Below are positions 1 to 64,000 of a stretch of DNA of 64,000 nt, in pieces. Numbering within the stretch: the first letter of the stretch is position 1; every line of letters starts with the position of its first letter. The position numbers and the translations under genes were made by a program. The notes beneath the pieces are model-generated. The model was not told the DNA's origin. It did not search any database and worked only from the letters and a program-made list of their open reading frames with translations. Origin of the DNA: Nocardioides conyzicola. Lineage in GTDB: Bacteria > Actinomycetota > Actinomycetes > Propionibacteriales > Nocardioidaceae. The stretch lies in contig NZ_BAABKM010000002.1 in the NCBI RefSeq assembly GCF_039543825.1, forward strand, positions 248,001 through 312,000. Direction: 5' to 3'.

Positions 1-394
1 CGAGGTCGGGGTCCTCGTCGGCGAGCGCCTCGAGGCTGGCCGGGTGGAAGATCCCCACCAGGACGAGCGCGGCCACGACCGCGATCGCGATGGCGACGCC
101 GGTGGTGTCGCCGCCCCGGAAGCTCCAGGCGACGCCGAGCCCGATCAGCTGGGTCAGGACGACCGGGCTCCGTGCCCAGGACTGCCCGCGCACCAGCGAC
201 CAGGCGCAGACCAGCAGGCCGGCGCCGTACACGACGAAGAAGATGCCGGTCGTGGCGCCCATCGCGACCCGGTCGGCGTCGAGGTGCGCGATCTCGAGCA
301 CGGCGAAGACCAGCAGCAGCAACCCCTCGACCACGACCAGCGACGCGGCGACGACGAGAGGGGCCGGGCGGTTGGTGGTCGGGCGTAGGCTCAC
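1..394 (-). CDS. Integral membrane protein, partial (C-terminus beyond window)
   Basis: The reverse strand reads open from a GTG at 394 to the window edge with no stop (131 codons). The product starts VSLRPTTNRPAPLVVAAS and has three to four hydrophobic segments separated by short charged turns (around residues 12-33, 46-63, 72-84 and 93-110), then a charged tail (EALADEDPDL). This looks like a small four-helix actinobacterial membrane protein of unknown function. It is divergent from whiB1. The start is likely but not proven, and no specific family is recognised. Confidence 0.7.
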   Translation of the reverse strand, partial: MSLRPTTNRPAPLVVAASLVVVEGLLLLVFAVLEIAHLDADRVAMGATTGIFFVVYGAGLLVCAWSLVRGQSWARSPVVLTQLIGLGVAWSFRGGDTTGVAIAIAVVAALVLVGIFHPASLEALADEDPDL

Positions 395-479
395 CGGTGC
401 AGCCTAGAAGAGCACGGCGACGATCCCGACGGCAGCACCAGTGTGTGGCTGCTGTGACGGACAAGACCATGTCAAGGGG

Positions 480-508
480 TTGTTTAACGGTCAAAAGGTT
501 GCCAGTCT
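480..508 (+). promoter_or_regulatory. Possible promoter of whiB1
   Basis: In the 223-bp gap before whiB1, TTGTTT (480-485) is followed after 17 nt by CAGTCT (503-508), a plausible -35/-10 pair in a locally AT-richer stretch. The start codon at 618 would then sit behind a leader of about 105 nt. No CRP-like palindrome was recognised. This is inference from spacing only. Confidence 0.35.
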
Positions 509-617
509 GGACGCAGTGCTCGACGACGAGCCGGTTTCGTCATGCCCATGCTGCTGACGCGAGCCGCCCACTGTCCGACCACTCATTGACTCTCAATCGA
601 AAGAAGGCCCCCCAGCC

Positions 618-869
618 ATGGATTGGCGCCACCGTTCCGCATGTCTCGACGAGGATCCGGAACTGTTCTTCCCGATCGGTAACACCGGCCCGGCCATCCT
701 CCAGATCGAGGAGGCCAAGCAGGTGTGCCGACGCTGCGATGTGCGCGAACAGTGCCTCGCGTGGGCGCTGGAGGCTGGGCAGGACCACGGCGTGTGGGGT
801 GGGCTGAGCGAGGACGAGCGCCGCGCGCTCAAGCGCCGCAACGCCCGTTCGCGGGTCCGCACCGCGTAG
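618..869 (+). CDS. whiB1: WhiB1-type iron-sulfur transcriptional regulator
   Basis: An 83-residue protein. Four cysteines (C9, C37, C40, C46) with C-x2-C-x5-C spacing would bind a [4Fe-4S] cluster. The GVWGG turn (58-62) and a basic tail (RRALKRRNARSR) would bind DNA and the sigma-factor region 4. The start MDWRH, the segment DPELFFP and the tail match WhiB1 closely, not WhiB2-7. WhiB1 is an essential NO-sensitive regulator in mycobacteria. A GAAAGAAGG stretch about 10 nt upstream may serve as ribosome site. It is divergent from the partial membrane gene and convergent with pdtaS, as in the Rv3219/Rv3220c pair. Confidence 0.95.
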   Translation: MDWRHRSACLDEDPELFFPIGNTGPAILQIEEAKQVCRRCDVREQCLAWALEAGQDHGVWGGLSEDERRALKRRNARSRVRTA

Positions 870-875
870 CGGAGG

Positions 876-2351
876 TCACTCCACCGGCAGGTCGAGCCCG
901 GCTCGGGTGCCCCGTCCACCAGGACGCGGTCCCAGCTCGAGCTGGCCGCCCAGCTCGGACTCCACGAGCGTGCGCACGATCGTCAGCCCCAGGCTGCTCG
1001 ACGCGTCGAGGTCGAAGTCGGCCGGGAGGCCGCGCCCGTCGTCGTCGACCGTGACGTGCAACCGGCCGACGAGGCGCTGCGCGGTCAGCACGATCTCGCC
1101 GGTCAGGTCCGCGTCGTCGGGGTCGAAGCCGTGCTCGACCGCGTTCTGGAGCAGCTCGGTGAGGACCATCGCCAGCGCCGTGGCCGACTCGGAGGGCAGC
1201 ACGCCGAAGGTGCCGGTACGGCGTACCCGCACGCGGCTGCCGACCGCGCTCACCTCGGTGACCATCCGCCCGAGCGGGTCGATGATCTCGTCGAAGTCGA
1301 CGCGCTCCTCGACCGCCTGGCTGAGGATCTCGTGCACGATCGCGATCGACCCGACGCGTCGTACCGCCTCCTCGAGGGCGAGCCGGGCCGACTCGTTGTC
1401 CATCCGGCGCGCCTGGAGCCGCAGCAGCGCGGCGACGGTCTGCAGGTTGTTCTTCACCCGGTGGTGGATCTCCCGGATCGTGGCGTCCTTGGTGACCAGC
1501 TCACGGTCGCGGCGGCGCAGGTCGGTGACGTCGCGCACCAGCACCAGCGCGCCGATGTGGTCACCCTGCGGCCGCAGCGGGATCGAGCGCACGATCAGCG
1601 CCACCCCGTCCGTGCCGATCTCGGTGTCGCGGTGCGCCCGCCCGCCGAGCACCGCGCTCAGCGTCTCCTCGTCGGGCCGTCGCCGGGGCGGCACCAGCTC
1701 GCGGGTCGTGTCGGCCAGGGACAGCCCGGTCAGGTCGCCCGAGTGGCCCAGCCGGCGGAAGACCGACAGCCCGTTGGGGCTGGCGTAGACGACGCGACCG
1801 GCCGCGTCGACGCGGAGGAACCCGTCGCCGACGCGCGGGGTGTCGGCGTGGTCGCTGCGCTGCCCGGCGGCCGGGAAGTACCCGTGCGCGATCATCTGGG
1901 TCAGGTCGGCGGCGGACTGCAGGTAGGAGAGCTCCAGGCGGCTCGGGGTGCGTACGCCGAGCAGGTTGGTGTTGCGCGCGACGACCGCGATCACCCGCCC
2001 GGCCCGCCGTACGGGGATCGTCTCGACCCGCACCGGCACGTCGTCGCGCCACTCCGGGTCACCCTCGCGGACCAGCCGACCCTCGGCGTACGCCGCGTCG
2101 ATCAGGGGCCGGCGACCGACGGGCACGAAGGTGCCGATCACGTCGTCGACGTACGCCGTCGGACCGGTCGTCGGACGCATCTGACCGGCCGCCCAGAAGC
2201 CCTTGCCCTCCCGGTCCGGGAGCCACAGGACCAGGTCGGCGAAGGACAGGTCCGCGATGATCTGCCAGTCCGCCTGGAGCAGCTGGAGCCACGCGACGTC
2301 GTCCGCGTCGAGCTCCGTGTGGCTGCGCACGAGGTCGGTCAAGGAGGGCAC
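876..2351 (-). CDS. pdtaS: Sensor histidine kinase PdtaS-like (HWE/HisKA_2 type)
   Basis: A cytosolic two-component sensor of 491 residues. It has an N-terminal GAF-like region (ADLSFADLVLWLPD..TGPTAYVDD), a PAS region (GFLRVDAAGRVVYASPNG), a HisKA_2 helix with the phospho-acceptor in REIHHRVKNNLQTVAALLRL, and an HATPase_c domain (ELLQNAVEHGF, DDDGRGLP). The layout and N-terminal motif match mycobacterial PdtaS, which phosphorylates the ANTAR RNA-binding regulator PdtaR. No pdtaR is in this window. I chose GTG 2351 over an upstream in-frame start at 2384 because TAGTGT ends 7 nt before it, implying a leaderless message. Confidence 0.9.
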   Translation of the reverse strand: MPSLTDLVRSHTELDADDVAWLQLLQADWQIIADLSFADLVLWLPDREGKGFWAAGQMRPTTGPTAYVDDVIGTFVPVGRRPLIDAAYAEGRLVREGDPEWRDDVPVRVETIPVRRAGRVIAVVARNTNLLGVRTPSRLELSYLQSAADLTQMIAHGYFPAAGQRSDHADTPRVGDGFLRVDAAGRVVYASPNGLSVFRRLGHSGDLTGLSLADTTRELVPPRRRPDEETLSAVLGGRAHRDTEIGTDGVALIVRSIPLRPQGDHIGALVLVRDVTDLRRRDRELVTKDATIREIHHRVKNNLQTVAALLRLQARRMDNESARLALEEAVRRVGSIAIVHEILSQAVEERVDFDEIIDPLGRMVTEVSAVGSRVRVRRTGTFGVLPSESATALAMVLTELLQNAVEHGFDPDDADLTGEIVLTAQRLVGRLHVTVDDDGRGLPADFDLDASSSLGLTIVRTLVESELGGQLELGPRPGGRGTRAGLDLPVE

Positions 2352-2358
2352 ACGGCCA

Positions 2359-2364
2359 ACACTA
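2359..2364 (-). promoter_or_regulatory. -10 box TAGTGT of pdtaS
   Basis: TAGTGT on the minus strand, 7 nt before the GTG at 2351. It fixes the start and implies a leaderless transcript. Confidence 0.55.
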
Positions 2365-2387
2365 GGGCGCACGGGGACCCCCACTGG

Positions 2388-2412
2388 ACGTCAGACCAGG
2401 CTTTGGCAGGAT
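2388..2412 (+). promoter_or_regulatory. Promoter of the DUF2785 gene
   Basis: TGGACG followed after about 16 nt by CAGGAT (2407-2412), which ends 7 nt before the ATG at 2420. Confidence 0.5.
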
Positions 2413-2419
2413 GGCCTCC

Positions 2420-3271
2420 ATGTCCGGGTCATACTGGCGGCAGGTGCATGCCGAGGGTCTCGCGGTCCCCTCCGACCGCCCGCTCGACGAGCTGACCGCG
2501 GAGCTCACCCGCATGCTCGGGGACCCCGATCCGGCCCTGCGCGACGGTACGGCGTACCCCGCCCTGATGACCTGGATCGAGCGTGGCGTGTACGACGACC
2601 TGCTCGTCGGCCTGGGCGACGGGATGGCCAGCGGGCTGCTCGTCGGCATCGGCGAGCGCGACACCGACACGGTCTTCCGCCGCAGCTTCTCGGCCCTCGT
2701 GCTCGGCGAGTGCATCGCCCGCGACAACGTGCGGCCACTGCTGCCGGGCAGCCGGATCCTGGAGTGGGGCGACCGGCTGACGACCTGGCTCCTGCGCGAG
2801 CGCGACCTGCGCGGCTACGTCCCCGGCAAGGGATGGGCGCACGCCGTCTCGCACGGGGCCGACACGATCGCGATCCTGGCCCGCTCCCCCCACCTGGCCA
2901 CCCCCGAGCTCACGGTCCTGCTGGACGTGATCGCCGACCGCCTGCTGCTGCCGGTCGACCGGCTCTTCAGCAGCGGCGAGGGCGACCGGCTGGCGTTCGC
3001 CACCGTCGCCATCCTCCGCCGCAACATCGTCCCGCTGCGCGTCCTCGAGCCCTGGATCGCCCGGATCGCCTCGTCGGCCGGCATCCGCTCGTCGTACGAC
3101 GACCGCGACCCCTACCTCGCCGGCGGCAACGCCGAGGCCTTCCTCCGGGCGCTCTACCTGCAGCTCTCGCTGGGCAGCCGACCGCCGCAGGTGCGCTCCG
3201 ACCTCCTGCTCGTGGTGGTGGAGGCGCTGAAGAGCACCAACCACGCCTACCTGGTCACTACGGGTGAGTAA
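2420..3271 (+). CDS. DUF2785 family protein
   Basis: A 283-residue, mostly helical soluble protein of unknown function. It shows DUF2785 motifs: DGTAYPALMTWIERGVYDD near the N-terminus, the RSFSALVLGECI helix, and GWAHAVSHGADTIAILARSP in the middle. No catalytic motif is evident. An in-frame ATG lies at 2411, but the -10-like CAGGAT overlaps it and ends 7 nt before the ATG at 2420 (MSGSYWRQV), so the later start is preferred. It is divergent from pdtaS and 9 bp upstream of the ThDP enzyme gene. Confidence 0.8.
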   Translation: MSGSYWRQVHAEGLAVPSDRPLDELTAELTRMLGDPDPALRDGTAYPALMTWIERGVYDDLLVGLGDGMASGLLVGIGERDTDTVFRRSFSALVLGECIARDNVRPLLPGSRILEWGDRLTTWLLRERDLRGYVPGKGWAHAVSHGADTIAILARSPHLATPELTVLLDVIADRLLLPVDRLFSSGEGDRLAFATVAILRRNIVPLRVLEPWIARIASSAGIRSSYDDRDPYLAGGNAEAFLRALYLQLSLGSRPPQVRSDLLLVVVEALKSTNHAYLVTTGE

Positions 3272-3274
3272 CCT
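3269..3274 (+). promoter_or_regulatory. -10 box TAACCT of the IlvG-like gene
   Basis: TAACCT overlaps the preceding stop codon and ends 6 nt before the ATG at 3281. Confidence 0.45.
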
Positions 3275-3280
3275 GCGGGC

Positions 3281-4939
3281 ATGCCCGACAACGACCTGAC
3301 CGGCCACGCCGGCGAGCTGGCGATCGCGGTGGCGCAGGCCCACGGCGTCGACACCCTCTTCACGCTCTCCGGTGCGCACGTCTTCCCGCTCTACGACGGG
3401 GCGGTCAAGGCCGCCGAGCCGGTCACGCTGCTCGACGTACGCCACGAGCAGACGGCCGCCTTCGCCGCCGAGGCCACGGGCAAGCTGACCCGGGTGCCCG
3501 GTCTCGCCGTGCTCACCGCCGGACCGGGCGTCACCAACGGGCTGAGCGCGGTGGCGCAGGCGCAGTTCGCCGGCTCGCCGATGGTCGTCGTCGGAGGCCG
3601 CGCCCCGCAGGGCCGCTGGGGCACCGGCGCCCTGCAGGAGCTCGACCAGCCGCCGATCTTCGCGCCGGTCTCCAAGCTCGCCCGGACCATCCCGACGGCC
3701 GGCGAGGTCCTCGCCGGGATGGACGAGGCCTTCGTGACGGCCCGGTCGTCCCACCGCGGCCCGGTCTTCGTGGACGTGCCGATGGACGAGCTCTTCAACA
3801 GCGCCACCGGCCCGGTGCCGGAGGTCGGCCCCGTGCGGGGTGCCGACCCCGACCCCGACGCCGTCGCGCGGATCGCGGCGCTGCTCGCCGGCGCCAGCCG
3901 ACCGGTCCTGATCCTCGGCACCGACGTGTGGGCCGACCACGCGGAGGAGGCGGCGCTCCGCTTCGTCGAGGCGGTCGGCGTCCCCACCATCACCAACGGC
4001 ATGGGCCGCGGCATCGTGCCGGGCGGCCACCCGCTGCTCGTGACCAAGGCCCGCAGCACCGCCCTCGGCGGCGCCGACCTGGTCGTCGTCGTCGGCACCC
4101 CGCTGGACTTCCGGCTCGGGTACGGCGTCTTCGGCGGCAAGGACGGTGCCACGCCTGCCCAGGTGGTGCATGTGGCCGACTCCGCCGGCCAGGTCTCCGG
4201 GCACGCCGAGCTCGCCGCCTCGGCGTACGGCGACCTGACCTCGGTCCTCGACGGCCTGCTCACCGGGATCCAGGGCGCCGCGCACCGACCGGACTGGTCC
4301 GGGTGGGTGGGTGACCTGCAGGCCGCCGTGTCCGCCGCCGTCACCCGCGACGCCGCGCTACTCGGCGCCGAGGCCGACCCGATCCACCCGGCCCGGATCT
4401 ACGGCGAGCTGCTGCCGCGGCTGGCCGACGACGCGGTCGTGATCGGTGACGGCGGCGACTTCGTCAGCTTCGCGGGCAAGTTCGTCGAGCCGAAGCGGCC
4501 CGGCGGCTGGCTCGACCCCGGCCCCTACGGCTGCCTGGGCGCGGGACTCGGTGCGGCGATCGCCGCCCGGATCGCGCGGCCCTCCTCGCAGGTCGTGCTG
4601 CTGCTCGGCGACGGCGCCGCCGGCTTCTCGCTGATGGACGTCGACACGCTGGTGCGCCACCGGCTGCCGGTCGTGATGGTGATGGGCAACAACTCCGCCT
4701 GGGGCCTGGAGAAGGGGCCCATGCAGATGCTCTACGGCTACGACGTGATCGCCGACCTCTCCCCCAGCACGTCGTACGACGGGGTGGTGCGCGCGCTGGG
4801 AGGCGGCGGCGAGACCGTCACCGACCCGCGGCAGATCGGCGCCGCCCTCGACCGCGCGTTCGCCTCGGGGGTGCCCTACCTGGTCAACATCGTCACCGAC
4901 GTCGAGGCCGTCTACCCGCGCGCCAGCTTCGGTGTCTGA
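3281..4939 (+). CDS. Acetolactate synthase-like thiamine-diphosphate enzyme
   Basis: A 552-residue protein with the three ThDP-enzyme domains. The N-terminal PYR domain carries the catalytic Glu in RHEQTAAFAAEA. The central domain follows from about residue 190. The C-terminal PP domain has the Mg-ThDP motif GDGAAGF..GNNSAWG. It is closest in my memory to mycobacterial IlvG (Rv1820), sharing FTLSG.H, RHEQTAAFAAE, TAGPG.TNG and ALGGHGE-like strings. That protein is an acetolactate synthase-like enzyme whose true substrate is uncertain. No ilvN-type regulatory subunit follows; an acetyltransferase overlaps the 3' end instead. Family certain, substrate not. Confidence 0.88.
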   Translation: MPDNDLTGHAGELAIAVAQAHGVDTLFTLSGAHVFPLYDGAVKAAEPVTLLDVRHEQTAAFAAEATGKLTRVPGLAVLTAGPGVTNGLSAVAQAQFAGSPMVVVGGRAPQGRWGTGALQELDQPPIFAPVSKLARTIPTAGEVLAGMDEAFVTARSSHRGPVFVDVPMDELFNSATGPVPEVGPVRGADPDPDAVARIAALLAGASRPVLILGTDVWADHAEEAALRFVEAVGVPTITNGMGRGIVPGGHPLLVTKARSTALGGADLVVVVGTPLDFRLGYGVFGGKDGATPAQVVHVADSAGQVSGHAELAASAYGDLTSVLDGLLTGIQGAAHRPDWSGWVGDLQAAVSAAVTRDAALLGAEADPIHPARIYGELLPRLADDAVVIGDGGDFVSFAGKFVEPKRPGGWLDPGPYGCLGAGLGAAIAARIARPSSQVVLLLGDGAAGFSLMDVDTLVRHRLPVVMVMGNNSAWGLEKGPMQMLYGYDVIADLSPSTSYDGVVRALGGGGETVTDPRQIGAALDRAFASGVPYLVNIVTDVEAVYPRASFGV

Positions 4940-5432
4940 GCCGCACGACGGGCCGGTCGTGCGGCGGGCCCGGCCGGAGGACCTCGAGGCGGTCGGCGAG
5001 ATCACGGTCGCGGCGTACGCCGAGTTCACCGACGGCCCCGACGACCGCTACGTCACGCTGCTGCGCGACGCCGCCCGGCGCGACCGCGAGGCGGAGCTGT
5101 GGGTGGCCGAGGTGGACGGCGTCGTCCGGGGCAGCGTGACGATCGCCCTGCCGGACTCGCCGTGGCGGGAGATCGGCCGGGACGGCGAGGGCGAGTTCCG
5201 GATGCTCGCGGTCTCCCCCGACGCCCGACGGATGGGCGTCGGCGACGCGCTCGCCCGGCTGGTCCTCGACCGCTTCCGCGAGCTCGGCTTCCGCAGCATC
5301 GTGCTCTCGAGCCTCGCGAGCATGAGCTCGGCGCACCGGATCTACGAGCGCCTCGGCTACCACCGCATCCCCGAGCGGGACTGGTCCCCGCAGCCGGGTG
5401 TCGACCTCATCGCCTACGCGAAGGACCTGTAG
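4932..5432 (+). CDS. GNAT family N-acetyltransferase
   Basis: 166 residues starting at a GTG that overlaps the preceding gene by 8 nt. It shows the GNAT fold: RRARPEDLEAVGEITVAAY at the N-terminus, the acetyl-CoA pyrophosphate loop in LAVSPDARRMGVGDALARL (R-x-x-G-x-G pattern), and a C-terminal strand-helix SSMSSAHRIYERLGY. The acceptor substrate cannot be told. Translational coupling to the ThDP enzyme and thioesterase suggests a shared small-molecule pathway. Confidence 0.85.
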   Translation: MSEPHDGPVVRRARPEDLEAVGEITVAAYAEFTDGPDDRYVTLLRDAARRDREAELWVAEVDGVVRGSVTIALPDSPWREIGRDGEGEFRMLAVSPDARRMGVGDALARLVLDRFRELGFRSIVLSSLASMSSAHRIYERLGYHRIPERDWSPQPGVDLIAYAKDL

Positions 5433-5791
5433 TGGACGCCACCCTGACCTTCACCGTCGCCGACGACGACACCGCGATCGCCGTCGGCTCCGGCAGCCTG
5501 CCGGTGCTCGGCACCCCCCGGCTGCTCGCGTGGTGCGAGGCGGCGACCTGCGCCGCGATCGACCCGACCCTGCCCGCCGGCTCCACGAGCGTCGGCACCC
5601 GCGTCGAGCTCGAGCACCTCGCCGCGAGCAAGGTCGGCCAGGAGGTCGAGGTCACCGCGTCGGCGACGTACGTCGACGGGCGCCTGCACCGCTTCACCGT
5701 CGCCGCGCGCAACATCGGCGGCAAGGTCGTCGGCACCGGCGAGATCACCCGGCTGGTCGTCGACGGCGAGCGGTTCCTGGGGCGGCTGTGA
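5432..5791 (+). CDS. FlK-like hot-dog thioesterase
   Basis: 119 residues beginning at a GTG that shares one base with the TAG of the preceding gene. It is a single hot-dog domain: VLGTPRLLAWCEAATCAAID (central helix with Glu) and STSVGTRVELEHLAASKVGQ with a conserved Thr and His, the pattern of fluoroacetyl-CoA thioesterase FlK and its many actinobacterial relatives. Most of these hydrolyse unknown acyl-CoAs. Last gene of a three-gene unit; a perfect palindrome follows 7 bp downstream. Confidence 0.8.
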   Translation: MDATLTFTVADDDTAIAVGSGSLPVLGTPRLLAWCEAATCAAIDPTLPAGSTSVGTRVELEHLAASKVGQEVEVTASATYVDGRLHRFTVAARNIGGKVVGTGEITRLVVDGERFLGRL

Positions 5792-5797
5792 GCGGGC

Positions 5798-5827
5798 CAG
5801 GGATACCCGGTTAACCGGGTATCCCTG
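5798..5827. repeat. 30-bp perfect palindrome between thioesterase gene and bL37
   Basis: The 15-bp arm CAGGGATACCCGGTT is followed directly by its exact reverse complement with no spacer. It may act as a rho-independent-like terminator of the upstream operon (no T-tract) or as a symmetric protein-binding site. Confidence 0.75.
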
Positions 5828-5961
5828 AACTCCTGCGTCACTGCACGGCCACAGAAGTTGATGAAGTGCCCGAGGAGTCAGGTCGATTTCCCACCTGGAC
5901 CCACGTTTGAGAGGATGACCCTTGGCCTCCGGGCCGATTCGTTTCGATCAGGAGGAAAACC

Positions 5962-6036
5962 ATGGGCAAGACCGGCCGCAAGCGTCGCGCTCGCAAGAAG
6001 AAGGCTGCCAACCACGGCAAGCGTCCCAACGCCTGA
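5962..6036 (+). CDS. Ribosomal protein bL37 (24 residues)
   Basis: A 24-codon gene with a near-perfect Shine-Dalgarno (AGGAGG, 5950-5955) 6 nt before the ATG. The peptide is extremely basic (12 Lys/Arg), starts MGKTGRKRR and ends NHGKRPNA. That matches the tiny 50S subunit protein bL37 described in the mycobacterial ribosome. A strong hairpin terminator follows at once, so the gene is probably monocistronic. Gene finders often miss it because of its length. Confidence 0.85.
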   Translation: MGKTGRKRRARKKKAANHGKRPNA

Positions 6037-6051
6037 GCGCACCACATGACA

Positions 6052-6080
6052 GAACCCCCGAACCGTCGGTTCGGGGGTTC
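6052..6080 (+). terminator. Intrinsic terminator after bL37
   Basis: A 13-bp perfect stem (GAACCCCCGAACC with its complement) closed by the loop GTC and followed by TTTC. It separates bL37 from the convergent rsrA gene. Confidence 0.85.
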
Positions 6081-6101
6081 TTTCGTCGGTACGCCGAGGA
6101 G

Positions 6102-6377
6102 CTATCCCTCGCGGATCTGCACCTGTACGGCGCGGATCTTGAAGAGCACCCGCTGGCGCAGGTCGTCGGGCGCCACCTCGGCGCACGACCGGGCCACGAC
6201 GGACTTCACGGTGCGCTGCAGGTCGTACTTCTCCAGGCACGGGTTGCAGCTGTCGAGGTGGACCCGGACCGCGGAGCAGTCGGCCTCGTCGAGCTCGTTG
6301 TCGATGAAGTAGACGATGCGGTCGAGGAACTCGGCGCAGTCGCTGGCGGACGGGTCGGTGCCGTGCTCGTGGTTCAT
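6102..6377 (-). CDS. rsrA: Redox-sensitive zinc anti-sigma factor RsrA/RshA
   Basis: 91 residues. C14, H40, C44 and C47 reproduce exactly the spacing of the zinc ligands of Streptomyces RsrA (C11, H37, C41, C44), in the signature H-x3-C-x2-C (VHLDSCNPC). C34 and C65 are also present. The protein holds SigR inactive until thiol oxidation ejects zinc. Its ATG overlaps the sigR stop by 4 nt, so both are translated together. It ends 22 bp from the bL37 terminator. Confidence 0.93.
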
Positions 6378-7009
6378 GACTTGCCCCCGTCGCGGCCGAC
6401 GGTGAGGAGGTCGTTGTCGCGGACGTAGTCCGAGAGCAGGTCGCGCAACTGGCGCCGGCCCCGGTGCAACCGGGACATGACGGTGCCGATCGGGGTGTCC
6501 ATGATCTCGGCGATCTCCTTGTAGGCGAAGCCCTCGACGTCGGCGAGGTAGACCGCGAGCCGGAACTCCTCGGGGAGCCGCTGCAGGGCGTCCTTGACCT
6601 CGGAGTCGGGCAGGTGCTCGAGCGCCTCGGTCTCGGCCGACCGCAGGCCCGTCGAGGCGTGGGTCTCGGCGCGGTGCAGCTGCCAGTCCTCGACGTCCTC
6701 GGACATCGACTGCTGCGGCTGCCGCTGCTTCTTGCGGTAGTTGTTGATGAAGGTGTTGGTCAGGATCCGGTAGAGCCAGGCCTTGAGGTTGGTGCCGGGC
6801 CGGAACTGGTGGAAGGAGGAGTACGCCTTGGCGAACGTCTCCTGGACCAGGTCCTCGGCGTCGGACGGGTTGCGGGTCATCCGCATCGCGGCGCTGTAGA
6901 GCTGGTCGAGGAACGGCAGCGCGTCCCGCTCGAAGCGGGCCGAACGGTCGGCCTCGGTCTCGGTCTCGATGTCGACGACCTCAGGGGTCGTCTCGGCAGG
7001 GTCGGTCAT
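6374..7009 (-). CDS. sigR: ECF sigma factor SigR/SigH (thiol-oxidative stress)
   Basis: 211 residues from the ATG at 7009 ([12 protein letters not shown]). Region 2 runs about 30-105 ([42 protein letters not shown]) and region 4 about 140-195 ([37 protein letters not shown]). It drives thioredoxin, mycothiol and protease genes under oxidation. In-frame ATGs at 7060 and 7054 could give a longer isoform, reminiscent of SigR-prime in Streptomyces. A further upstream ATG at 7072 lies inside the promoter and cannot be used from it. GGGAAG about 6 nt before 7009 fits a ribosome site. Confidence 0.92.
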
Positions 7010-7062
7010 CGCTTCCCAGAGTAGCCCCGTGGGGCGTTCGAGCAGTGCCTGCATGCTCATGG

Positions 7063-7088
7063 AACGCGACACACGCGCCGGTCATTCC
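7063..7088 (-). promoter_or_regulatory. SigR-dependent autoregulatory promoter
   Basis: On the minus strand GGAAT (7088-7084) is followed after exactly 18 nt by GTT (7065-7063). This is the SigR/SigH consensus GGAAT-N18-GTT, placed just upstream of sigR, so SigR would amplify its own expression. Confidence 0.8.
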
Positions 7089-7096
7089 CGCTGCCG

Positions 7097-7741
7097 CTAC
7101 CCGCCGGTCCCCGTGACCTCACGCAGAATCCACTCGAGCGTGGACTCGACGATGATCCCCATCGCCTCCGCCTCGGTGAGCCCGGCCCGGGCCGGAGTCG
7201 TGAAGCCGTGGTCGGCGGCGGGTACGACGGCCAGGTCCAGATCGGCCGGGAACTCCTCGGGCCGGCCGAACGGGTCCCGCTCTCCCTGGACGACCAGGGT
7301 CGGCACCCGGGCGTCCCGCAGCTCGTGGAGCCGCGACTTCTCCGGCTTGCCCGGCGGGTGCAGCGGGAAGGCCAGCGCCAGGCACCCCGAGGAGCCGAGC
7401 TGCTTGGCGCAGCGCGCCGCGGACCGGGCACCCGCCGACCGGCCGCCGACGACCAGCGGGGTCCGGGTCTTCAGGGCGTTGGCGGCCGCCACGAGGCCGG
7501 CGTCGAGGGTGGCGGGCGGGGTGGCGACCTTGCGGCCGGCCAGCCTCCACGGCTGCTCGAGGAGCACGACGGTCACGCCGTTGCGGGGCAGGTCGGTGGC
7601 GAGCGCGGCGAGGTCGCGGCTGTCGATGCCGCCGCCCGCACCGTGGCTGAGCAGCAGGGTGGCGACCGCGCCGCGGGCCCGGCGTACGACGAGGCGGGCC
7701 TCGCCGTGCGGGGTGGCGATGCGGCGCTCCAGGGCACTCAC
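7097..7741 (-). CDS. Alpha/beta hydrolase (dienelactone hydrolase-like, KANL3/Tex30 type)
   Basis: 214 residues from a GTG overlapping the SRAP gene stop by 4 nt. An oxyanion stretch LLLSHGAGGGIDSRDL lies near residue 35 and the nucleophile Ser in VVGGRSAGARSA near 98. The acid and His are probably in VQGERDPFGRPEEF and AADHGFTTP. The short hydrolase with G-R-S-A-G matches a widespread family of unknown substrate. Coupled to the SRAP gene. It ends only 9 bp from the SigR promoter. Confidence 0.82.
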   Translation of the reverse strand: MSALERRIATPHGEARLVVRRARGAVATLLLSHGAGGGIDSRDLAALATDLPRNGVTVVLLEQPWRLAGRKVATPPATLDAGLVAAANALKTRTPLVVGGRSAGARSAARCAKQLGSSGCLALAFPLHPPGKPEKSRLHELRDARVPTLVVQGERDPFGRPEEFPADLDLAVVPAADHGFTTPARAGLTEAEAMGIIVESTLEWILREVTGTGG

Positions 7742-8478
7742 GAGTCCTCCAGGCGCAGCGGTTCGAGCAGCTCCGGGCCGTTGTTGCGGACGTTGCTGAC
7801 CAGCGTCGAGACCGGGTAGGCCTCGAGCCTGCCCGGGGCCGCCGGGACCAGCAGCTCGACGTCCCCGCCGTGGCGCGGGTCCAGCCACGCGTCCCAGCGG
7901 TCGCGCTCGACCATCAGTGGCATCCGGTCGTGGATGTGGCCGACCGAGTCCTCGGCCTCGGTGGTGATCACGGTGCACGTCCACCGGAACCGGTCCGGGT
8001 CGTCCTCGGCCTTGTCGGGGTCGCGCCAGATCTCGTAGAGCCCGGCCATCGCCAGGATCCCGTGGTCCTGCGGGCGGATGAAGAACGGCTGCTTGCGCGG
8101 CTTGCCGGATGCGGTGAGCTCCTGCGTCGGGTACCACTCGAAGTAGCCGTCAGCAGGGAGCAGGCAGCGCCGCTTCGCGAAGGCCCGCTTGTACGCCGGC
8201 TTCTCGGCGACGGTCTCCATCCGAGCGTTGATCATCCGGTTGCCGATCGACGGCTCCTTCGCCCAGGCCGGGATCAGGCCCCAGGTGAGGACGCGGAGCT
8301 GGCGCTCCGGTGGCTCCGGGCTGTCCTTGGAGGGCGGCCGCTCGACGACGGCGTACACCTCTTTGGTCGGCGCCACGTTGTAGTCGGCGTCGAGGGCGTC
8401 CTGGATCCGGCTCTCGACGATGTCGAACTCGTCGACGAGGTCCTCGGGGCGTCTGCTCGACGCGTAGCGGCCGCACAT
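7738..8478 (-). CDS. SOS response-associated peptidase-like (SRAP/HMCES/YedK)
   Basis: 246 residues. Starts MCGRYASS: Cys2 becomes the N-terminal nucleophile after Met removal and forms a thiazolidine crosslink with abasic sites in single-stranded DNA. The conserved Asn and Glu segments (NARMETVAEKPAYKRAF, LLPADGYFEW) and the active-site His in VGHIHDRMPLMVE are present. TAGAGT ends 6 nt before the ATG. Synteny with Rv3226c supports the call. Confidence 0.93.
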   Translation of the reverse strand: MCGRYASSRRPEDLVDEFDIVESRIQDALDADYNVAPTKEVYAVVERPPSKDSPEPPERQLRVLTWGLIPAWAKEPSIGNRMINARMETVAEKPAYKRAFAKRRCLLPADGYFEWYPTQELTASGKPRKQPFFIRPQDHGILAMAGLYEIWRDPDKAEDDPDRFRWTCTVITTEAEDSVGHIHDRMPLMVERDRWDAWLDPRHGGDVELLVPAAPGRLEAYPVSTLVSNVRNNGPELLEPLRLEDS

Positions 8479-8484
8479 GCGGTC

Positions 8485-8490
8485 ACTCTA
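8485..8490 (-). promoter_or_regulatory. -10 box TAGAGT of the SRAP gene
   Basis: TAGAGT on the minus strand, ending 6 nt before the ATG at 8478. Confidence 0.5.
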
Positions 8491-8497
8491 GAGGCGG

Positions 8498-9229
8498 CTA
8501 CAGACGGGTGAGCTCGTCGAGCAGGAGAGCGGCCGACCGGTCGGAGTCGGGCAGGCCCTCGATCCACACCCGCGGCCGGGGCGGCCCGGCGCGCTCGAGC
8601 ATCCGCGTCAGCAGGTCGACGCGGCGCAGCAGGCGCGCGTCGCGCTCCGCGAGCACGACCAGACGGCCGGGGGCGATGTGCCCGATGGTCTCGCTGCCCG
8701 GGAAGACGCCCCGGACCGTCGCTCCGACCTGGGCGTCCTCCATCGCCCGGGCGAGCGGCTCACCGAGCTGCTCGGCGTCGCGGGCCGCGTCGGCCGCGAC
8801 CACGACCAGGGCGTGCGTCTCGTGGACCGGGCCGGCGCGGAAGAGATCGCCGAGGCAGGTGCGCAGGTGGGCGAGGCTGGCCAGCCCGGTCAGCGGGTCG
8901 GTGCACGACACGTTGTGCAGGTAGCCCAGGGTCGCGTCGCTCCACGCCACCGCGAGCGCGCGGACCTCGGCGTGGTCGGGCTCGGCGCCCCGGACCAGGC
9001 GCCAGGTGGTGGCGAGGTCGTCGAGCGCCTCGGCGAGCGAGACGCCGTCGCGGGCGAGCACGCCGCCCAGCACCTCGCAGGCGGCGACCGAAACCGATCC
9101 CGAAGCAAGGACCTCCCCCACTGCCTCGAAGCGTGGCGGCAGGGCCGCTCGTAGCTCCAAGGACAGCTCCCGTCCTGCTTCGGGATCGCCCGTGGTCGTG
9201 CTTCGCTTGCGCGTCGCGTTCCAGTCCAC
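8498..9229 (-). CDS. Degenerate GGDEF-domain protein
   Basis: 243 residues from a GTG with GGGGGAG 5 nt upstream. A helical N-terminal half (1-115) is followed by the diguanylate-cyclase entry signature DPLTGLASLAHLRTCL near 117-132. The GG(D/E)EF catalytic loop is absent; the aligned position reads roughly APGRLVVLAERD. It therefore cannot make c-di-GMP in the normal way and could be a sensor or scaffold. The gene is divergent from an ECF sigma gene across a 115-bp gap. Confidence 0.7.
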   Translation of the reverse strand: MDWNATRKRSTTTGDPEAGRELSLELRAALPPRFEAVGEVLASGSVSVAACEVLGGVLARDGVSLAEALDDLATTWRLVRGAEPDHAEVRALAVAWSDATLGYLHNVSCTDPLTGLASLAHLRTCLGDLFRAGPVHETHALVVVAADAARDAEQLGEPLARAMEDAQVGATVRGVFPGSETIGHIAPGRLVVLAERDARLLRRVDLLTRMLERAGPPRPRVWIEGLPDSDRSAALLLDELTRL

Positions 9230-9292
9230 GGTGGCTCCCCCAAGGTTTCGGTCTGCCGGCGATGGGACGGCGTGCGTACCGGGCCATGACGC

Positions 9293-9311
9293 GAATCTCG
9301 AAAAAGATTTC
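9293..9311. promoter_or_regulatory. AT-rich imperfect dyad between the GGDEF-like and ECF sigma genes
   Basis: GAATCT and AGATTT face each other across 6 nt, inside an unusually AT-rich island of the divergent intergenic region. This is a candidate operator for one or both genes, with no known consensus match. Confidence 0.35.
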
Positions 9312-9344
9312 GTCGCCTTTCGCGCGCTGGCGCGTTGAGCCTGC

Positions 9345-10691
9345 GTGGGCCCCTCCGTCTCGACCCTCGACGAGCGCAGCGATGCCGAACTCATCTCGGC
9401 CGTGCGCGCGGGAGACGTCGCGTCGTACGGCGAGCTCTTCGCCCGCCACGTGGACGCCGCGCGGCGGCTCGGCCGGCAGCTCGTCCCCGGCCCGGACGTC
9501 GACGACCTGGTGTCCGAGGCGTTCACCAAGGTGCTCGGGGTCCTCCAGCGCGGCGGTGGTCCCGACCTCGCCTTCCGCGCCTACCTCCTGACCGCCGTAC
9601 GCCGGCTGCACGTCGACCGGATCCGCTCGACGGCCCGCCTGCACACGACCGACGACCTCACCCCGTTCGACCCCGGCGTCCCCTTCCGCGACACCGCCGT
9701 CGAGGGCTTCGAGAGCGCCGCGGCCGCGCGGGCCTTCGCCTCGCTCCCGGAGCGCTGGCAGCTCGTGCTGTGGCACACCGAGGTCGAGGAGCAGAAGCCC
9801 GCGGAGGTCGCCCCGCTGCTCGGGATGACCCCCAACGCGGTGTCCGCGCTCGCCTACCGGGCCCGCGAGGGGCTCCGCCAGGCCTACCTGTCGATGCACG
9901 CCGCCGACAACGAGGACGACACCTGCGAGCGCACCCGCGCCGAGCTGGGCGCCTACGTGCGCGGCGGTCTCTCCCGGCGTGACGCGGCCCGGGTCGAGCA
10001 GCACCTGCAGGAGTGCCGCGCGTGCACCGCTCTCTACCTCGAGCTCACCGAGGTCAACTCCAACCTCCGCGCCGTGCTCGCGCCGCTGCTCCTGGGCAGC
10101 GCCGCGGCGGCGTACGTCGCCTCGACCGGCAGCGTCAGCGCCACCGGGCTGGCGCTGCTCCTCGGCCGGGCTCGCGACGCCGTGCTCGCGCACGGCCCGA
10201 CGGCGGCCGTCGCCGGCGTCGCGGCGGCTGCGGTCGTGGCCGCGTCGGTGATGACCTTCAACCAGGACCGCGACGGCAGTCCGAGCGCCGAGGACACCCC
10301 GGCCCTCAGCGGTCCGGCCGGCGCGGGCACGCCGTCCGTCGCACCCGGTCGGGACCGCCCGCTCCACCGCGATCGTCGCGGCGCCGGTCCTGCGGCCGAG
10401 GACGCCCCGGCCGCGACGCCGCGGACCGGTGCGTCCGCGCCCGCACCCTCGTCGGAGCCGTCCACCCGCCCCTCGGCGGGACCGACCGGCGGCGGTCACC
10501 CGACGACCCCGCCCACGGCCGAGCCGAGCCGGCCGCCGACGGAGCAGCCGTCCACGCCGCCGCTCGTCGACCTGAGCGCCGACGTCTCGGTCGGCCCGGA
10601 CGGCGTCGCCGTCGGGCTCGGCCTCGGGCTGGGAGGCGTCCCGGTGGTGCCGCACACCACCGTGGGAGTGCCATTGCCCCCGTTGGGGTAA
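9345..10691 (+). CDS. ECF sigma factor fused to a zinc anti-sigma domain, TM segment and Pro-rich tail
   Basis: 448 residues from a GTG. Sigma region 2 is about 15-95, with VDDLVSEAFTKVL. Region 4 is about 125-185, with MTPNAVSALAYRAREGLR. An anti-sigma-like zinc module follows, with C194, H220, C224 and C227 (H-x3-C-x2-C in HLQECRAC). Hydrophobic stretches lie near 243-262 and 285-304, then a Pro/Ser/Thr-rich tail with probable outside location. Sigma and anti-sigma would thus be one membrane-bound polypeptide needing cleavage or conformational release. It is related to known ECF groups with C-terminal ZAS extensions. Divergent from the degenerate GGDEF gene. Confidence 0.85.
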   Translation: MGPSVSTLDERSDAELISAVRAGDVASYGELFARHVDAARRLGRQLVPGPDVDDLVSEAFTKVLGVLQRGGGPDLAFRAYLLTAVRRLHVDRIRSTARLHTTDDLTPFDPGVPFRDTAVEGFESAAAARAFASLPERWQLVLWHTEVEEQKPAEVAPLLGMTPNAVSALAYRAREGLRQAYLSMHAADNEDDTCERTRAELGAYVRGGLSRRDAARVEQHLQECRACTALYLELTEVNSNLRAVLAPLLLGSAAAAYVASTGSVSATGLALLLGRARDAVLAHGPTAAVAGVAAAAVVAASVMTFNQDRDGSPSAEDTPALSGPAGAGTPSVAPGRDRPLHRDRRGAGPAAEDAPAATPRTGASAPAPSSEPSTRPSAGPTGGGHPTTPPTAEPSRPPTEQPSTPPLVDLSADVSVGPDGVAVGLGLGLGGVPVVPHTTVGVPLPPLG

Positions 10692-10700
10692 ACACGAGGC

Positions 10701-11225
10701 ATGACCGTCAGCAGACTCATCGCCCGCCCGATGCTCGCGTCGATCTTCGTCGTCGGCGCCGCCACCGCCCTCAAGAACTCCTCCGGCACGGCCGCGAAGG
10801 CCGACCCGGTCACCTCCCGCCTCGTGCCGCTCGCCAAGAAGGCCGGCATCCCGCTGCCGGAGGACCCCGAGACCCTGGTCAAGATCAACGCCGCCGTCCA
10901 GATCGGCGCCGGCCTGGCGCTGGCCACCGGCCGCGCTCCGCGGATCTCGGCAGCCGTGCTCGTCGCGTCCCTGATCCCGACCACCGCCGCCGGACACCGG
11001 TTCTGGGAGATCGAGGACCCGGCCCAGCGCACCCAGCAGCGACTGCACTTCTTCAAGAACCTGTCGGTCGTCGGCGGCCTGATCATCGCCGCGGGCGACA
11101 CCGACGGGAAGCCCGGCGTCGCCTGGCGGGCCCGGCACGGCGTACGCGACGCGCGCCGCGAGGCCAAGCGGCTGGCCCACGACGCCCGTCGCGAGGCCAA
11201 GCTGGCTCGGGCGCGGATCGGCTGA
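10701..11225 (+). CDS. DoxX family membrane protein
   Basis: 174 residues with a DoxX-like core: [21 protein letters not shown], the [18 protein letters not shown] helix, and [20 protein letters not shown]. Four hydrophobic helices precede a strongly basic, alanine-rich tail (140-174). TAAACA, overlapping the previous stop, ends 6 nt before the ATG. The molecular role is not defined; mycobacterial DoxX relatives act in oxidative-stress complexes. Confidence 0.82.
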
Positions 11226-11240
11226 CCGCTCGGCCGCCAC

Positions 11241-11246
11241 TAGGCT
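11241..11246 (+). promoter_or_regulatory. -10 box TAGGCT of aroA
   Basis: TAGGCT ends 7 nt before the GTG at 11254. Confidence 0.55.
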
Positions 11247-11253
11247 GTCGCGC

Positions 11254-12522
11254 GTGACGAACCCCCTCGAACCGTGGCCCGCGCCGCGGGTGACGCAGCC
11301 CGTGGACGTCGTCGTCACGCTGCCCGGCAGCAAGTCGATCACCAACCGCGCGCTGATCTTGGCGGCGGTCGCCGACGGACCCTCCGTCGTACGGCGGGCG
11401 CTCCGCTCGCGCGACACCTCCCTGATGGCCGCGGCGCTGACCTCGCTCGGCTCGACGGTCGACACGTCGGGCGAGGACTGGCTCGTGACACCCGGCGTCT
11501 TCGACCGGGACGCGGTCGTCGACTGCGGCCTGGCCGGCACCGTGATGCGGTTCGTGCCCCCGGTCGCAGCGCTCGCGCGCGGCTCGGTGTCCTTCGACGG
11601 TGACGAGCACATGCGGCAGCGCCCGATCGGCCAGGTGCTCAACGCGCTGCGCGACCTGGGCGTCTCGATCGACGGCGACACCCTCCCCTTCTACGTGCAC
11701 GGCACCGGCTCCGTGCCCGGCGGCGTGGTGGTCGTCGACGCGAGCGGGTCGTCGCAGTTCATCTCCGCGCTGCTGCTGGCCGGCGCCCGCTACGACGCGG
11801 GCGTCGACGTGCGCCACGACGGCAAGCCGGTGCCGTCGCTCCCCCACATCGAGATGACGATCGCGATGCTGCGCGAGCACGGCGTCGAGGTCGACGACGG
11901 GGATGCGAACCGCTGGCGGGTGGCTCCTGGTCCGATCAAGGCGATCGACCACGTCATCGAGCCCGACCTCTCCAACGCGGCGCCCTTCCTCGCCCTGGCC
12001 GCGGTGTCCGGCGGGTCCGTGACGGTGCGCGACTGGCCGCACGCGACGACCCAGGCCGGTGACGCGCTGCGCGGGATCCTCACCGAGATGGGCTGCACCG
12101 TCGAGCTCGTCGACGAGGGCCTGCGGGTCACGGGCCCGGGGAGCCTGCACGGCATCGACGTCGACCTGCACGACGTCGGCGAGCTCACTCCCGCGATCGC
12201 CGCCCTCTGCGCGCTCGCCGACTCACCGTCGCACCTGCGCGGCATCGGCCACATCCGCGGGCACGAGACCGATCGGCTCGCCGCCCTCGCCGCCGAGCTC
12301 GGCGCCCTCGGCGCCGACGTCACCGAGCACGCCGACGGGCTGAGCCTGCGGCCCGCTCCGCTGCACGGCGGGGTCTTCCACACGTACGCCGACCACCGGA
12401 TGGCCCACGCGGGCGTCATCGTCGGTGCCGCGGTCGACGGGGTGCTCGTGGAGAACATCGCCACGACCGGCAAGACGTTCCCCGACTTCGCGGGCTTCTG
12501 GTCGGGGCTCGTCGTCCCATGA
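11254..12522 (+). CDS. aroA: 3-phosphoshikimate 1-carboxyvinyltransferase (EPSP synthase)
   Basis: 422 residues, full length for AroA. It transfers enolpyruvate from PEP to shikimate 3-phosphate in chorismate synthesis. Visible motifs are [20 protein letters not shown] (shikimate-3-P and PEP binding), [15 protein letters not shown], the [15 protein letters not shown] region, and the C-terminal [16 protein letters not shown] with the catalytic Asp. The GTG start is supported by the -10 box 7 nt upstream. The stop overlaps rsgA by 4 nt. It follows doxX and precedes rsgA, as aroA and rsgA are neighbours in mycobacteria. Confidence 0.97.
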
Positions 12523-13508
12523 CGAACCGGTACTCCGACCAGGACATCGAGCACTACGACCGTCCCCGCCGGCGTACCCGCCCCCGCACCAAGGACCGCC
12601 CCACCTACGACGACGCCGTCGACGGGGTCGTCGTCACCGTCGACCGGGGCCGCTACACGCTGCTCCTCGACGGCCACAAGGTGATGGCGATGAAGGCGCG
12701 GCCGCTCGGCCGCAAGGGGGTCGTCGTCGGTGACCGGGTCCGGGTCGTCGGTGACACCACCGGGGACGACGGCTCGCTGGCGCGGATCGTGGAGGTGCAC
12801 GAGCGCGTCACCACGCTGCGGCGTACGGCCGACGACGACGACCCGGTCGAGCGGGTGATCGTCTCCAACGCCGACCAGCTGGTCATCGTCACCGCTCTCG
12901 CCGATCCCGACCCCCAGCCGCGGCTGATCGACCGCGCCCTCGTCGCGGCGTACGACGCCGGGATGCAGCCCCTGCTGTGCCTGACCAAGGCCGACCTGGC
13001 CGACCCCGAGACCCTGCTGGTCACCTACCGCTCGCTCGGGGTGCCGTGGGTGGTGACCGAGCGCGGCGGCGACCTGACCGCGGTGCGCGCGGCGCTGGAC
13101 GGCAGGATCAGCGTGCTCGTCGGCTCGAGCGGGGTCGGCAAGTCCACCCTGGTCAACGCGCTGGTGCCGACCGCCTACCGCGACGTCGGCGTCGTCAACG
13201 CGGTCACCGGCCGCGGGCGGCACACGTCGACGTCGGCCTTCATGCTCGCTCTCCCGGACGACGCCGGGTGGATCATCGACACCCCGGGCATCCGGTCGTT
13301 CGGGCTCGCGCACGTGCAGCCCGAGAAGCTGATCGAGGCCTTCCCCGACCTCGACGAGATGACCGAGGACTGCCCGCGCGGCTGCACCCACGGCAGCGAC
13401 GAGCCGGAGTGCGGGCTCGACGAGGCGGTGGCGGCAGGTACGGCGGACCCGCTGCGGGTCGAGTCGTTCCGGCGCCTGCTGGCGGCCCGGAGCGAACCTC
13501 TCTACTAG
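12519..13508 (+). CDS. rsgA: Small ribosomal subunit biogenesis GTPase RsgA
   Basis: 329 residues. An N-terminal OB-fold (about 25-110) precedes a circularly permuted GTPase: G4 (LTKAD), G5, G1/Walker [10 protein letters not shown], and G3 DTPGI. A C-terminal zinc knuckle (C-x4-C-x-H-x6-C in the [15 protein letters not shown] segment) follows. It acts in late 30S maturation. Translationally coupled to aroA by an ATGA overlap, and convergent with the DUF2231 gene with a 4-nt overlap of the stops. Confidence 0.95.
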
Positions 13509-13936
13509 CCCCAGACGGCCCGGGCGCCGGCCTCGCCGGTGAGGAAGACCAGCACCAGCGTGGCGACCGCGGCGACCGCGAGCAGCAGGTCGAGCACGAT
13601 CCGGAGCGCACCCGTGCGGGTGGCGAACCAGCCGGCCGCCAGGGCGATCACGCCGAACGCGATCGTCACCCAGAGCAGCTGACCGGCCCGGTCCTCGTGC
13701 GTCTGGACCTGCGGGCTGGAGCGCAGCTCGGGCTTGTGCTCGAGGAAGTTGTCGCCGGTGAGGTAGGCCGCGACGATCGACAGGGTCGCGACCACGGCCA
13801 AGCCGACCATCGGCCACCGGAGCTTCAGCCGCCACCGGGGCACCAGGAACGCCAGCGCGACGAGGGCTGCGATCGGGCCGAAGATGACCGCTGCGTGCAC
13901 CACCAACGGGTGCAACGGAAGTCCGTTGATCTCCAT
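13505..13936 (-). CDS. DUF2231 membrane protein
   Basis: 143 residues from the ATG at 13936 (MEINGLPLHPLVVHAAVIFG), with an in-frame GTG at 13951 as alternative. The N-terminal G-x-P-x-H-P-L-V-V-H motif and four transmembrane helices (about 12-33, 41-61, 86-105, 116-136) are the DUF2231 signature. The two histidines suggest metal or haem binding, but no function is established. Divergent from hisN. Confidence 0.85.
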   Translation of the reverse strand: MEINGLPLHPLVVHAAVIFGPIAALVALAFLVPRWRLKLRWPMVGLAVVATLSIVAAYLTGDNFLEHKPELRSSPQVQTHEDRAGQLLWVTIAFGVIALAAGWFATRTGALRIVLDLLLAVAAVATLVLVFLTGEAGARAVWG

Positions 13937-13965
13937 AGGTGAAGGTTGCACCAGGTTGATGAGAA

Positions 13966-13971
13966 TAGTGT
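13966..13971 (+). promoter_or_regulatory. -10 box TAGTGT of hisN
   Basis: TAGTGT ends 6 nt before the GTG at 13978. Confidence 0.5.
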
Positions 13972-13977
13972 GAGCCC

Positions 13978-14853
13978 GTGCCGACGACTTCCACGGACTA
14001 CACCGACGACCTGCGCCTCGCCCACGTCCTGGCCGACGACGCCGACTCGATCTCGGAGAGCCGGTTCAAGGCGCTCGACCTGCACGTGATGAGCAAGCCG
14101 GACCTGACGCCCGTCACCGACGCCGACCAGGCGGTCGAGGAGAGCATCCGCCGCACCCTCTCCCGGGCCCGCTCCCGCGACGCGATCACCGGCGAGGAGC
14201 AGGGCTCGACCGGGCACAGCCAGCGGCGGTGGATCATCGACCCGATCGACGGCACCAAGAACTTCGTCCGCGGCGTGCCCGTCTGGGCCACCCTGATCTC
14301 GCTCGCGGTCGACGACGAGGTCGTGCTCGGCGTCGTCTCCGCACCGCTGCTGCAGCGCCGGTGGTGGGCGTCGAAGGGCAACGGCGCGTGGACCGGCCGC
14401 TCGCTGCTCAAGGCGACGCGCTGCCAGGTCTCCGACGTACGCCGGCTCGAGGACGCCTCACTGTCCTACTCCTCGCTGTCCGGCTGGGACGAGCGGGACC
14501 GGCTCGACGACTTCGAGTCGCTGATGCGGCGCTGCTGGCGCACCCGGGCGTACGGCGACTTCTGGTCCTACATGCTGCTCGCCGAAGGGGCCGTCGACCT
14601 CGCCGCCGAGCCGGAGCTGCAGGTCTACGACATGGCGGCGCTCGACATCATCGTGCGCGAGGCGGGCGGCCGGTTCAGCTCGCTGGACGGCACCGACGGG
14701 CCCTTCGGCGGCAACGCGCTCGCGTCCAACGGGCACCTGCACGAGGCGGCGCTGTCGTTCCTCGGCTCGCTGCCCGATGACGACGACGACCCCGACTCGC
14801 GTCGCCAGGGGCCGGGCTCGGTCTCCGACCTGCGGTCGCACCGGCGCGACTGA
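13978..14853 (+). CDS. hisN: Histidinol-phosphatase, inositol monophosphatase type
   Basis: 291 residues. The metal-binding motif WIIDPIDGTKNFVRGVPVW and the upstream Glu in TGEEQG mark the IMPase fold. The second motif is VYDMAALDIIVREAGG. FVRGVPVWATLISL and the position next to aroA/rsgA fit actinobacterial HisN, which dephosphorylates histidinol-phosphate in histidine synthesis. A generic inositol-phosphatase role cannot be excluded from sequence alone. A charged, disordered C-terminus (from about 265) extends past the fold. Confidence 0.88.
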   Translation: MPTTSTDYTDDLRLAHVLADDADSISESRFKALDLHVMSKPDLTPVTDADQAVEESIRRTLSRARSRDAITGEEQGSTGHSQRRWIIDPIDGTKNFVRGVPVWATLISLAVDDEVVLGVVSAPLLQRRWWASKGNGAWTGRSLLKATRCQVSDVRRLEDASLSYSSLSGWDERDRLDDFESLMRRCWRTRAYGDFWSYMLLAEGAVDLAAEPELQVYDMAALDIIVREAGGRFSSLDGTDGPFGGNALASNGHLHEAALSFLGSLPDDDDDPDSRRQGPGSVSDLRSHRRD

Positions 14854-14880
14854 CCCCTTACATGTGAGCCCCGTCACGGC

Positions 14881-14886
14881 TACCGT
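14881..14886 (+). promoter_or_regulatory. -10 box TACCGT of the CBS gene
   Basis: TACCGT ends 6 nt before the ATG at 14893. Confidence 0.45.
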
Positions 14887-14892
14887 CGAAGC

Positions 14893-15324
14893 ATGCGCAT
14901 CGGTGACGTGCTCAACGCCAAGACCAGTCACGAGGTCGTGACGATCACTCCCGACGCCGGGGTGCGCGAGCTGGTGGCCAAGCTCGCCGAGCACAACGTC
15001 GGCGCCCTGATCGTGAGCTCCGACGGCTCCACGCTCGACGGGATCGTCAGCGAGCGGGACGTCGTCCGCCACCTCCACAACGACGGCACCGTTGTCAACA
15101 ACACGGTCGCCGCGATCATGACCGCGGCGGTGGAGACCTGCGACCCGGACGCAGAAGTCGACGAGCTGATGAAGACCATGACCCAGCGCCGGATCCGGCA
15201 CGTGCCGGTGGTCCACGACGGTCAGCTGGTCGGGATCATCAGCATCGGCGACGTGGTCAAGCACCGCATCGACCAGCTGGAGTTCGAGCGCGACCAGCTC
15301 GACAGCTACGTGCGCCAGACCTGA
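14893..15324 (+). CDS. Tandem CBS-domain protein
   Basis: 143 residues made almost only of two CBS domains (about 1-60 and 70-128), with GIVSERDVVRHL and GIISIGDVVKHRI as their ends. A short helix FERDQLDSYVRQT closes the protein. Such stand-alone Bateman modules bind adenine nucleotides and regulate partners. No partner is evident here; hisN lies upstream and a PP2C phosphatase is convergent. Confidence 0.9.
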   Translation: MRIGDVLNAKTSHEVVTITPDAGVRELVAKLAEHNVGALIVSSDGSTLDGIVSERDVVRHLHNDGTVVNNTVAAIMTAAVETCDPDAEVDELMKTMTQRRIRHVPVVHDGQLVGIISIGDVVKHRIDQLEFERDQLDSYVRQT

Positions 15325-15328
15325 GCTG

Positions 15329-16366
15329 CTACTGGGGCGCGCTCTCCGCGAGGACGAGCGCCATGTCGTCGTTCATCTCCTGGCCGGCGTAGGCCAGCAG
15401 GTGGGCGACCAGGGCGTCGAGGGCCTCCTCGACGGTGCCCTCGCCGAGCTCGTCGGCGAAGTCGTCGAGCGGGAAGAACTCGCCGCTGCGGTCCCGCGCC
15501 TCGACCAGGCCGTCGGTGAAGAAGAGCATCCGGGCACCCGCGGGCCACGCGTGCTCGCTGAGTACCGGCTCGGAGCCCATGCCCAGGGGCACGGTGGGCT
15601 CGCCGGTGTCCATCTCCGAGGCACCGCCGCCGTCGACCATGATCGGCGGGTGGTGGCCGCAGTTGGCGAGGGTCACGCGGTCCTCCTGGAACTCGCCGAC
15701 GATCGCGGTCACGAACTCCTCGGCGCCGAGCATCCGCGACAGCGTCTCGTCGATGCGCTTCGCGAGCGCGACCGGGTCGGGCTCGGAGAAGGCCGCCGCC
15801 CGGAAGGCGCCGAGCACGGTGGCCGCGGTCTGCACCGCCTCCAGGCCCTTGCCACGCACGTCGCCGACGATCACGCGCACGCCGTACGGCGTGGCCGCGA
15901 CCTCGTAGAGGTCGCCGCCGACCAGCGCCTCGGCGCTGGCCGAGACGTAGCGTGCGGCGAGCCCCAGCGCGCCGATGGCGCTCGGCATCGAGCGCAGCAC
16001 CGCCCGCTGCGCGGTCTCGGCGATCACGGTCATCCGCTGCAGCCGCGCCTCGCGGCGGTCGCGCAGCAGGGCGGACAGCACCGCGAGACCCGCGAGCGTC
16101 GCGCAGATGCTGACCCGGAACCAGTAGTCGAACGTGTACGGCACGCCGAGCCAGGTCCCGCCGAGCGCCGAGATGGCCACGGCGACCAGGGCGACGAGCC
16201 CGGTGCGGTCGGCCCGGGTCATGAACGAGGCGACGATCGGCGCGGCGACCATCGCGGTCGTCAGCTGGATGTCCCACGAGACCGAGATGAAGGAGAGCGC
16301 CGCCAGCACGCTGAAGCCGCTGACGAGCCCGAGATCCAGACGGCCCGAGCGTGGGAGGGGGTTCAC
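15329..16366 (-). CDS. Membrane PP2C/SpoIIE-type serine phosphatase
   Basis: 345 residues from a GTG. Five or six N-terminal transmembrane segments (about 10-105) are followed by a linker helix and a SpoIIE/PP2C domain. Metal ligands are in LVGGDLYEVA, VIVGDVRGKGLEAV, FFTDGLVEARD and NDDMALVLAE. It probably dephosphorylates an anti-anti-sigma factor (STAS) in a partner-switching pathway. No kinase or STAS gene is adjacent. It is a second type besides the one at 54381-55478. Confidence 0.88.
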   Translation of the reverse strand: MNPLPRSGRLDLGLVSGFSVLAALSFISVSWDIQLTTAMVAAPIVASFMTRADRTGLVALVAVAISALGGTWLGVPYTFDYWFRVSICATLAGLAVLSALLRDRREARLQRMTVIAETAQRAVLRSMPSAIGALGLAARYVSASAEALVGGDLYEVAATPYGVRVIVGDVRGKGLEAVQTAATVLGAFRAAAFSEPDPVALAKRIDETLSRMLGAEEFVTAIVGEFQEDRVTLANCGHHPPIMVDGGGASEMDTGEPTVPLGMGSEPVLSEHAWPAGARMLFFTDGLVEARDRSGEFFPLDDFADELGEGTVEEALDALVAHLLAYAGQEMNDDMALVLAESAPQ

Positions 16367-16458
16367 CCCGGAAGTCTGTCAGCACCGGTGTCGCGGCGAA
16401 CGGGTTATCCCCATCCCTGTGAGCCAGTACACCCGATCGGGTGAGGCCGGACCTTGGC

Positions 16459-16464
16459 TAGGGT
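16459..16464 (+). promoter_or_regulatory. -10 box TAGGGT of the FKBP gene
   Basis: TAGGGT ends 7 nt before the ATG at 16472 and so decides against the in-frame ATG at 16454, which lies upstream of it. Confidence 0.6.
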
Positions 16465-16471
16465 GGACGCC

Positions 16472-16840
16472 ATGGACAAGCCCGAGATCGACTTCCCCGA
16501 CTTCGAACCGCCCGCCGACCTCGTGGTCACCGAGATCACCGAGGGCGGGGGCGACGAGGCCGCCGCCGGCTCGACCGTCTCCGTGCACTACGTGGGCGTC
16601 GCGCACTCCACCGGTGAGGAGTTCGACGCGTCGTACAACCGCGGCACCCCGCTGCAGTTCCGCCTCGGCGCCGGCCAGGTCATCGCCGGCTGGGACCAGG
16701 GCGTGCAGGGCATGAAGGTCGGCGGCCGCCGCCAGCTCGTCATCCCCCCGCACCTCGGGTACGGCGACCGCGGCGCGGGCGGCGTCATCAAGCCCGGCGA
16801 GACGCTGATCTTCGTCGTGGACCTGCTGTCGGTCGGCTGA
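16472..16840 (+). CDS. FKBP-type peptidyl-prolyl isomerase
   Basis: 122 residues, a single cytosolic FKBP domain without signal peptide. Active-site strings are VSVHYVGVAHSTGEEFDASY, VIAGWDQGVQGMKVGGRRQL, IPPHLGYGDRGAGGVIKPGETLIFVVDLL. It assists folding around proline bonds. It is monocistronic and convergent with the S4-domain gene, the stops being 1 bp apart. Confidence 0.94.
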   Translation: MDKPEIDFPDFEPPADLVVTEITEGGGDEAAAGSTVSVHYVGVAHSTGEEFDASYNRGTPLQFRLGAGQVIAGWDQGVQGMKVGGRRQLVIPPHLGYGDRGAGGVIKPGETLIFVVDLLSVG

Positions 16841-16841
16841 C

Positions 16842-17087
16842 CTACCAGGGCAGCCCGTCGTCCGCGCTCTCGTCGGCGACGCGCGCGGACTGCGGGCCGA
16901 GGGTGACCACGTCACCCATCACGAGCTGACGCCCCCGGCGGGTCTCGACCTCGCCGTTGACGGTCACCTGCCCGTCCTGGATCACCGGCTTGGCCTCGGC
17001 CCCGCTCTCCACCAGGTTGGCGAGCTTGAGGAACTGACCCAGCCGGATCGACTGGTCGCGGATGGCTACGTCGTACGGCTCGGACAT
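16842..17087 (-). CDS. S4-domain RNA-binding protein (YbcJ-like)
   Basis: 81 residues. A single S4 fold: IRLGQFLKLANLVESGAEAK, then VQDG-like IQDGQVTVNGEVETRRGRQLVMGDVV, matching the small RNA-binding YbcJ/YaaA type. It probably binds structured RNA or ribosome intermediates. The C-terminus is acidic (ADESADDGLPW). It starts 23 bp downstream of a large two-level inverted repeat. Confidence 0.88.
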   Translation of the reverse strand: MSEPYDVAIRDQSIRLGQFLKLANLVESGAEAKPVIQDGQVTVNGEVETRRGRQLVMGDVVTLGPQSARVADESADDGLPW

Positions 17088-17109
17088 GCGGTCATTGTGC
17101 TCCGCAACC

Positions 17110-17170
17110 GTCGAGTGACGTGAAACGGCCCTCAGGACAGCTCCTGGAGGGCCGATCCGCGTCACTCGAC
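17110..17170 (-). terminator. Concentric double stem after the DUF445 gene
   Basis: Outer arms GTCGAGTGACG (17110-17120) and its exact complement (17160-17170) enclose a second hairpin (17127-17153) with 6+5 bp and one bulged base. There is no T-tract. It lies between the DUF445 stop and the S4 gene and probably ends the DUF445 transcript. Confidence 0.6.
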
Positions 17171-17179
17171 GATGACCGC

Positions 17180-18457
17180 TCAGCTGATCAGCACCGACAC
17201 CGTGTGGATGAGCACGCCGACCAGGCCACCCACGATGGTGCCGTTGATCCGGATGAACTGGAGGTCGCGGCCGACCTGGAGCTCGATCCGGCGGGAGGCC
17301 TCCTTGCCGTCCCAGCGGTCGACGGTGGCGGTGATGATGGCGGTCACCTCGCTGCCGTAGCGCTCCACCGCGTAGACGGCGGCGTCCGCGGCGAGGCCGT
17401 CGAAGCGCGCGCGGAGGGCGGGGTCCGCGACGACGCGCTCGGCGAAGGCGGTCGTCTCGGCGACCAGCCGGGTGCGGAGCGGGCCGTCCGCGTCGGCGAG
17501 AGACGCCTGGAGGCTGCTCCGCAGGGCGTTCCAGAGCGAGACGCCGGAGGCGACGACCTGCGGCTGGTCGAGCAGTCGGGCCTTGAGCCGTTCGGTGCGC
17601 TGCTGGGTGTCCGGGTCGTGCAGGAGGTCGTCGGCGAGCTTGGCCAGCATCGAGTCGAGCGCGACCCGGGCGTGGTGGCGCGGCTCGTCGCGGATGTCGT
17701 CGACCCAGGCGACCAGCTCGCGGTGCAGCCGGGTGATGACGGCGTCGTTGAGGCGGGTCGGCGCCCACCAGGGGGCCCGCTCCCCCAGGATCTCGGCCAC
17801 GACCTCGGGGTTGGCCACCAGCCACCCGTGCAGCTCGTCGAGGGCGAGGTCCACGAGCCCGTGGTGCAGGTCGTCGCGGACCGTCTCCTCGAGCAGGCTG
17901 CCGATCAGCGGCGAGATCGGCTCGGCGTGGAAGCGCGGCACCAGCACGTCGCGCACCAGCTCCTCGACGTGGTCCTCGCGGATCCGGCCCAGCGCGTCCC
18001 CGACGACCTCCGCGACCTCGTCGACGGCCCTGCGTGCGTGCTCGGGCACGGCGAGCCAGCGGCCCACCCGCAGCGAGATCGTCGCCGAGCTCACGCGCTC
18101 GCGGATGATCGCCTCCTGGAGGAAGTTCTCCCCTACGAACTCCTCCAACGACCGTCCCAGCTCGTCCTTGCGCTTCGGGATGAGTGCCGTGTGCGGGATG
18201 GGCAGGCCGAGCGGGTGCTTGAAGAGCGCGGTGACCGCGAACCAGTCCGCGATCGCACCGACCATCGATGCCTCCGCGCCGGCGTTCACGAAGCCCCAGA
18301 ACCCGTCCTGGCCCCCCTCGACCACCAGGGTCACGACGTACACGACGGCGGCGAGCAGCAGCAGCCCCACGGCGAGCGAGCGCATCCGTCGCAGACCCTG
18401 CCGACGGCGTACGTCGGCCTCGGGATCGGGCGTGATCATCGTCAAGGTGGAAGCCAT
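17180..18457 (-). CDS. DUF445 family membrane protein
   Basis: 425 residues. An N-terminal transmembrane helix (about 27-47) and a C-terminal hydrophobic hairpin (INGTIVGGLVGVLIHTVSVLIS) flank a long helical domain. The DUF445 signature GAEASMVGAIADWFAVTALFKHPLGLPIPHTALI is partly visible (residues 60-95). The family is common in actinobacteria and its function is unknown. Start at the ATG 18457; an internal ATG at 18439 is possible. Divergent from the cytidylyltransferase gene. Confidence 0.85.
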   Translation of the reverse strand: MASTLTMITPDPEADVRRRQGLRRMRSLAVGLLLLAAVVYVVTLVVEGGQDGFWGFVNAGAEASMVGAIADWFAVTALFKHPLGLPIPHTALIPKRKDELGRSLEEFVGENFLQEAIIRERVSSATISLRVGRWLAVPEHARRAVDEVAEVVGDALGRIREDHVEELVRDVLVPRFHAEPISPLIGSLLEETVRDDLHHGLVDLALDELHGWLVANPEVVAEILGERAPWWAPTRLNDAVITRLHRELVAWVDDIRDEPRHHARVALDSMLAKLADDLLHDPDTQQRTERLKARLLDQPQVVASGVSLWNALRSSLQASLADADGPLRTRLVAETTAFAERVVADPALRARFDGLAADAAVYAVERYGSEVTAIITATVDRWDGKEASRRIELQVGRDLQFIRINGTIVGGLVGVLIHTVSVLIS

Positions 18458-18490
18458 GTCCCCGCCATCCTTCCCCACGTCCGGTCGTGA

Positions 18491-18496
18491 CAGACT
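18491..18496 (+). promoter_or_regulatory. -10 box CAGACT of the cytidylyltransferase gene
   Basis: CAGACT ends 7 nt before the ATG at 18504. Confidence 0.4.
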
Positions 18497-18503
18497 TCTC
18501 GGC

Positions 18504-18902
18504 ATGTCTCGCACGGTCATCACCTTCGGCACGTTCGACGTCTTCCACGTCGGACATCTCAAGGTGATCGAGCGCGCCGCAGCGCTCGGCGACCGCCTGG
18601 TCGTCGGGGTATCCGCTGACGAGCTGAACATGCGCAAGAAGGGCCGCGAGCCCGTCTTCAGCCAGTCGGAGCGGCTCGCGATCGTGGCCGCGCTGAAGGC
18701 GGTCGACGAGGTGTTCGTCGAGGAGAGCCTGGAGCTCAAGCGCGAGTACATCCAGCAGTACGGCGCCGACGTGCTCGTCATGGGCGACGACTGGGAGGGC
18801 CGGTTCGACGAGTTCCGCGACATCTGCGAGGTCGTCTACCTGACCCGCACCCCGGCGATCTCCACGACGGCCCTGATCGAGAAGATCTCGGCCGGCAGCT
18901 GA
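18504..18902 (+). CDS. Glycerol-3-phosphate cytidylyltransferase-like protein (TagD family)
   Basis: 132 residues, the size of TagD. Nucleotidyltransferase motifs are GTFDVFHVGHLKVIERA (HxGH) and RTPAISTTALIEK (RTxxISTT). It would make a CDP-activated alcohol, classically CDP-glycerol for teichoic acid. No teichoic acid genes lie nearby, so the true alcohol phosphate is unknown. Confidence 0.88.
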   Translation: MSRTVITFGTFDVFHVGHLKVIERAAALGDRLVVGVSADELNMRKKGREPVFSQSERLAIVAALKAVDEVFVEESLELKREYIQQYGADVLVMGDDWEGRFDEFRDICEVVYLTRTPAISTTALIEKISAGS

Positions 18903-18925
18903 GCGGCCCATCCAGACCGCCCCGA

Positions 18926-18968
18926 AATGGCCCAGCGCGGGCCGTCCCGGCGGCCCTACGTTGGCCCA
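18926..18968 (+). promoter_or_regulatory. Direct repeat TGGCCCA upstream of the permease
   Basis: AATGGCCCA (18926-18934) and TTGGCCCA (18961-18968) lie 34 bp apart, about three helical turns, just before the permease start. TGGCC-type half-sites also occur in front of the other MocR gene in this window. Candidate MocR operator, inferred only. Confidence 0.3.
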
Positions 18969-20277
18969 CGTGACCACCTCGCTGACCCCCGACCCGATCA
19001 CCGCCGACGACCCCGTCACCCACGGGGGGCTCGGCGTCTCGCAGGGCGCGGCGCTGACCCTCGGGGCCGTCCTCGGCACCGGCGTGATCTCCCTGCCCGG
19101 GCTGGCCGCCCAGGAGGCCGGGCCGGCCTCGCTGGTGGCCTGGCTGGTGCTGGTCCTGCTGTCGATACCGCTGGCGACGACCTTCGCCGCCCTGGGCGCC
19201 CGGTACCCCGACGGCGGCGGCGTCGCGACGTACGCCCGCCGCGCCTTCGGCAGCCGCGCCGCCACCGTGACCGGCTGGTGCTTCTACTTCGCGATCCCGC
19301 TGGGCGCCCCGGCGGCCGCGGGCTTCGCCGGTGCGTACGTCGCCGACAGCCTCGGGGGCGGCCGGCAGACCCAGCTGCTCACGTCCGGGGTGCTGATCGG
19401 CACCGTTGCGATCATGAACTGGTACGGCATCCGGATCTCCGGCCGCGTCCAGCTGGTCATCGCCGCCGCGCTCGCCGCGCTGCTGATGGTGGCCACCCTG
19501 GTCTCGCTCCCCCACGCGAGCACCGCCAACCTGACGCCGTTCGCGCCCCACGGCTGGTCCGCGATCGCGCCGGCCATGGCGCTGCTGATCTGGGCGTTCG
19601 CCGGGTGGGAGGTCGTGACGTCGCTGTCGTCGGAGTACCGCAACCCCGCGCGCGACATCACCCGTGCCACCGCGATCGCCCTGGTCGTGATGGGCGTGAT
19701 GTACCTCGGCGTCGCGTTCGCGACCGTGGCGGTGCTCGGTGACGACAGCAGCAACGCGCCGCTCTCCGACCTGCTGGTGCTGGGCTTCGGCGAGCCGGCG
19801 CGGGCGGTGACCACCGTGGTCGCGGTGCTGCTCTCGCTCGGCGCGATGAACGCCTACTTCGCCGGCAGCGCCCGGCTCGGCGCCGCGCTGGGCCGCGACG
19901 GCTCGCTCCCGGGGTGGTTCGCCCGTGGCTCGACGGCCGGGGAGGTCCCGCGCCGGTCGCTGGCCGTCGTCACCGCCGGTTCGCTGCTCACCCTGCTCGG
20001 CGTCGCGCTGACCGGGGTCGCGATCGAGCGGACCATGCTGCTGGTGACGGGGGCTTTCGCGCTGGTCTACGTCGTCGGCACGGCGGCCGCGTTGCGGCTG
20101 CTGCCGCGCGGCACGTGGGTGCGCCGCGGCGCGATGGTCGCCTTCGCGTCCTCGTTGCTGCTGCTCGGCCTGATGGGCAAGAACCTGCTCCCGCAGCTCG
20201 TCGTCGGGGTGGCCGCCCTCATCTGGATGGCGCGCGACGCGCGACGTGTCGAGCCACCAGCGCCAACCCCGGCGTGA
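18961..20277 (+). CDS. APC-superfamily amino acid permease/exporter (YjeH-like)
   Basis: 438 residues from a TTG, or 435 from the GTG at 18970. About 12 transmembrane helices, starting GAALTLGAVLGTGVISLPGLAAQEAGPAS, the unwound TM1 glycine motif of APC carriers. The short length and GWEVVTSLSSEYRNPARDI fit YjeH-type exporters of neutral amino acids. The gene is tail-to-tail with a MocR regulator and their coding ends overlap by 59 bp. Confidence 0.85.
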   Translation: MAHVTTSLTPDPITADDPVTHGGLGVSQGAALTLGAVLGTGVISLPGLAAQEAGPASLVAWLVLVLLSIPLATTFAALGARYPDGGGVATYARRAFGSRAATVTGWCFYFAIPLGAPAAAGFAGAYVADSLGGGRQTQLLTSGVLIGTVAIMNWYGIRISGRVQLVIAAALAALLMVATLVSLPHASTANLTPFAPHGWSAIAPAMALLIWAFAGWEVVTSLSSEYRNPARDITRATAIALVVMGVMYLGVAFATVAVLGDDSSNAPLSDLLVLGFGEPARAVTTVVAVLLSLGAMNAYFAGSARLGAALGRDGSLPGWFARGSTAGEVPRRSLAVVTAGSLLTLLGVALTGVAIERTMLLVTGAFALVYVVGTAAALRLLPRGTWVRRGAMVAFASSLLLLGLMGKNLLPQLVVGVAALIWMARDARRVEPPAPTPA

Positions 20278-21673
20278 TCGACGCCGGGCGCAGCGCCCCG
20301 TAGCCCAGCACCAGGCCCACCCGCCTGCCGGGACCGACGGCGTACGCCGAGAGCGCGTCGAGCGCGACGCCGTCCGCACGGCAGGCCCGGGCGACCGCCC
20401 CGTCGTCGACCGTCGGGTCGGCGAACACCGCGGTCAGGTGCAGCCCGGCAGCCGACGGCACCACGGTCAGCACGTCGCCGAGCTGCCGGTCGAGCTCGGT
20501 GCGCAGCAGGTCGCGGCGCTCGGCGTACACCGCGCGGGCGCGCTTGACGTGGGTCGCGAACAGGCCGTCGGCGATGAACCGGGCCAGGGCCGCCTCGCCG
20601 GCGGGGTCGCCGTAGCCGTCGGCGAGCTGACGCGCGCCACGCAACGCGTCCCGCAACGACGGGGGCACGACGACGTACCCCGCCCTCAGCGCGGGGACCA
20701 GGGTCTTGGAGTAGGTGCCGAGGTAGAGCACGCGGCCGTGCCGGTCGAGCGCGTGGAGGGTCTCGAGCGGCCCCTCGACGAACCGGAACTCGCTGTCGTA
20801 GTCGTCCTCGACGATCGCGATGCCCTGCCGGTCGGCCAGGTCGAGCAGCGCCTCGCGGCGACGCCGCGAGAGGGGCGGGCCGTGGGGGAACTGGTGCGAC
20901 GGCGTCGTGTAGACCACCCGCGCCTCGGCGGGCACCTCGTCGACGACCAGCCCCTCGTCGTCGACCCGGACGGGGACGACCCGCGCGCCGTGCGAGGCGA
21001 AGACCTCCCGGGCCTGGGGGTAGCCCGGGTCCTCGACGACCACGACGTCGCCCGGTGCGACCAGCACCCGCGCGATCAGGTCGAGCGCCTGCTGGGTGCC
21101 GTGGGTGACCACGATGTCGTCGGCGTCGGCGGTCACACCGCGGTTGAGGCCGATGCAGCGCGCGATCGCGGACCGGAGCTCGGGGTGGCCGCCCGGCGCG
21201 GCGTACGTGCCGGGGCTGTGCGCACCCGCCCGCACCTCGGCGTTGAGCAGACGGCGCCACGCGTCGAAGGGGAAGAGGGACGCGTCGGGGATGCCGACCC
21301 GGAAGTCGTACGCCGGCGCCGCGCTCTGGCCGCTGACCTGGGTCGGCACGTAGGTCCAGCCGGCCCGTGGTGTGAGCACGCCGGCCCGCCCCGCCCTCGG
21401 CGCAGGCGTCGCCAGGTCGGCGACGAAGGTGCCGGCGCCCACCCGCGACTGGAAGAACCCCTCGGCGACGAGCCGCTCGTAGGCCTGCGCGACGGTGTTG
21501 CGCGAGACCCCCAGGTCCTGCGCCAGCGCGCGCGTCGGGGGGAGCCGGTCGCCGGGCGTGAGCCGGCCGACCCGCACCGCCTCCAGCAGCGCGCGGTAGA
21601 TCGCGCTCGCCCGGTCCCCACGCTCGCTCAGGTCCACCGCCAGGTCCACGAGGCAGACTCTCCCAGAGGCCAC
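20219..21673 (-). CDS. MocR/PdxR family regulator with aminotransferase-like domain
   Basis: 484 residues from a GTG. An N-terminal GntR winged helix (about 18-85: IYRALLEAVRVGRLTPGDRLPPTRALAQDLGVSRNTV in part) is joined to a fold-I aminotransferase domain. The PLP lysine is in LGTYSKTLVPALRAGY. Regulators of this kind control vitamin B6, GABA, taurine or transporter genes. The convergent permease is the obvious candidate target. Confidence 0.9.
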   Translation of the reverse strand: MASGRVCLVDLAVDLSERGDRASAIYRALLEAVRVGRLTPGDRLPPTRALAQDLGVSRNTVAQAYERLVAEGFFQSRVGAGTFVADLATPAPRAGRAGVLTPRAGWTYVPTQVSGQSAAPAYDFRVGIPDASLFPFDAWRRLLNAEVRAGAHSPGTYAAPGGHPELRSAIARCIGLNRGVTADADDIVVTHGTQQALDLIARVLVAPGDVVVVEDPGYPQAREVFASHGARVVPVRVDDEGLVVDEVPAEARVVYTTPSHQFPHGPPLSRRRREALLDLADRQGIAIVEDDYDSEFRFVEGPLETLHALDRHGRVLYLGTYSKTLVPALRAGYVVVPPSLRDALRGARQLADGYGDPAGEAALARFIADGLFATHVKRARAVYAERRDLLRTELDRQLGDVLTVVPSAAGLHLTAVFADPTVDDGAVARACRADGVALDALSAYAVGPGRRVGLVLGYGALRPASITPGLALVARHVARRAPSR

Positions 21674-21723
21674 CGACAGCGGTGCTGGACAACCGTCCCG
21701 GGTGCCTGCGCGTCCTCACCTGC

Positions 21724-22254
21724 ATGCGCACCTACGCGGCAGCTCCCGCCCTGCTCACCCTCGCCCTGCTGGCCGGGTGCGGCGGGAGCGACGGGAGCGC
21801 GCCGCCCTTCGCGGCCGGCACCGGGCCCGACGACGGCGGCCACGGCTCGGGCAACGGGCTCGCCCTGACCGGCGTACGCACCACGCACGAGTCCGACTTC
21901 GACCGCATCGTCTTCGAGCTCGGCGGCACCGGGACGCCCGGCTGGCGGGCGGAGTACACCGCCCACCCCGTCTACGAGGGCTCGGGCAACCCGGTGACGC
22001 TGCGCGGCACGACGTACCTCTCCGTCAACCTGCGCGGGCTCGGCCTCCCGCCCGACACCGGCGTCGTGCCGTACGGCGACGACAGCACGCGCGTCCCCGG
22101 CGCCGACGGCTCCGGGATCGTCGAGATCGCACCCGGCGGCGTCTTCGAGGGCGAGCAGCAGGCGTACGTCCGCCTGGCGGGCGCCCAGCGGCCGTTCCGC
22201 GTCTTCGCGCTCACCGATCCCACCCGGGTGGTCGTGGACGTCGCCGACCGGTGA
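21724..22254 (+). CDS. AMIN-like domain lipoprotein
   Basis: 176 residues from ATG 21724 (MRTYAAAPALLTLALLAGCGGS). This is a type II signal peptide with lipobox LLAGC, so it is anchored at the membrane. The mature domain has the AMIN-like pattern: VRTTHESDFDRIVFELGG, YLSVNLRGLG, then FRVFALTDPTRVVVDV. Such proteins are thought to bind cell-wall material. An upstream in-frame start at 21682 would put residues before the signal peptide and is less likely. Confidence 0.82.
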   Translation: MRTYAAAPALLTLALLAGCGGSDGSAPPFAAGTGPDDGGHGSGNGLALTGVRTTHESDFDRIVFELGGTGTPGWRAEYTAHPVYEGSGNPVTLRGTTYLSVNLRGLGLPPDTGVVPYGDDSTRVPGADGSGIVEIAPGGVFEGEQQAYVRLAGAQRPFRVFALTDPTRVVVDVADR

Positions 22255-22285
22255 GGAACCAGCGGCGGGATGAAGGCGCTCCAGC

Positions 22286-23545
22286 CTAGCACCTGCGGTG
22301 GAAGGTGACCTTGCCGTCGGGTTGGTGGGTCGTCTCGTAGGTCGGGTCGTGGGCTCGTGCGTGGTGTCGGGGGCAGAGGAGGCCGCCGTTTGAGAGGTCG
22401 GTGTTGCCGTCGTCTGCCCAGCGGGTCCAGTGGTGTCCGTGGCACATCCAGGGTGGCCAGTCGCACCCGTCGGCGAGGCAGCCGCCGTCCCTGATGCCCA
22501 GGGCGGTCAGCTGGGCCTTGGTGAAGAAGCGTCTGGCTCTGCCGACGTCGAGGACCTCGCTCTTGCCGTTGAGGACGACGGGGAGGATCCGGGCGGTGCA
22601 GGCGAGACGTCGGACCTGGCGGGGGCTGATGCGTTCGCCGGTGTCGAGGACACCCGCCTTGTTCAGCTTGCCGGTCAGCACGTCGAGGTCGATGTGGATG
22701 ACGATGGTGGCGTCGGTGCCGCCGACCTGGGGCAGGTCCTTGGCACTGATGCGTTCGATGAGCTCGGCGAATGCGCGGCCCATCCGCTTGGGTCCCGGGC
22801 GGCGTTCGACGCCGGGTCCGTGGGTGGCGGCCTGGTGCTTGGGTGCGGCGATCGCGAGGAGCATCTTCTTGAGCATCGCGGCCTGCACGGTCGGGAGGGT
22901 GAACCGGGCGTGGGTCTTGCCGTGGCCGTCGTCGGTCATGGTGAGCCGGGTCGCTTGGGCGGCTTTGGCTTCCTCCTTCTCGAGGAGGTCGGCCTCGTGC
23001 TGGTCCGCGAGGTCCGGGGCGACGACCTCGAGGAGCCGGCGGCCGAGGATCCGCAACGTCTTCGCGTCGTGCTCAGCAGCGGCATCGACGAGATGCTTCT
23101 CCGCGCGGATCACCAGATCCGGGTCCAGATCGGCGGGAAGCTCCTTGACCGCCCGGACGATCACGACCGCCTGCTCCGGGCGGAGGCCGCCGGCGGCGAG
23201 CGCGTCCCGGATCACGTCGTGGGTGTCCAGGTCGTAGCCGAGGTGCACCACACCCGCCGCGGCGGACCGGGTCATCCGGGTCTGGTGCGCCAACCAGGTC
23301 GCGGTCGACGTCGCACCGACATCGGCGCCGACCTGCAGCTCGTCGGCGTGCCGCGCAACCCGGGCCCGGAGCTCCACGACCTGCGCCTCCAGCTTCGTCA
23401 GCTCCAGCAGAGTCGACGCTGCTTCGCCAGAGGACATGGACCACACCGACGCATCCACCACGGCATCGGCAACACCGCGCATCCGCACGGTCGCCGTCGC
23501 CACCTGGTGGTGGGGTGTGGTCATCGCTGTCATGCGACTAGCCAA
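22286..23545 (-). CDS. DUF222 / HNH endonuclease domain protein (13E12-type)
   Basis: 419 residues. A helical DUF222 region (about 35-330) precedes a C-terminal HNH nuclease: C-x4-C in GGCLADGCDWPPWMC, CHGHHWTRWADDGNTDLSNG, and LLCPRHHARAH. These multi-copy actinobacterial proteins have unclear function and are often found near repeats and variable loci. In-frame ATGs lie at 23545, 23530 and 23521. The upstream gap carries two REP-like elements. Confidence 0.85.
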   Translation of the reverse strand: MASRMTAMTTPHHQVATATVRMRGVADAVVDASVWSMSSGEAASTLLELTKLEAQVVELRARVARHADELQVGADVGATSTATWLAHQTRMTRSAAAGVVHLGYDLDTHDVIRDALAAGGLRPEQAVVIVRAVKELPADLDPDLVIRAEKHLVDAAAEHDAKTLRILGRRLLEVVAPDLADQHEADLLEKEEAKAAQATRLTMTDDGHGKTHARFTLPTVQAAMLKKMLLAIAAPKHQAATHGPGVERRPGPKRMGRAFAELIERISAKDLPQVGGTDATIVIHIDLDVLTGKLNKAGVLDTGERISPRQVRRLACTARILPVVLNGKSEVLDVGRARRFFTKAQLTALGIRDGGCLADGCDWPPWMCHGHHWTRWADDGNTDLSNGGLLCPRHHARAHDPTYETTHQPDGKVTFHRRC

Positions 23546-23648
23546 GCACTGCCCACCGACAGTCAGAGGCCTCAGAACGCCTTATCCACAGGGTTCCAGG
23601 TCACGAAACGATCACGATCCTCCCTGAGGGAGGCGGTCGGCTTTCTGG

Positions 23649-23687
23649 GGTTTCGAGACGGGCCTGGCGGCCCTCCTCAACCACCGG
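23649..23687 (+). repeat. REP-like element, copy 1
   Basis: Starts GGTTTCGAGACGG, has an imperfect GC-rich hairpin (GGGCCTGGCGGCCC) and ends CTCCTCAACCACCGG. The same start-hairpin-end plan recurs in copy 2, 150 bp downstream. I recall similar TTTCGAGAC...CTCAACCACC elements dispersed in Nocardioidaceae genomes. Confidence 0.65.
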
Positions 23688-23799
23688 TGGGGCTACCGGA
23701 AGGCCGGGAGGCGACGCCGACCCGAGCGCGCCCTACCCGCGTAACTGCCTATCGGCGGCCGACCCGGACGGACCCGCAACCCGCTGACAGTCGGAGCGA

Positions 23800-23844
23800 G
23801 GTTTCGAGGCCCGGCGCTGGCGCGCCTCTCACCTCATCCACCGG
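23800..23844 (+). repeat. REP-like element, degenerate copy 2
   Basis: Starts GGTTTCGAGGCCC, has a GGCGCTGGCGCGCC hairpin, and ends CTCATCCACCGG. Same orientation as copy 1, diverged in the centre. Confidence 0.55.
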
Positions 23845-23864
23845 CGACCACCACGAAGACCCCC

Positions 23865-23870
23865 TAGGGT
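23865..23870 (+). promoter_or_regulatory. -10 box TAGGGT of the ceramidase-like gene
   Basis: TAGGGT ends 6 nt before the ATG at 23877. Confidence 0.55.
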
Positions 23871-23876
23871 CGGCAC

Positions 23877-24695
23877 ATGCCGACCCGGTCCCTCCGCCCA
23901 CTGGCGTACGCAGCACTCACGGCGGTGGCCTCGATCGGGCTGCTGGTCCTCGCGATCGGCAACGGCTGGCTGGGGCCGGACGTGGGGCGCGGCGCGAACT
24001 TCTGCGAGGCGGCGCGCGACGGGTGGGTGAAGCAACGGGCCAACTCCTACTCCAACATCGGGTTCGTCGTGGCCGGTCTGCTGGTGGCGTGGCGGGCGGG
24101 CCGGCGCGACCAGCTGGGTGACGTCCTCCCGACGCACGGCGGGCTCGCGACGGCGTACGCCTGCGTGGTGGTCGTCCTCGGCCCGGCGAGCGCGGCGATG
24201 CACGCGACCCAGGCGGAGCGAGGTGGGGACTTCGACCTGCTGAGCATGTACCTCGTCGCGGCGTTCGCGGCCGCCTACGCGCTGATGCGCTGGTACCGGC
24301 AGGGACAGGTGCTCTTCGCCCAGCTCTTCCTGCTCTTCGTCGCGGCGTGCGAGCTGGTCGGGCTGTACGACGGGCGGGTGCCCGTCGTGGACCAGGCGGG
24401 CAACGTCGCCTTCGCGGCGCTGCTGCTCACGGCGGTCGTGCTGGAGGTACGGCTCTGGCTCCGGGCCGGACGCTCCCCCGAGGCCGTGCCGCGGACCGAC
24501 CTGCGCTGGGGCGCGGCCTCGCTCGCGGCCATCCTCGTCGCCTTCACGATCTGGAACGTCACCAAGTCGCTGTGGTGCGACCCGCACTCCCTGCTCCAGG
24601 GACACGCCGCCTGGCACCTGCTCGACGCCCTTTCGGCGTACCTGCTGTTCCGCCTGTGGACAAGCGAGATCGCTCGTCCGGGTGAGCCCGGGTAA
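23877..24695 (+). CDS. Ceramidase/CREST superfamily membrane protein
   Basis: 272 residues with seven predicted helices. CREST hydrolase motifs: NFCEAARDG near residue 42, QRANSYSNIGFVVAGL (conserved Ser/Asn), GPASAAMHAT (His), DLLSMYLVA (Asp), and a late HAAWHLLDALSAYLLFR with two His. These would form a zinc site for amide or ester hydrolysis in the membrane, as in alkaline ceramidases. The bacterial substrate is unknown. Leaderless start supported by TAGGGT. Confidence 0.8.
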   Translation: MPTRSLRPLAYAALTAVASIGLLVLAIGNGWLGPDVGRGANFCEAARDGWVKQRANSYSNIGFVVAGLLVAWRAGRRDQLGDVLPTHGGLATAYACVVVVLGPASAAMHATQAERGGDFDLLSMYLVAAFAAAYALMRWYRQGQVLFAQLFLLFVAACELVGLYDGRVPVVDQAGNVAFAALLLTAVVLEVRLWLRAGRSPEAVPRTDLRWGAASLAAILVAFTIWNVTKSLWCDPHSLLQGHAAWHLLDALSAYLLFRLWTSEIARPGEPG

Positions 24696-24764
24696 AGAAA
24701 CCCAGCGGGACCCACACCGTCCGCTATTGCGGTGCTAGACCAGTGCCAGCAAGAACGGACCGTA

Positions 24765-24892
24765 GCTCGGACGGGCCTGCACGACACAGGGAGAGTCGCT
24801 GCATGTGACCCGCATGCCGCGCTGGGGTGGCGGTCGTCCGAGCATGTGCGCGCGCTCTCCGAAGGGTGCCCCAGTGGGGGCAACAACGAGAG
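24765..24892 (+). ncRNA. Structured leader RNA candidate upstream of the secreted-protein/signal-peptidase genes
   Basis: The 210-bp gap before 24906 folds extensively by eye. GCTCGGACG (24765-24773) pairs perfectly with 24835-24843, closing a junction that holds three short hairpins (24782-24798, 24801-24817, 24818-24832). A second helix CTCTC (24855-24859) with GAGAG (24888-24892) encloses a perfect TGCCCC-AGTG-GGGGCA hairpin (24867-24882). It ends 13 nt before the ATG, so the last helix could hide the ribosome site GAGAGG. I could not match it to a named riboswitch class. Confidence 0.45.
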
Positions 24893-24905
24893 GTACGCAC
24901 CCAGA

Positions 24906-25325
24906 ATGTCCAAGCAACTCCTGCTCGCACTCGGCGCCGGTGGCGCCGTCACCGCAGCCGTCGTCGCGTCGGCCGCCAGCATCGGATCGGTCAACTCGAC
25001 CGACCTCGGAGCCGGCACCACGGTCGTCGCCAGCTGCGACTCCAGCATCGACGTCGACTACACCACGTCGTACGACAGCACCGAGGGCGGCTACAAGGTC
25101 GCGACGATCACCCTGTCCGGCCTCGCCGCCGCCTGCATCGGCCAGGACGTCACTGTCACCGTGAAGGGTCCGGGCGCCTCCAGCAACGCCTCCCTGGACG
25201 AGGTCGACGGCACGGTGGCGAGCGACAGCGGAACCCCCGCTGCCGCGGTGAACCTGGAGCTGACCCCCAGCACGACCGTGATGGCCGCGGACGTCACCGG
25301 GCTGGCTGTCGTCATCTCCGGCTGA
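24906..25325 (+). CDS. Small secreted protein with SipW-type signal peptide
   Basis: 139 residues. The N-terminus MSKQLLLALGAGGAVTAAVV..ASAASIG..NSTDLGAG resembles SipW-dependent signal sequences of TasA/camelysin-like proteins, with likely cleavage after ASA near residue 23. The mature part is small, Ser/Thr/Val-rich, beta-strand-like, with just two cysteines (C44, C77), a probable disulfide. A dedicated signal peptidase gene follows after 18 bp, so this is probably its substrate, perhaps a fibre or matrix subunit. No exact family is recognised. ATG 24906 chosen because the signal peptide begins there. Confidence 0.75.
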   Translation: MSKQLLLALGAGGAVTAAVVASAASIGSVNSTDLGAGTTVVASCDSSIDVDYTTSYDSTEGGYKVATITLSGLAAACIGQDVTVTVKGPGASSNASLDEVDGTVASDSGTPAAAVNLELTPSTTVMAADVTGLAVVISG

Positions 25326-25343
25326 CCCCGGCCGACCCACCGC

Positions 25344-27263
25344 GTGGTCGAGCTGGAGATCCGGACCAGGCGGCGCAGACCGTGGCTGCGCCGCCTCTTC
25401 AGCCTGCTCAGATGGTCCGGCACATTGCTCGTCCTGGTGCTGGCGATCCCCACCCCGTGGGGACCGCCGCACCTCGGGGTCACGGTCGTCTCGGGGCAGT
25501 CGATGCTGCCCACCTACGACCCGCAGGAGCTCGTCGTCACCTGGCGGGCCGACGACTACCCGGTCGGGACCCCGATCGTCTACGGCATCCCGGCCGGCCA
25601 GGCCGGTGCCGGCCTCAACGTCGTGCACCGCGTGGTGGACACCGGGCCCGACGGCACCCACATCACCCAGGGCGACAACAACGACCATGTCGACCCGTGG
25701 CACCCGCGCAACAGCGACATCCGCGGCAAGGTCGTCGTCCACGTCCCGCAGGGCGGCAGGATGCTGCGGATCCTCGGCTCACCGCTGATCCTCGCCGTCC
25801 TCGCCGGGATCATGACGGCCGCCGCCGTGCTCAAGCGGAAGGACGACGAGGACCCTCCCGACGACAGCTGGCGCGGACCGCGCAGGCGCAAGCGTCACCG
25901 TCGCAACACCCCGAGGGTGATGCCGATCGCGTCCCGCGCCGTGGCCCTCGCCGCGGTCACCGGACTCGTGGTCACGGCGGTTCCAGCACGGGCCGCCGAC
26001 CTCGGCGACATCGAGGCCGCCGACCTCTTCGCGAGCACGACGGCCGCGTCGGTCGCCCAGAACCCCGTCTCCTACCAGCAGACCCTCACGAGCGAGACCG
26101 CGACGTCGTACTGCGCGACGGTGGTGGTGACCAACCACTCCGCCCAGGCGGTGCAGTGGGAGGTCAGCCTCAACATCTCCCAGGCGCCGTACAACGCCAC
26201 GACGATCGCGTCGTCGTACAACGCCACGACCGTCAGCTTCAGTGCGACCGTGTGGCGCGTCCGCGGCGTCGACTGGAACGCCGCACTGGGCGCCGGCCAG
26301 TCCTACACCTGGGGCTACTGCGCCAACCGGCCGGCAGGCAGCCTGACCGACGCCAACGCCTCTGTCAGCGTCACCAGCTCCGACCCGCAGTCGTACTGCG
26401 CGACGGTCACCGTGTCGACGGCCGCCGTCAACTGGGTCCACTGGAAGGTCACCATCGGGCACAGCACGTCCGGCGTCACCGACCCGGTCTACTGGCTGGC
26501 GGCCGCGCCCACCAACATCAACAACTCCGCGACCGTCTCCTTCGACGCCGGCACCGGCACCTGGGTGGTCCAGGGCAGCGGCAGCAACGAGTACGTGAAG
26601 TCGGGCACCGACGCGACGTTCGGCTACTGCGCGCCGACCGCCGCAGCGGCGCCGTACACGGACGTGACCCCCACCGTGACCCTCAGCAACCAGGACTCGA
26701 CGAGCTACTGCGCGGACGTCACGGTCTCCACGACCTCCACCACGTGGATCAAGTGGCGCGCGACGATCGACCACACCACGCCCAACCTCACCGCCGCGGT
26801 CTACTGGCTCAACGCGGCGCCCACCGACCTCACCAACGTCTCGTCGGTCGGCTTCAGCGCCACGACCGGCGCCTGGCAGGCCGGGGGCGTCGCCTTCAAC
26901 AAGCTGATCAAGGCCGGTACGCCGGCGAGCTGGCGCTTCTGCGCGCCCAAGAACACGACCGGCGACATCTACACCGACGCGACCGTGAGCGTCTCCATCG
27001 CCAGCGACTGGGGTGCCGGCTACTGCACCAACGTCACGGTCTCGACGACCTCGACCGACTGGATCACCTGGCGCGGGACGATCGACCACACCACCCCTGG
27101 AGTCTCCGCGTCCAGCTACTGGCTGACCTCGATCCCGTCGAGCTACTACGGGGTCGAGTCCATCTCCTTCACGGCCGGCACCGGCACGTGGACGTTCAAG
27201 GGGCTGTCCTACAACTCGCAGATCAAGGCCGGCAGCCCGGTCACCTTCGGCTACTGCAAGTAG
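25344..27263 (+). CDS. Signal peptidase I (SipW/ER type) fused to a second signal peptide and four CBM2-like repeats
   Basis: 639 residues in one uninterrupted frame from a GTG. Residues 1-191 are an S26 signal peptidase: TM about 24-40, catalytic Ser53 in SGQSM, His95 in VVHRVV in place of the bacterial Lys, GDNND at 110-114, TM about 145-163, then a cytosolic basic stretch (RRKRHRR). Residues 193-217 are a second export signal ending AVPARA before ADLGD. Residues 240-639 hold four modules, each bounded by two Cys: 257-326, 352-429, 456-533, 561-638. The last three have an identical 77-residue spacing. Their pattern (YC..VTVS..W..W..TIDHTTP..YWL..GTW..IKAG..FGYC) resembles CBM2 folds. Topology is self-consistent. 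An internal GTG/ATG at 25917/25920 could start a separate protein. Confidence 0.85.
   Translation: MVELEIRTRRRRPWLRRLFSLLRWSGTLLVLVLAIPTPWGPPHLGVTVVSGQSMLPTYDPQELVVTWRADDYPVGTPIVYGIPAGQAGAGLNVVHRVVDTGPDGTHITQGDNNDHVDPWHPRNSDIRGKVVVHVPQGGRMLRILGSPLILAVLAGIMTAAAVLKRKDDEDPPDDSWRGPRRRKRHRRNTPRVMPIASRAVALAAVTGLVVTAVPARAADLGDIEAADLFASTTAASVAQNPVSYQQTLTSETATSYCATVVVTNHSAQAVQWEVSLNISQAPYNATTIASSYNATTVSFSATVWRVRGVDWNAALGAGQSYTWGYCANRPAGSLTDANASVSVTSSDPQSYCATVTVSTAAVNWVHWKVTIGHSTSGVTDPVYWLAAAPTNINNSATVSFDAGTGTWVVQGSGSNEYVKSGTDATFGYCAPTAAAAPYTDVTPTVTLSNQDSTSYCADVTVSTTSTTWIKWRATIDHTTPNLTAAVYWLNAAPTDLTNVSSVGFSATTGAWQAGGVAFNKLIKAGTPASWRFCAPKNTTGDIYTDATVSVSIASDWGAGYCTNVTVSTTSTDWITWRGTIDHTTPGVSASSYWLTSIPSSYYGVESISFTAGTGTWTFKGLSYNSQIKAGSPVTFGYCK
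25917..25922 (+). other. Possible internal translation start (GTG-ATG) for the repeat protein
   Basis: In-frame GTG and ATG fall exactly where the second signal peptide begins (V192-M193). Only a weak GAGG precedes them. If used, the locus would encode an independent 446-residue secreted repeat protein besides the fusion. Confidence 0.35.
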
Positions 27264-27266
27264 CCG

Positions 27267-28703
27267 TCAGTAGAAGCTGTAGCGGGCCAGCGGCTCGACC
27301 AGCTGGCTCTCCTCGTAGGACAGGTGCGAGGTCATCGTGTCCGAGAGGAGGTCCACCGCCTCCCGCAGCCGCGCCAGGCCGTCCGGCTCGGACACGACCG
27401 CGACCAGCGCTCGGTCGACCCCGTCGAGGACCCCCGCGATCACGTGGTGCTCCTCCTCGAGCCGGTCGATGACCGGCACCAGGCCGGCGTCGCTGGCGCG
27501 CAGGTGCGGGAACATCGACGTGTCCTCGATGGTGTGGTGCGTCGTCACGACCCGGCAGTAGGACTGGCAGTAGGCGCCGAGCGCCCAGTCGTTCTGCCGC
27601 ATCGTCATCGTGTTGATCAGCGACCGGGCCGCGCCCGCGTCGAGCGTCCCGGCCTCGACCTGGGAGATCAGGTCGAAGAGCTGCTCGAGCTCCGAGCGCA
27701 GGTGGTCGTGCACGTCGACGAGGTGCTGACCCGTGGCCCGCTCCTGGGCCGACCAGGCCAGCGGCGGGTGCGGGGAGTCGTACGTCGGACGGGTCGACTC
27801 GTCCCAGGGCGACACGCCGCTCCGGCGTACGCCGTCATCGACCGTCGGTCGAACGGCGTCGCCGGATCGCACCTCGACCGGCTGCGGTCCCGCGGGGCGT
27901 GGCGACCCCGCCCGCTCGGCCGCCACCAGATCGCGGACGGCCGGAGCGACGTCGGTGCCGAACCGCTGGATGGTGGCCGGGTCGTCGCCGGCCACGATGA
28001 ACGTGCTCGTCCCGTGGGTCAGGGTCAGCTCGGCCAGCCACTCCGGCCAGCCCGGGTCGCCGGACGGGTTGACGTTGTAGAGGCGCCGCACCTGCGCCGG
28101 GGTCCGACCGGCGGCGAGCGCGGCCTCGTCGATGCGCGCGTTGCGCTCGGCCAGCTGCTCGGGCGGGACGTAGGACTGGCTCGGCAGCCAGCCGTCACCG
28201 ACCCGACCGGTCAGGGCCAGCATCCGCGGCCCGATCGCGCCGACCCAGATCTCGACGTCGTGCAGGGGCGCGGGGCCGGCGCGCCAGGTCTGCTTGATGA
28301 TCTCGATGCCGTCGTCGAGCGCGGCCAGGGCCTCCCCCGGCGTACGACGCGGTCCGCCGGCGGCGACGATCGCGTCCCAGAAGGCGCCGGCGCCGATGCC
28401 GAGCTCGACCCGGCCGCGGCTCAGGACGTCGAGGCTCGCGACCGTCTTCGCGAGGACGTACGGCGGCCGCAGCGGCAGGTTGCTGACGTTGGTGGTGACC
28501 CGCAGCGACGACGAGCGGGCCAGGATCGTGGCGATCAGCGCCCAGGCGTCGAGGAAGCGTGCCTGGTAGGGGTGGTCCTGGATCGTCGCGAGCTCGAGCC
28601 CGGCCGCCTCCGTGAGCAACGCGAGCTCCACGACCCGGTCGGCGCCAGCGGCGTCCGGGGTGAGGAAGGTGCCGAACTGGAGTTCCTGGCCGTAGTCGGG
28701 CAT
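27267..28703 (-). CDS. LLM-class flavin oxidoreductase fused to a hemerythrin domain
   Basis: 478 residues. The N-terminal 300 are a luciferase-like TIM barrel (LQFGTFLTPDAAGADRVVELA, TIQDHPYQARFLDAW, TTNVSNLPLRPPYVLAKTVASLDVLSRGRVELGIGAG in part). A Pro-rich linker follows to about residue 330. The C-terminal domain has all hemerythrin di-iron ligands: HLVDVHDHLRSELEQ, TTHHTIEDTSMFPHL, EEEHHVIAG, SHLSYEES. The pair may couple F420- or FMN-dependent chemistry to O2 or NO sensing. CACAAT ends 6 nt before the ATG. The stop lies only 3 bp from that of the fusion gene. Confidence 0.88.
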   Translation of the reverse strand: MPDYGQELQFGTFLTPDAAGADRVVELALLTEAAGLELATIQDHPYQARFLDAWALIATILARSSSLRVTTNVSNLPLRPPYVLAKTVASLDVLSRGRVELGIGAGAFWDAIVAAGGPRRTPGEALAALDDGIEIIKQTWRAGPAPLHDVEIWVGAIGPRMLALTGRVGDGWLPSQSYVPPEQLAERNARIDEAALAAGRTPAQVRRLYNVNPSGDPGWPEWLAELTLTHGTSTFIVAGDDPATIQRFGTDVAPAVRDLVAAERAGSPRPAGPQPVEVRSGDAVRPTVDDGVRRSGVSPWDESTRPTYDSPHPPLAWSAQERATGQHLVDVHDHLRSELEQLFDLISQVEAGTLDAGAARSLINTMTMRQNDWALGAYCQSYCRVVTTHHTIEDTSMFPHLRASDAGLVPVIDRLEEEHHVIAGVLDGVDRALVAVVSEPDGLARLREAVDLLSDTMTSHLSYEESQLVEPLARYSFY

Positions 28704-28719
28704 GACCCCATTGTGTCGG

Positions 28720-29706
28720 TCACGTGCGCGGCCGCCGCAGCCGGACGACCAGTGGCGCGAGCACGAGGGCGACGAGCGCGGCCACGCCGATGCCGAGCGC
28801 CGTCTCGAGGACCCGCTCCCAGAAGCGCGAGCGGGCATCCTCCGGGTCGGTGGCGAGGAGCAGGACGAACACCAGGAACGTCGTGTACGCCGGGGTCAGG
28901 TACCAGCGACTGGCAGCCGTTGCGGTGGCCGCCACGACGACCAGCGCGATCGCGGCGCCGAAGACCCAGGCCGGGGCGTCGGTCGCGACCAGGCCGATGG
29001 CCAGCAGCGCGCCGACCACTACGTCGGCGATCCGGTCCACCGACCGCATCCGCTGCACGTCCGGCACCGGACGCATCACGATCAGCCCGGCGATCACCGG
29101 CCAGCCGACGTGCTCGAGGTCGAGCCCGAACCCGATCGCCGCGCAGACCGCGCCCGTCGTACCCGCGAGGAGGCCGAACCGCGCCATCACGGCGCGGGTC
29201 GGGGCCGGAGGCGCTGCCGCAGCCGATGCCGGAGGTCGCTCGGGCCAGCACGTCGCAACCAGGAGCGCCCAGGTCGAGCCGAGGACGAGGGTCAGGCCCA
29301 GGTCCCAGGAGCTCCGGACCCCGGGGTAGCTCAGGCCCGCTCCCATCAGGGGCAGGCACAGGCTCAGCACCAGCGCACCCGCGGGCTGGTCCGCGGCGAC
29401 CCGTCCTGCGAGCACGGCGACCACGAAGAGGCCGGCGACCGCGAGCGGGGGCCAGACCGCCAGCGCGGACCCCAGCACGATCGAGGCGCCCGCGAGGTAG
29501 CCGACCACGGCGGCCCGCAGCCTCCCACGACGTCGCGGCGCCAACGGCAGGATCCCGGCCGGGATGACCCCGACCGCCAGCAGCGCCGCGAGCTGGACGT
29601 CGTGCACGGCGACGGCCGCGGCCGGGAGCGCCAGGAGGAGCCCGCGGAGTGCGCCCGCTCCCTCCCACCTGACGGCAGGCGGGGCGGAGGAGGGAGCCGT
29701 CGTCAC
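28720..29706 (-). CDS. FUSC-family aromatic acid exporter-like membrane protein
   Basis: 328 residues from a GTG, preceded by TAGCGT 7 nt upstream. Two sets of hydrophobic helices (about 18-140 and 165-320) separated by a hydrophilic Ala/Pro-rich loop form the duplicated FUSC half. The second set contains GWPVIAGLIVMRPVPDVQRMRSVDRIADVVVGA, typical of the family, with key Arg/Asp residues. It lacks the large cytosolic domain of long FUSC proteins. Substrate unknown. Divergent from chaA. Confidence 0.78.
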   Translation of the reverse strand: MTTAPSSAPPAVRWEGAGALRGLLLALPAAAVAVHDVQLAALLAVGVIPAGILPLAPRRRGRLRAAVVGYLAGASIVLGSALAVWPPLAVAGLFVVAVLAGRVAADQPAGALVLSLCLPLMGAGLSYPGVRSSWDLGLTLVLGSTWALLVATCWPERPPASAAAAPPAPTRAVMARFGLLAGTTGAVCAAIGFGLDLEHVGWPVIAGLIVMRPVPDVQRMRSVDRIADVVVGALLAIGLVATDAPAWVFGAAIALVVVAATATAASRWYLTPAYTTFLVFVLLLATDPEDARSRFWERVLETALGIGVAALVALVLAPLVVRLRRPRT

Positions 29707-29713
29707 GATCGCG

Positions 29714-29719
29714 ACGCTA
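29714..29719 (-). promoter_or_regulatory. -10 box TAGCGT of the FUSC gene
   Basis: TAGCGT on the minus strand ends 7 nt before the GTG at 29706. Confidence 0.5.
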
Positions 29720-29772
29720 GGTCCACGCCATTGTCGGGGAGTCACCCGACGCGGGTGAGACATCGCGGTCCG

Positions 29773-29778
29773 TAGGGT
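29773..29778 (+). promoter_or_regulatory. -10 box TAGGGT of the ChaA-like gene
   Basis: TAGGGT ends 7 nt before the ATG at 29786. Confidence 0.55.
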
Positions 29779-29785
29779 TGCGGCC

Positions 29786-30919
29786 ATGAGCACGAAGAGA
29801 TCCGCCTGGCTCAGCTGGACCACCCTCGCCCCCGTCGCCGCCCTCGTGGTGCTGGCGCTCGCGTGGGGCCGCCACCCGGGCACGGTGGCGGCGGTCGCGG
29901 TCGGGATCTTCCTGATCGGCGCCGTGCTGTCCGCCGTGCACCACGCCGAGGTGGTCGCGCACCGGGTCGGCGAGCCCTTCGGCTCGCTGCTGCTCGCGGT
30001 CGCCGTCACGGTCATCGAGGTGGCGCTGATCGTGACGCTGATGGTCGGCGGCAGCGGCGACACGTCCGCCCTGGCCAGGGACACCGTCTTCGCCGCCGTG
30101 ATGATCACGCTCAACGGCATCGTCGGGCTGTCCCTGCTCATCGGCGCGGTGCGCTACCGGATGGCGGTCTTCAACCCCGAGGGAGCCGGCTCCGCACTGA
30201 TGACCGTCGTGGCGCTCGCGACCCTGACGCTGGTGCTGCCCCGCTTCACGACGTCCCACCCGGGGCCGGAGTTCTCCTCCGCCCAGCTCACCTTCGCCGC
30301 CGTGGCCTCGCTGGGTCTCTACGGCATCTTCGTCTTCACCCAGACCGTCAAGCACCGCGACTTCTTCCTCCCGGTCTCGACCGGCCCGGGCTCCGGCTCC
30401 GTGGACCGCCCGGTCGACGGGCCGGTCGACCTGGACGGCGACGGGCACGCGGACCCCCCGAGCGACCGGGCCGCGCTGGCCAGCCTGGCGCTCCTGCTCC
30501 TCGGCCTGGTCGCCGTGGTCGGGCTGGCCAAGGTCGAGTCCTACCCGATCGAGGACGGCGTCGACTTCCTCGGCTTCCCGCACTCGTTCGTCGGTGTCGT
30601 CATCGCCCTGCTCGTGCTGCTGCCGGAGTCCATCGCGGCCGGCCGGGCCGCCGCGCGCAACCGGGTGCAGACCAGTCTCAACCTCGCCTACGGCTCGGCG
30701 ATGGCGAGCATCGGCTTGACGATCCCCGCCATTGCGATCGCCTCGATCTGGCTGGACGGCCCGCTGGTGCTCGGCCTCGAGCCGACCCAGATGGTGCTGC
30801 TGCTGGTGTCGGTGATCGTCTCGGTCCTCACCGTCGTGCCCGGCCGGTCGAAGTCGCTGCAGGGGTTCGTGCACCTGTCCCTGCTGGCGGCCTTCGTCTT
30901 CCTGGCCATCAACCCGTAG
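29786..30919 (+). CDS. chaA: Calcium/sodium:proton antiporter, ChaA type
   Basis: 377 residues with 10-11 helices. The two alpha-repeat motifs of CaCA antiporters are visible: HHAEVVAHRVGEPFGSLLLAVAVTVIEVALI in part (near 52-85), with catalytic Glu, and VLLPESIAAGRAAARNRVQTSLNLAYGSAMASIGLTIP in part (near 280-315). An acidic cytosolic loop (DLDGDGHADPPSD) between the halves could sense Ca2+. It exports Ca2+, Na+ or K+ in exchange for H+. Convergent with rodA. Confidence 0.9.
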   Translation: MSTKRSAWLSWTTLAPVAALVVLALAWGRHPGTVAAVAVGIFLIGAVLSAVHHAEVVAHRVGEPFGSLLLAVAVTVIEVALIVTLMVGGSGDTSALARDTVFAAVMITLNGIVGLSLLIGAVRYRMAVFNPEGAGSALMTVVALATLTLVLPRFTTSHPGPEFSSAQLTFAAVASLGLYGIFVFTQTVKHRDFFLPVSTGPGSGSVDRPVDGPVDLDGDGHADPPSDRAALASLALLLLGLVAVVGLAKVESYPIEDGVDFLGFPHSFVGVVIALLVLLPESIAAGRAAARNRVQTSLNLAYGSAMASIGLTIPAIAIASIWLDGPLVLGLEPTQMVLLLVSVIVSVLTVVPGRSKSLQGFVHLSLLAAFVFLAINP

Positions 30920-30938
30920 CGGAGTCGCCGCTGGGTCG

Positions 30939-32099
30939 TCAGGATCGGACGAGCACCCGAGGAGCGGTGCCGAGCCGAGCCGCGGGAGCGGCGTTGGCGC
31001 GCAGGTGGATGTTCTGGAGCAGCCCGATCGCCAGCATGCCGGCGAACATCGAGCTGCCGCCGTACGACACGAACGGGAGAGGTACGCCGGTCACCGGCAT
31101 GATCCCCAGGCACATCCCGATGTTCTGGAAGGCCTGGAAGCCGAACCAGCAGGCGATGCCGGCCGCGGCCAGCCGCCCGAAGACGTCGTCGGTGCGGACC
31201 GCGATCGCGAGCGCCCGCCAGATCACCACCGCGAGCAGCGCGATCAGCACGCCCGCGCCGATCAGGCCGAGCTCCTCCCCCGCGACCGTGAAGACGAAGT
31301 CGGTGTGCTGCTCGGGGACGAACCCCGCGCGCGTCTGGGAGCCGCTGAAGAGGCCCTCGCCGGTCAGCCCGCCGCTGCCGATCGCGATGCGCGCCTGCTC
31401 GACGTTGTAGCCGGCGCCGCGCGGGTCGAGGTCGGGGTTGGTGAACGCGAGGAAGCGCTCGATCTGGTACTGCTTCAGGAAGCCGCCGGCCACCGCGGCG
31501 ACCGCGGCGGTCACGCCGCCGGCGGCGAGCAGCGCGAGCCAGCGGCGCGGGGCACCCGAGACGGCGACGACGCCCAGCACGGTCGCGGAGAGCACCAGCA
31601 TCGTGCCCAGGTCGGGCTGCAGCAGGATCAGCACGGTGGGCACGCCGGCGATCACCAGCATCCCGACGACGTCGCCGACGCTGCCGCCGGCGCGACCCCG
31701 CCGTGCGTCGGCGCGCTCGGCCACCCACAGCGCCATGCCGACGACCACCGCGAGCTTGGCGAACTCCGACGGCTGGATCGACATGCCGCCGAGCTGCAGC
31801 CAGGACTGGGACCCGTTGACGGTGCTGCCCATGGCCAGCACCAGCACCAGCCCGACGACGGAGCCGAGGTAGACGAGGGGGGCGATGATCCGCACCCACC
31901 GGTGGTCGGTGGCCAGCACCAGGACCATGAGCACGAGCCCGATGACGACGTTGACGAGCTGCTTGCGCAGGTACGCCGTGGTGTCGCCGCCGGTGAGGTC
32001 CTCGCGGTGGCTGGTCGCCGACCACACGAGCAGCGTGCCGAGCGTGACCAGCGCCAGGACGGCCAGCGTCAGGATCCAGTCGAGCCGGGGCACCTTCAT
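30939..32099 (-). CDS. rodA: Peptidoglycan glycosyltransferase RodA
   Basis: 386 residues, ten helices, SEDS family. Motifs: WSATSHRED, the catalytic-loop region ASEF-like IQPSEFAKLAVVV, LLQPDLGTMLVL, and the late VPLPFVSYGGSS segment with conserved SYGGSS. RodA polymerises lipid II for lateral wall growth with PBP2. It ends the mreBCD-PBP2-rodA operon, and only 1 bp separates it from the PBP2 gene. Gene order distinguishes it from FtsW. Confidence 0.95.
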   Translation of the reverse strand: MKVPRLDWILTLAVLALVTLGTLLVWSATSHREDLTGGDTTAYLRKQLVNVVIGLVLMVLVLATDHRWVRIIAPLVYLGSVVGLVLVLAMGSTVNGSQSWLQLGGMSIQPSEFAKLAVVVGMALWVAERADARRGRAGGSVGDVVGMLVIAGVPTVLILLQPDLGTMLVLSATVLGVVAVSGAPRRWLALLAAGGVTAAVAAVAGGFLKQYQIERFLAFTNPDLDPRGAGYNVEQARIAIGSGGLTGEGLFSGSQTRAGFVPEQHTDFVFTVAGEELGLIGAGVLIALLAVVIWRALAIAVRTDDVFGRLAAAGIACWFGFQAFQNIGMCLGIMPVTGVPLPFVSYGGSSMFAGMLAIGLLQNIHLRANAAPAARLGTAPRVLVRS

Positions 32100-32100
32100 G

Positions 32101-34224
32101 TCAGTTCTCCTTCGCCGAGCTCGGCGGCAGGATCGAGCCGTCGGCCATGAACGTCGGCAGCCCGGCCGGCGGCGTGGTGCCGGGGATCGCGGCCTTGCTC
32201 GGGTCGACCGTCGTCCCCTTGATGCCGTAGAGCGCCTCCCAGATCGCGCGGACGGCCGGGCCGGTGGTGCCGGACCCGGTGCCCGCCTGGGTCACCATGG
32301 CGATCACGACGTAGTTCTCGTCGTACGTCGCGACCCAGGAGGTCGACTGCTTGCCCTGGACCTCGGCGGAGCCGGTCTTGCCGCGGATGTGGACCCGGTC
32401 AAGCGGGAAGCCGCCGAACTTCCAGGCGAGCGTGCCCACCTTCGGGGTGCCGAGCAGCGCCTGGTCGACGTAGCGCAGGCTCGCGGCCGACGCGTCGATC
32501 CTGCCCTGCACCTTCGGCTTGATCTTCTTGATGGTCGTCCCGTCCGCGCTGACCACGGCCTTCGCGACCCGCGGCTCGTAGAGCGTGCCGCCGTTGGAGA
32601 GGGCGGCGTACGCCCGCGCGAGCTGGAGCGGCGTGACGATGGTGTCGCCCTGGCCGATCGAGTAGTTCACGGCGTCGCCGGCACGGTAGTAGCTGCCCTC
32701 GAGGCAGAACTCGTGCGCGAAGAGCCGCAGGAAGTCGGAGGTGGCCGAGTCGTCCTTGTCGATCTTGCAGTAGTAGGACTTCATCGACTTCCAGTAGCCC
32801 AGCTTCCAGTGCCGGTCGGCGATCCGGCCGGTGGCCTCACCGGGCAGGTCGACCCCGGTCTCGCTGCCGAAGCCGAAGTCCTTGGCCTCGTCGACCAGCG
32901 GGTCCTTCGCGTCGACGTTCTGGGGGTCCGACCCGTACTGCTGCCAGTACTTCAGCCCGACCCGGTAGAAGAACGTGTCGCAGGACAGCTGCAGCGCCTG
33001 GTCGAAGCCGATGAAGCCGTGCGCGGCGGACTCGTAGTTCTTGAACCAGCGGTTGCCGACCTGCAGCCCGGACGAGCAGTCCAGACGGGTGTCGGGGGTG
33101 AAGCCGTTGTTGAGCGCGCCGACCGTCATGATCGGCTTCCACGTCGAGCCGGGGGCGAACTGGCCCTGGGTCGCCCGGCTCAGCAGCGGGTTGTCGGCGG
33201 CGGCCGAGTAGAGGCGGGCGAGCTGCTTCTTGGTGATGCCGCCGACCCAGGTCTCCGGGTCGTACGTCGGCTGGCTGGCCATCGCGACGATCCGGCCCGT
33301 CTTGGCCTCCATCACGACGGCGGCGCCCGAGTCGGCGACGTAGTTCTTGTGCGTGACCGGGTCGTAGGTCTCTCGCGCCTTCGCGATGGTCTTCGCGAGC
33401 TGCCGCTCCACCGTGCCCTGGAGCTTGGCGTCGATGCTGGTGACGAGCGTGTCGCCGGGCTTGCCCGCGACCTCACCGTCGTCGCCGAGCACGCGGCCCA
33501 TCGAGTCGACCGCCACGCTCTTGTAGCCGGGCATGCCGCGCAGCCAGCGGTCGTACTCCTTCTCGATCCCGGCCCGGCCGACCGACGACGCGCCGTTGAC
33601 CGAGGTGTCGTCGTCCTTCCGGGACTGGTCGAGCTCGTCCTCGGTGATCGGGCTCAGGTAGCCGAGCACGTGCGCCAGGTTGATGCCGTACGGCGAGGGG
33701 TAGGCGCGCACGCTCTGCTGCTCGGCGAGCACGCCCGGGAAGTCCTCCGGCTGCTCGAGGACCCGCAGCGCGACGGCCTTCTTGACGTCCTCGGCGACCG
33801 GCACCGGCTGGTACGGCGAGCCGTTCCAGCACACGCCCGACTCCGAGCCTTCCTCGCCGCAGGTCACCAGCAGCTTGCGGATCCGCGGCGCCGACACGCG
33901 AACGACCCCGGCGACCCGCTCGAGCAGCACGCGCTGCTGGTGCTCGCTGAGCTTGGCCAGGACGCTGCGGTCGATCGACACCACCCACGACGTGCGGTTG
34001 GCGACCAGCGGGCGGCCCATGTCGTCGACGATCAGGCCCCGCTGCGGCTGGACCACGACCTCGCGGACCGACTGCGACGTGGCCTGGGCGTGGTACTCCT
34101 CGCCCCCGACGACCTGCAGGTAGTAGAGCCGCACGAAGAGCGTGGCGAACAGCGAGAACACCAGCGCCTGGATCACGAAGAGCCGCAGGCGACCGGTGCG
34201 CTGCGCCGACTTGGGGGGGAACAT
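32101..34224 (-). CDS. mrdA: Penicillin-binding protein 2 (class B transpeptidase)
   Basis: 707 residues. One N-terminal TM (about 13-33), a pedestal/dimerisation domain, and a C-terminal transpeptidase with active-site Ser360 in GSTWK, SxN-like motif in YSIGQGD, and KTGS in RGKTGSAEVQ. It crosslinks new glycan strands with RodA in the elongasome. A long insertion with three Cys and many Lys (about 470-560) precedes YSIGQG. The ATG shares one base with the mreD stop (TGATG), arguing for coupled translation. Confidence 0.95.
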   Translation of the reverse strand: MFPPKSAQRTGRLRLFVIQALVFSLFATLFVRLYYLQVVGGEEYHAQATSQSVREVVVQPQRGLIVDDMGRPLVANRTSWVVSIDRSVLAKLSEHQQRVLLERVAGVVRVSAPRIRKLLVTCGEEGSESGVCWNGSPYQPVPVAEDVKKAVALRVLEQPEDFPGVLAEQQSVRAYPSPYGINLAHVLGYLSPITEDELDQSRKDDDTSVNGASSVGRAGIEKEYDRWLRGMPGYKSVAVDSMGRVLGDDGEVAGKPGDTLVTSIDAKLQGTVERQLAKTIAKARETYDPVTHKNYVADSGAAVVMEAKTGRIVAMASQPTYDPETWVGGITKKQLARLYSAAADNPLLSRATQGQFAPGSTWKPIMTVGALNNGFTPDTRLDCSSGLQVGNRWFKNYESAAHGFIGFDQALQLSCDTFFYRVGLKYWQQYGSDPQNVDAKDPLVDEAKDFGFGSETGVDLPGEATGRIADRHWKLGYWKSMKSYYCKIDKDDSATSDFLRLFAHEFCLEGSYYRAGDAVNYSIGQGDTIVTPLQLARAYAALSNGGTLYEPRVAKAVVSADGTTIKKIKPKVQGRIDASAASLRYVDQALLGTPKVGTLAWKFGGFPLDRVHIRGKTGSAEVQGKQSTSWVATYDENYVVIAMVTQAGTGSGTTGPAVRAIWEALYGIKGTTVDPSKAAIPGTTPPAGLPTFMADGSILPPSSAKEN

Positions 34225-34733
34225 CAGGCGAGCGACCGGTCCGGCTCGAGGTGACGGAACATCGCCATCACCGGCGGCAGCACGAGCGGCGTGAGCACGA
34301 CGTCCCAGAGCACGCCGACCAGCACCACCTCGAGCATCTGGGGGATGCCGATCGGGTCGCCGAGGACGAGCCCCGAGAGGGCGAAGACCGAGGTGCCGAC
34401 GAAGGACGACGCGGCGACCGTCGCGACCACGGTGCCAGCGGTCGGCTGCGTCTCGCGGCGGACCCGGCCGGCGACGTACCCGACGACCACGAGGGCCAGC
34501 GCCCAGCGGCCGGCGAGGTGGTCGGACGGAGGCGCGAGGTCGAGGGCGAGACCGGCGGCGAACCCGAGCACGGCCGCGAACTCCGGGCCGCGGGTCAACG
34601 CGGCGCCGACGACGACGAGCAGGCAGACGTTGGGGACGATCCCGTCCCACGCCAGGTGCGGGAAGAAGGAGACCTGGAGGACCAGGGCGACGCCGACGGC
34701 GGCGGCGGCGACCACGGCACGGAGGAGGTTCAC
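34224..34733 (-). CDS. mreD: Rod shape-determining membrane protein MreD
   Basis: 169 residues from a GTG with GAGG-type ribosome site in the mreC tail. Five helices: [39 protein letters not shown], and others, plus the conserved short motif GxxxDxxP-like GLALDLAPPSDHLAG. It belongs to the MreC/MreD scaffold linking MreB to PBP2-RodA. GTGA overlap with mreC, and a one-base overlap with the PBP2 gene. Confidence 0.92.
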   Translation of the reverse strand: MNLLRAVVAAAAVGVALVLQVSFFPHLAWDGIVPNVCLLVVVGAALTRGPEFAAVLGFAAGLALDLAPPSDHLAGRWALALVVVGYVAGRVRRETQPTAGTVVATVAASSFVGTSVFALSGLVLGDPIGIPQMLEVVLVGVLWDVVLTPLVLPPVMAMFRHLEPDRSLA

Positions 34734-35659
34734 TGGAGGCTCCCTTCGGGCTCGATCACGGAGCGGTCGCTGTCGGTGCCGGACGGGACCACGATCCCGA
34801 CCAGGTCGAGCGCACCGAAGTCGACGTACGGGTCGATGACCGCGCGCTGCGCCGTCTCGCGCAGGCTGCTGTAGACGCTGGTGACACGGCCGACCGGGAC
34901 GCCGGCGACGTACGGGCCGCCGGCCTCGCTCCCCCAGGTCACGACGGTGTCGTGCTTGGCGGGTACGGCGGTGTCGTCGACGAGCTCGAGGTCCAGGCGC
35001 CCGTCGCCGCCCAGCACGCCGCGGCCGTGCAGGAAGCCGACCTCCATGCTCCGGCCGACCCGGCCGCCGACGACGGAGTCGGCGTCCACGATCAGCAGCA
35101 CGGTCGCGGTGGTGCGGGTGACGCGCAGGACGCGGCCGACCAGGCCGTCGTTGTTGACCACGGTGAGGTCGGGGTGCACGCCGGCGTCGGAGCCGGCGTC
35201 GATGGTGACGGTCCGGGAGAAGGACTGGGAGGCGCCCATCCCGACGACGCGGGCCGGGACCAGGGAGTAGCCGAGGCTCTTGGCGGCCGCGGTGAGGCCG
35301 TCGTACTCCTCGAGGCGGTTGCGGTCGTAGTCCTGGGTCGCGACCTGGGAGCGCAGGTCGGAGTTCTCGGCCTGCAGGTCGAGCAGGTCCTGCTGCATCG
35401 AGTCCTTGGAGCGGAACCAGCGCGGGACAGCCGTGAACGGGCGTACGGCGGCGCTCGTCCCCACCTCCACGGGCCCGAAGACCTCGCCGACGGCGCGGCG
35501 GGCCGGGTCGACCGGCGAGGAGGAGAGCGAGTCGAGGCTCATCACCGTCAGGCAGGCCAGCACCAGCGCGACCAGCAGCCCGCGCCGCGGGCGCTGCTGG
35601 TCGTCGTCGGAGCCGCGCCACCGACGCTCCTTGCGGCGGTCGAGCCGGTTGAGACTCAT
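34730..35659 (-). CDS. mreC: Rod shape-determining protein MreC
   Basis: 309 residues. A basic cytosolic N-terminus, one TM (about 27-45), a coiled coil (about 85-115, [16 protein letters not shown] in it), then the beta-rich MreC domain with [11 protein letters not shown] and [13 protein letters not shown]. It forms periplasmic-side filaments that activate PBP2. ATGA overlap with mreB, and 4-nt overlap with mreD. Confidence 0.94.
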
Positions 35660-36687
35660 CCCACCCGCCTGCGGTCGCTGACCAGCACCTGCTGGAGCGC
35701 CTCGAACTCCTCGACGCACTTGCCCGCACCGATCGCGACCGACGAGAGGGGGTTCTCGGCGACGTGCACCGGCATGCCGGTCTCGTGCCGCAGCCGCTCG
35801 TCGAGACCACGGAGCAGGGCGCCGCCGCCGGTGAGCACGATGCCGCGGTCCATGATGTCGCCGGCGAGCTCGGGCGGCGTCTGGTCGAGGGTGCTGCGCA
35901 CGGCGTCGACGATCGCGTGCAGCGGCTCCTCGAGCGCCTGGCGCACCTCGGCGCTGGAGACCACGACGGTGCGCGGCAGGCCGGAGACCATGTCGCGGCC
36001 GCGGATCTCCGCCTCCGGCTCGTCCGTCACCGGGAACGCGGAGCCGAGGGTCATCTTGACCTCCTCGGCGGTGCGCTCGCCGAGCATCAGCGCGTGCTCC
36101 TTCTTCATCCACGCGACGATCGCCTGGTCCAGGTCGTCGCCGGCGGTGCGGATCGACAGGCTGGTGACGATGCCGCCGAGCGAGATGACCGCGACCTCGG
36201 TGGTGCCGCCGCCGACGTCGACGACCATGTTGCCGGTCGGCTGGTGGACGGGGAGCCCGGCGCCGATCGCGGCTGCCATCGGCTCCTCGATGATGTAGAC
36301 CTTGCGGGCGCCGGCCTGGTAGCCGGCCTCCTTGACCGCGCGCTGCTCGACCGCGGTGATGCCGCTCGGCACGCAGATGACCATCCGCGGCTTGGCGAAG
36401 TAGCGGCGGCGGTGCACCTGCTGGATGAAGTAGCGCAGCATCTGCTCGGTGGCCTCGAAGTCCGCGATCACGCCGTCCTTGAGCGGGCGGATCGCGGTGA
36501 TGTTGTCGGGCGTGCGCCCGATCATCCGCTTGGCCTCGTGGCCGACGGCCACGATGTCTCCGGTGCTCTCGTTGATCGCCACGACGCTCGGCTCGTCGAG
36601 CAGCACGCCCTTGCCGCGGACATAGACCAGCGTGTTCGCGGTGCCGAGGTCGACGGCCATGTCGCGGCCGATGAAGCTGTTAGCCAT
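35656..36687 (-). CDS. mreB: Actin-like cell shape protein MreB
   Basis: 343 residues from the ATG at 36687. Actin-fold phosphate loops: [16 protein letters not shown] (phosphate 1), [18 protein letters not shown] (phosphate 2), and the adenosine motif [12 protein letters not shown]. It organises lateral wall synthesis, here encoded at the head of a five-gene operon with rodA and PBP2. An upstream in-frame start at 36762 would add a non-conserved stretch. AAGGCGA before 36687 serves as ribosome site, and TAGCCT about 45 nt upstream may be the -10 box. Presence of mre genes implies a rod stage. Confidence 0.95.
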
Positions 36688-36787
36688 CGTGTCGCCTTGT
36701 TGCCTGTGGGGAAGAAGTGACAACAGGCTACGAACGGGGACGCCCAGCACCGGGGAGGACACGCGGCCTCACCTGCGGATTTCGCGA

Positions 36788-37342
36788 TCAGCCCACGTCC
36801 GGGCCGGGGTCGTCCCGGCTCATCCAGTCCGGCCAGTCGTCCTGGGGCACGGCGACGCACGGGCCGGCGGCGAGCCGGATCAGCACGTCGCCCTCGGCCC
36901 CGAGGTCGGGGATGTCCATCAGGTCCGCCGCGACGGCACCGTCGTCGACGCGCACCCGGTCGCCGGCGGACGAGCCCCGCACGGCGTACCCGCTGCGCTC
37001 GGCGATGGTCCGCAGGTCGGCCCCGACGTCCTCCGGGGTGCCGGGCCGGGCCTGCAGGCGTACGTCGGCGATGTAGCGGAAGTCCTGGTAGCCCTCGGGG
37101 AACCGGCTGGTGCACCCCTCCCAGCGGCCCCGCGACTCCAGGACCTCCCCGCCGAGCACGTCCTGGCTGGCGGCCACCAGGCCCTGGGCGGTCTCCTCGA
37201 CCGCGTCCCGCTGGCCGAGCAGGGCCTTCTCGGCGTCCTCGTGGTCGGCGCCGCCGTCGCCGAGGCCGGCGCACGCCGTGACCGCCAGCACCAGGGCGAT
37301 CGCGGCGGCCGACGCCCAGCGCCGCCCCCGGCGTCGGCTCAC
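36788..37342 (-). CDS. Small lipoprotein, last gene of the WXG-type hydrolase cassette
   Basis: 184 residues from a GTG overlapping the hydrolase stop by 4 nt. Signal peptide with lipobox LAVTACAG (Cys near residue 24). The mature part has two further cysteines (C-T-S-R-F and GPCVAV), likely a disulfide, and an alpha/beta layout. No family is recognised. A secreted, membrane-tethered protein coupled to a putative exported hydrolase is the position expected for an immunity or chaperone partner, which is inference. The 100 bp between it and mreB holds no other gene. Confidence 0.75.
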   Translation of the reverse strand: MSRRRGRRWASAAAIALVLAVTACAGLGDGGADHEDAEKALLGQRDAVEETAQGLVAASQDVLGGEVLESRGRWEGCTSRFPEGYQDFRYIADVRLQARPGTPEDVGADLRTIAERSGYAVRGSSAGDRVRVDDGAVAADLMDIPDLGAEGDVLIRLAAGPCVAVPQDDWPDWMSRDDPGPDVG

Positions 37343-39111
37343 GGTTCGTCCAGCGTGTCGCGCTCCGTCGGGTCGCGGTCCCACTCCGGGTCCTGCGGAC
37401 CGGCGTACCAGGGGTCGGTGACCGGGTCCGCGGTGAGGACGGCGTCGTAGTTGCCGCTGACGATCTGGCTGAGGTTGTAGAGGGACTCGCTGCCGTGGTC
37501 GAAGTACTTCGAGTGCTCGCCGAAGTCGAGGTGGTCGGGACGGGTCGTCGACTCGGCCTCGAACCGGATCGCCCCGAAGTCGTCCTCCGCCGGGTCGTCG
37601 CCGAGGCCCGCTCCCCCGAGGACCGACTCCAGGTGGACCCATCCGTGGTTGCCGAGGTCCGCGATGGGGTCGCGCGAGTTGGCGCCGGCCCAGACGTGGC
37701 CCGGGTCGACCCCGGTGTCCCCCACGTCGTCGGTGTCGCCGCCGACACCCGGACTGCCGACGAAGACCAGGTCGTCGACCGGGATGCCCTCGTCGTGGGC
37801 GGCATGGCCGGTGGTCGTCGAGCCGTAGCTGTGGCCGATCGCCGTCAGGTGCGCGGGATCGCCGTCCCGCGAGTCGCGGAGCCCGTCGATCATGTCGGCC
37901 AGCCGATCGCCGCCGGCCGTCGCCATGTCCTCGCTGAGGACACCGGCGGCGTCCCAGCCCTCGCCCTCCCAGGGCAGGTTGTCCGGCGCGTCGTACCCGA
38001 TCCAGAACATGGACGCCACGCCGGCGGTGCCGTCGACGCTGCGGGTGGCCTCGTAGAGGTCGAGCGCCCGGTCGGCCTGGTAGGGCGCGCTCTGCCCGTC
38101 GGTGCCGAAGCCGGGCACGGTGACCGCGACGTCGCGGGCGGTCGCGAGGTCGCCGGCCGCGATGGCGACCGCGCCGTCGCCGTCGAAGGCGGTCGGGTCG
38201 TAGACGTAGAGCTGCGAGGAGACCTGGTCGAGCGTCTGCGGGTCGATGCCGCCCTCGATCGTCTCCCGCGCCTGCTGCGCGGCGCGGGCGTTGTCGAGCC
38301 ACTGGCGCTCGTCGTCGGTGAGCAGGCCCTGGTCCTCGAGGTGGCCCCAGTCGGCCAGGTCACGCTCCAGCGAGACGGTGTTGGCGGCGTCGCGGGCCCA
38401 GGGCGGGATGCCGTCCCGGTTGCCGATCGACTCCGGGGACGCGGCGATGATCGCCAGCTGCTGCTGGTGGTCGAGGCTGTCCCACCAGCGGTTGACCTCG
38501 CGGGACGACGCGTCCGGACCGGGCATCGCGTGGAGCGCGGCGTCCGCCGGGTCGTCGGCCCCGCCGTACCTCCGCTCGACCTGGTCGAGCGTGAGCACCC
38601 GCGCGAACGCCTCCTGGATGGCCTCCTCCTCGGCCATCAGGTCGGTGATCCATCGGTCCAGGTCGGTCTCGTAGGTCGCCACCCGGCTCGCGCAGTCGTC
38701 GCACGCCGCCTGGATCGCCGGTGCGTCGTCGACGGTCGCCGCGGCGACCCGGTCCCGCAGGGCGTCGATGGTCGCGACCAGCTGGGCGCGCTCGTCGACG
38801 AGCCTGCCCCGGCGATCGAGCAGGGACTGCAGCGTGGCGGCGTGCTGGTCGACCCGGCGCGCGACCGTGCGCAGCGCCAGGGACATCGCGTCGGCCAGAC
38901 GGCCGGTGGGCCGGATTCCGTCGTGGTACGCCGTGGCGCCGAGCCCGGTCCACGTCGTGATCCGGGCGTCGCCCGCCACGAACGACCCCAGGTCGTCGAC
39001 CTGGGCGGAGGCCGCGAGCAGGTCGGCGGCGTACTCGCGGATGCCGGCGGGGTCGGCCTCCAGGTCGGGGACCTCCCGCGGCAGCGGCGGGAGGGTGACG
39101 ACGCCGGTCAC
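37339..39111 (-). CDS. DUF1023 alpha/beta hydrolase with WXG100-like N-terminal helices
   Basis: 590 residues from a GTG. Residues 15-175 are helical with WTGLGATAYHDG near 53, the W-x-G turn of WXG100/EsxA-like domains, and a coiled coil with two Cys (CDDC). Residues 190-590 are a DUF1023 alpha/beta hydrolase: GFGTDGQSAPYQADRALDLY, nucleophile Ser428 in AIGHSYGSTTTG, and His in the HVWAG or DFGEHSKYFDHG region. No Sec signal is seen. The architecture fits a type VII-like effector or cell-surface esterase. Overlaps both neighbours by 4 nt. Confidence 0.85.
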   Translation of the reverse strand: MTGVVTLPPLPREVPDLEADPAGIREYAADLLAASAQVDDLGSFVAGDARITTWTGLGATAYHDGIRPTGRLADAMSLALRTVARRVDQHAATLQSLLDRRGRLVDERAQLVATIDALRDRVAAATVDDAPAIQAACDDCASRVATYETDLDRWITDLMAEEEAIQEAFARVLTLDQVERRYGGADDPADAALHAMPGPDASSREVNRWWDSLDHQQQLAIIAASPESIGNRDGIPPWARDAANTVSLERDLADWGHLEDQGLLTDDERQWLDNARAAQQARETIEGGIDPQTLDQVSSQLYVYDPTAFDGDGAVAIAAGDLATARDVAVTVPGFGTDGQSAPYQADRALDLYEATRSVDGTAGVASMFWIGYDAPDNLPWEGEGWDAAGVLSEDMATAGGDRLADMIDGLRDSRDGDPAHLTAIGHSYGSTTTGHAAHDEGIPVDDLVFVGSPGVGGDTDDVGDTGVDPGHVWAGANSRDPIADLGNHGWVHLESVLGGAGLGDDPAEDDFGAIRFEAESTTRPDHLDFGEHSKYFDHGSESLYNLSQIVSGNYDAVLTADPVTDPWYAGPQDPEWDRDPTERDTLDEP

Positions 39112-39422
39112 CGCTCCTCCCGGAGCGCGTCGTCGAGCAGCAGGTGGTCGGAGGCGACGAGCTGGTCGGTGCGCGCGTAGTCGGCGGCGCTGGCCCGCAG
39201 GCCGTCGGCCTGGGTCTCCGCCGTCGCGCCGAGATCACTGACGTGCCGCTGCCAGGTGCTGGCGAACCGCGCGGCCGCGCCCGCGACCCCCGACGTGAAG
39301 CCCGCGGTCGGTGCGTCGGCGACCTGGCCGGCCGCGGCCTCGAGATCGAGGTGGCGCTCGTCCCACGCCCGGGCCGTGGTGCCCATGGTGAGCGGCACCG
39401 CCATCGTGAACGGATCGGCCAT
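39108..39422 (-). CDS. Small WXG100-like helical protein
   Basis: 104 residues. Two long helices around a FASTWQRHVSDLGAT centre, with no signal peptide. Size and helix-turn-helix plan match ESX-type small proteins, although a strict W-x-G is absent (WQRH in the region). GTGA overlap with the hydrolase gene downstream, and one-base TGATG overlap with the gene upstream. Probably the partner or export chaperone of the hydrolase; the assignment is inferred from context. Confidence 0.65.
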   Translation of the reverse strand: MADPFTMAVPLTMGTTARAWDERHLDLEAAAGQVADAPTAGFTSGVAGAAARFASTWQRHVSDLGATAETQADGLRASAADYARTDQLVASDHLLLDDALREER

Positions 39423-39931
39423 CAGCGCCTCGCCAGCTCGCGGGCCCGGTCGGCGCCGACGGGCAGGGAGGTGGAGGTGGCGGTGAGGACGAAGCTGCCG
39501 GACGCCGCGGCGTACGTCGCCCGCAGGTGCATCGTGGCGCGCCGGCCGATCAGCTGGCTGACGGCGCCCGCCCGGTAGGCGAGCTCCCACCCGTCGCGGG
39601 TGAGCGCGGCGGCCAGCGTCTCGAGGGGCGACTCGCCGAGCCGCCCGGCCAGCCGGGCGCGCGCCTCGACGCTGGTCGGGTCGTCGCCGAACGCGAAGCG
39701 GGTCTCCGGCACCTGACCGTCACCGACGGCCTCGGCCCAGGCCTTCGTGGCGATGCCGGTGGCCAGGTCGAAGGCGTTGGCGAGCTGCTGCTCGGTGGCC
39801 TGCTCCACCTGCTGGACCGGCTCGGCGGCGCGCTGCTCGGGCGGCAGGAGGACGATGTCCACGTCCGGGTGTCGGCGCCGGACGGCGGCGAAGAACGGCG
39901 GGAGCGGCGCATCCCGAGGCTGGAGCTCCAT
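39422..39931 (-). CDS. Hypothetical protein, first gene of the WXG-type cassette
   Basis: 169 residues, no signal peptide. Acidic/amphipathic N-terminal half (VDIVLLPPEQRAAEPVQQVEQATEQQLANAFD) then a beta-rich part with GWELAYRAGAVSQLIGRRATMHLRATYAAASGSFVLTATS in it. That style recalls EspG-like or DUF-type chaperones of mycobacterial ESX loci, but no clear motif supports naming. The four genes 39931 to 36788 form one coupled operon. Confidence 0.6.
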   Translation of the reverse strand: MELQPRDAPLPPFFAAVRRRHPDVDIVLLPPEQRAAEPVQQVEQATEQQLANAFDLATGIATKAWAEAVGDGQVPETRFAFGDDPTSVEARARLAGRLGESPLETLAAALTRDGWELAYRAGAVSQLIGRRATMHLRATYAAASGSFVLTATSTSLPVGADRARELARR

Positions 39932-39967
39932 GCCGGAAGGCTGCCCTGAGGCGCCCTCCCGAAACCG

Positions 39968-40387
39968 TTACAGGCCGGGGAACCAGATCCCGATCTCGCG
40001 CTCGGCGGACTCGGGCGAGTCGGAGCCGTGCACGAGGTTCTGCTGGACCTTCAGTCCCCAGTCGCGGCCGAGGTCGCCGCGGATCGTGCCCGGAGCGGCG
40101 ACCGTGGGGTCGGTCGCACCCGCCAGCGAGCGGAAGCCCTCGATGCACCGCTCGCCCTCCAGCACGATCGCGACGACCGGGCCGGACAGCATGAAGTCGA
40201 CGAGCGGCTGGTAGAACGGCTTGCCCTCGTGCTCCGCGTAGTGCTCGGCGAGCACCTCGGGCGTCGCGGACCGCAGCTCGAGCGCCACCAGGGCGTAGCC
40301 CTTGGCCTCGATGCGGCGGATGATCTCACCGGCCTGGCCGCGCTTGACGGCGTCGGGCTTGAGCAGGACGAGGGTGCGCTGGGTCAT
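39968..40387 (-). CDS. ndk: Nucleoside diphosphate kinase
   Basis: 139 residues, normal length. Starts [17 protein letters not shown]. The phospho-histidine is in [21 protein letters not shown]. It equilibrates NTP and NDP pools. TAGGCT ends 7 nt before the ATG, inside the 3' end of the flavin-protein gene, so it may be transcribed separately. It lies near DUF4233-folC as in mycobacteria, with two genes inserted between. Confidence 0.97.
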
Positions 40388-40394
40388 AGCCCGG

Positions 40395-40400
40395 AGCCTA
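40395..40400 (-). promoter_or_regulatory. -10 box TAGGCT of ndk
   Basis: TAGGCT on the minus strand ends 7 nt before the ATG at 40387. Confidence 0.45.
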
Positions 40401-41093
40401 TAGAGACGCGGCCCGTCGTACGACGTCGGCCGGGACCGGTCCGCTGGCGTCGTCGGACGGGACCGGGTCGCCGGCCGTCCGCCGCACCGGGATGACGCCG
40501 CCCCACACCCCGGCCTCGATGTCCTCGGCGTCGTCGACCGGACCCTCGCCCCGCGACTTCATCGACGCCTCGTGCAAGGACACGGCGAGCACGGCCGTCG
40601 CGGCCAGCTCCTTGCGGGTGCTGGCCCGCAGCGTCGCCGAGCGTCCCGGGATCATGTGGTCGACGATCAGGTCCAGGGCGCGGCGGCGCTCGTCCTCGTC
40701 GTCCACCAGGCGGGCGGCGCCGATGACGACGGCGGAGCGGTAGTTCATCGAGTGGTGGAAGGCGGAGCGCGCGGCGACCAGCCCGTCCAGCTCGGTCACC
40801 GTGACGCAGACCGTGCTGTCGGTCGCGGTCCGCAGCCAGCCCGCGGCCACCGAGCCGTGCAGGTAGAGGGTGCCGTCGAGGTCGGGGCCGTCCAGGTCCA
40901 CGGCGTACGCCGCCGGCAGCACGAGCGGGTGGCTGACCCCGTCGCGGGCGACTGTCACGCCGAGGTGGGCGATGAGCGCGTCCGCCAGGAGGCGGTGCAG
41001 CTCGGCGCGGTCCTCCACCATCCGGTTGCGGCCGCGGCCGACCGTGGTGCGCGGTGTCGGGGAGAGCGGAGGCAGTGTCGGGCTCAGCGTCAT
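40398..41093 (-). CDS. Pyridoxamine 5'-phosphate oxidase-like FMN-binding protein
   Basis: 231 residues. Split-barrel flavin fold of the Nim/PNPOx-like type: the [24 protein letters not shown] start, [12 protein letters not shown], then [20 protein letters not shown]. The C-terminal helix has [20 protein letters not shown]. Divergent from a MocR regulator with a 70-bp shared control region, a common pairing in actinobacteria. Substrate is not deducible. CAGGCT ends 6 nt before the ATG. Confidence 0.87.
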
Positions 41094-41111
41094 GGGTCTA
41101 GCCTGACGGTG

Positions 41112-41136
41112 AAGTGGCCTGCACGCACGGGCCAAT
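41112..41136. promoter_or_regulatory. Inverted repeat in the MocR / flavin-protein divergent region
   Basis: TGGCC (41115-41119) and GGCCA (41130-41134) face each other across 10 nt between the divergent starts, with A/T-rich flanks (AAG, AAT). Candidate operator of the adjacent MocR regulator. Confidence 0.4.
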
Positions 41137-41163
41137 CCGACACCAGTTCGACAGGACACTCAG

Positions 41164-42489
41164 ATGAGCACCCTCCCGGTCGTGCTCGACCGCACCGCCC
41201 CCGGACCGCTGGGCGTCCAGCTCTCGGGCGCGATCCGCGAGCTCGTCGTCGCCGGGACCCTGGCCCGCGGCGACCGGCTCCCCAGCAGCCGGGCGCTGGC
41301 CGCCGACCTCGCCGTCAGCCGCTCGGTGACCGAGCACGCCTACGAGCAGCTGCTCGCCGAGGGCTGGCTGGAGGCCAGGCGCGGGTCCGGCACGTACGTC
41401 GCGGCCGGCGGCGCCACCGCCAGCGCCTCGCCTCGTCGGCCTGCCCGGGCACCCGTCCGCGACCTGGTCCGGCTCGACGCCGGCACCCCCTGGATCGACC
41501 CCCGGCACGCGGCCGGGTGGCGCCGGGCCTGGCGCGAGGTGTCGACCGCCCGGCCGCCGCGGGGGTACGACGACCCGCGCGGCCTGCCCGAGCTGCGCGT
41601 CGCCCTCGCCGACCGGATCGGCCGGACCCGGGGCCTCTCCCTCGACCCGGACGAGGTCGTGGTCACCAACGGCACCACCGACGGGCTCCGGCACCTGCTG
41701 TCCGTGCTGCCGCCCGGCCCGGTCGCCCTGGAGGACCCCGGCTACCGGGCCGCGGTGGAGACGGTCCGGGGGGTGGCCCGCGAGGTGCGCGACCTCCCGG
41801 CCCTGGCGGCGGTCACCGACCTGACCGGGGTCGTCGCCGCCTACGTCACGCCGGCGCACCAGCACCCGCTCGGCCGGGTGCTGCCCGCCGCCGACCGGGT
41901 CGCCCTGCTCGACGCCGCCCGGGCCGCGGGCGCGGTGGTGGTCGAGGACGACTACGACTCGGAGTTCCGCTATGACGTCGCACCCGTGCCGGCCCTGGCC
42001 AGCCTCGACCGGGACCGGGTCGCCTACCTGGGCACGGCCGCCAAGTCGGTCGCCCCGTCCCTGCGGCTCGGCTGGCTGGTGCCGCCCCCGGCGTACCTCG
42101 ACGCGATCAACGCCCGTCGCGCGATCACCCACGAGGGCGCGCCGTGGCCGGTCCAGCGGGCGTTCCTCGCCCTGCTGCGCGACGGGTACGTCGACAAGGT
42201 GGTGCGGACCGCTCGCCGCGTGTACGCCGACCGGGCTCCCCGGGTGGCCGCCGCGCTCACGCCGTACGCCGAGCTCGCGGGGCCGCTCGCCGGGATGTAC
42301 TCCACCTGGCTGCTCCCCCAGGCCGACGCGGTGCGCGCCCGGGAGGCGGCCCGCCGGGCGGGGTTCGAGGTCAACCTGCTGTCCGACTACTGCCGCTCGG
42401 CGCGGCTGACCGGGCTGGTGGTCGGCTTCGGCGGGGTCACCGACGACGAGCTCGACCGCGCGCTGGCGGCCGTGACGTCAGTCCTCTGA
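41164..42489 (+). CDS. MocR/PdxR family regulator with aminotransferase-like domain
   Basis: 441 residues. GntR helix-turn-helix at the N-terminus (GAIRELVVAGTLARGDRLPSSRALAADLAVSRSVTEHAYEQL in part, about 18-65), linker, then a fold-I PLP domain with Schiff-base Lys in LGTAAKSVAPSLRLGW. AGGA sits 8 nt before the ATG. Divergent orientation to the flavin-protein gene suggests that gene is its target. The 3' end overlaps the convergent DUF4233 gene by 12 bp. Confidence 0.9.
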   Translation: MSTLPVVLDRTAPGPLGVQLSGAIRELVVAGTLARGDRLPSSRALAADLAVSRSVTEHAYEQLLAEGWLEARRGSGTYVAAGGATASASPRRPARAPVRDLVRLDAGTPWIDPRHAAGWRRAWREVSTARPPRGYDDPRGLPELRVALADRIGRTRGLSLDPDEVVVTNGTTDGLRHLLSVLPPGPVALEDPGYRAAVETVRGVAREVRDLPALAAVTDLTGVVAAYVTPAHQHPLGRVLPAADRVALLDAARAAGAVVVEDDYDSEFRYDVAPVPALASLDRDRVAYLGTAAKSVAPSLRLGWLVPPPAYLDAINARRAITHEGAPWPVQRAFLALLRDGYVDKVVRTARRVYADRAPRVAAALTPYAELAGPLAGMYSTWLLPQADAVRAREAARRAGFEVNLLSDYCRSARLTGLVVGFGGVTDDELDRALAAVTSVL

Positions 42490-42861
42490 GGGGGCCGTCT
42501 CGTCGTACGCCGCGAACGCCGCGGCGCGCTCGCGCTCGATCCGGCGGCCGAGGAGGTAGGCCGAGCCCCACAGCAGCGCGAAGATGCCGCCCAGGACGAA
42601 CATCAGCGGGATCACGAAGCCGAGCGCGATCGCGGCGACCTGGACGGCCCAGCCGAGGGCGTACGCCCACTCGGCGCGGAGCATGCCCGCGAGCAGCAGG
42701 CAGACCACCGCGAGGCCGACGCCGATCGCGACCGCGGTGCCGGCGCCGACGTCGGCGATCGTGATCATCACCGGGGTCGTCAGGCCGAGGGTGATCGCCT
42801 CGAGGCTGAGCACCGCCGCGCACATGCCGCGGCGCGGGGAGCGCTGTCGCTCGTCCGTCAT
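42478..42861 (-). CDS. DUF4233 membrane protein
   Basis: 127 residues, four helices (about 12-32, 41-60, 67-85, 90-104). Starts [26 protein letters not shown], the DUF4233 signature in which the R-x-M-C-A-x-x-L-x-x-E segment is conserved. Function unknown; nearly always next to folC and ndk. ATGA overlap with folC. Confidence 0.9.
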   Translation of the reverse strand: MTDERQRSPRRGMCAAVLSLEAITLGLTTPVMITIADVGAGTAVAIGVGLAVVCLLLAGMLRAEWAYALGWAVQVAAIALGFVIPLMFVLGGIFALLWGSAYLLGRRIERERAAAFAAYDETAPSED

Positions 42862-44237
42862 CGGCGATCTGTCCTGGCCGAGCGCACCAGCAGGCTGCGG
42901 GCCTCTCCGACGGTGACGACGGACCCGGTGACCAGCACGGCCCCCGACCCGACGCCTGCGCCGAAGGCGGCGCCGGCCTCGGCCAGCGTGGCCGCGGCCT
43001 CGATCGCGTCGCCGAGCCGCGGAGTGACCGAGACCCGGTCCTCCCCGAAGACCTCGCGGGCGATCACGGCGAGCTGCTCGGCGGGCAGGGAGCGGTCGGT
43101 GGAGTTCTGCGTGCACACGACGTGGGCGAGGTGCGGCTCCAGGGCGACCAGGAGCTGCTCCTGGTCCTTGTCCGCCATCACCCCGACCACGCCGATCAGC
43201 GGGTTGAACGTGAACGAGTCCTCGAGGGCCGCACCCAGCGCCTCGGCGCCGTGCGGGTTGTGGGCCGCGTCGAGGACGACCGTGGGGCTGCGCCGGACGA
43301 TCTCGAGACGCCCCGGCGACGTCACCTCGGCGAAGGCCGCGCGGACCAGCTCGGCGTCGAGCTCCTGCTCGCTGCCGAGGAAGGACTCGACCGCGGCCAG
43401 CGCCACGGCGGCGTTCTGCGCCTGGTGGGCGCCGTAGAGCGGGAGGAAGACGTCGTCGTACCGCGCGCGGAGACCCTGCAGCGACAGCATCTGGCCGCCG
43501 ACGGCGGGCGTGCGGGCGGCCACGCCGAAGTCGATGCCCTCGCGCACCGCGGTCGCGCCGACCTCGTCGATGCGCTCCTGGAGCACCGCGGCGACGTCGG
43601 GGGTCTGCTCGGCGATCACCACGGCCGCGCCGGGCTTGATGATCCCGGCCTTCTCGAAGGCGATCTGGACGGCGGTGTCGCCCAGGTAGCGGGCGTGGTC
43701 GATCGCGATCGGCAGGATCACGGCCACGGCGCCGTCGGCGACGTTGGTCGCGTCCCACGACCCGCCCATGCCGACCTCGACCACGGCGGCGTCGACCGGG
43801 GCGTCGGCGAACGCGGCGTACGCCATCCCGACCACGGTCTCGAAGAAGGACAGCGGGTGGTCCTGCTCGCGGTCGACCAGGTCGAGGTACGGCGCGACGT
43901 CGTTGAACGCGCGCACGAACTCCTCGTCGCCCAGCGGCTCGCCGTCGATCGAGATCCGCTCGGTCATCCGCTCGACGTGCGGGCTGGTGAACCGGCCGGT
44001 GCGCAGGTCGAGGGCGCGCAGCAGGGTGTCGATCATCCGCGAGGTGGAGGTCTTGCCGTTGGTGCCGGTCAGGTGGATGACCGGGTAGGCGTGCTGGGGG
44101 TCGCCCAGCAGCTCCGTGAACGCCAGGATCCGGTCCAGGGACGGCTCAAGCTTGGTCTCCGGCCAGCGGGACAGCAGGGCATCCTCGACCTCGTCGAAGG
44201 TCTCGGCCAGCCGGGGTGCGTCGGGGGTCTCACTCAT
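42858..44237 (-). CDS. folC: Folylpolyglutamate synthase / dihydrofolate synthase
   Basis: 459 residues. Mur-ligase fold: P-loop [19 protein letters not shown], the conserved Lys/Glu region [24 protein letters not shown]-like [28 protein letters not shown], and a C-terminal [18 protein letters not shown]. It glutamylates folates and may also make dihydrofolate. Directly upstream of DUF4233. valS, usually beside folC, is here divergent beyond a GNAT gene. Confidence 0.95.
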
Positions 44238-44260
44238 CGTGGGTCGAGTCTAGGGACTGG

Positions 44261-45139
44261 TCATCCCACCAGCAGATTCACCATGTCGACGACCGGGCGG
44301 TAGCCGATCGCCTCGTAGACGTGGTTGGAGACCGGGTTGGCCTGGTCGGTGAAGAGGCAGCAGCGCACGCCCTGCTCGACGTACTGCCCGGAGACCTCCG
44401 CAACGGCGCGGCTGGCATAGCCGCGGCCCCGCTTGTCCCTCGGCGTGTAGACGGGGCCGATCCGGGTGACGCCGTTGGCCGGCACGTTGGCGCCGGTCAG
44501 GTGCACCGGCTCGCCGGTCTCGTCCTCCCAGAGCCAGATGACGCCGTCGTCGATCCTCCCGACCATGTCCTCCAGGGAGAACTCCTCCATCGCGTGGGGG
44601 TCGCTCCGGCCGGCCTGCTCGGCCGCGGCGGCCGCGAAGTCCAGGAACCACGCCAGGCAGATGTCGGCGTCGTCGCGCGTCGCCTGGCGGAGCCGACCGG
44701 ACGGCGCGGGCGGCTCGACCAGGTCGCCGAGCTCGAAGAGGCGGAGGTGCTCGTGCACCCGGACCACTCCCCCGGACAGCCGGGCGTACTCCTCCGCGAG
44801 CAGCCGCGACGCCGGCAACGCCCCGTTGACGCCGGCGACTTCCTCGCCGCGCCCGTGCAGCGCGCGGGCCAGGGCCACGGCGGCGTCGTCGGGCATCGGG
44901 AGCACGTAGAGCGGGTGGGGCGCGAACGGCGCCGTCCGCATCGCGACCCCGACGACCTCACCCTGCTCGTCGCGCACGATCGCCCACCAGCGGTAGGGCC
45001 CGTCGCCGCCGCCGCTCCGCGCCAGCCGGCGCGTGACCGTGGCGATGACCGTGGTGATCACCGGCTCGGCCGCGAGGTGGGCGCCCACCGCGGCCAGGAA
45101 TCGATCGGGGTCGTCGGTGAACTCGATGCGGGAAACCAT
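44261..45139 (-). CDS. GNAT family N-acetyltransferase (two-domain)
   Basis: 292 residues. An N-terminal domain about 1-135 and a C-terminal GNAT domain with [23 protein letters not shown] as the acetyl-CoA loop (R-G-x-G-x-A), then [22 protein letters not shown]. Acceptor unknown. The gene sits between folC and valS and could share the valS divergent region. Confidence 0.83.
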
Positions 45140-45204
45140 GACCGAAGTCAGCCAGTCGGGTGGCTACCGTCACAACCGGTTTCTCGGCCGGACGACCCGC
45201 GCCC

Positions 45205-45210
45205 TAGGAT
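45205..45210 (+). promoter_or_regulatory. -10 box TAGGAT of valS
   Basis: TAGGAT ends 7 nt before the ATG at 45218. With so short a leader there is no room for a T-box. Confidence 0.55.
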
Positions 45211-45217
45211 TTCGGAC

Positions 45218-47848
45218 ATGACCGAGATCCAGGACCAGGCCACGGACACGACCAGCGCTGATCGACGCGCCGTCGTCGTACCCCCGAAGCCTGCGCTGGA
45301 GGGTCTCGAGGCCGCCTGGAGCGAGCGGTGGAAGGCCGACGACACCTACGCCTTCGACCGCACCCAGCCGCGCGAGAACGTCTACTCGATCGACACCCCG
45401 CCCCCGACCGTGAGCGGCAGCCTGCACGTCGGTCACGTGTTCTCGTACACGCACACCGACCTGATCGCCCGCTTCCAGCGGATGCGCGGCAAGTCCGTCT
45501 TCTACCCGATGGGCTGGGACGACAACGGGCTGCCCACCGAGCGCCGGGTGCAGAACTACTTCGGCGTGCGCTGCGACCCGTCCCTGCCCTACGAGGCCGA
45601 CTTCACCCCGCCGGAGAAGCCGGACCCGAAGAAGCAGGTCCCGATCAGCCGGCCCAACTTCATCGAGCTCTGCGAGCGGCTCGTCGAGCAGGACGAGCAG
45701 GTCTTCGAGCAGCTGTGGCGCACCCTCGGCCTCTCCGTCGACTGGAAGCAGCACTACACGACGATCGGCCCGAAGGCCCAGACCGTCAGCCAGCGCGCGT
45801 TCCTGCGCAACTTCGCCCGCGGCGAGGCCTACCTCCAGGAGGCGCCGACCCTCTGGGACGTCACCTTCCAGACCGCCGTCGCCCAGGCCGAGCTCGAGGC
45901 GCGCGAGTACGCCGGCGCCTACCACCGGGTCGCCTTCCACCGCCCGGACGGCGAGCCCGTCTACATCGAGACGACCCGCCCCGAGCTGATCCCCAGCGTG
46001 GTGGCGCTGATCGCCCACCCCGACGACGAGCGCTACCAGTCGCTCTTCGGGACCACGGTCACCAGCCCGGTCTTCGGCGTCGCGATCCCGGTCGTGGCCC
46101 ACCCCCTGGCCGAGATCGACAAGGGCTCCGGCCTCGTCATGTGCTGCACCTTCGGTGACCTCACCGACGTCACCTGGTGGCGCGAGCTCGACCTGCCCGT
46201 GCGCACCGTGATCGGCCGCGACGGCCGGATGTCCCGCGAGACCCCCGAGTGGCTGAGCGCGCCGGCCGCGGCCGCGGCGTACGAGGAGCTCAAGGGCAAG
46301 ACCGCCTTCTCCGCCCGCGAGGCGGTCGTCGCCGCCCTGCGCGCGTCCGGCGACCTGGACGGCGAGCCCACGCCCACGCAGCGGATGACGAACTTCTACG
46401 AGAAGGGCGACAAGCCGCTCGAGATCGTCGCCACCCGACAGTGGTACATCCGCAACGGTGGCCGCGACGCCGGCCTGCGCGCCGAGATGATCGACCGAAG
46501 CTCCGAGATCCAGTGGATCCCGGCGCACATGAAGCACCGCTACGACAACTGGGTCGGCGGGCTCAACGGCGACTGGCTGATCTCCCGTCAGCGCTTCTTC
46601 GGCATCCCGTTCCCGGTCTGGTACCCGCTGGACGCCGAGGGCGAGCCCGACTACGACCACCCGCTGCTGCCCCGCGAGGCCGACCTACCGCTCGACCCGT
46701 CGACGGTCGCCCCCGGCGGCTACAGCGAGGACCAGCGCGGGAGGCCGGGCGGCTTCATCGGTGACCCCGACGTCATGGACACCTGGGCCACCTCGTCGCT
46801 GACGCCGCAGATCGCCGGCGGCTGGGAGTCCGACGACGACCTCTGGCAGCGGGTCTTCCCGATGGACCTGTGCACCCAGGCGCACGACATCATCCGGACC
46901 TGGCTCTTCTCCCGCGTGGTCCGCGCCCACTTCGAGAACCACGTCGCGCCCTGGTCGCACGCCCTGGTCTCCGGCTTCATCCTCGACCCGGACCGCAAGA
47001 AGATGTCGAAGTCCAAGGGCAACGTGGTGGTGCCGACCGAGATCCTCGACAAGTTCGGCGCGGACGCCGTCCGCTGGCGCGCCGCGATGGCCCGCCCGGG
47101 CCTGGACTCGCCGTTCGACGAGACCCAGATGAAGGTCGGCCGGCGGCTGGCCATGAAGGTGCTCAACGCCTCGAAGTTCGTCCTCGGCGAGGTCGGGGCC
47201 AGCGGCGTCAACCCGTTCGAGGTCTCCGAGCCGATCGACTGCGCACTGCTCGGCCGGCTGGCCGGCGTGGTCACCGCCGCCACCGACGCGTTCGAGGCCT
47301 ACGACTACACCAGCGCCCTCGAGACCGTCGAGAAGTTCTTCTGGGAGTTCTGCGACGACTACCTCGAGCTGGTCAAGGAGCGCGCGTACGACGAGGACGG
47401 TGGCGCCGCGACCGTCTCCGCCCGGGCTGCCCTGGCGATCGCCCTCGACGTGCAGCTGCGGCTGCTCGCGCCGTTCCTGCCCTACGTGACCGAAGAGGTC
47501 TGGTCGTGGTGGCGCTCCGCCGAGCTCGGTGGGACCTCGATCCACCGCGCCGCCTGGCCGACCGTCGCCGAGCTCGGCTCGGCCGCCGCGACCGACGGGA
47601 TCGCGCTCGACGCCGTCGCCGCCGCGCTGGTCGGCATCCGCGGTGCGAAGTCCACCGCGAAGGTCTCGATGCGGGCCCAGCTGTCGCGCGTGGAGATCCG
47701 CGGCCCGCGGCCGCTGGTGGCGGCGGCAGAGCTCGCGGGTGACGACCTGCGCCGGACCGGCAAGATCGTCGGCGACCTGGTGTTCACGCCCGTCGAGGGC
47801 GCGACCGAGCTCACCGTCGAGGCGGAGCTGGCTCCGGTCGAGGACTGA
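45218..47848 (+). CDS. valS: Valine--tRNA ligase
   Basis: 876 residues, class Ia. HVGH at 70-73 in [26 protein letters not shown] at 595-599 ([13 protein letters not shown]), an editing domain from about 210 ([21 protein letters not shown]), and an anticodon-binding helical bundle after 650. SGSLHVGH and the editing segment mark ValRS, not IleRS or LeuRS. The C-terminal coiled coil of most bacterial ValRS is short or absent. The -10 box 7 nt upstream sets the start and rules out the long upstream open frame. Confidence 0.95.
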
Positions 47849-47863
47849 CCTCGCGCGGCCGGC

Positions 47864-48358
47864 TCAGTGCCGGCCGCGGTGACCGCGGTGGTGACCGTGC
47901 CCGCGCGCGGGACGGCCGTGGTCCGCGTGGCCGCGCCCGGCGTGCTCGTGCGCGTGTCCGTGGTGGTGTCCGTGGCGACGGGCCTCGGGACGGGCCTCGT
48001 GACGGGCGTGGTGACGCCCGACGCCGTGGCGGTGGTGATGGCCAGCCTCGTGGTCATGGTGACGGCGGACGCCACGCGTCACGACGCGGTGCTTCGACGC
48101 GGGCGCGGGTGTCGCCGCCTTCGCGGGGTGCGCAGCGGCGTGGTGCGGCAGCCGCTTCGCCGGCAGCGGCGCGTCAGCGGCTGCGGCGGGCGCGGGCGCG
48201 GGCAACGGCTGCAGCACCGCGCCGGCGATGAGCCCCATCGGCGTGTGCCGGGCCAGCCCGCCCAGGGCGTCGGTGCGCGCGGAGTAGACCATCACGCCGA
48301 TGCAGGAGAGCACCACGACGATCGAGGCGATCAGCGGGGCACGGTGCTCCGAACGCAT
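47864..48358 (-). CDS. Membrane-anchored histidine-rich protein
   Basis: 164 residues from ATG 48358 with GGGAGG 8 nt upstream. One TM or signal anchor (about 9-27, LIASIVVVLSCIGVMVYSA), a second weaker hydrophobic stretch (41-50), a Pro/Ala linker, then a tail of 65 residues containing 24 histidines in HHxH and HGHH patterns, with Arg and Gly between. Such tails bind Ni, Zn, Co or Cu. No family is recognised. It is downstream of clpX in the same direction. Confidence 0.7.
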   Translation of the reverse strand: MRSEHRAPLIASIVVVLSCIGVMVYSARTDALGGLARHTPMGLIAGAVLQPLPAPAPAAAADAPLPAKRLPHHAAAHPAKAATPAPASKHRVVTRGVRRHHDHEAGHHHRHGVGRHHARHEARPEARRHGHHHGHAHEHAGRGHADHGRPARGHGHHRGHRGRH

Positions 48359-48497
48359 GCCAGACCCTCCCGAGTGACGACCGACGAGGACCCGGCCGTT
48401 CGAGGAGAGTGTTGCGGTCCGGACCGGTGTCGCCAAACCCCTGAGGCCCGTCGGGCCACAAATGACCCAGATGGACTAGGTCGGCGTGGTCTTCCGC

Positions 48498-48513
48498 GTC
48501 CGCTTACGCGGAC
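48498..48513 (-). terminator. Hairpin at the clpX stop codon
   Basis: GTCCGC and GCGGAC pair around a 4-nt loop that contains the clpX TAA. It may end or attenuate clpX transcription. There is no T-tract. Confidence 0.4.
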
Positions 48514-49784
48514 TTCTTCTTCTTCTCGGTCTCGCGCGGCACCAGCGTCGGGGCGACCCCGTCGGTGACGACCTCGCCGGTCACGATCACCTTGGCGACG
48601 TCGCCACGCGAGGGCACGTCGTACATCACGTGGAGGAGGACCTCCTCGATGATCGCGCGCAGGCCGCGGGCGCCGGTGCCCCGCTCCATCGCGTTCTCCG
48701 CGATCGCCTCGATCGCCTCGGTCGTGAACTCGAGCTCGACCCCGTCCAGCTCGAAGAGCTTCTGGTACTGCTTGACCAGCGCGTTGCGCGGCTCGGTGAG
48801 GATCTGCACCAGCGCCGGCCGGTCGAGCTTGGTCACGCTGGCGATGAGCGGGAGCCGGCCGATGAACTCGGGGATCAGGCCGAACTTGGTCAGGTCCTCG
48901 GGCCGCACCTGCGAGAGCAGGTCCTCGGCGTCGCGCTCGACCTGGCCGCGGACCTCGGCGGTGAAGCCCAGGGTCTTCTTGCCCACCCGCTGCTCGACGA
49001 TGTGCTCGAGCCCGGCGAACGCGCCACCCACGACGAACAGGATGTTGGTGGTGTCGATCTGGATGAACTCCTGGTGGGGGTGCTTGCGACCCCCCTGCGG
49101 CGGCACCGAGGCGGTGGTGCCCTCGATGATCTTCAGCAGGGCCTGCTGCACGCCCTCGCCGGAGACGTCGCGCGTGATCGAGGGGTTCTCCGCCTTGCGG
49201 GCCACCTTGTCGATCTCGTCGATGTAGATGATGCCGGTCTCGGCCTTCTTGACGTCGTAGTCGGCGGCCTGGATCAGCTTGAGCAGGATGTTCTCGACGT
49301 CCTCACCGACGTAGCCGGCCTCGGTCAGCGCGGTGGCGTCGGCGATCGCGAAGGGCACGTTCAGCATCCGGGCGAGCGTCTGCGCGAGGTAGGTCTTGCC
49401 GCAGCCGGTCGGTCCGATCACGAGGATGTTGGACTTCGCGACCTCGACGACCTCTTCCTTGCTGTGCTTGCCCGACAGCGGCTGGACGCCCGCCTGCACC
49501 CGCTTGTAGTGGTTGTAGACGGCGACCGCGAGCGACTTCTTCGCCTGCTCCTGGCCGATCACGTAGGAGTTGAGGAACTCGAAGATCTCCCGTGGCTTGG
49601 GCAGCTCGTCGAGGCTGACCTCGGTGCCCTCGTTGAGCTCTTCCTCGATGATCTCGTTGCAGAGGTCGATGCACTCGTCGCAGATGTAGACGCCGGGTCC
49701 GGCGATGAGCTTCTTGACCTGCTTCTGGCTCTTCCCGCAGAAAGAGCACTTCAGCAGGTCGCCTCCGTCACCGATACGTGCCAC
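48504..49784 (-). CDS. clpX: ATP-dependent Clp protease ATP-binding subunit ClpX
   Basis: 426 residues from a GTG. N-terminal zinc domain with C13, C16, C35, C38. AAA+ core with Walker A in [13 protein letters not shown] and Walker B in [11 protein letters not shown]. The ClpP-binding IGF-type loop would be in the [15 protein letters not shown] region. It unfolds substrates for ClpP1P2. A 135-bp gap separates it from clpP2, in which I found no clear promoter. Lysine-rich C-terminus (ETEKKKKSA). Confidence 0.97.
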
Positions 49785-49919
49785 GGGCGGTCATCCTCCG
49801 GTAAGTCGAGCCCGGTACTTCGAGCTGGTGCAGCAGTGGAGCAGGTCCGGGACCCGAGGGCCCCCCCGACGGTACCGCGTGCCACCCCCGTTCAGGGGCG
49901 GGACACGGACACGTCGACA

Positions 49920-50528
49920 TCAGGCGAGTGCCGGGACACCCTTGCGCGACTCGATCACGGCGTCGATGAGCCCGTACTCGACCGCCTGGGCGGCCGTCAG
50001 GATCTTGTCGCGCTCGATGTCGGTGCTGACCTGCTCGATCGAGCGGCCGCTGTGGTCGCTGATCATCTTCTCCAGCAGCTCGCGCATCCGCAGGATCTCG
50101 TTGGCCTGGATCTCGATGTCCGAGGTCTGGCCGAACGTGCCCTCGGTGTAGGGCTGGTGGATCAGGATCCGGCTGTTGGGCAGCGCCATCCGCTTGCCGC
50201 GGGCACCCGCGCCGAGCAGGATCGCGGCGGCCGAGGCCGCCTGACCGATGCACACCGTCTGCACGTCGGGCTTGATGAAGTTCATCGTGTCGTAGATCGC
50301 GGTCAGCGCGGTGAAGGAGCCACCCGGGCTGTTGATGTAGATCTGGATGTCCTGGTCGGGGTTCATCGACTCCAGGCACATCAGCTGCGCGATCACCGCG
50401 TTGGCGACGTCGTCCGAGATCGGCGAGCCGAGGTAGATGATGCGGTCCTCGAAGAGCTTGCCGTAGGGGTCGATGCGGCGGAAGCCGTAGGAGGTGCGCT
50501 CTTCCCACTGCGGGATGTAGTAGTTCAT
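49920..50528 (-). CDS. clpP2: ATP-dependent Clp protease proteolytic subunit ClpP2
   Basis: 202 residues. Catalytic Ser in IGQAASAAAILLGAG, His in SRILIHQPYTEG, Asp in TDIERDKILTAAQA. The N-terminal YYIPQWEERTSYGF segment and second position in the operon match mycobacterial ClpP2, which docks the unfoldases. It forms a mixed tetradecamer with ClpP1. GGGGA precedes the ATG. It is 12 bp downstream of clpP1. Confidence 0.95.
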   Translation of the reverse strand: MNYYIPQWEERTSYGFRRIDPYGKLFEDRIIYLGSPISDDVANAVIAQLMCLESMNPDQDIQIYINSPGGSFTALTAIYDTMNFIKPDVQTVCIGQAASAAAILLGAGARGKRMALPNSRILIHQPYTEGTFGQTSDIEIQANEILRMRELLEKMISDHSGRSIEQVSTDIERDKILTAAQAVEYGLIDAVIESRKGVPALA

Positions 50529-50540
50529 CGGTGTCCCCGT

Positions 50541-51200
50541 TCAGTTCTTGCTGGTGTGGGCCGGACGGCCCTCGTCGGCGGCCTCGCGGGCGCTCTTGAC
50601 GACCTGGTCGACCAGGCCGTAGTCCTTGGCCTGCTCGGCGGTGAACCAACGGTCGCGGTCGGCGTCGGCCTCGACCTGCTCACGGGTCTGGCCGGTGTGC
50701 TCGGCGATCAGGTCGAGCAGCACCTGCTTGATGTGCAGCGACTGCTGGGCCTGGATCTTGATGTCGGACGCGGAGCCGCCCATGCCGGACGACGGCTGGT
50801 GCATCATGATCCGCGCGTGCGGCAGGGCGTAGCGCTTGCCCTTCGTGCCGGCGCAGAGGAGGAACTGTCCCATCGACGCGGCGAGGCCCATGCCGACCGT
50901 CGCGACGTCGTTGGGGATGTAGTTCATGGTGTCGTAGATCGCCATGCCGGCGTCGACGGAGCCACCCGGGCTGTTGATGTGCAGGAAGATGTCGGCCTCG
51001 GGGTCCTCGGCCGACAGCAGCAGCAGCTGGGCGCAGATCGCGTTGGCGTTCTGGTCGCGGACCTCCGAGCCGAGGAAGACGATCCGCTCGCGCAGGAGGC
51101 GCTGGTAGATGTGTCCGTCGAGGTCGTTCATCCCGCCGCCGCCGTTGAGCTGCGGCTGATGAGTCCCCGGGTGCGAGGCGGAGCTGGAGTACTGGGTCAC
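50541..51200 (-). CDS. clpP1: ATP-dependent Clp protease proteolytic subunit ClpP1
   Basis: 219 residues from GTG 51200. Catalytic Ser in [14 protein letters not shown], His in [11 protein letters not shown], Asp in [13 protein letters not shown]. The variant [10 protein letters not shown] and the first position match ClpP1. An ATG at 51131 (MNDLDGH) would give 196 residues, but TAGGGT ends 7 nt before the GTG, which favours a leaderless message from 51200; the first residues are a propeptide-like Ser/Gly stretch. Confidence 0.93.
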
Positions 51201-51207
51201 GGGAGCG

Positions 51208-51213
51208 ACCCTA
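51208..51213 (-). promoter_or_regulatory. -10 box TAGGGT of clpP1
   Basis: TAGGGT on the minus strand ends 7 nt before GTG 51200. Confidence 0.55.
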
Positions 51214-51250
51214 GCCGCAAGAGCCGACAGTTCCACGGGCAACCACCCCC

Positions 51251-51268
51251 TGTTCGCCAACAGCGGAT
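51251..51268 (-). promoter_or_regulatory. ClgR-type operator upstream of clpP1P2
   Basis: The plus strand reads TGTTCGCCAACAGCGGAT. It agrees with the published ClgR consensus WNNWCGCYNANRGCGWWS at 16 of 18 positions as I recall it, including both CGC and GCG cores. It is centred about 60 nt upstream of the predicted start point, where an activator would bind. Confidence 0.65.
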
Positions 51269-51297
51269 TTCAGCTCGGCCCGTCTCGCCGGACCCGG

Positions 51298-52425
51298 TCA
51301 TGCCAGCCACTCCCGCAGGGCCGTGTGGACCTCCGGGTGGTTGAGCAGGCCGAAGTGGTCGGTGCGCCCCAGGTGCAGCACGGTGGCGTCGGGGAACAGC
51401 TCCTGGCCGTACCGGTCGCGTCCGTACGCCGACGGCGGCCGGACCAGCAGGTCGCCGAGGACGTGGCCGACCGGGTGCCGCTCCCGGGCCGTCAGCGTGG
51501 CGGCCACCAGCCGGTAGCGCGCGTGCGGCAGCGGCGGGACGTCCTCGGCGAGGCCGGCGACCAGGTCGTGCACGCCGACCGACCGCCAGTCGAGGATGCG
51601 GCCGAACGCCGCCGTCTCCGGGAGCCGGGACAGCCCCCGGCTGCCGTGGCCGATGCCGCGTGCGATCGGCGCGCCGAGGTGCGGCGTACCGAGCGTGACG
51701 ATGTCGGAGACCCGGTCGGTCCAGGGCTCCTCGACCTCGCTGGCGACGGCCCCGGCCGCTCGCAGGATCAGGCCGCCCATGGAGTGGCCGACCAGGGCGA
51801 CGCGGTCCACCGGCACGGGCCAGGCCTCGACGAGGCGCTGCATCAGCGAGGAGAGCGCGGCGCCGTTCTCGCGCAGCCCGAGGCCGGTGTTGGCGCGCAG
51901 GTAGACCGGCGTCCAGCCCTCCTCGGCGAGCATCTCGGCGTACGTCGTGCCGGTGCGCTCGCGCCAGCGCTCCCAGTAGGACTCGTTCTCGCAGAGGCCG
52001 TGCAGGAACACCACGAGCCGGCCGGTCGCGCGGGGGTACGCCGCGGCGAGGCCGTCGGCGTCCAGCGGCACGTCGCGGCCCTGGGCGCGGACGGTCGTGC
52101 CGAACGCCATGCGCGGGCGCTCCCGCACCAGGCGGTCGCCGATCAGCCCGTTGACCGCGGAGCTCACGAACCGGCCGCGCGGTCCCTCCTCGAGCCGCGG
52201 ACCCACGCCGGCGGCCGCCACCTTGTCCAGGCCGGCTGACGCAGCGCGGAGGCCCACCGAGACCCCGCCGTACACCGCCGAGGTGATCCGGCGTCCCGGG
52301 TAGCCCCCGAACCGGTCCGCCCAGGCGTCGTGCGTGTCGCGCACGCTGCGGACCACCAGCTCGTCGGCGACCTCGGTGAGCAGGGACAGCGCGTCGAGCA
52401 CGCCGGGTCCGGATGCGCGTGTCAT
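51298..52425 (-). CDS. Alpha/beta hydrolase, lipase-like (PGAP1/DUF676-type)
   Basis: 375 residues, no signal peptide. A helical N-terminus (1-115) precedes the fold: LVVFLHGLCENESYWERW (oxyanion), nucleophile Ser in VALVGHSMGGLILRAAG, then GTPHLGAPIARGIGHG and a C-terminal LGRTDHFGLLNHPEVH with the catalytic His. GHSMGG and GTPHLGAP are typical of triacylglycerol-lipase-like and PGAP1-like enzymes. Substrate unknown. Confidence 0.83.
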   Translation of the reverse strand: MTRASGPGVLDALSLLTEVADELVVRSVRDTHDAWADRFGGYPGRRITSAVYGGVSVGLRAASAGLDKVAAAGVGPRLEEGPRGRFVSSAVNGLIGDRLVRERPRMAFGTTVRAQGRDVPLDADGLAAAYPRATGRLVVFLHGLCENESYWERWRERTGTTYAEMLAEEGWTPVYLRANTGLGLRENGAALSSLMQRLVEAWPVPVDRVALVGHSMGGLILRAAGAVASEVEEPWTDRVSDIVTLGTPHLGAPIARGIGHGSRGLSRLPETAAFGRILDWRSVGVHDLVAGLAEDVPPLPHARYRLVAATLTARERHPVGHVLGDLLVRPPSAYGRDRYGQELFPDATVLHLGRTDHFGLLNHPEVHTALREWLA

Positions 52426-52472
52426 GCCGTGACCATACCCGCGGTATGTGCTGGTGGCGAGATCGCCGGGTC

Positions 52473-52504
52473 GCGGGTTTCACCGGGTGCCCGGTGAAAC
52501 CCGC
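52473..52504 (-). repeat. Perfect inverted repeat IR1 between tig and the lipase-like gene
   Basis: Two exact 15-bp arms (GCGGGTTTCACCGGG and complement) separated by only TG. The last two bases are shared with IR2. Confidence 0.8.
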
Positions 52505-52536
52505 ACGACACGCCGGGGCGGATCGGCGTGTCGTGC
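52503..52536 (-). repeat. Perfect inverted repeat IR2, abutting IR1
   Basis: Exact 13-bp arms (GCACGACACGCCG and complement) with an 8-nt loop. It directly follows IR1, so the two hairpins are fused end to end. Confidence 0.8.
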
Positions 52537-52577
52537 GGCTTTCGGCTGACAAGCCCGCCCCCCGCCCCCAACGCCGA

Positions 52578-52609
52578 CGACCCGCCCGGACCGAGGTCCG
52601 AGCGGGTCG
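52578..52609 (-). terminator. Hairpin after tig
   Basis: CGACCCGC pairs with GCGGGTCG, with an inner GGAC/GTCC helix. It starts 34 bp after the tig stop, and there is no T-tract. Probable tig terminator. Confidence 0.55.
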
Positions 52610-52643
52610 ACGTACGACGGGGCCCGTCAGGCGGGCGCGAGGA

Positions 52644-54050
52644 TCAGGCCTCGGCCTTCTCCTCCTCGACGGGCTCGGTGACCTCGGCCTCGACGACCTC
52701 GGCCGCCTCGTCCACGGGCTCACCGATGGTGCCGTCGGGGCGCAGGTTCTTCAGCTCGACCACGTTGCCGGAGGCATCGGTCACGACGGCCGACTCGACG
52801 ATGCGGGCCAGCGCCTTGCCGCGCAGGATCTCCTGCACCAGCTCCGGGATGTGGTTGTGCTCGAACATGTGGTTGGCGAACTCCTGCGGGTCCTCACCGG
52901 ACTGCTGGGCCTTGCGGACCATGTGCTCGGAGAGCTCCTGCTGGTCGATGCCGAACTCCTCGACCTGCGCGATCTCGTCCAGGATGAACTGGGCGGTCAC
53001 GGCGTCGCGGACCCGGCGCTCGAGGTCGGCCTCGAACTCCTCGACGGTCTGCCCCTCGTCCTCGAGGTACTTCTCCATCGTCACGCCGGCGTACGCGAGC
53101 TGCTGCTCGAAGCTGCGGCGACGGGCGGTCAGCTCGTCGGCGACGATCGTGTCGGGCAGCGGGACGTCGACCGTCTCCAGCAGCGCCTCGAGGACGGCGT
53201 CGCGAGCGGCGGCGGCCTGCTCGAGGCGGCGGCCGCGGCCGAGCCGCTCCCGGACGTCCTCGGTCAGCTCCTCGACCGTGTCGAACTCGGAGGCCAGCTG
53301 GGCGAACTCGTCGTCGAGCTCGGGGAGCTCCTGCTCCTGCACCTGGGTCACGGCGACCGCGACGTCGACGCCCTCGCCGACCAGGTCACCGCCCACGAGC
53401 TGGGAGGTGAAGATCTTCTCGTCGCCGGCGGCCAGGCCGACCAGCGCCTCGTCGAGACCGTCGATCATGCCGCCGCGACCGACGCGGTAGGACATGCCGG
53501 AGACCTCGGCGCCGTCGACGACCTCGCCGTCCTTGGTCGCCTTGAGGTCCATGACCACGAAGTCGCCGTCGGCGGCCGGGCGCTCCACGTCGATCAGGGT
53601 GGCGAAGCGCTCACGGAGCGCCTCGACCTGCTCGGAGACGTCCTCGTCGCTGATCGCGATGTCCTCGACGGAGGCGGTGACGCCGTCGTACGTCGGGAGC
53701 TTGATCTCGGGCTTGACGTCGACCTCGGCGGTGAACTCGAGGGTCTCGTTGTCCTCGAACTTGGTCACCTCGATGTCCGGCTGCGCGAGCGGCTGGAGGT
53801 CGTTGGCCTGCAGCGCCTCCACGTACTTCTGCGGGACGACCTCGTTGACGGCCTCCTCGAGGACCGCGCCGCGGCCGACCTGGCGGTCGATGACCGCCGG
53901 CGGGACCTTGCCGCGACGGAAGCCGGGGACGTTGATCTGCTGGGCGATCTTCTTGTACGCCGCGTCGAGGCTCGGCTTGAGCTCCTCGAAGGGCACCTCG
54001 ACGGTCAGCTTGGCCCGAGTCGGGCTCAAGGTCTCGACGGCGCTCTTCAC
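52644..54050 (-). CDS. tig: Trigger factor
   Basis: 468 residues from a GTG with AGGAG 7 nt upstream. N-terminal ribosome-binding domain (PGFRRGKVPPAVIDRQVG in place of the FRxGxxP signature), a central FKBP-like PPIase domain (about 160-245), and a long helical C-terminal arm with an acidic tail (VVEAEVTEPVEEEKAEA). Ribosome-associated folding chaperone. Directly upstream of the clp block except for the lipase-like gene, as in mycobacteria. Confidence 0.96.
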   Translation of the reverse strand: MKSAVETLSPTRAKLTVEVPFEELKPSLDAAYKKIAQQINVPGFRRGKVPPAVIDRQVGRGAVLEEAVNEVVPQKYVEALQANDLQPLAQPDIEVTKFEDNETLEFTAEVDVKPEIKLPTYDGVTASVEDIAISDEDVSEQVEALRERFATLIDVERPAADGDFVVMDLKATKDGEVVDGAEVSGMSYRVGRGGMIDGLDEALVGLAAGDEKIFTSQLVGGDLVGEGVDVAVAVTQVQEQELPELDDEFAQLASEFDTVEELTEDVRERLGRGRRLEQAAAARDAVLEALLETVDVPLPDTIVADELTARRRSFEQQLAYAGVTMEKYLEDEGQTVEEFEADLERRVRDAVTAQFILDEIAQVEEFGIDQQELSEHMVRKAQQSGEDPQEFANHMFEHNHIPELVQEILRGKALARIVESAVVTDASGNVVELKNLRPDGTIGEPVDEAAEVVEAEVTEPVEEEKAEA

Positions 54051-54109
54051 AGGCTTTCTCCTACTGTTCGGTGATGGTGCTGGGGATGGGGGTGCGCGTG
54101 CTGGTGCAG

Positions 54110-54182
54110 TCGGGGCGACAGGACTCGAACCTGCGATCTCCTGCTCCCAAAGCAGGCGCGCTAGCCACTACGCTACGCCCCG
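54110..54182 (-). tRNA. tRNA-Pro (TGG)
   Basis: A cloverleaf on the minus strand with 7-bp acceptor CGGGGCG/CGCCCCG, discriminator A, anticodon loop TTTGGGA giving TGG, and T-arm GCAGGTTCGAGTCCTGT. CCA is not encoded. Confidence 0.95.
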
Positions 54183-54231
54183 CCAAGTGGGGTCCCGGGC
54201 GCGCCGGTGGCGCGCTCACGACCCTGCTTGG

Positions 54232-54302
54232 AGCGGATGACGGGAATCGAACCCGCGTAATCAGTTTGGAAGACTGGAGCTCTACCATTGAGCTACATCC
54301 GC
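54232..54302 (-). tRNA. tRNA-Gly (TCC)
   Basis: A cloverleaf on the minus strand with acceptor GCGGATG/CATCCGC, discriminator T, anticodon loop CTTCCAA giving TCC, and T-arm GCGGGTTCGATTCCCGT. CCA is not encoded. It lies 49 bp upstream of the tRNA-Pro, likely cotranscribed. Confidence 0.95.
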
Positions 54303-54308
54303 GAGCCC

Positions 54309-54322
54309 GGGGCCGAGGCCCC
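54309..54322 (-). terminator. Possible hairpin between phosphatase gene and tRNA-Gly
   Basis: GGGGCC and GGCCCC arms nearly touch. A GC-only hairpin 59 bp after the phosphatase stop and just before the tRNA 5' end. Confidence 0.35.
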
Positions 54323-54380
54323 AGGGCGGATGCAATCGTGCCACATGCGGGGGTCCCGACCCCAACCGGGACGACGGGGC

Positions 54381-55478
54381 TCAGCGCCGGTGGACCAGCA
54401 CCAGCGCCCGGTCGTCGTTGCGGGAGCCGAGTGCGTCGACCAGCCGGTCGGCCCCGCCCTCGAACTCGCCACGCAGCAGACGCTCCGCGTGGCCGAGCAT
54501 CCGGTCGATCCCGATGCCGATCTCGCGACGCGCGGTCTCGACCATCCCGTCGGTGTAGAGGAGCAGCGCGTCGCCGGGGCGGAGCACCCCCGCGACCGGG
54601 ATGAACTCGGCGTCCTCGATCAGGCCGAGGACCGGGCCCTCGGCCTCGTGGACCGTCCAGCGGCCGGAGCCGGCGTCGAGCTGGGCGGCCGGCGGGTGCC
54701 CGGCGGTGCGCACCTCGAACCTGCCGGTGACCAGGTCCAGCGAGAGGTGGACGGCCGTCGCGAAGCCCTCCTCCCAGCCCTGGCGCAGCAGGTAGTCGTT
54801 GGCGGCGGGCAGGAAGTCGGGTGGCGCGAGCGCGCCGAGCAGGCCGCCGAACGCGCCCGACAGCAGCAACGCGCGGGTCCCGGCCTGCTCCCCCTTCCCG
54901 GACACGTCGACGACGACGATCTCGAGCCGGTCGGCGTCGGGCGTGCCGACGGAGACCATGAAGTCGCCGGCGAACGGCGTACCACCGGCCGAGCGCAGCG
55001 CGGTCTCGGTGAGCCAGCCCTCGGGGAGCGGCGGGATGACGCCCTGGCTGAGGATCCGGTCGCGGAGGTCGACCAGCATCGACTCGCCCTGGACCCCGGC
55101 GACCCCGAGCCGGGAGCGACGGAACGACGTCAGCAGCACGATGAAGCAGAGCAGGTAGAGGATCGTGATCGCGAGCACCTGCTTGGCCGTGATGTTCGGC
55201 TGCACCGAGATGGCCAGCATCAGCATCACCATCACGAGGACCACGAACCACGGCAGCTGGCGCGGGCCGAGCAGCAGGCTGCCGAGCAGCAGCGGGACGA
55301 TGAGCACCGTCATGGGCGCCGTGTCGGGCCAGATCAGCACCAGCACCGTCACGACGACGCTGAGCGCCACCAACGCGATCAGCGTCCCGTTGCCGCGCGG
55401 CACGATGCGCCGGCGTCGGCGCGCGACCTTCAGCCGAGACGGGCTGGCGGCCCGGTCCGCGTCGCTACGAGCGGTCAT
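54381..55478 (-). CDS. Membrane PP2C/SpoIIE-type phosphatase
   Basis: 365 residues. Basic N-terminus, four helices (about 33-50, 55-75, 77-92, 98-118), then a SpoIIE domain: TPFAGDFMVSV, VVVDVSGKGEQAGTRALLLSG, LLLYTDGMVETARREIG, and SRNDDRALVLV. The usual GGDxYD first motif reads AGDFMVS, so the second Asp is replaced while other metal ligands remain. Likely partner-switching phosphatase like the 15329 gene, though the two are not close in sequence. Confidence 0.87.
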   Translation of the reverse strand: MTARSDADRAASPSRLKVARRRRRIVPRGNGTLIALVALSVVVTVLVLIWPDTAPMTVLIVPLLLGSLLLGPRQLPWFVVLVMVMLMLAISVQPNITAKQVLAITILYLLCFIVLLTSFRRSRLGVAGVQGESMLVDLRDRILSQGVIPPLPEGWLTETALRSAGGTPFAGDFMVSVGTPDADRLEIVVVDVSGKGEQAGTRALLLSGAFGGLLGALAPPDFLPAANDYLLRQGWEEGFATAVHLSLDLVTGRFEVRTAGHPPAAQLDAGSGRWTVHEAEGPVLGLIEDAEFIPVAGVLRPGDALLLYTDGMVETARREIGIGIDRMLGHAERLLRGEFEGGADRLVDALGSRNDDRALVLVHRR

Positions 55479-55507
55479 TCGTCGTCGTTCCTCGTCCTCG
55501 GGTGCGC

Positions 55508-56336
55508 TCACTGTAGTGCTCGCGAGCGGTACCTGCGCTGGCAATGGGAGCACCAGAAGAGGTTGCGTCCCTGCAGCTCCGCGGTGCGTACGGCGCGGCC
55601 GCACACGTGGCAGGGCATCCCGTTGCGGCGGTAGACGTAGACCTCTCCCCCGTGGTCGTCGCGACGCGGCGGGCGCCCCATCGCCTCCGGCGTGTGCTCG
55701 TCGCGCACGGTGTCGATCCGGCCGGTCCGCACGCCCTCGCGCATCAGGACGACGAGGTCGTCCCACATCGCGCGCCACTGCCCGACCCGCAGCGTGTTGC
55801 CGGGTCGGTAGGGATCCATCCGGTGCCGGAACAGCACCTCGGCCCGGTAGACGTTGCCGACGCCCGCCAGGACCGACTGGTCCATCAGCAGGCCGCCGAT
55901 CGGCGCCTTGCTGCGCCGGATCCGGTCCCAGGCGACACTCGGGTCGGCGTCGTCGCGCAACGGGTCCGGTCCCGACCGGGCGACGATCGCGTCGCGCTCG
56001 GCCAGGGTGAGCAGCTCGCAGGCGGTGGCACCCCTCAGGTCGGCGTACGACGAGTCGGCGACCAGCCGGAGCCGCACCTGGCCGACCGGTTCGGGGACGA
56101 CGGGGGCGTCGGCGTGGACGTCGAACTTCCCGTAGAGGCCGAGGTGCACGTGCACGAACCGGTCGCCCGGGAAGGCGACGAAGAGGTGCTTCCCCCACGC
56201 CTCGGCCCCGAGGAGCACCTGTCCGTCGACCTGGGCGGCGGAGCCCGCGAACCGTCCCTGGGGGCTGCTCGCCTCGACCACCCGGCCGCCGAAGGTCGCG
56301 GTCAGCTCGTCGGCGAGACGGTGGAGGGTGTGCCCC

Positions 56337-56344
<8 letters not shown>
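55508..56344 (-). CDS. nei: Fpg/Nei family DNA glycosylase/AP lyase
   Basis: 278 residues. Pro2-Glu3 catalytic N-terminus (MPEGHTLHRLADEL), H2TH region with LLMDQSVLAGVGNVYRAEVLFRHRM in part, and a C-terminal zinc finger C-x2-C-x16-C-x2-C (PCHVCGR, WCSHCQRRY). It excises oxidised bases. MPEGHT and the gene order next to rpiB match mycobacterial Nei1 (Rv2464c). Starts inside the end of rpiB (8-nt overlap). Confidence 0.92.
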
Positions 56345-56834
<490 letters not shown>

Positions 56835-56846
56835 GCGGCCATTCTC

Positions 56847-57734
56847 TCAGTCCTGCTGGTGGAGGAACGCGGCGGTCTGGCGCAGCAGCGCCTCGGCGGC
56901 CGGGAAGACCGCGGTGTGCCGCCAGAACCCGTGCAGCTGGCCGAGGTAGCGGGTCGCGGTCACGGCGACCCCGGCATCCGCCAGCAGCCCGGCGAGGTGC
57001 TCCCCCTCGCCGCAGAGCGGGTCGTGCTCGGCGGTGACGACCAGCGTCGGCGGCAGGGTGTCGAGCCGGTCGGAGAGCAACGGCGCGAGGTCGGGGTCGT
57101 CGTAGGCGTCGGGCGTCGCGGCGTACTGCTCCCAGTACCAGGCGGCCTCCCGCGGGTCGAAGCCGTCGGCACGGGTGCGGTAGCTGTCGAAGCCGGCCCG
57201 CGGGTCCAGGAAGGGGTAGATCAGCACGGCCGCCCGGAAGCGGCCGAGGTGGCGGAGCGCCGCGACCAGCGCGAGGTTGCCGCCCGCGCTGTCGCCGTGG
57301 ACGTACGCCGGCCCGCTCAGCCCGAGCCCGCCGGCCTCCCGGTCCAGCCAGCCGACGACCGTCGACACGTCGTCCGGCGCCGCGGGGAACCGGTGCTCGG
57401 GAGGTCGCCGGTAGTCGACGCTGAGCACCGACATCCCGGTCCGGTTCGCGAGCCGCCGGGCGGCCGCGTCGTGGACGTCGACGTCGTTGAAGACGAAGCC
57501 GCCGCCGTGCAGGTGCACGACGACCGACGCCGCCCGGTCCCCGGTCGGGCGGTAGAGCCGCACGGGTACGCCGTCGGCGTCGAGGTCGCGCACGTCGGCG
57601 ACGTCCTCACGCGGCTCCGCGGCGGCGACGGCACGGGCCTGCGCCCGGGCCGCGTCGATGTCGTAGCCGTCGGTCCAGACGGGGGTCTCGCCGGCGACGA
57701 GCTCGAGGGCGCGCCGGGACTCGGGGAAGAGCAT
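56847..57734 (-). CDS. HSL-family alpha/beta esterase
   Basis: 295 residues, cytosolic. Oxyanion motif HLHGGGFVFND, nucleophile Ser in VHGDSAGGNLALVAAL, Asp in TAEHDPLCGEGEHLA, His in GQLHGFWRH: the complete hormone-sensitive-lipase set. Likely short-chain ester hydrolase. TACCGT ends 6 nt before the ATG, so it probably starts its own transcript and could lead the esterase-rpiB-nei unit. Confidence 0.9.
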   Translation of the reverse strand: MLFPESRRALELVAGETPVWTDGYDIDAARAQARAVAAAEPREDVADVRDLDADGVPVRLYRPTGDRAASVVVHLHGGGFVFNDVDVHDAAARRLANRTGMSVLSVDYRRPPEHRFPAAPDDVSTVVGWLDREAGGLGLSGPAYVHGDSAGGNLALVAALRHLGRFRAAVLIYPFLDPRAGFDSYRTRADGFDPREAAWYWEQYAATPDAYDDPDLAPLLSDRLDTLPPTLVVTAEHDPLCGEGEHLAGLLADAGVAVTATRYLGQLHGFWRHTAVFPAAEALLRQTAAFLHQQD

Positions 57735-57740
57735 GGGCCG

Positions 57741-57746
57741 ACGGTA
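57741..57746 (-). promoter_or_regulatory. -10 box TACCGT of the HSL esterase gene
   Basis: TACCGT on the minus strand ends 6 nt before the ATG at 57734, inside the 18-bp gap after the channel gene. Confidence 0.4.
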
Positions 57747-57752
57747 GTGCCC

Positions 57753-59720
57753 TCAGTCCTCCGCGAGCACGACCACCCGGTCGCCCGGGACGACCCGGAA
57801 CGTCTCGGACTTGGCCGGGTTGACCCGGACCCCGAAGGCGCTGGTCCCGTCGGACAGGGCCTCGGACTTGTAGCCGATCGCGGTCTCGCCGCGACGGGTC
57901 GCCCCGGCGACCACGGTCGCGAACTCGACCTCGGACCCGGGCTCGACGTACCACTCGGCGGGCCGCAGGTAGATCTCGCTGCCCTCGTCGCCGAGCAGCT
58001 CGCTGAAGACCGCCTCGAGCCGGTGGTCCTCCGAGAGCTGGGTGACCAGCAGGCTGACGATCTCGCCGCTCACGACGACGTCGTCGACGTGCGCGACCTG
58101 CGCGAGCACCCGGTTGCGGTCGTCGAGCATCTCGCTGACCACGGGCGTCGCCGAGCCCATCCGGGCCAGGATGTCGCGCACGTGCAGCAGGGTGACGAGC
58201 GTGCGGGCGTCGGCGGCCTGGACGTCCAGGTCGTCGGAGTAGCAGAGCACGATCACCTGGTCGAGGTCGGCGCCCAGGTGGTGCTCGAGGGTCGCGCGGT
58301 CGGTGGTCGAGGCCTGGACCACGGTGACGTCGAGGTTGTTCATCGGCGGCAGGACGTCCGGCGCGTACGACGTGACCACGGTCAGGCCCGAGCCGGCCGG
58401 CGCGTACTTGTCGAGCTCGCGCAGGACGATCCCCGCCCGCTCGTTCCAGCCGATCAGCACGGCCCGGGTCGGGTGGTCGTCGAAGCCGAACGACGTGCCC
58501 AGCCGCGTCAGGTCGGGGCGGGCGAGCGCGTCCGGCTCGCCGCGCAGGGTCGAGTCGTCCTCGGCCACCACGATCAGCGTGCAGCCGTCGACCACGGTCT
58601 CCGGCGGCGGGTTCAGCTTGGGCCCGTCGTCGGAGATGACCCCGATGACGCCGGCCAGCTCGTAGGCGAGCAGCGCGTCGGCGTACGTCGCCCCGGCGGC
58701 CAGGCCGTGGTCCTCGAGGAAGTAGATCTCGTCCCCGCCGTAGTCGAAGAGCTCGGTGTAGACGGCGGCAGCGCCGGACTGCCGCGACGTCTGCACGACG
58801 AGCTTGGCGACGGTCTCGCGGATGTCGAGGAGCACCGTGCGGTCGGCGCCGACCAGCCGGGCGGCCTCGAGGTTGGTGGGGTTGCGGATCTCGGCGACGA
58901 TGCGCGGGCCGTCGGGGCCGTCGTGGGTGAGGGCGAGCAGCGTCTTGATGACCTCGCTGTCCGGGTCGTCGGACGTCTCCGGCGCGAGCAGGATGACCGA
59001 GCGGGCGGTGCCGTGGCTGCTGAGCGCGAGGTCGTCGAGGTCCATGGGCGAGCCGGACCGGCAGATCACCCGGGTGCCGAGCAGGTCGGGGACCTTGGCC
59101 CGGATGATCTCCTCCATCTCGACCTTGTCGCGGTCGGCGAGCACGACGATCACCGGCTTCCTGCGGCTCTCGTTGGCCAGCGTCAGCTCCCGGATGATCG
59201 TGAAGATCGAGTCCGACCAGCCGAGGATCACGGTGTGGTCGCTCTCGAGGACCGTGGAGCGGCCGCGCCGGAGGTCGGCGAGCTTGGCATCGATGCCGGT
59301 GGCGATGACACCGATCAGCGCGCTGACGATGAAGAGGCCGGCGATGGTGAGCACCAGCATCGTGAGCAGGAACTGCCAGGATCGGTCGCCGTCACCCGCG
59401 ACCGTGCCCGGGTCGAGCGCGTGGAAGAGGTTCTGCATGAGGTCGCGGAAGAACGGCTTGGCCGGATCCCCGGTGGGCCGGAGCCGGAAGATCGCGACGA
59501 TGACCGTGAACGCCACGATCAGCACCAGCGTGGTCACGCACAGCCACGCGATCAGCGCAGGCGTCCCGCGCGACATGCTGTTGTCGAACTGGTAGCGCAA
59601 CCGCTCGCGGAGCTTCGGCTCCTCGCGGTGCCGGCTCCGCGCGATCGGCGTCGACCGCTCGGTCGGCTTCCCCATCGCCGTCTTCGTGCGCTGGCGTGCT
59701 TGTAGGCCCGTGCGTGCCAT
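57753..59720 (-). CDS. CASTOR/POLLUX-type ion channel with RCK-like domains
   Basis: 655 residues. Basic N-terminus, TM1 about 54-79, a re-entrant/pore region (NLFHALDPGTVAGD), TM2 about 115-141, then cytosolic NAD-binding RCK-type lobes: TVILGWSDSIFTIIRELTLAN, VICRSGSPMDLDDLAL, IVAEIRNPTNLEAARLVGAD, and a second set from ALVIG-like AVLIGWNERAGIVLRELD. This is the plan of plant CASTOR/POLLUX and bacterial relatives. Ion selectivity is unknown. An internal ATG at 59675 is an alternative start. Confidence 0.85.
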   Translation of the reverse strand: MARTGLQARQRTKTAMGKPTERSTPIARSRHREEPKLRERLRYQFDNSMSRGTPALIAWLCVTTLVLIVAFTVIVAIFRLRPTGDPAKPFFRDLMQNLFHALDPGTVAGDGDRSWQFLLTMLVLTIAGLFIVSALIGVIATGIDAKLADLRRGRSTVLESDHTVILGWSDSIFTIIRELTLANESRRKPVIVVLADRDKVEMEEIIRAKVPDLLGTRVICRSGSPMDLDDLALSSHGTARSVILLAPETSDDPDSEVIKTLLALTHDGPDGPRIVAEIRNPTNLEAARLVGADRTVLLDIRETVAKLVVQTSRQSGAAAVYTELFDYGGDEIYFLEDHGLAAGATYADALLAYELAGVIGVISDDGPKLNPPPETVVDGCTLIVVAEDDSTLRGEPDALARPDLTRLGTSFGFDDHPTRAVLIGWNERAGIVLRELDKYAPAGSGLTVVTSYAPDVLPPMNNLDVTVVQASTTDRATLEHHLGADLDQVIVLCYSDDLDVQAADARTLVTLLHVRDILARMGSATPVVSEMLDDRNRVLAQVAHVDDVVVSGEIVSLLVTQLSEDHRLEAVFSELLGDEGSEIYLRPAEWYVEPGSEVEFATVVAGATRRGETAIGYKSEALSDGTSAFGVRVNPAKSETFRVVPGDRVVVLAED

Positions 59721-59835
59721 CTCATCCCCCACGTTCGCTGTTCCTCGGAGAATGGTCGCGCACCACAGGCACCCGGGCACCGGTTTCCGGTGAACTCCTG
59801 GGTCGTCGCACGGTACGGCGTGCCACGATGCGCCC

Positions 59836-61014
59836 ATGGACCTGTCCCGCGCCCGCATGGCCGTCGCCGCCGGCTTCCTCACCCAGGGCCTCATCCTGCT
59901 CAGCCTCACCACCCGGCTGCCGGACTTCCAGGACAAGTGGCACCTGTCCGACGTCACGCTGTCACTGGTCCTGCTGATGATGATCCTGCTCGCCGGGGTG
60001 GGCTCGGTGGTCGCCGAGACGCTCGCGAAGCGGCTCGACAGCGCCCTGCTGCTGCGCTCGGGGCTGCTCCTCATCGCGGTGGCGCTGCCGGTGATGTGCC
60101 TGGCGCCGACGATGGTCGTCTACATCGCCGGCATCGCGGCGTACGGCGTCGGGCTCGGCATCGTGGACGCCAGCACCAACATGCAGGCGGTGGCGCTCGA
60201 GCACCGCTACGGGCGCCCGATCCTGCCGTCGTTCCACGGCGCGTGGACCCTCGGCGGCGTGGTCGGCGCCGGCATCGGCTTCGCCACCGCCGAGCTGCCG
60301 GTCGAGGTCAACGCCCTGGTCGGGCTGATCCCGCTGGCCGTGGCCTTCGGGCCCTTCCTGCCCCGCGACCACGGACCGACCGAGCTCCCCACCGAGGTGG
60401 CCGTGCCGTGGCGCCCGATCATCCTCGTCGGCGTCGCGATGGTGCTCTTCTACATGGTCGACACCGGCGTCCAGACCTGGGGACCGCTCTTCCTCGACCA
60501 CACCTTCACGACACCGGAGAGGTACGTCGCGCTCTCGGCCCTGGCCTACCTGCTGGCCAGCGGCGCGGTCCGGATCGCCGGCGACCGGCTGGTCGCGAGG
60601 GTCGGTGTCGTCCCGATCCTCCGGGTCGGCGCCGTGGTCGGTGCGGCCGGCCTCGCGGGCGTCGTCTTCTCCCCCACGTGGCAGGTCGCGGTGCTCGGGT
60701 TCGCCGTCCTGGGCGCCGGCGTCGCGGTCGTCGCGCCCCTGAGCTTCTCCGCCGCGGCCCGGATCGCGGGCGCCGCGGAGGACGGCGTGGAGTTCTCGCC
60801 CGCCGTGCGCCAGGCCCGCGTGGACGCGGTGATCGCCCGCTTCAACCAGTTCAACTACGTCGGCGCGCTGCTCGGGTCGGTGATGACCGGCCTCGTCGGG
60901 CAGGACTCGCTGCGGATCGGGTTCGCGGTCCCGATGATCCTGGTGCTCGGCATCATCCCGCTGGCGCCGGCGTTCGCCCCGAAGATCATCGCGCTGACCA
61001 CCCGCCCCCGCTAG
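59836..61014 (+). CDS. Major facilitator superfamily transporter
   Basis: 392 residues, 12 helices. Starts RARMAVAAGFLTQGLILLSLTTRLPDFQDKW, a layout seen in the YbjJ/FucP-like group (short loops, GxxxxxxDASTNMQAVALEH after helix 4, then PSFHGAWTLGGVVGAGIG). Substrate unknown, perhaps a sugar or drug. CACGAT ends 6 nt before the ATG. Divergent from the channel gene. Confidence 0.87.
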   Translation: MDLSRARMAVAAGFLTQGLILLSLTTRLPDFQDKWHLSDVTLSLVLLMMILLAGVGSVVAETLAKRLDSALLLRSGLLLIAVALPVMCLAPTMVVYIAGIAAYGVGLGIVDASTNMQAVALEHRYGRPILPSFHGAWTLGGVVGAGIGFATAELPVEVNALVGLIPLAVAFGPFLPRDHGPTELPTEVAVPWRPIILVGVAMVLFYMVDTGVQTWGPLFLDHTFTTPERYVALSALAYLLASGAVRIAGDRLVARVGVVPILRVGAVVGAAGLAGVVFSPTWQVAVLGFAVLGAGVAVVAPLSFSAAARIAGAAEDGVEFSPAVRQARVDAVIARFNQFNYVGALLGSVMTGLVGQDSLRIGFAVPMILVLGIIPLAPAFAPKIIALTTRPR

Positions 61015-61544
61015 CTCGGTGCGGGGCCGCTCCAGTTCTTGTCCGGCTGGGGCACGGGCCGGCCGGGCTGCTCGCCGCCGCGGGCCTCGAGGTAGCTGTC
61101 CTTCGGCACCATCACCTTGCGGCGGAAGATGCAGACGACCTTGCCGTCCTGGTTGTAGCCGATGGTCTCGACGTGGACGACGCCCCGGTCGTCCTTGGAC
61201 TTGCTCTCGGTCTTGTCGAGGACGGTGGTCTCGCCGTACAGCGTGTCACCGTGGAAGGTCGGCGCGACGTGGCGCAGCGACTCGACCTCGAGGTTCGCGA
61301 TCGCCTTGCCCGAGATGTCGGCCACCGACATTCCGAGCAGGATCGAGTAGACGTAGTTGCCGACCACGACGTTCTTGCCGAACTGCGTGGTCTCCTCGGC
61401 GTAGTTGGCGTCGAGGTGCAACGGGTGGTGGTTCATGGTGAGCAGGCAGAACAGGTGGTCGTCGTACTCGGTCACCGTCTTGCCGGGCCAGTGCTTGTAG
61501 GTCGCGCCGACCTCGAACTCTTCGTAGCTGCGTCCGAACTGCAT
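61011..61544 (-). CDS. MaoC-like hot-dog hydratase
   Basis: 177 residues from ATG 61544 (MQFGRSYEEFEVG), with an in-frame upstream start at 61574 as less likely. Hot-dog fold with FEVGATYKHWPGKTVTEYDDHLFCLLTMNHHPLHLD in its first half, the (D/N)-x-x-x-x-H-hydratase dyad of mesaconyl/acyl-CoA MaoC proteins. Likely hydrates an enoyl-type CoA. Possibly linked to the acyl-CoA dehydrogenase gene 1.3 kb away. Its stop overlaps the MFS stop by 4 nt. Confidence 0.88.
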   Translation of the reverse strand: MQFGRSYEEFEVGATYKHWPGKTVTEYDDHLFCLLTMNHHPLHLDANYAEETTQFGKNVVVGNYVYSILLGMSVADISGKAIANLEVESLRHVAPTFHGDTLYGETTVLDKTESKSKDDRGVVHVETIGYNQDGKVVCIFRRKVMVPKDSYLEARGGEQPGRPVPQPDKNWSGPAPS

Positions 61545-61608
61545 GCGCACACTCTGCCCGCCCGGGACGCGCACCGCACCATGGGCTATCTCACGGGAAG
61601 GGCGCCGA

Positions 61609-61794
61609 CTAGCTCCCGCCGCCGCCGGCCTTGCGGCGGTGCAGCTTCGGAGCGTTGTCCGCGACCTCGGACCCGTGCGCCTTCTCCTGCAGCGGGCCGT
61701 CCTGGTGGACGCCCTTCTCCTTGGAGTTCTTCCGGTCCAGGGCCTCGCGCATCTTGGCCTTGAGGTCGTCGTTGGTGCCGTGGGAATCCGTCAT
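61609..61794 (-). CDS. DUF5302 small protein
   Basis: 61 residues, hydrophilic and disordered-looking: DLKAKMREALDRKNSKEK, HQDGPLQEKAHGSE, then HRRKAGGGGS. Matches the short actinobacterial DUF5302 family. Function unknown. ATG chosen because the conserved core begins right there. Confidence 0.78.
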   Translation of the reverse strand: MTDSHGTNDDLKAKMREALDRKNSKEKGVHQDGPLQEKAHGSEVADNAPKLHRRKAGGGGS

Positions 61795-61851
61795 GTGGCC
61801 CAGCCAAGCACGCCGGTGGGCAGGCGTCGACGGTTTACCCTCGGCCGGACG

Positions 61852-61857
61852 TATCCT
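61852..61857 (+). promoter_or_regulatory. -10 box TATCCT of the EEP gene
   Basis: TATCCT ends 7 nt before the ATG at 61865. Confidence 0.55.
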
Positions 61858-61864
61858 CCTGCGC

Positions 61865-62872
61865 ATGGGGGAGGACGGTGCGGGTCGCACGACGCCCGGG
61901 TGGGTCCACAACGCCGCCTCCGTCGCCGTCGGCCTGCTGCTCGTCGCGGTCCCGGTCGTCGTGGTGGCCTACGGGCACTTCGCCGACGACGACAAGCCCA
62001 CGAGCCGGGCCCCTGTCGGTACGCCGAGCGGCCCCACGCCGTCGGGCTCCGTCTCGGTCTCCTCCGCTCCCACCACGGGACCGAGCCCTGACCCGCTGCC
62101 GACCGCCACCGGTGAGACCTGCGTGCCGGGCAGCCTGACGAACCTCACGGTCGTCTCGTTCAACATCGAGTCGGCCCACGCGGCCGACGGGAGCGTCCAG
62201 CTCGAGCTGCTCGCCAGGACGCTGAAGTCGTGGAAGCCCGACGTCGTCCTGCTGCAGGAGGTCGACAAGGACCAGCTGCGCACCGGCCGCGTCGACATGG
62301 CGTCGTACCTCGGTCAGAAGCTCGGCTTCAGCTCCACGTTCGGCCCCAACATGGCCGGCCGGGCGGGCGGGCAGTACGGCACCGCCCTGCTGTCCCGCTA
62401 CCCGATCAAGAGCGTCGAGAACACCCGTCTCCCCCGCCTCCCCGGCGACGAGCAGCGCGGCCTGCTGCACGCCGTCCTCGACGTCGACGGGGCCGACCTG
62501 AGCGCGTACGTCGTCCACCTGCAGCACACGTCGACGCGAGCCCGGATGAGCCAGATCACCACGATCCGCCGGCTGGTCGCGCGCGACCCGCTGCCCAAGG
62601 TCATGGGGGGTGACTTCAACGCCCACCCGGGCTCCAGCGTGATGGCCGTCGCCCGGACGATCGCCACCGACACCTGGCCCCTCGTCGGGTCGGGCCCCGG
62701 CCTGACCGTGCCCCGGATCGCCCCGCGGGCCCGTATCGACTACCTGCTGCAGACGGGTCTCGTGCCGGTGAACATGCAGGTCCTGACCCCGCCGCTGTCG
62801 GACCACCGGGCCCTGTGGGCCAGGTACGGCTTCAGCACGACCGGCGCGGTGTGCCTGCCGTCCTTCGGCTGA
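61865..62872 (+). CDS. Secreted/membrane-anchored endonuclease-exonuclease-phosphatase family protein
   Basis: 335 residues. One N-terminal TM or uncleaved signal (about 16-37), a Ser/Thr/Pro linker (45-85), then an EEP domain: VVSFNIESAHA, VVLLQEVDKDQ (metal Glu), VHLQHTS, VMGGDFNAHPGSS (Asp/Asn), and PLSDHRALWARY (catalytic His). The active site would face outside. It could be a DNase, sphingomyelinase-like or inositol-phosphatase-like enzyme; sequence alone does not decide. Two Cys (in ETCVPGS and AVCLPSFG) may bridge the domain ends. Confidence 0.86.
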   Translation: MGEDGAGRTTPGWVHNAASVAVGLLLVAVPVVVVAYGHFADDDKPTSRAPVGTPSGPTPSGSVSVSSAPTTGPSPDPLPTATGETCVPGSLTNLTVVSFNIESAHAADGSVQLELLARTLKSWKPDVVLLQEVDKDQLRTGRVDMASYLGQKLGFSSTFGPNMAGRAGGQYGTALLSRYPIKSVENTRLPRLPGDEQRGLLHAVLDVDGADLSAYVVHLQHTSTRARMSQITTIRRLVARDPLPKVMGGDFNAHPGSSVMAVARTIATDTWPLVGSGPGLTVPRIAPRARIDYLLQTGLVPVNMQVLTPPLSDHRALWARYGFSTTGAVCLPSFG

Positions 62873-62887
62873 GCGTGCCGGGCGGGC

Positions 62888-64000
62888 TCAGCCCTTGAGC
62901 TTGTACTCCTTGAGCAGGCTGCGGCCGATGATCATCTTCTGGATGTCGGACGTGCCCTCGCCGATGAGCATGAACGCCGCCTCGCGGTAGAGGCGCTCGA
63001 TCTCGTACTCCTTGGAGTAGCCGTAGCCGCCGTGGATCCGGAAGGAGTCCTGGACGACCTCGTTGCAGTACTCCGAGGCCACCATCTTGGCCATGCCGGC
63101 CTCGACGTCGTTGCGCTCGCCGGCGTCCTTCTTGCGGGCGGCGCGCACCATCATCGCGTGGGAGGTCTCGACCTTGGTCGCCATCTCCGCGAGCCGGAAG
63201 AGGATCGCCTGGTGCTCGGCGATCGGCTTGCCGAAGGTCTCGCGCTGCTGGGCGTAGGCCACCCCGAGCTCGAAGGCGCGGTTGGCGATGCCGACGGCCC
63301 GGGCCGCGACGTTGACGCGGCCGACCTCGACGCCGTCCATCATCTGGTAGAAGCCCTTGCCCGGCTCGCCACCCAGGATCTGGTCGGCGGAGATCCGGTG
63401 ACCCTCGAACACCATCTCGGTGGTGTCGATGCCCTTGTAGCCCATCTTGTCGATCTTGCCGGGCACCGTGACGCCCTGCGCGGTCTCCCCGAAGCCGGGC
63501 TCCTTCTCGACCAGGAACGTCGTCATGTTCTTGTAGACCGAGTCGTTGCCCTCGTCGGTCTTGACCAGGACGGCGACCAGGGTGGAGGAGCCGCCGTTGG
63601 TCAGCCACATCTTCTGGCCGGTGATCTCGTAGCCCTCAGCCCCGTCATCCAGCTGAGTCCTGGTCGCCTTGGTCTTGATCGCCGCGACGTCCGAGCCGAG
63701 CGAGGGCTCCGACATCGAGAAGGCGCCCCGGACCTCGCCGGTCGCCATCTTGGGCAGGTACTTCTGCTTCTGCTCCTCGGTCCCGTGCTTCATCAGCATG
63801 TAGGCGACGATGAAGTGGGTGTTGATCACGCCCGAGACGCTCATCCAGCCGCGCGCGATCTCCTCGACGCACAGCGCGTAGGTCAGCAGCGACTCCCCGA
63901 GGCCGTCGTACTCCTCGGGGATCATCAGCCCGAAGATGCCGAGCTCCTTGAGTCCCTCGACGATCTCGGTGGGGTACTCGTCGGCGTGCTCGAGCTCGGT
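62888..64000 (-). CDS. Acyl-CoA dehydrogenase, partial (N-terminus beyond window)
   Basis: 371 codons, open at the right window edge, starting within TELEHADEYPTEIVEGLKEL. Flavin and substrate motifs are present: FSMSEPSLGSDVAAI, EITGQKMWLTNGG, GRVNVAARAVGIA, RIHGGYGYSKEYEIERLYREA, and the GEGTSDIQKMIIGR end in which Glu is the likely catalytic base. Almost the complete protein is present. It would oxidise an acyl-CoA; chain length or branched specificity is not clear. The MaoC gene lies nearby. Confidence 0.94.
   Translation of the reverse strand, partial: TELEHADEYPTEIVEGLKELGIFGLMIPEEYDGLGESLLTYALCVEEIARGWMSVSGVINTHFIVAYMLMKHGTEEQKQKYLPKMATGEVRGAFSMSEPSLGSDVAAIKTKATRTQLDDGAEGYEITGQKMWLTNGGSSTLVAVLVKTDEGNDSVYKNMTTFLVEKEPGFGETAQGVTVPGKIDKMGYKGIDTTEMVFEGHRISADQILGGEPGKGFYQMMDGVEVGRVNVAARAVGIANRAFELGVAYAQQRETFGKPIAEHQAILFRLAEMATKVETSHAMMVRAARKKDAGERNDVEAGMAKMVASEYCNEVVQDSFRIHGGYGYSKEYEIERLYREAAFMLIGEGTSDIQKMIIGRSLLKEYKLKG

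Follow-up and report, generated by a model that had tools for sequence, protein, structure and literature searches.

A signal peptidase fused in frame to a second export signal and CBM2-like modules in Nocardioides conyzicola, downstream of its predicted free substrate

In the soil bacterium Nocardioides conyzicola, a single 639-aa frame joins an enzyme that trims export signals to a surface protein bearing a signal of its own. This fusion architecture is genuine, being neither a sequencing error nor a chance frame. We consider it likely that the locus is a two-gene export system of the SipW type, in which the fused peptidase would process a small protein encoded next to it and would also free the CBM2-like cargo to which it is attached. 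The observations behind this reading are the frame, its conservation, the motifs, the gene order, the split relatives and the tree. The features are located as follows within the window, the whole stretch of 64,000 nucleotides that was analysed.

24906..25325, + strand: gene for a 139-aa small exported protein, the peptidase's predicted free substrate; cleavage predicted after A23 (24974/24975)
25344..27263, + strand: whole fusion gene; GTG start, 639 codons, no internal stop
25380..25445, + strand: first transmembrane segment (TM1), residues 13-34, behind a basic N-terminus (structure model and hydropathy)
25473..25748, + strand: S26 catalytic core, residues 44-135
25500-25502, 25626-25628 and 25692-25694, + strand: codons of the catalytic residues Ser53, His95 and Asp117
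25782..25832, + strand: second transmembrane segment (TM2), residues 147-163 (structure model)
25836..25928, + strand: basic hinge, residues 165-195, predicted to be cytosolic; possible internal starts at GTG 25917 and ATG 25920 lie inside it
25929..25994, + strand: second signal segment and cleavage site A217/A218 (25994/25995)
25995..26033, + strand: mature N-terminal motif ADLGDIEAADLFA, resembling ASIGSVNSTDLGA of the free upstream protein
26061..26339, + strand: module 1, CBM2-like, residues 240-332 (Pfam CBM_2 match)
26346..26633, + strand: module 2, residues 335-430 (family-derived module profile), Cys 352/429
26658..26945, + strand: module 3, residues 439-534 (family-derived module profile), Cys 456/533
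26973..27260, + strand: module 4, residues 544-639 (family-derived module profile), Cys 561/638

The fused frame, its domains and their conservation

An open frame by itself carries little weight in such GC-rich DNA, in which an 881-aa frame overlaps the fusion gene. It is conservation among relatives that rules out a sequencing error or a chance frame. The protein search returned 33 matches including the window protein itself; with this self match and nine partial proteins excluded, the alignment comprised 25 rows, made up of 23 matches, the window protein and one genome locus (L003). The 24 relatives, which are 33-68% identical to the window protein and carry 2-6 modules, all keep the architecture. 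The window's own frame of 639 codons, noted in the preliminary description, is free of stops. The frame is also kept across the junction near 25917, excluding the hidden stop that had been raised there as a possible sequencing error.

The peptidase part is, by its sequence, of the S26 family and the ER or SipW type, with a Ser/His arrangement in which His, not Lys, would serve as the general base. Ser53 lies within SGQSMLP, His95 within VVHRV and Asp117 within a GDNNxxxD box; the SxM motif of Ser53 aligns with SGSMEP of SEC11, and HRV and GDNN align with SEC11C/SEC11A. The protein was filed as S26 ER-type, rather than as a member of the NCBIfam equivalog TIGR02228 (sigpep_I_arch), because it falls short of the curated cut-off of 51.85 bits (the protein gave 40.3 bits, and the genome scan 43.8). 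All 25 rows share S53, H95, D111, N113, D117 and A217 without exception, bearing out the Ser53-His95 assignment made from the sequence earlier. The top four Foldseek rows for the fusion, which were human OST subunit chains, were discarded at rmsd >30.

The proposed in-out-in-out topology, with a basic cytosolic hinge, also stands: the structure model has TM1 at 13-34, TM2 at 147-163 and a further helix at 196-210, and the hinge carries a net positive charge in 23 of the 25 rows. The second hydrophobic segment, whose best 17-mer is 199-215, leads to ARA and then A218, as first described. Position -1 is Ala and position -3 small in every row, the -1 column being set by the alignment itself, while anything from 37 to 87 residues separates TM2 from this site. 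L228 is kept at 92%. Mean conservation in the surroundings of the cleavage site, at 0.56, modestly exceeds that of the hinge (0.46) and of the h-region (0.42). Of the 27 codons for residues 196-222, 9 differ silently between this genome and G065 and 5 with a change of amino acid; in the 31 codons of the hinge these numbers are 7 and 14, and a single gap, one codon long, leaves the frame unshifted; residues 223-240 have changed fast, with 1 silent and 10 changing codons of 18.

All four modules are bracketed by Cys pairs (257/326, 352/429, 456/533 and 561/638), the first spaced by 69 residues and the other three by exactly 77, in agreement with the spacing reported before. Calling the modules CBM2-like is accurate as to fold and weak as to family membership. 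Module 1 resembles CBM family 2 (PF00553) in its fold and scores just over the Pfam gathering cut-off (residues 247-336, 26.3 bits against 24), whereas modules 2-4, at 28-31% identity to module 1, have no PF00553 match, a single stretch of the fusion having passed E 1. W311 of module 1 aligns with a Trp in the GWNGTL loop of ChiC, which we take to have a role in carbohydrate binding, and is replaced by Ser, Phe and Tyr in modules 2-4. The cargo is a putative carbohydrate binder, which would act through exposed aromatics.

A shared cleavage-site motif and further peptidase-cargo fusions

The small gene, with a cleavage-site motif like that of the cargo, is found directly upstream of the fusion at all seven fused loci with flanks read, five of them in the genus (G000, G065, G032, G040 and G078) and two in the family (G183 and G305). 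A further seven pairs of small protein and fusion were inferred from equal-sized contigs, one of them named Microbacterium terregens on both sides. The small-protein search gave 63 matches, of which the self match, P0067, P0077 and P0079 were kept out of the alignment; A21-S22-A23, C44, D45 and C77 are invariant in the resulting 60 rows (59 relatives and the window's own). Among 98 genomes, 7 have a match to the small protein, two of these matches (G053 and G150) being weak and set aside. The protein is modelled as a beta-sandwich; no family of Pfam or NCBIfam matched it at E up to 1, with TasA/camelysin not recognisable, and a fold search with it found no specific known fold.

What links the small protein to the cargo is the sequence at their cleavage sites, A-A-x-L-G-x-V-x-S-x-D-L, the majority letters past the site being A[ST][LI]GxVxSTDLGA in the small protein and AxLGxLxSADLxA in the cargo. 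Likeness at the site was 36.3 within loci against 24.8 in shuffled pairs (21 pairs; 0/20,000 shuffles), and this held for fused loci alone (14 pairs, 34.6 against 29.6; 3/20,000) and for loci in which the genes are split (7 pairs, 39.7 against 23.3; 15/20,000). The first cargo domain can itself resemble the small protein, at 31.3 bits in the split locus L086 and 42.8 bits in the fused P0035.

The same genome and genus have other ER-type S26 genes.

L106 6337-8493: S26 fused to bacterial Ig domains in a 718-aa protein, the second such fusion in this genome; free partner upstream at L106 5680-6294
L104 1414-1992 and 2242-2778, - strand: stand-alone ER-type peptidase of the same genome, and a further candidate exported protein near it
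L008 388-1980, - strand: S26 fused to DUF5305, same genus

The window's genome thus has three genes with an ER-type S26 domain (the fusion, the stand-alone peptidase and the second fusion), in addition to two of LepB type. With these enzymes present, and with a cargo site that fits Ala-x-Ala, the general rule of signal peptidase cleavage, the cargo might be cut by a LepB-type or the stand-alone ER-type peptidase, the fusion merely setting the ratio of enzyme to cargo. The Ig fusion and its free neighbour, however, share another motif, AGFTARTISPSNTW in the fused protein and AAFSGTTRNSGNDW in the free one. Over 16 residues, BLOSUM62 scores for the genome's two fusions are 34 and 28 for the matched pairs and -5 and -5 for the crossed pairs. 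Each fusion therefore resembles its own free neighbour in a way that indicates the local enzyme, making cleavage by another peptidase unlikely. The presence in one genome of two unlike fusions with locus-matched motifs also lets substrate choice by ER-type signal peptidases be asked.

S26-cargo fusions are a recurrent architecture in the genus. Fusions of S26 to LamG follow the same plan: 203 relatives were found, and 108 of the best 120 have both a second hydrophobic segment and the motif. This count uses a looser pattern, built after inspecting the misses of a first pattern that gave 73/120, 68 of them with the hydrophobic segment; 11 of the 12 misses of the looser pattern bear the motif by eye. 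A free partner lies upstream at six of six loci read, five LamG and one Ig. These Nocardioides proteins, named 'signal peptidase I', share with the window's fusion the ER-type S26 domain, the second hydrophobic segment, an exported lectin-like domain and, at the five LamG loci read, the free partner; they differ in their separate S26 clade (96/98), in a motif that is roughly AxFTxxT..N..W and in the fold of the cargo. Across 88 genomes of the genus, 57 of 145 ER-type S26 matches (E up to 1e-8) fall within open frames at least 400 aa long, in 44 genomes, and frame lengths are two-peaked. The open-frame count is rough, at least one such frame (G036) being a stand-alone peptidase with a spurious upstream extension; automated reading of ten further long-frame loci recognised a long fusion in five, a stand-alone peptidase only in one and nothing in four.

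At six distant loci of the phylum (L093, L095, L096, L097, L098 and L100), the small protein occurs in 2-4 adjoining copies, with a stand-alone S26 gene nearby in five of them.

Split relatives and the origin of the fusion

Full-length fusions were found in 5 of 145 relatives. In the order, 8 of 293 genomes match at E up to 1e-20, three with fused and five with split genes. The possibility that homologues are consistently two genes does not hold, although the genes are separate at seven loci (G217, G246, G250, G259, G266 and G382, of another family of the order, and G046, of the same genus). All seven have three genes in the order small protein, S26, cargo. The split peptidase is of ~190-210 aa (the start in G266 is uncertain), and the cargo gene behind it bears its own signal, its start lying -17 to +6 nt from the peptidase stop, with overlap in 5/7. 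Five of the seven split cargos have CBM2-like matches, those of G246 and G046 being called from position and signal only.

A tree that omitted five N-terminally short rows and four duplicate loci unites the main group's 21 fused rows in a single clade (99/98). In the best tree they group with five split loci at weak support (64/43), the exact sister group being weakly supported. Since split genes are found around the fused clade, fusion is probably the derived state. A single clade of all 29 fused rows (CBM, LamG, Fn3 and DUF5305) was rejected (AU p 0.012). For the 22 CBM-type rows, with the outlying P0035 among them, a single clade was not rejected (AU p 0.391), hence no second CBM-type fusion event is demonstrated.

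The split loci also bear on whether the second site of the fusion is cut at all. Its hydrophobic segment reaches membrane-span hydropathy (1.57-2.94, best 13-mer), and could be an anchor by which the modules are displayed on the membrane, with the peptidase serving only the free small protein. At the split loci, however, a like cleavage site stands behind the ordinary N-terminal signal of the cargo; and in the fusions A217 is invariant, the -3 residue is small in 25/25 rows and the motif resembles that of the free partner, all of which makes an uncut anchor quite improbable. Finally, although GTG-ATG at 25917-25922, preceded by GAGG (25913-25916), looks like the start regions of the split genes, so that separate initiation at 25917 or 25920, as suggested earlier, is possible in this genome and compatible with the other readings, it is most doubtful that much cargo is made in this way and the full-length fusion is a read-through form, given that GAGG lies only 3 nt from the ATG, that all 24 aligned relatives preserve the frame of the fusion, and that the start pair is not kept in place in the three relatives read, G040 having ATGs close by (residues 194 and 196), G065 only a GTG (197) and G032 an ATG further up (180).

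A candidate export system and its known likenesses

The two-gene reading can be set out in four steps. Firstly, gene 1 would give the small exported beta-sandwich protein, and gene 2 a signal peptidase of ER type joined to another exported protein, which has kept its own signal. Secondly, the peptidase domain, predicted on the outer face of the membrane, would take off the signal of the small protein. Thirdly, it would also cut A217/A218, freeing the CBM2-like cargo of the same chain or of an adjacent copy: in the predicted topology, active site and second cleavage site are on the same side of the membrane, cleavage may occur in cis, and the linker should permit both cis and trans cutting. Fourthly, the fusion would hold cargo and enzyme at 1:1, presumably well below the small protein, which would fit a minor, anchoring or initiating subunit. 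We infer the cleavage, the cutting enzyme, the amounts, the assembly, the function of the cargo and its surface display. Covalent attachment of a protease to its own substrate offers a natural means of setting when, where and in what ratio an export step takes place.

The closest known system is tapA-sipW-tasA of Bacillus. The tapA stop overlaps the sipW start in B. subtilis, where TapA is far rarer than TasA and similar in amount to SipW (PMC10151520); the ER-type SipW processes TasA, and E. coli LepB shows very low efficiency in cutting a TasA signal placed on maltose-binding protein (PMC10269814); and export and polymerisation of BsaA in C. perfringens need SipW (PMC7395162). In tapA-sipW-tasA and B. 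cereus sipW-calY, as, by prediction, in these loci, an ER-type peptidase gene stands beside dedicated exported beta-sandwich substrates (PMC10151520), an adjacency conserved at 7/7 fused loci. Here, in contrast, the peptidase and one exported protein form a single chain, the small protein is unrecognisable as TasA/camelysin by Pfam and NCBIfam, and the cargo bears CBM2-like modules. The sipW-bsaA pair of C. perfringens likewise has a peptidase dedicated to its neighbour, the two being encoded by separate genes (PMC7395162). By analogy with TapA-SipW-TasA, gene 1 would encode the abundant subunit and the fused cargo its rare partner. The freed cargo is probably a minor or adhesive subunit, and the locus itself is probably a compact variant, able to process itself, of an export system known for biofilm fibres. 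More tentatively, the cargo may release itself in cis, with its new N-terminus, which resembles that of the small protein to about +13, acting as an interchangeable donor strand, and start or tether a filament of the small protein at one initiator per peptidase; such an arrangement would have arisen at least twice (CBM2-like and LamG/Ig), placing two locus-matched motifs in one cell, and we regard this elaboration as speculative.

The claim that no described family has this arrangement holds for the open-licence literature searched (by listings and the starts of abstracts), with description elsewhere possible, but not for the databases, which already hold many such proteins under the names 'S24/S26 family peptidase' and 'signal peptidase I'. 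The loci suggest that Actinobacteria have a matrix or filament system which current labels like 'signal peptidase I' and 'hypothetical protein' conceal. The preliminary description did not include the adjacent upstream gene for the free partner or the split relatives; nor did it note that S26-cargo fusions recur in the genus, are recorded in databases and are present a second time in this genome.

A promoter scan gave no promoter-like sites and two terminator-like sites, both on the minus strand. Just upstream of the locus lies a gene for a Ceramidase-family membrane protein (23877-24695, + strand; PF05875, 55 bits), and a like gene has the same place in G065, G032 and G040, and is absent from the flank read in G078. 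Some 4-9 kb downstream, the frames at 30939-36112 (- strand) look by eye like RodA, PBP2, MreD and MreC.
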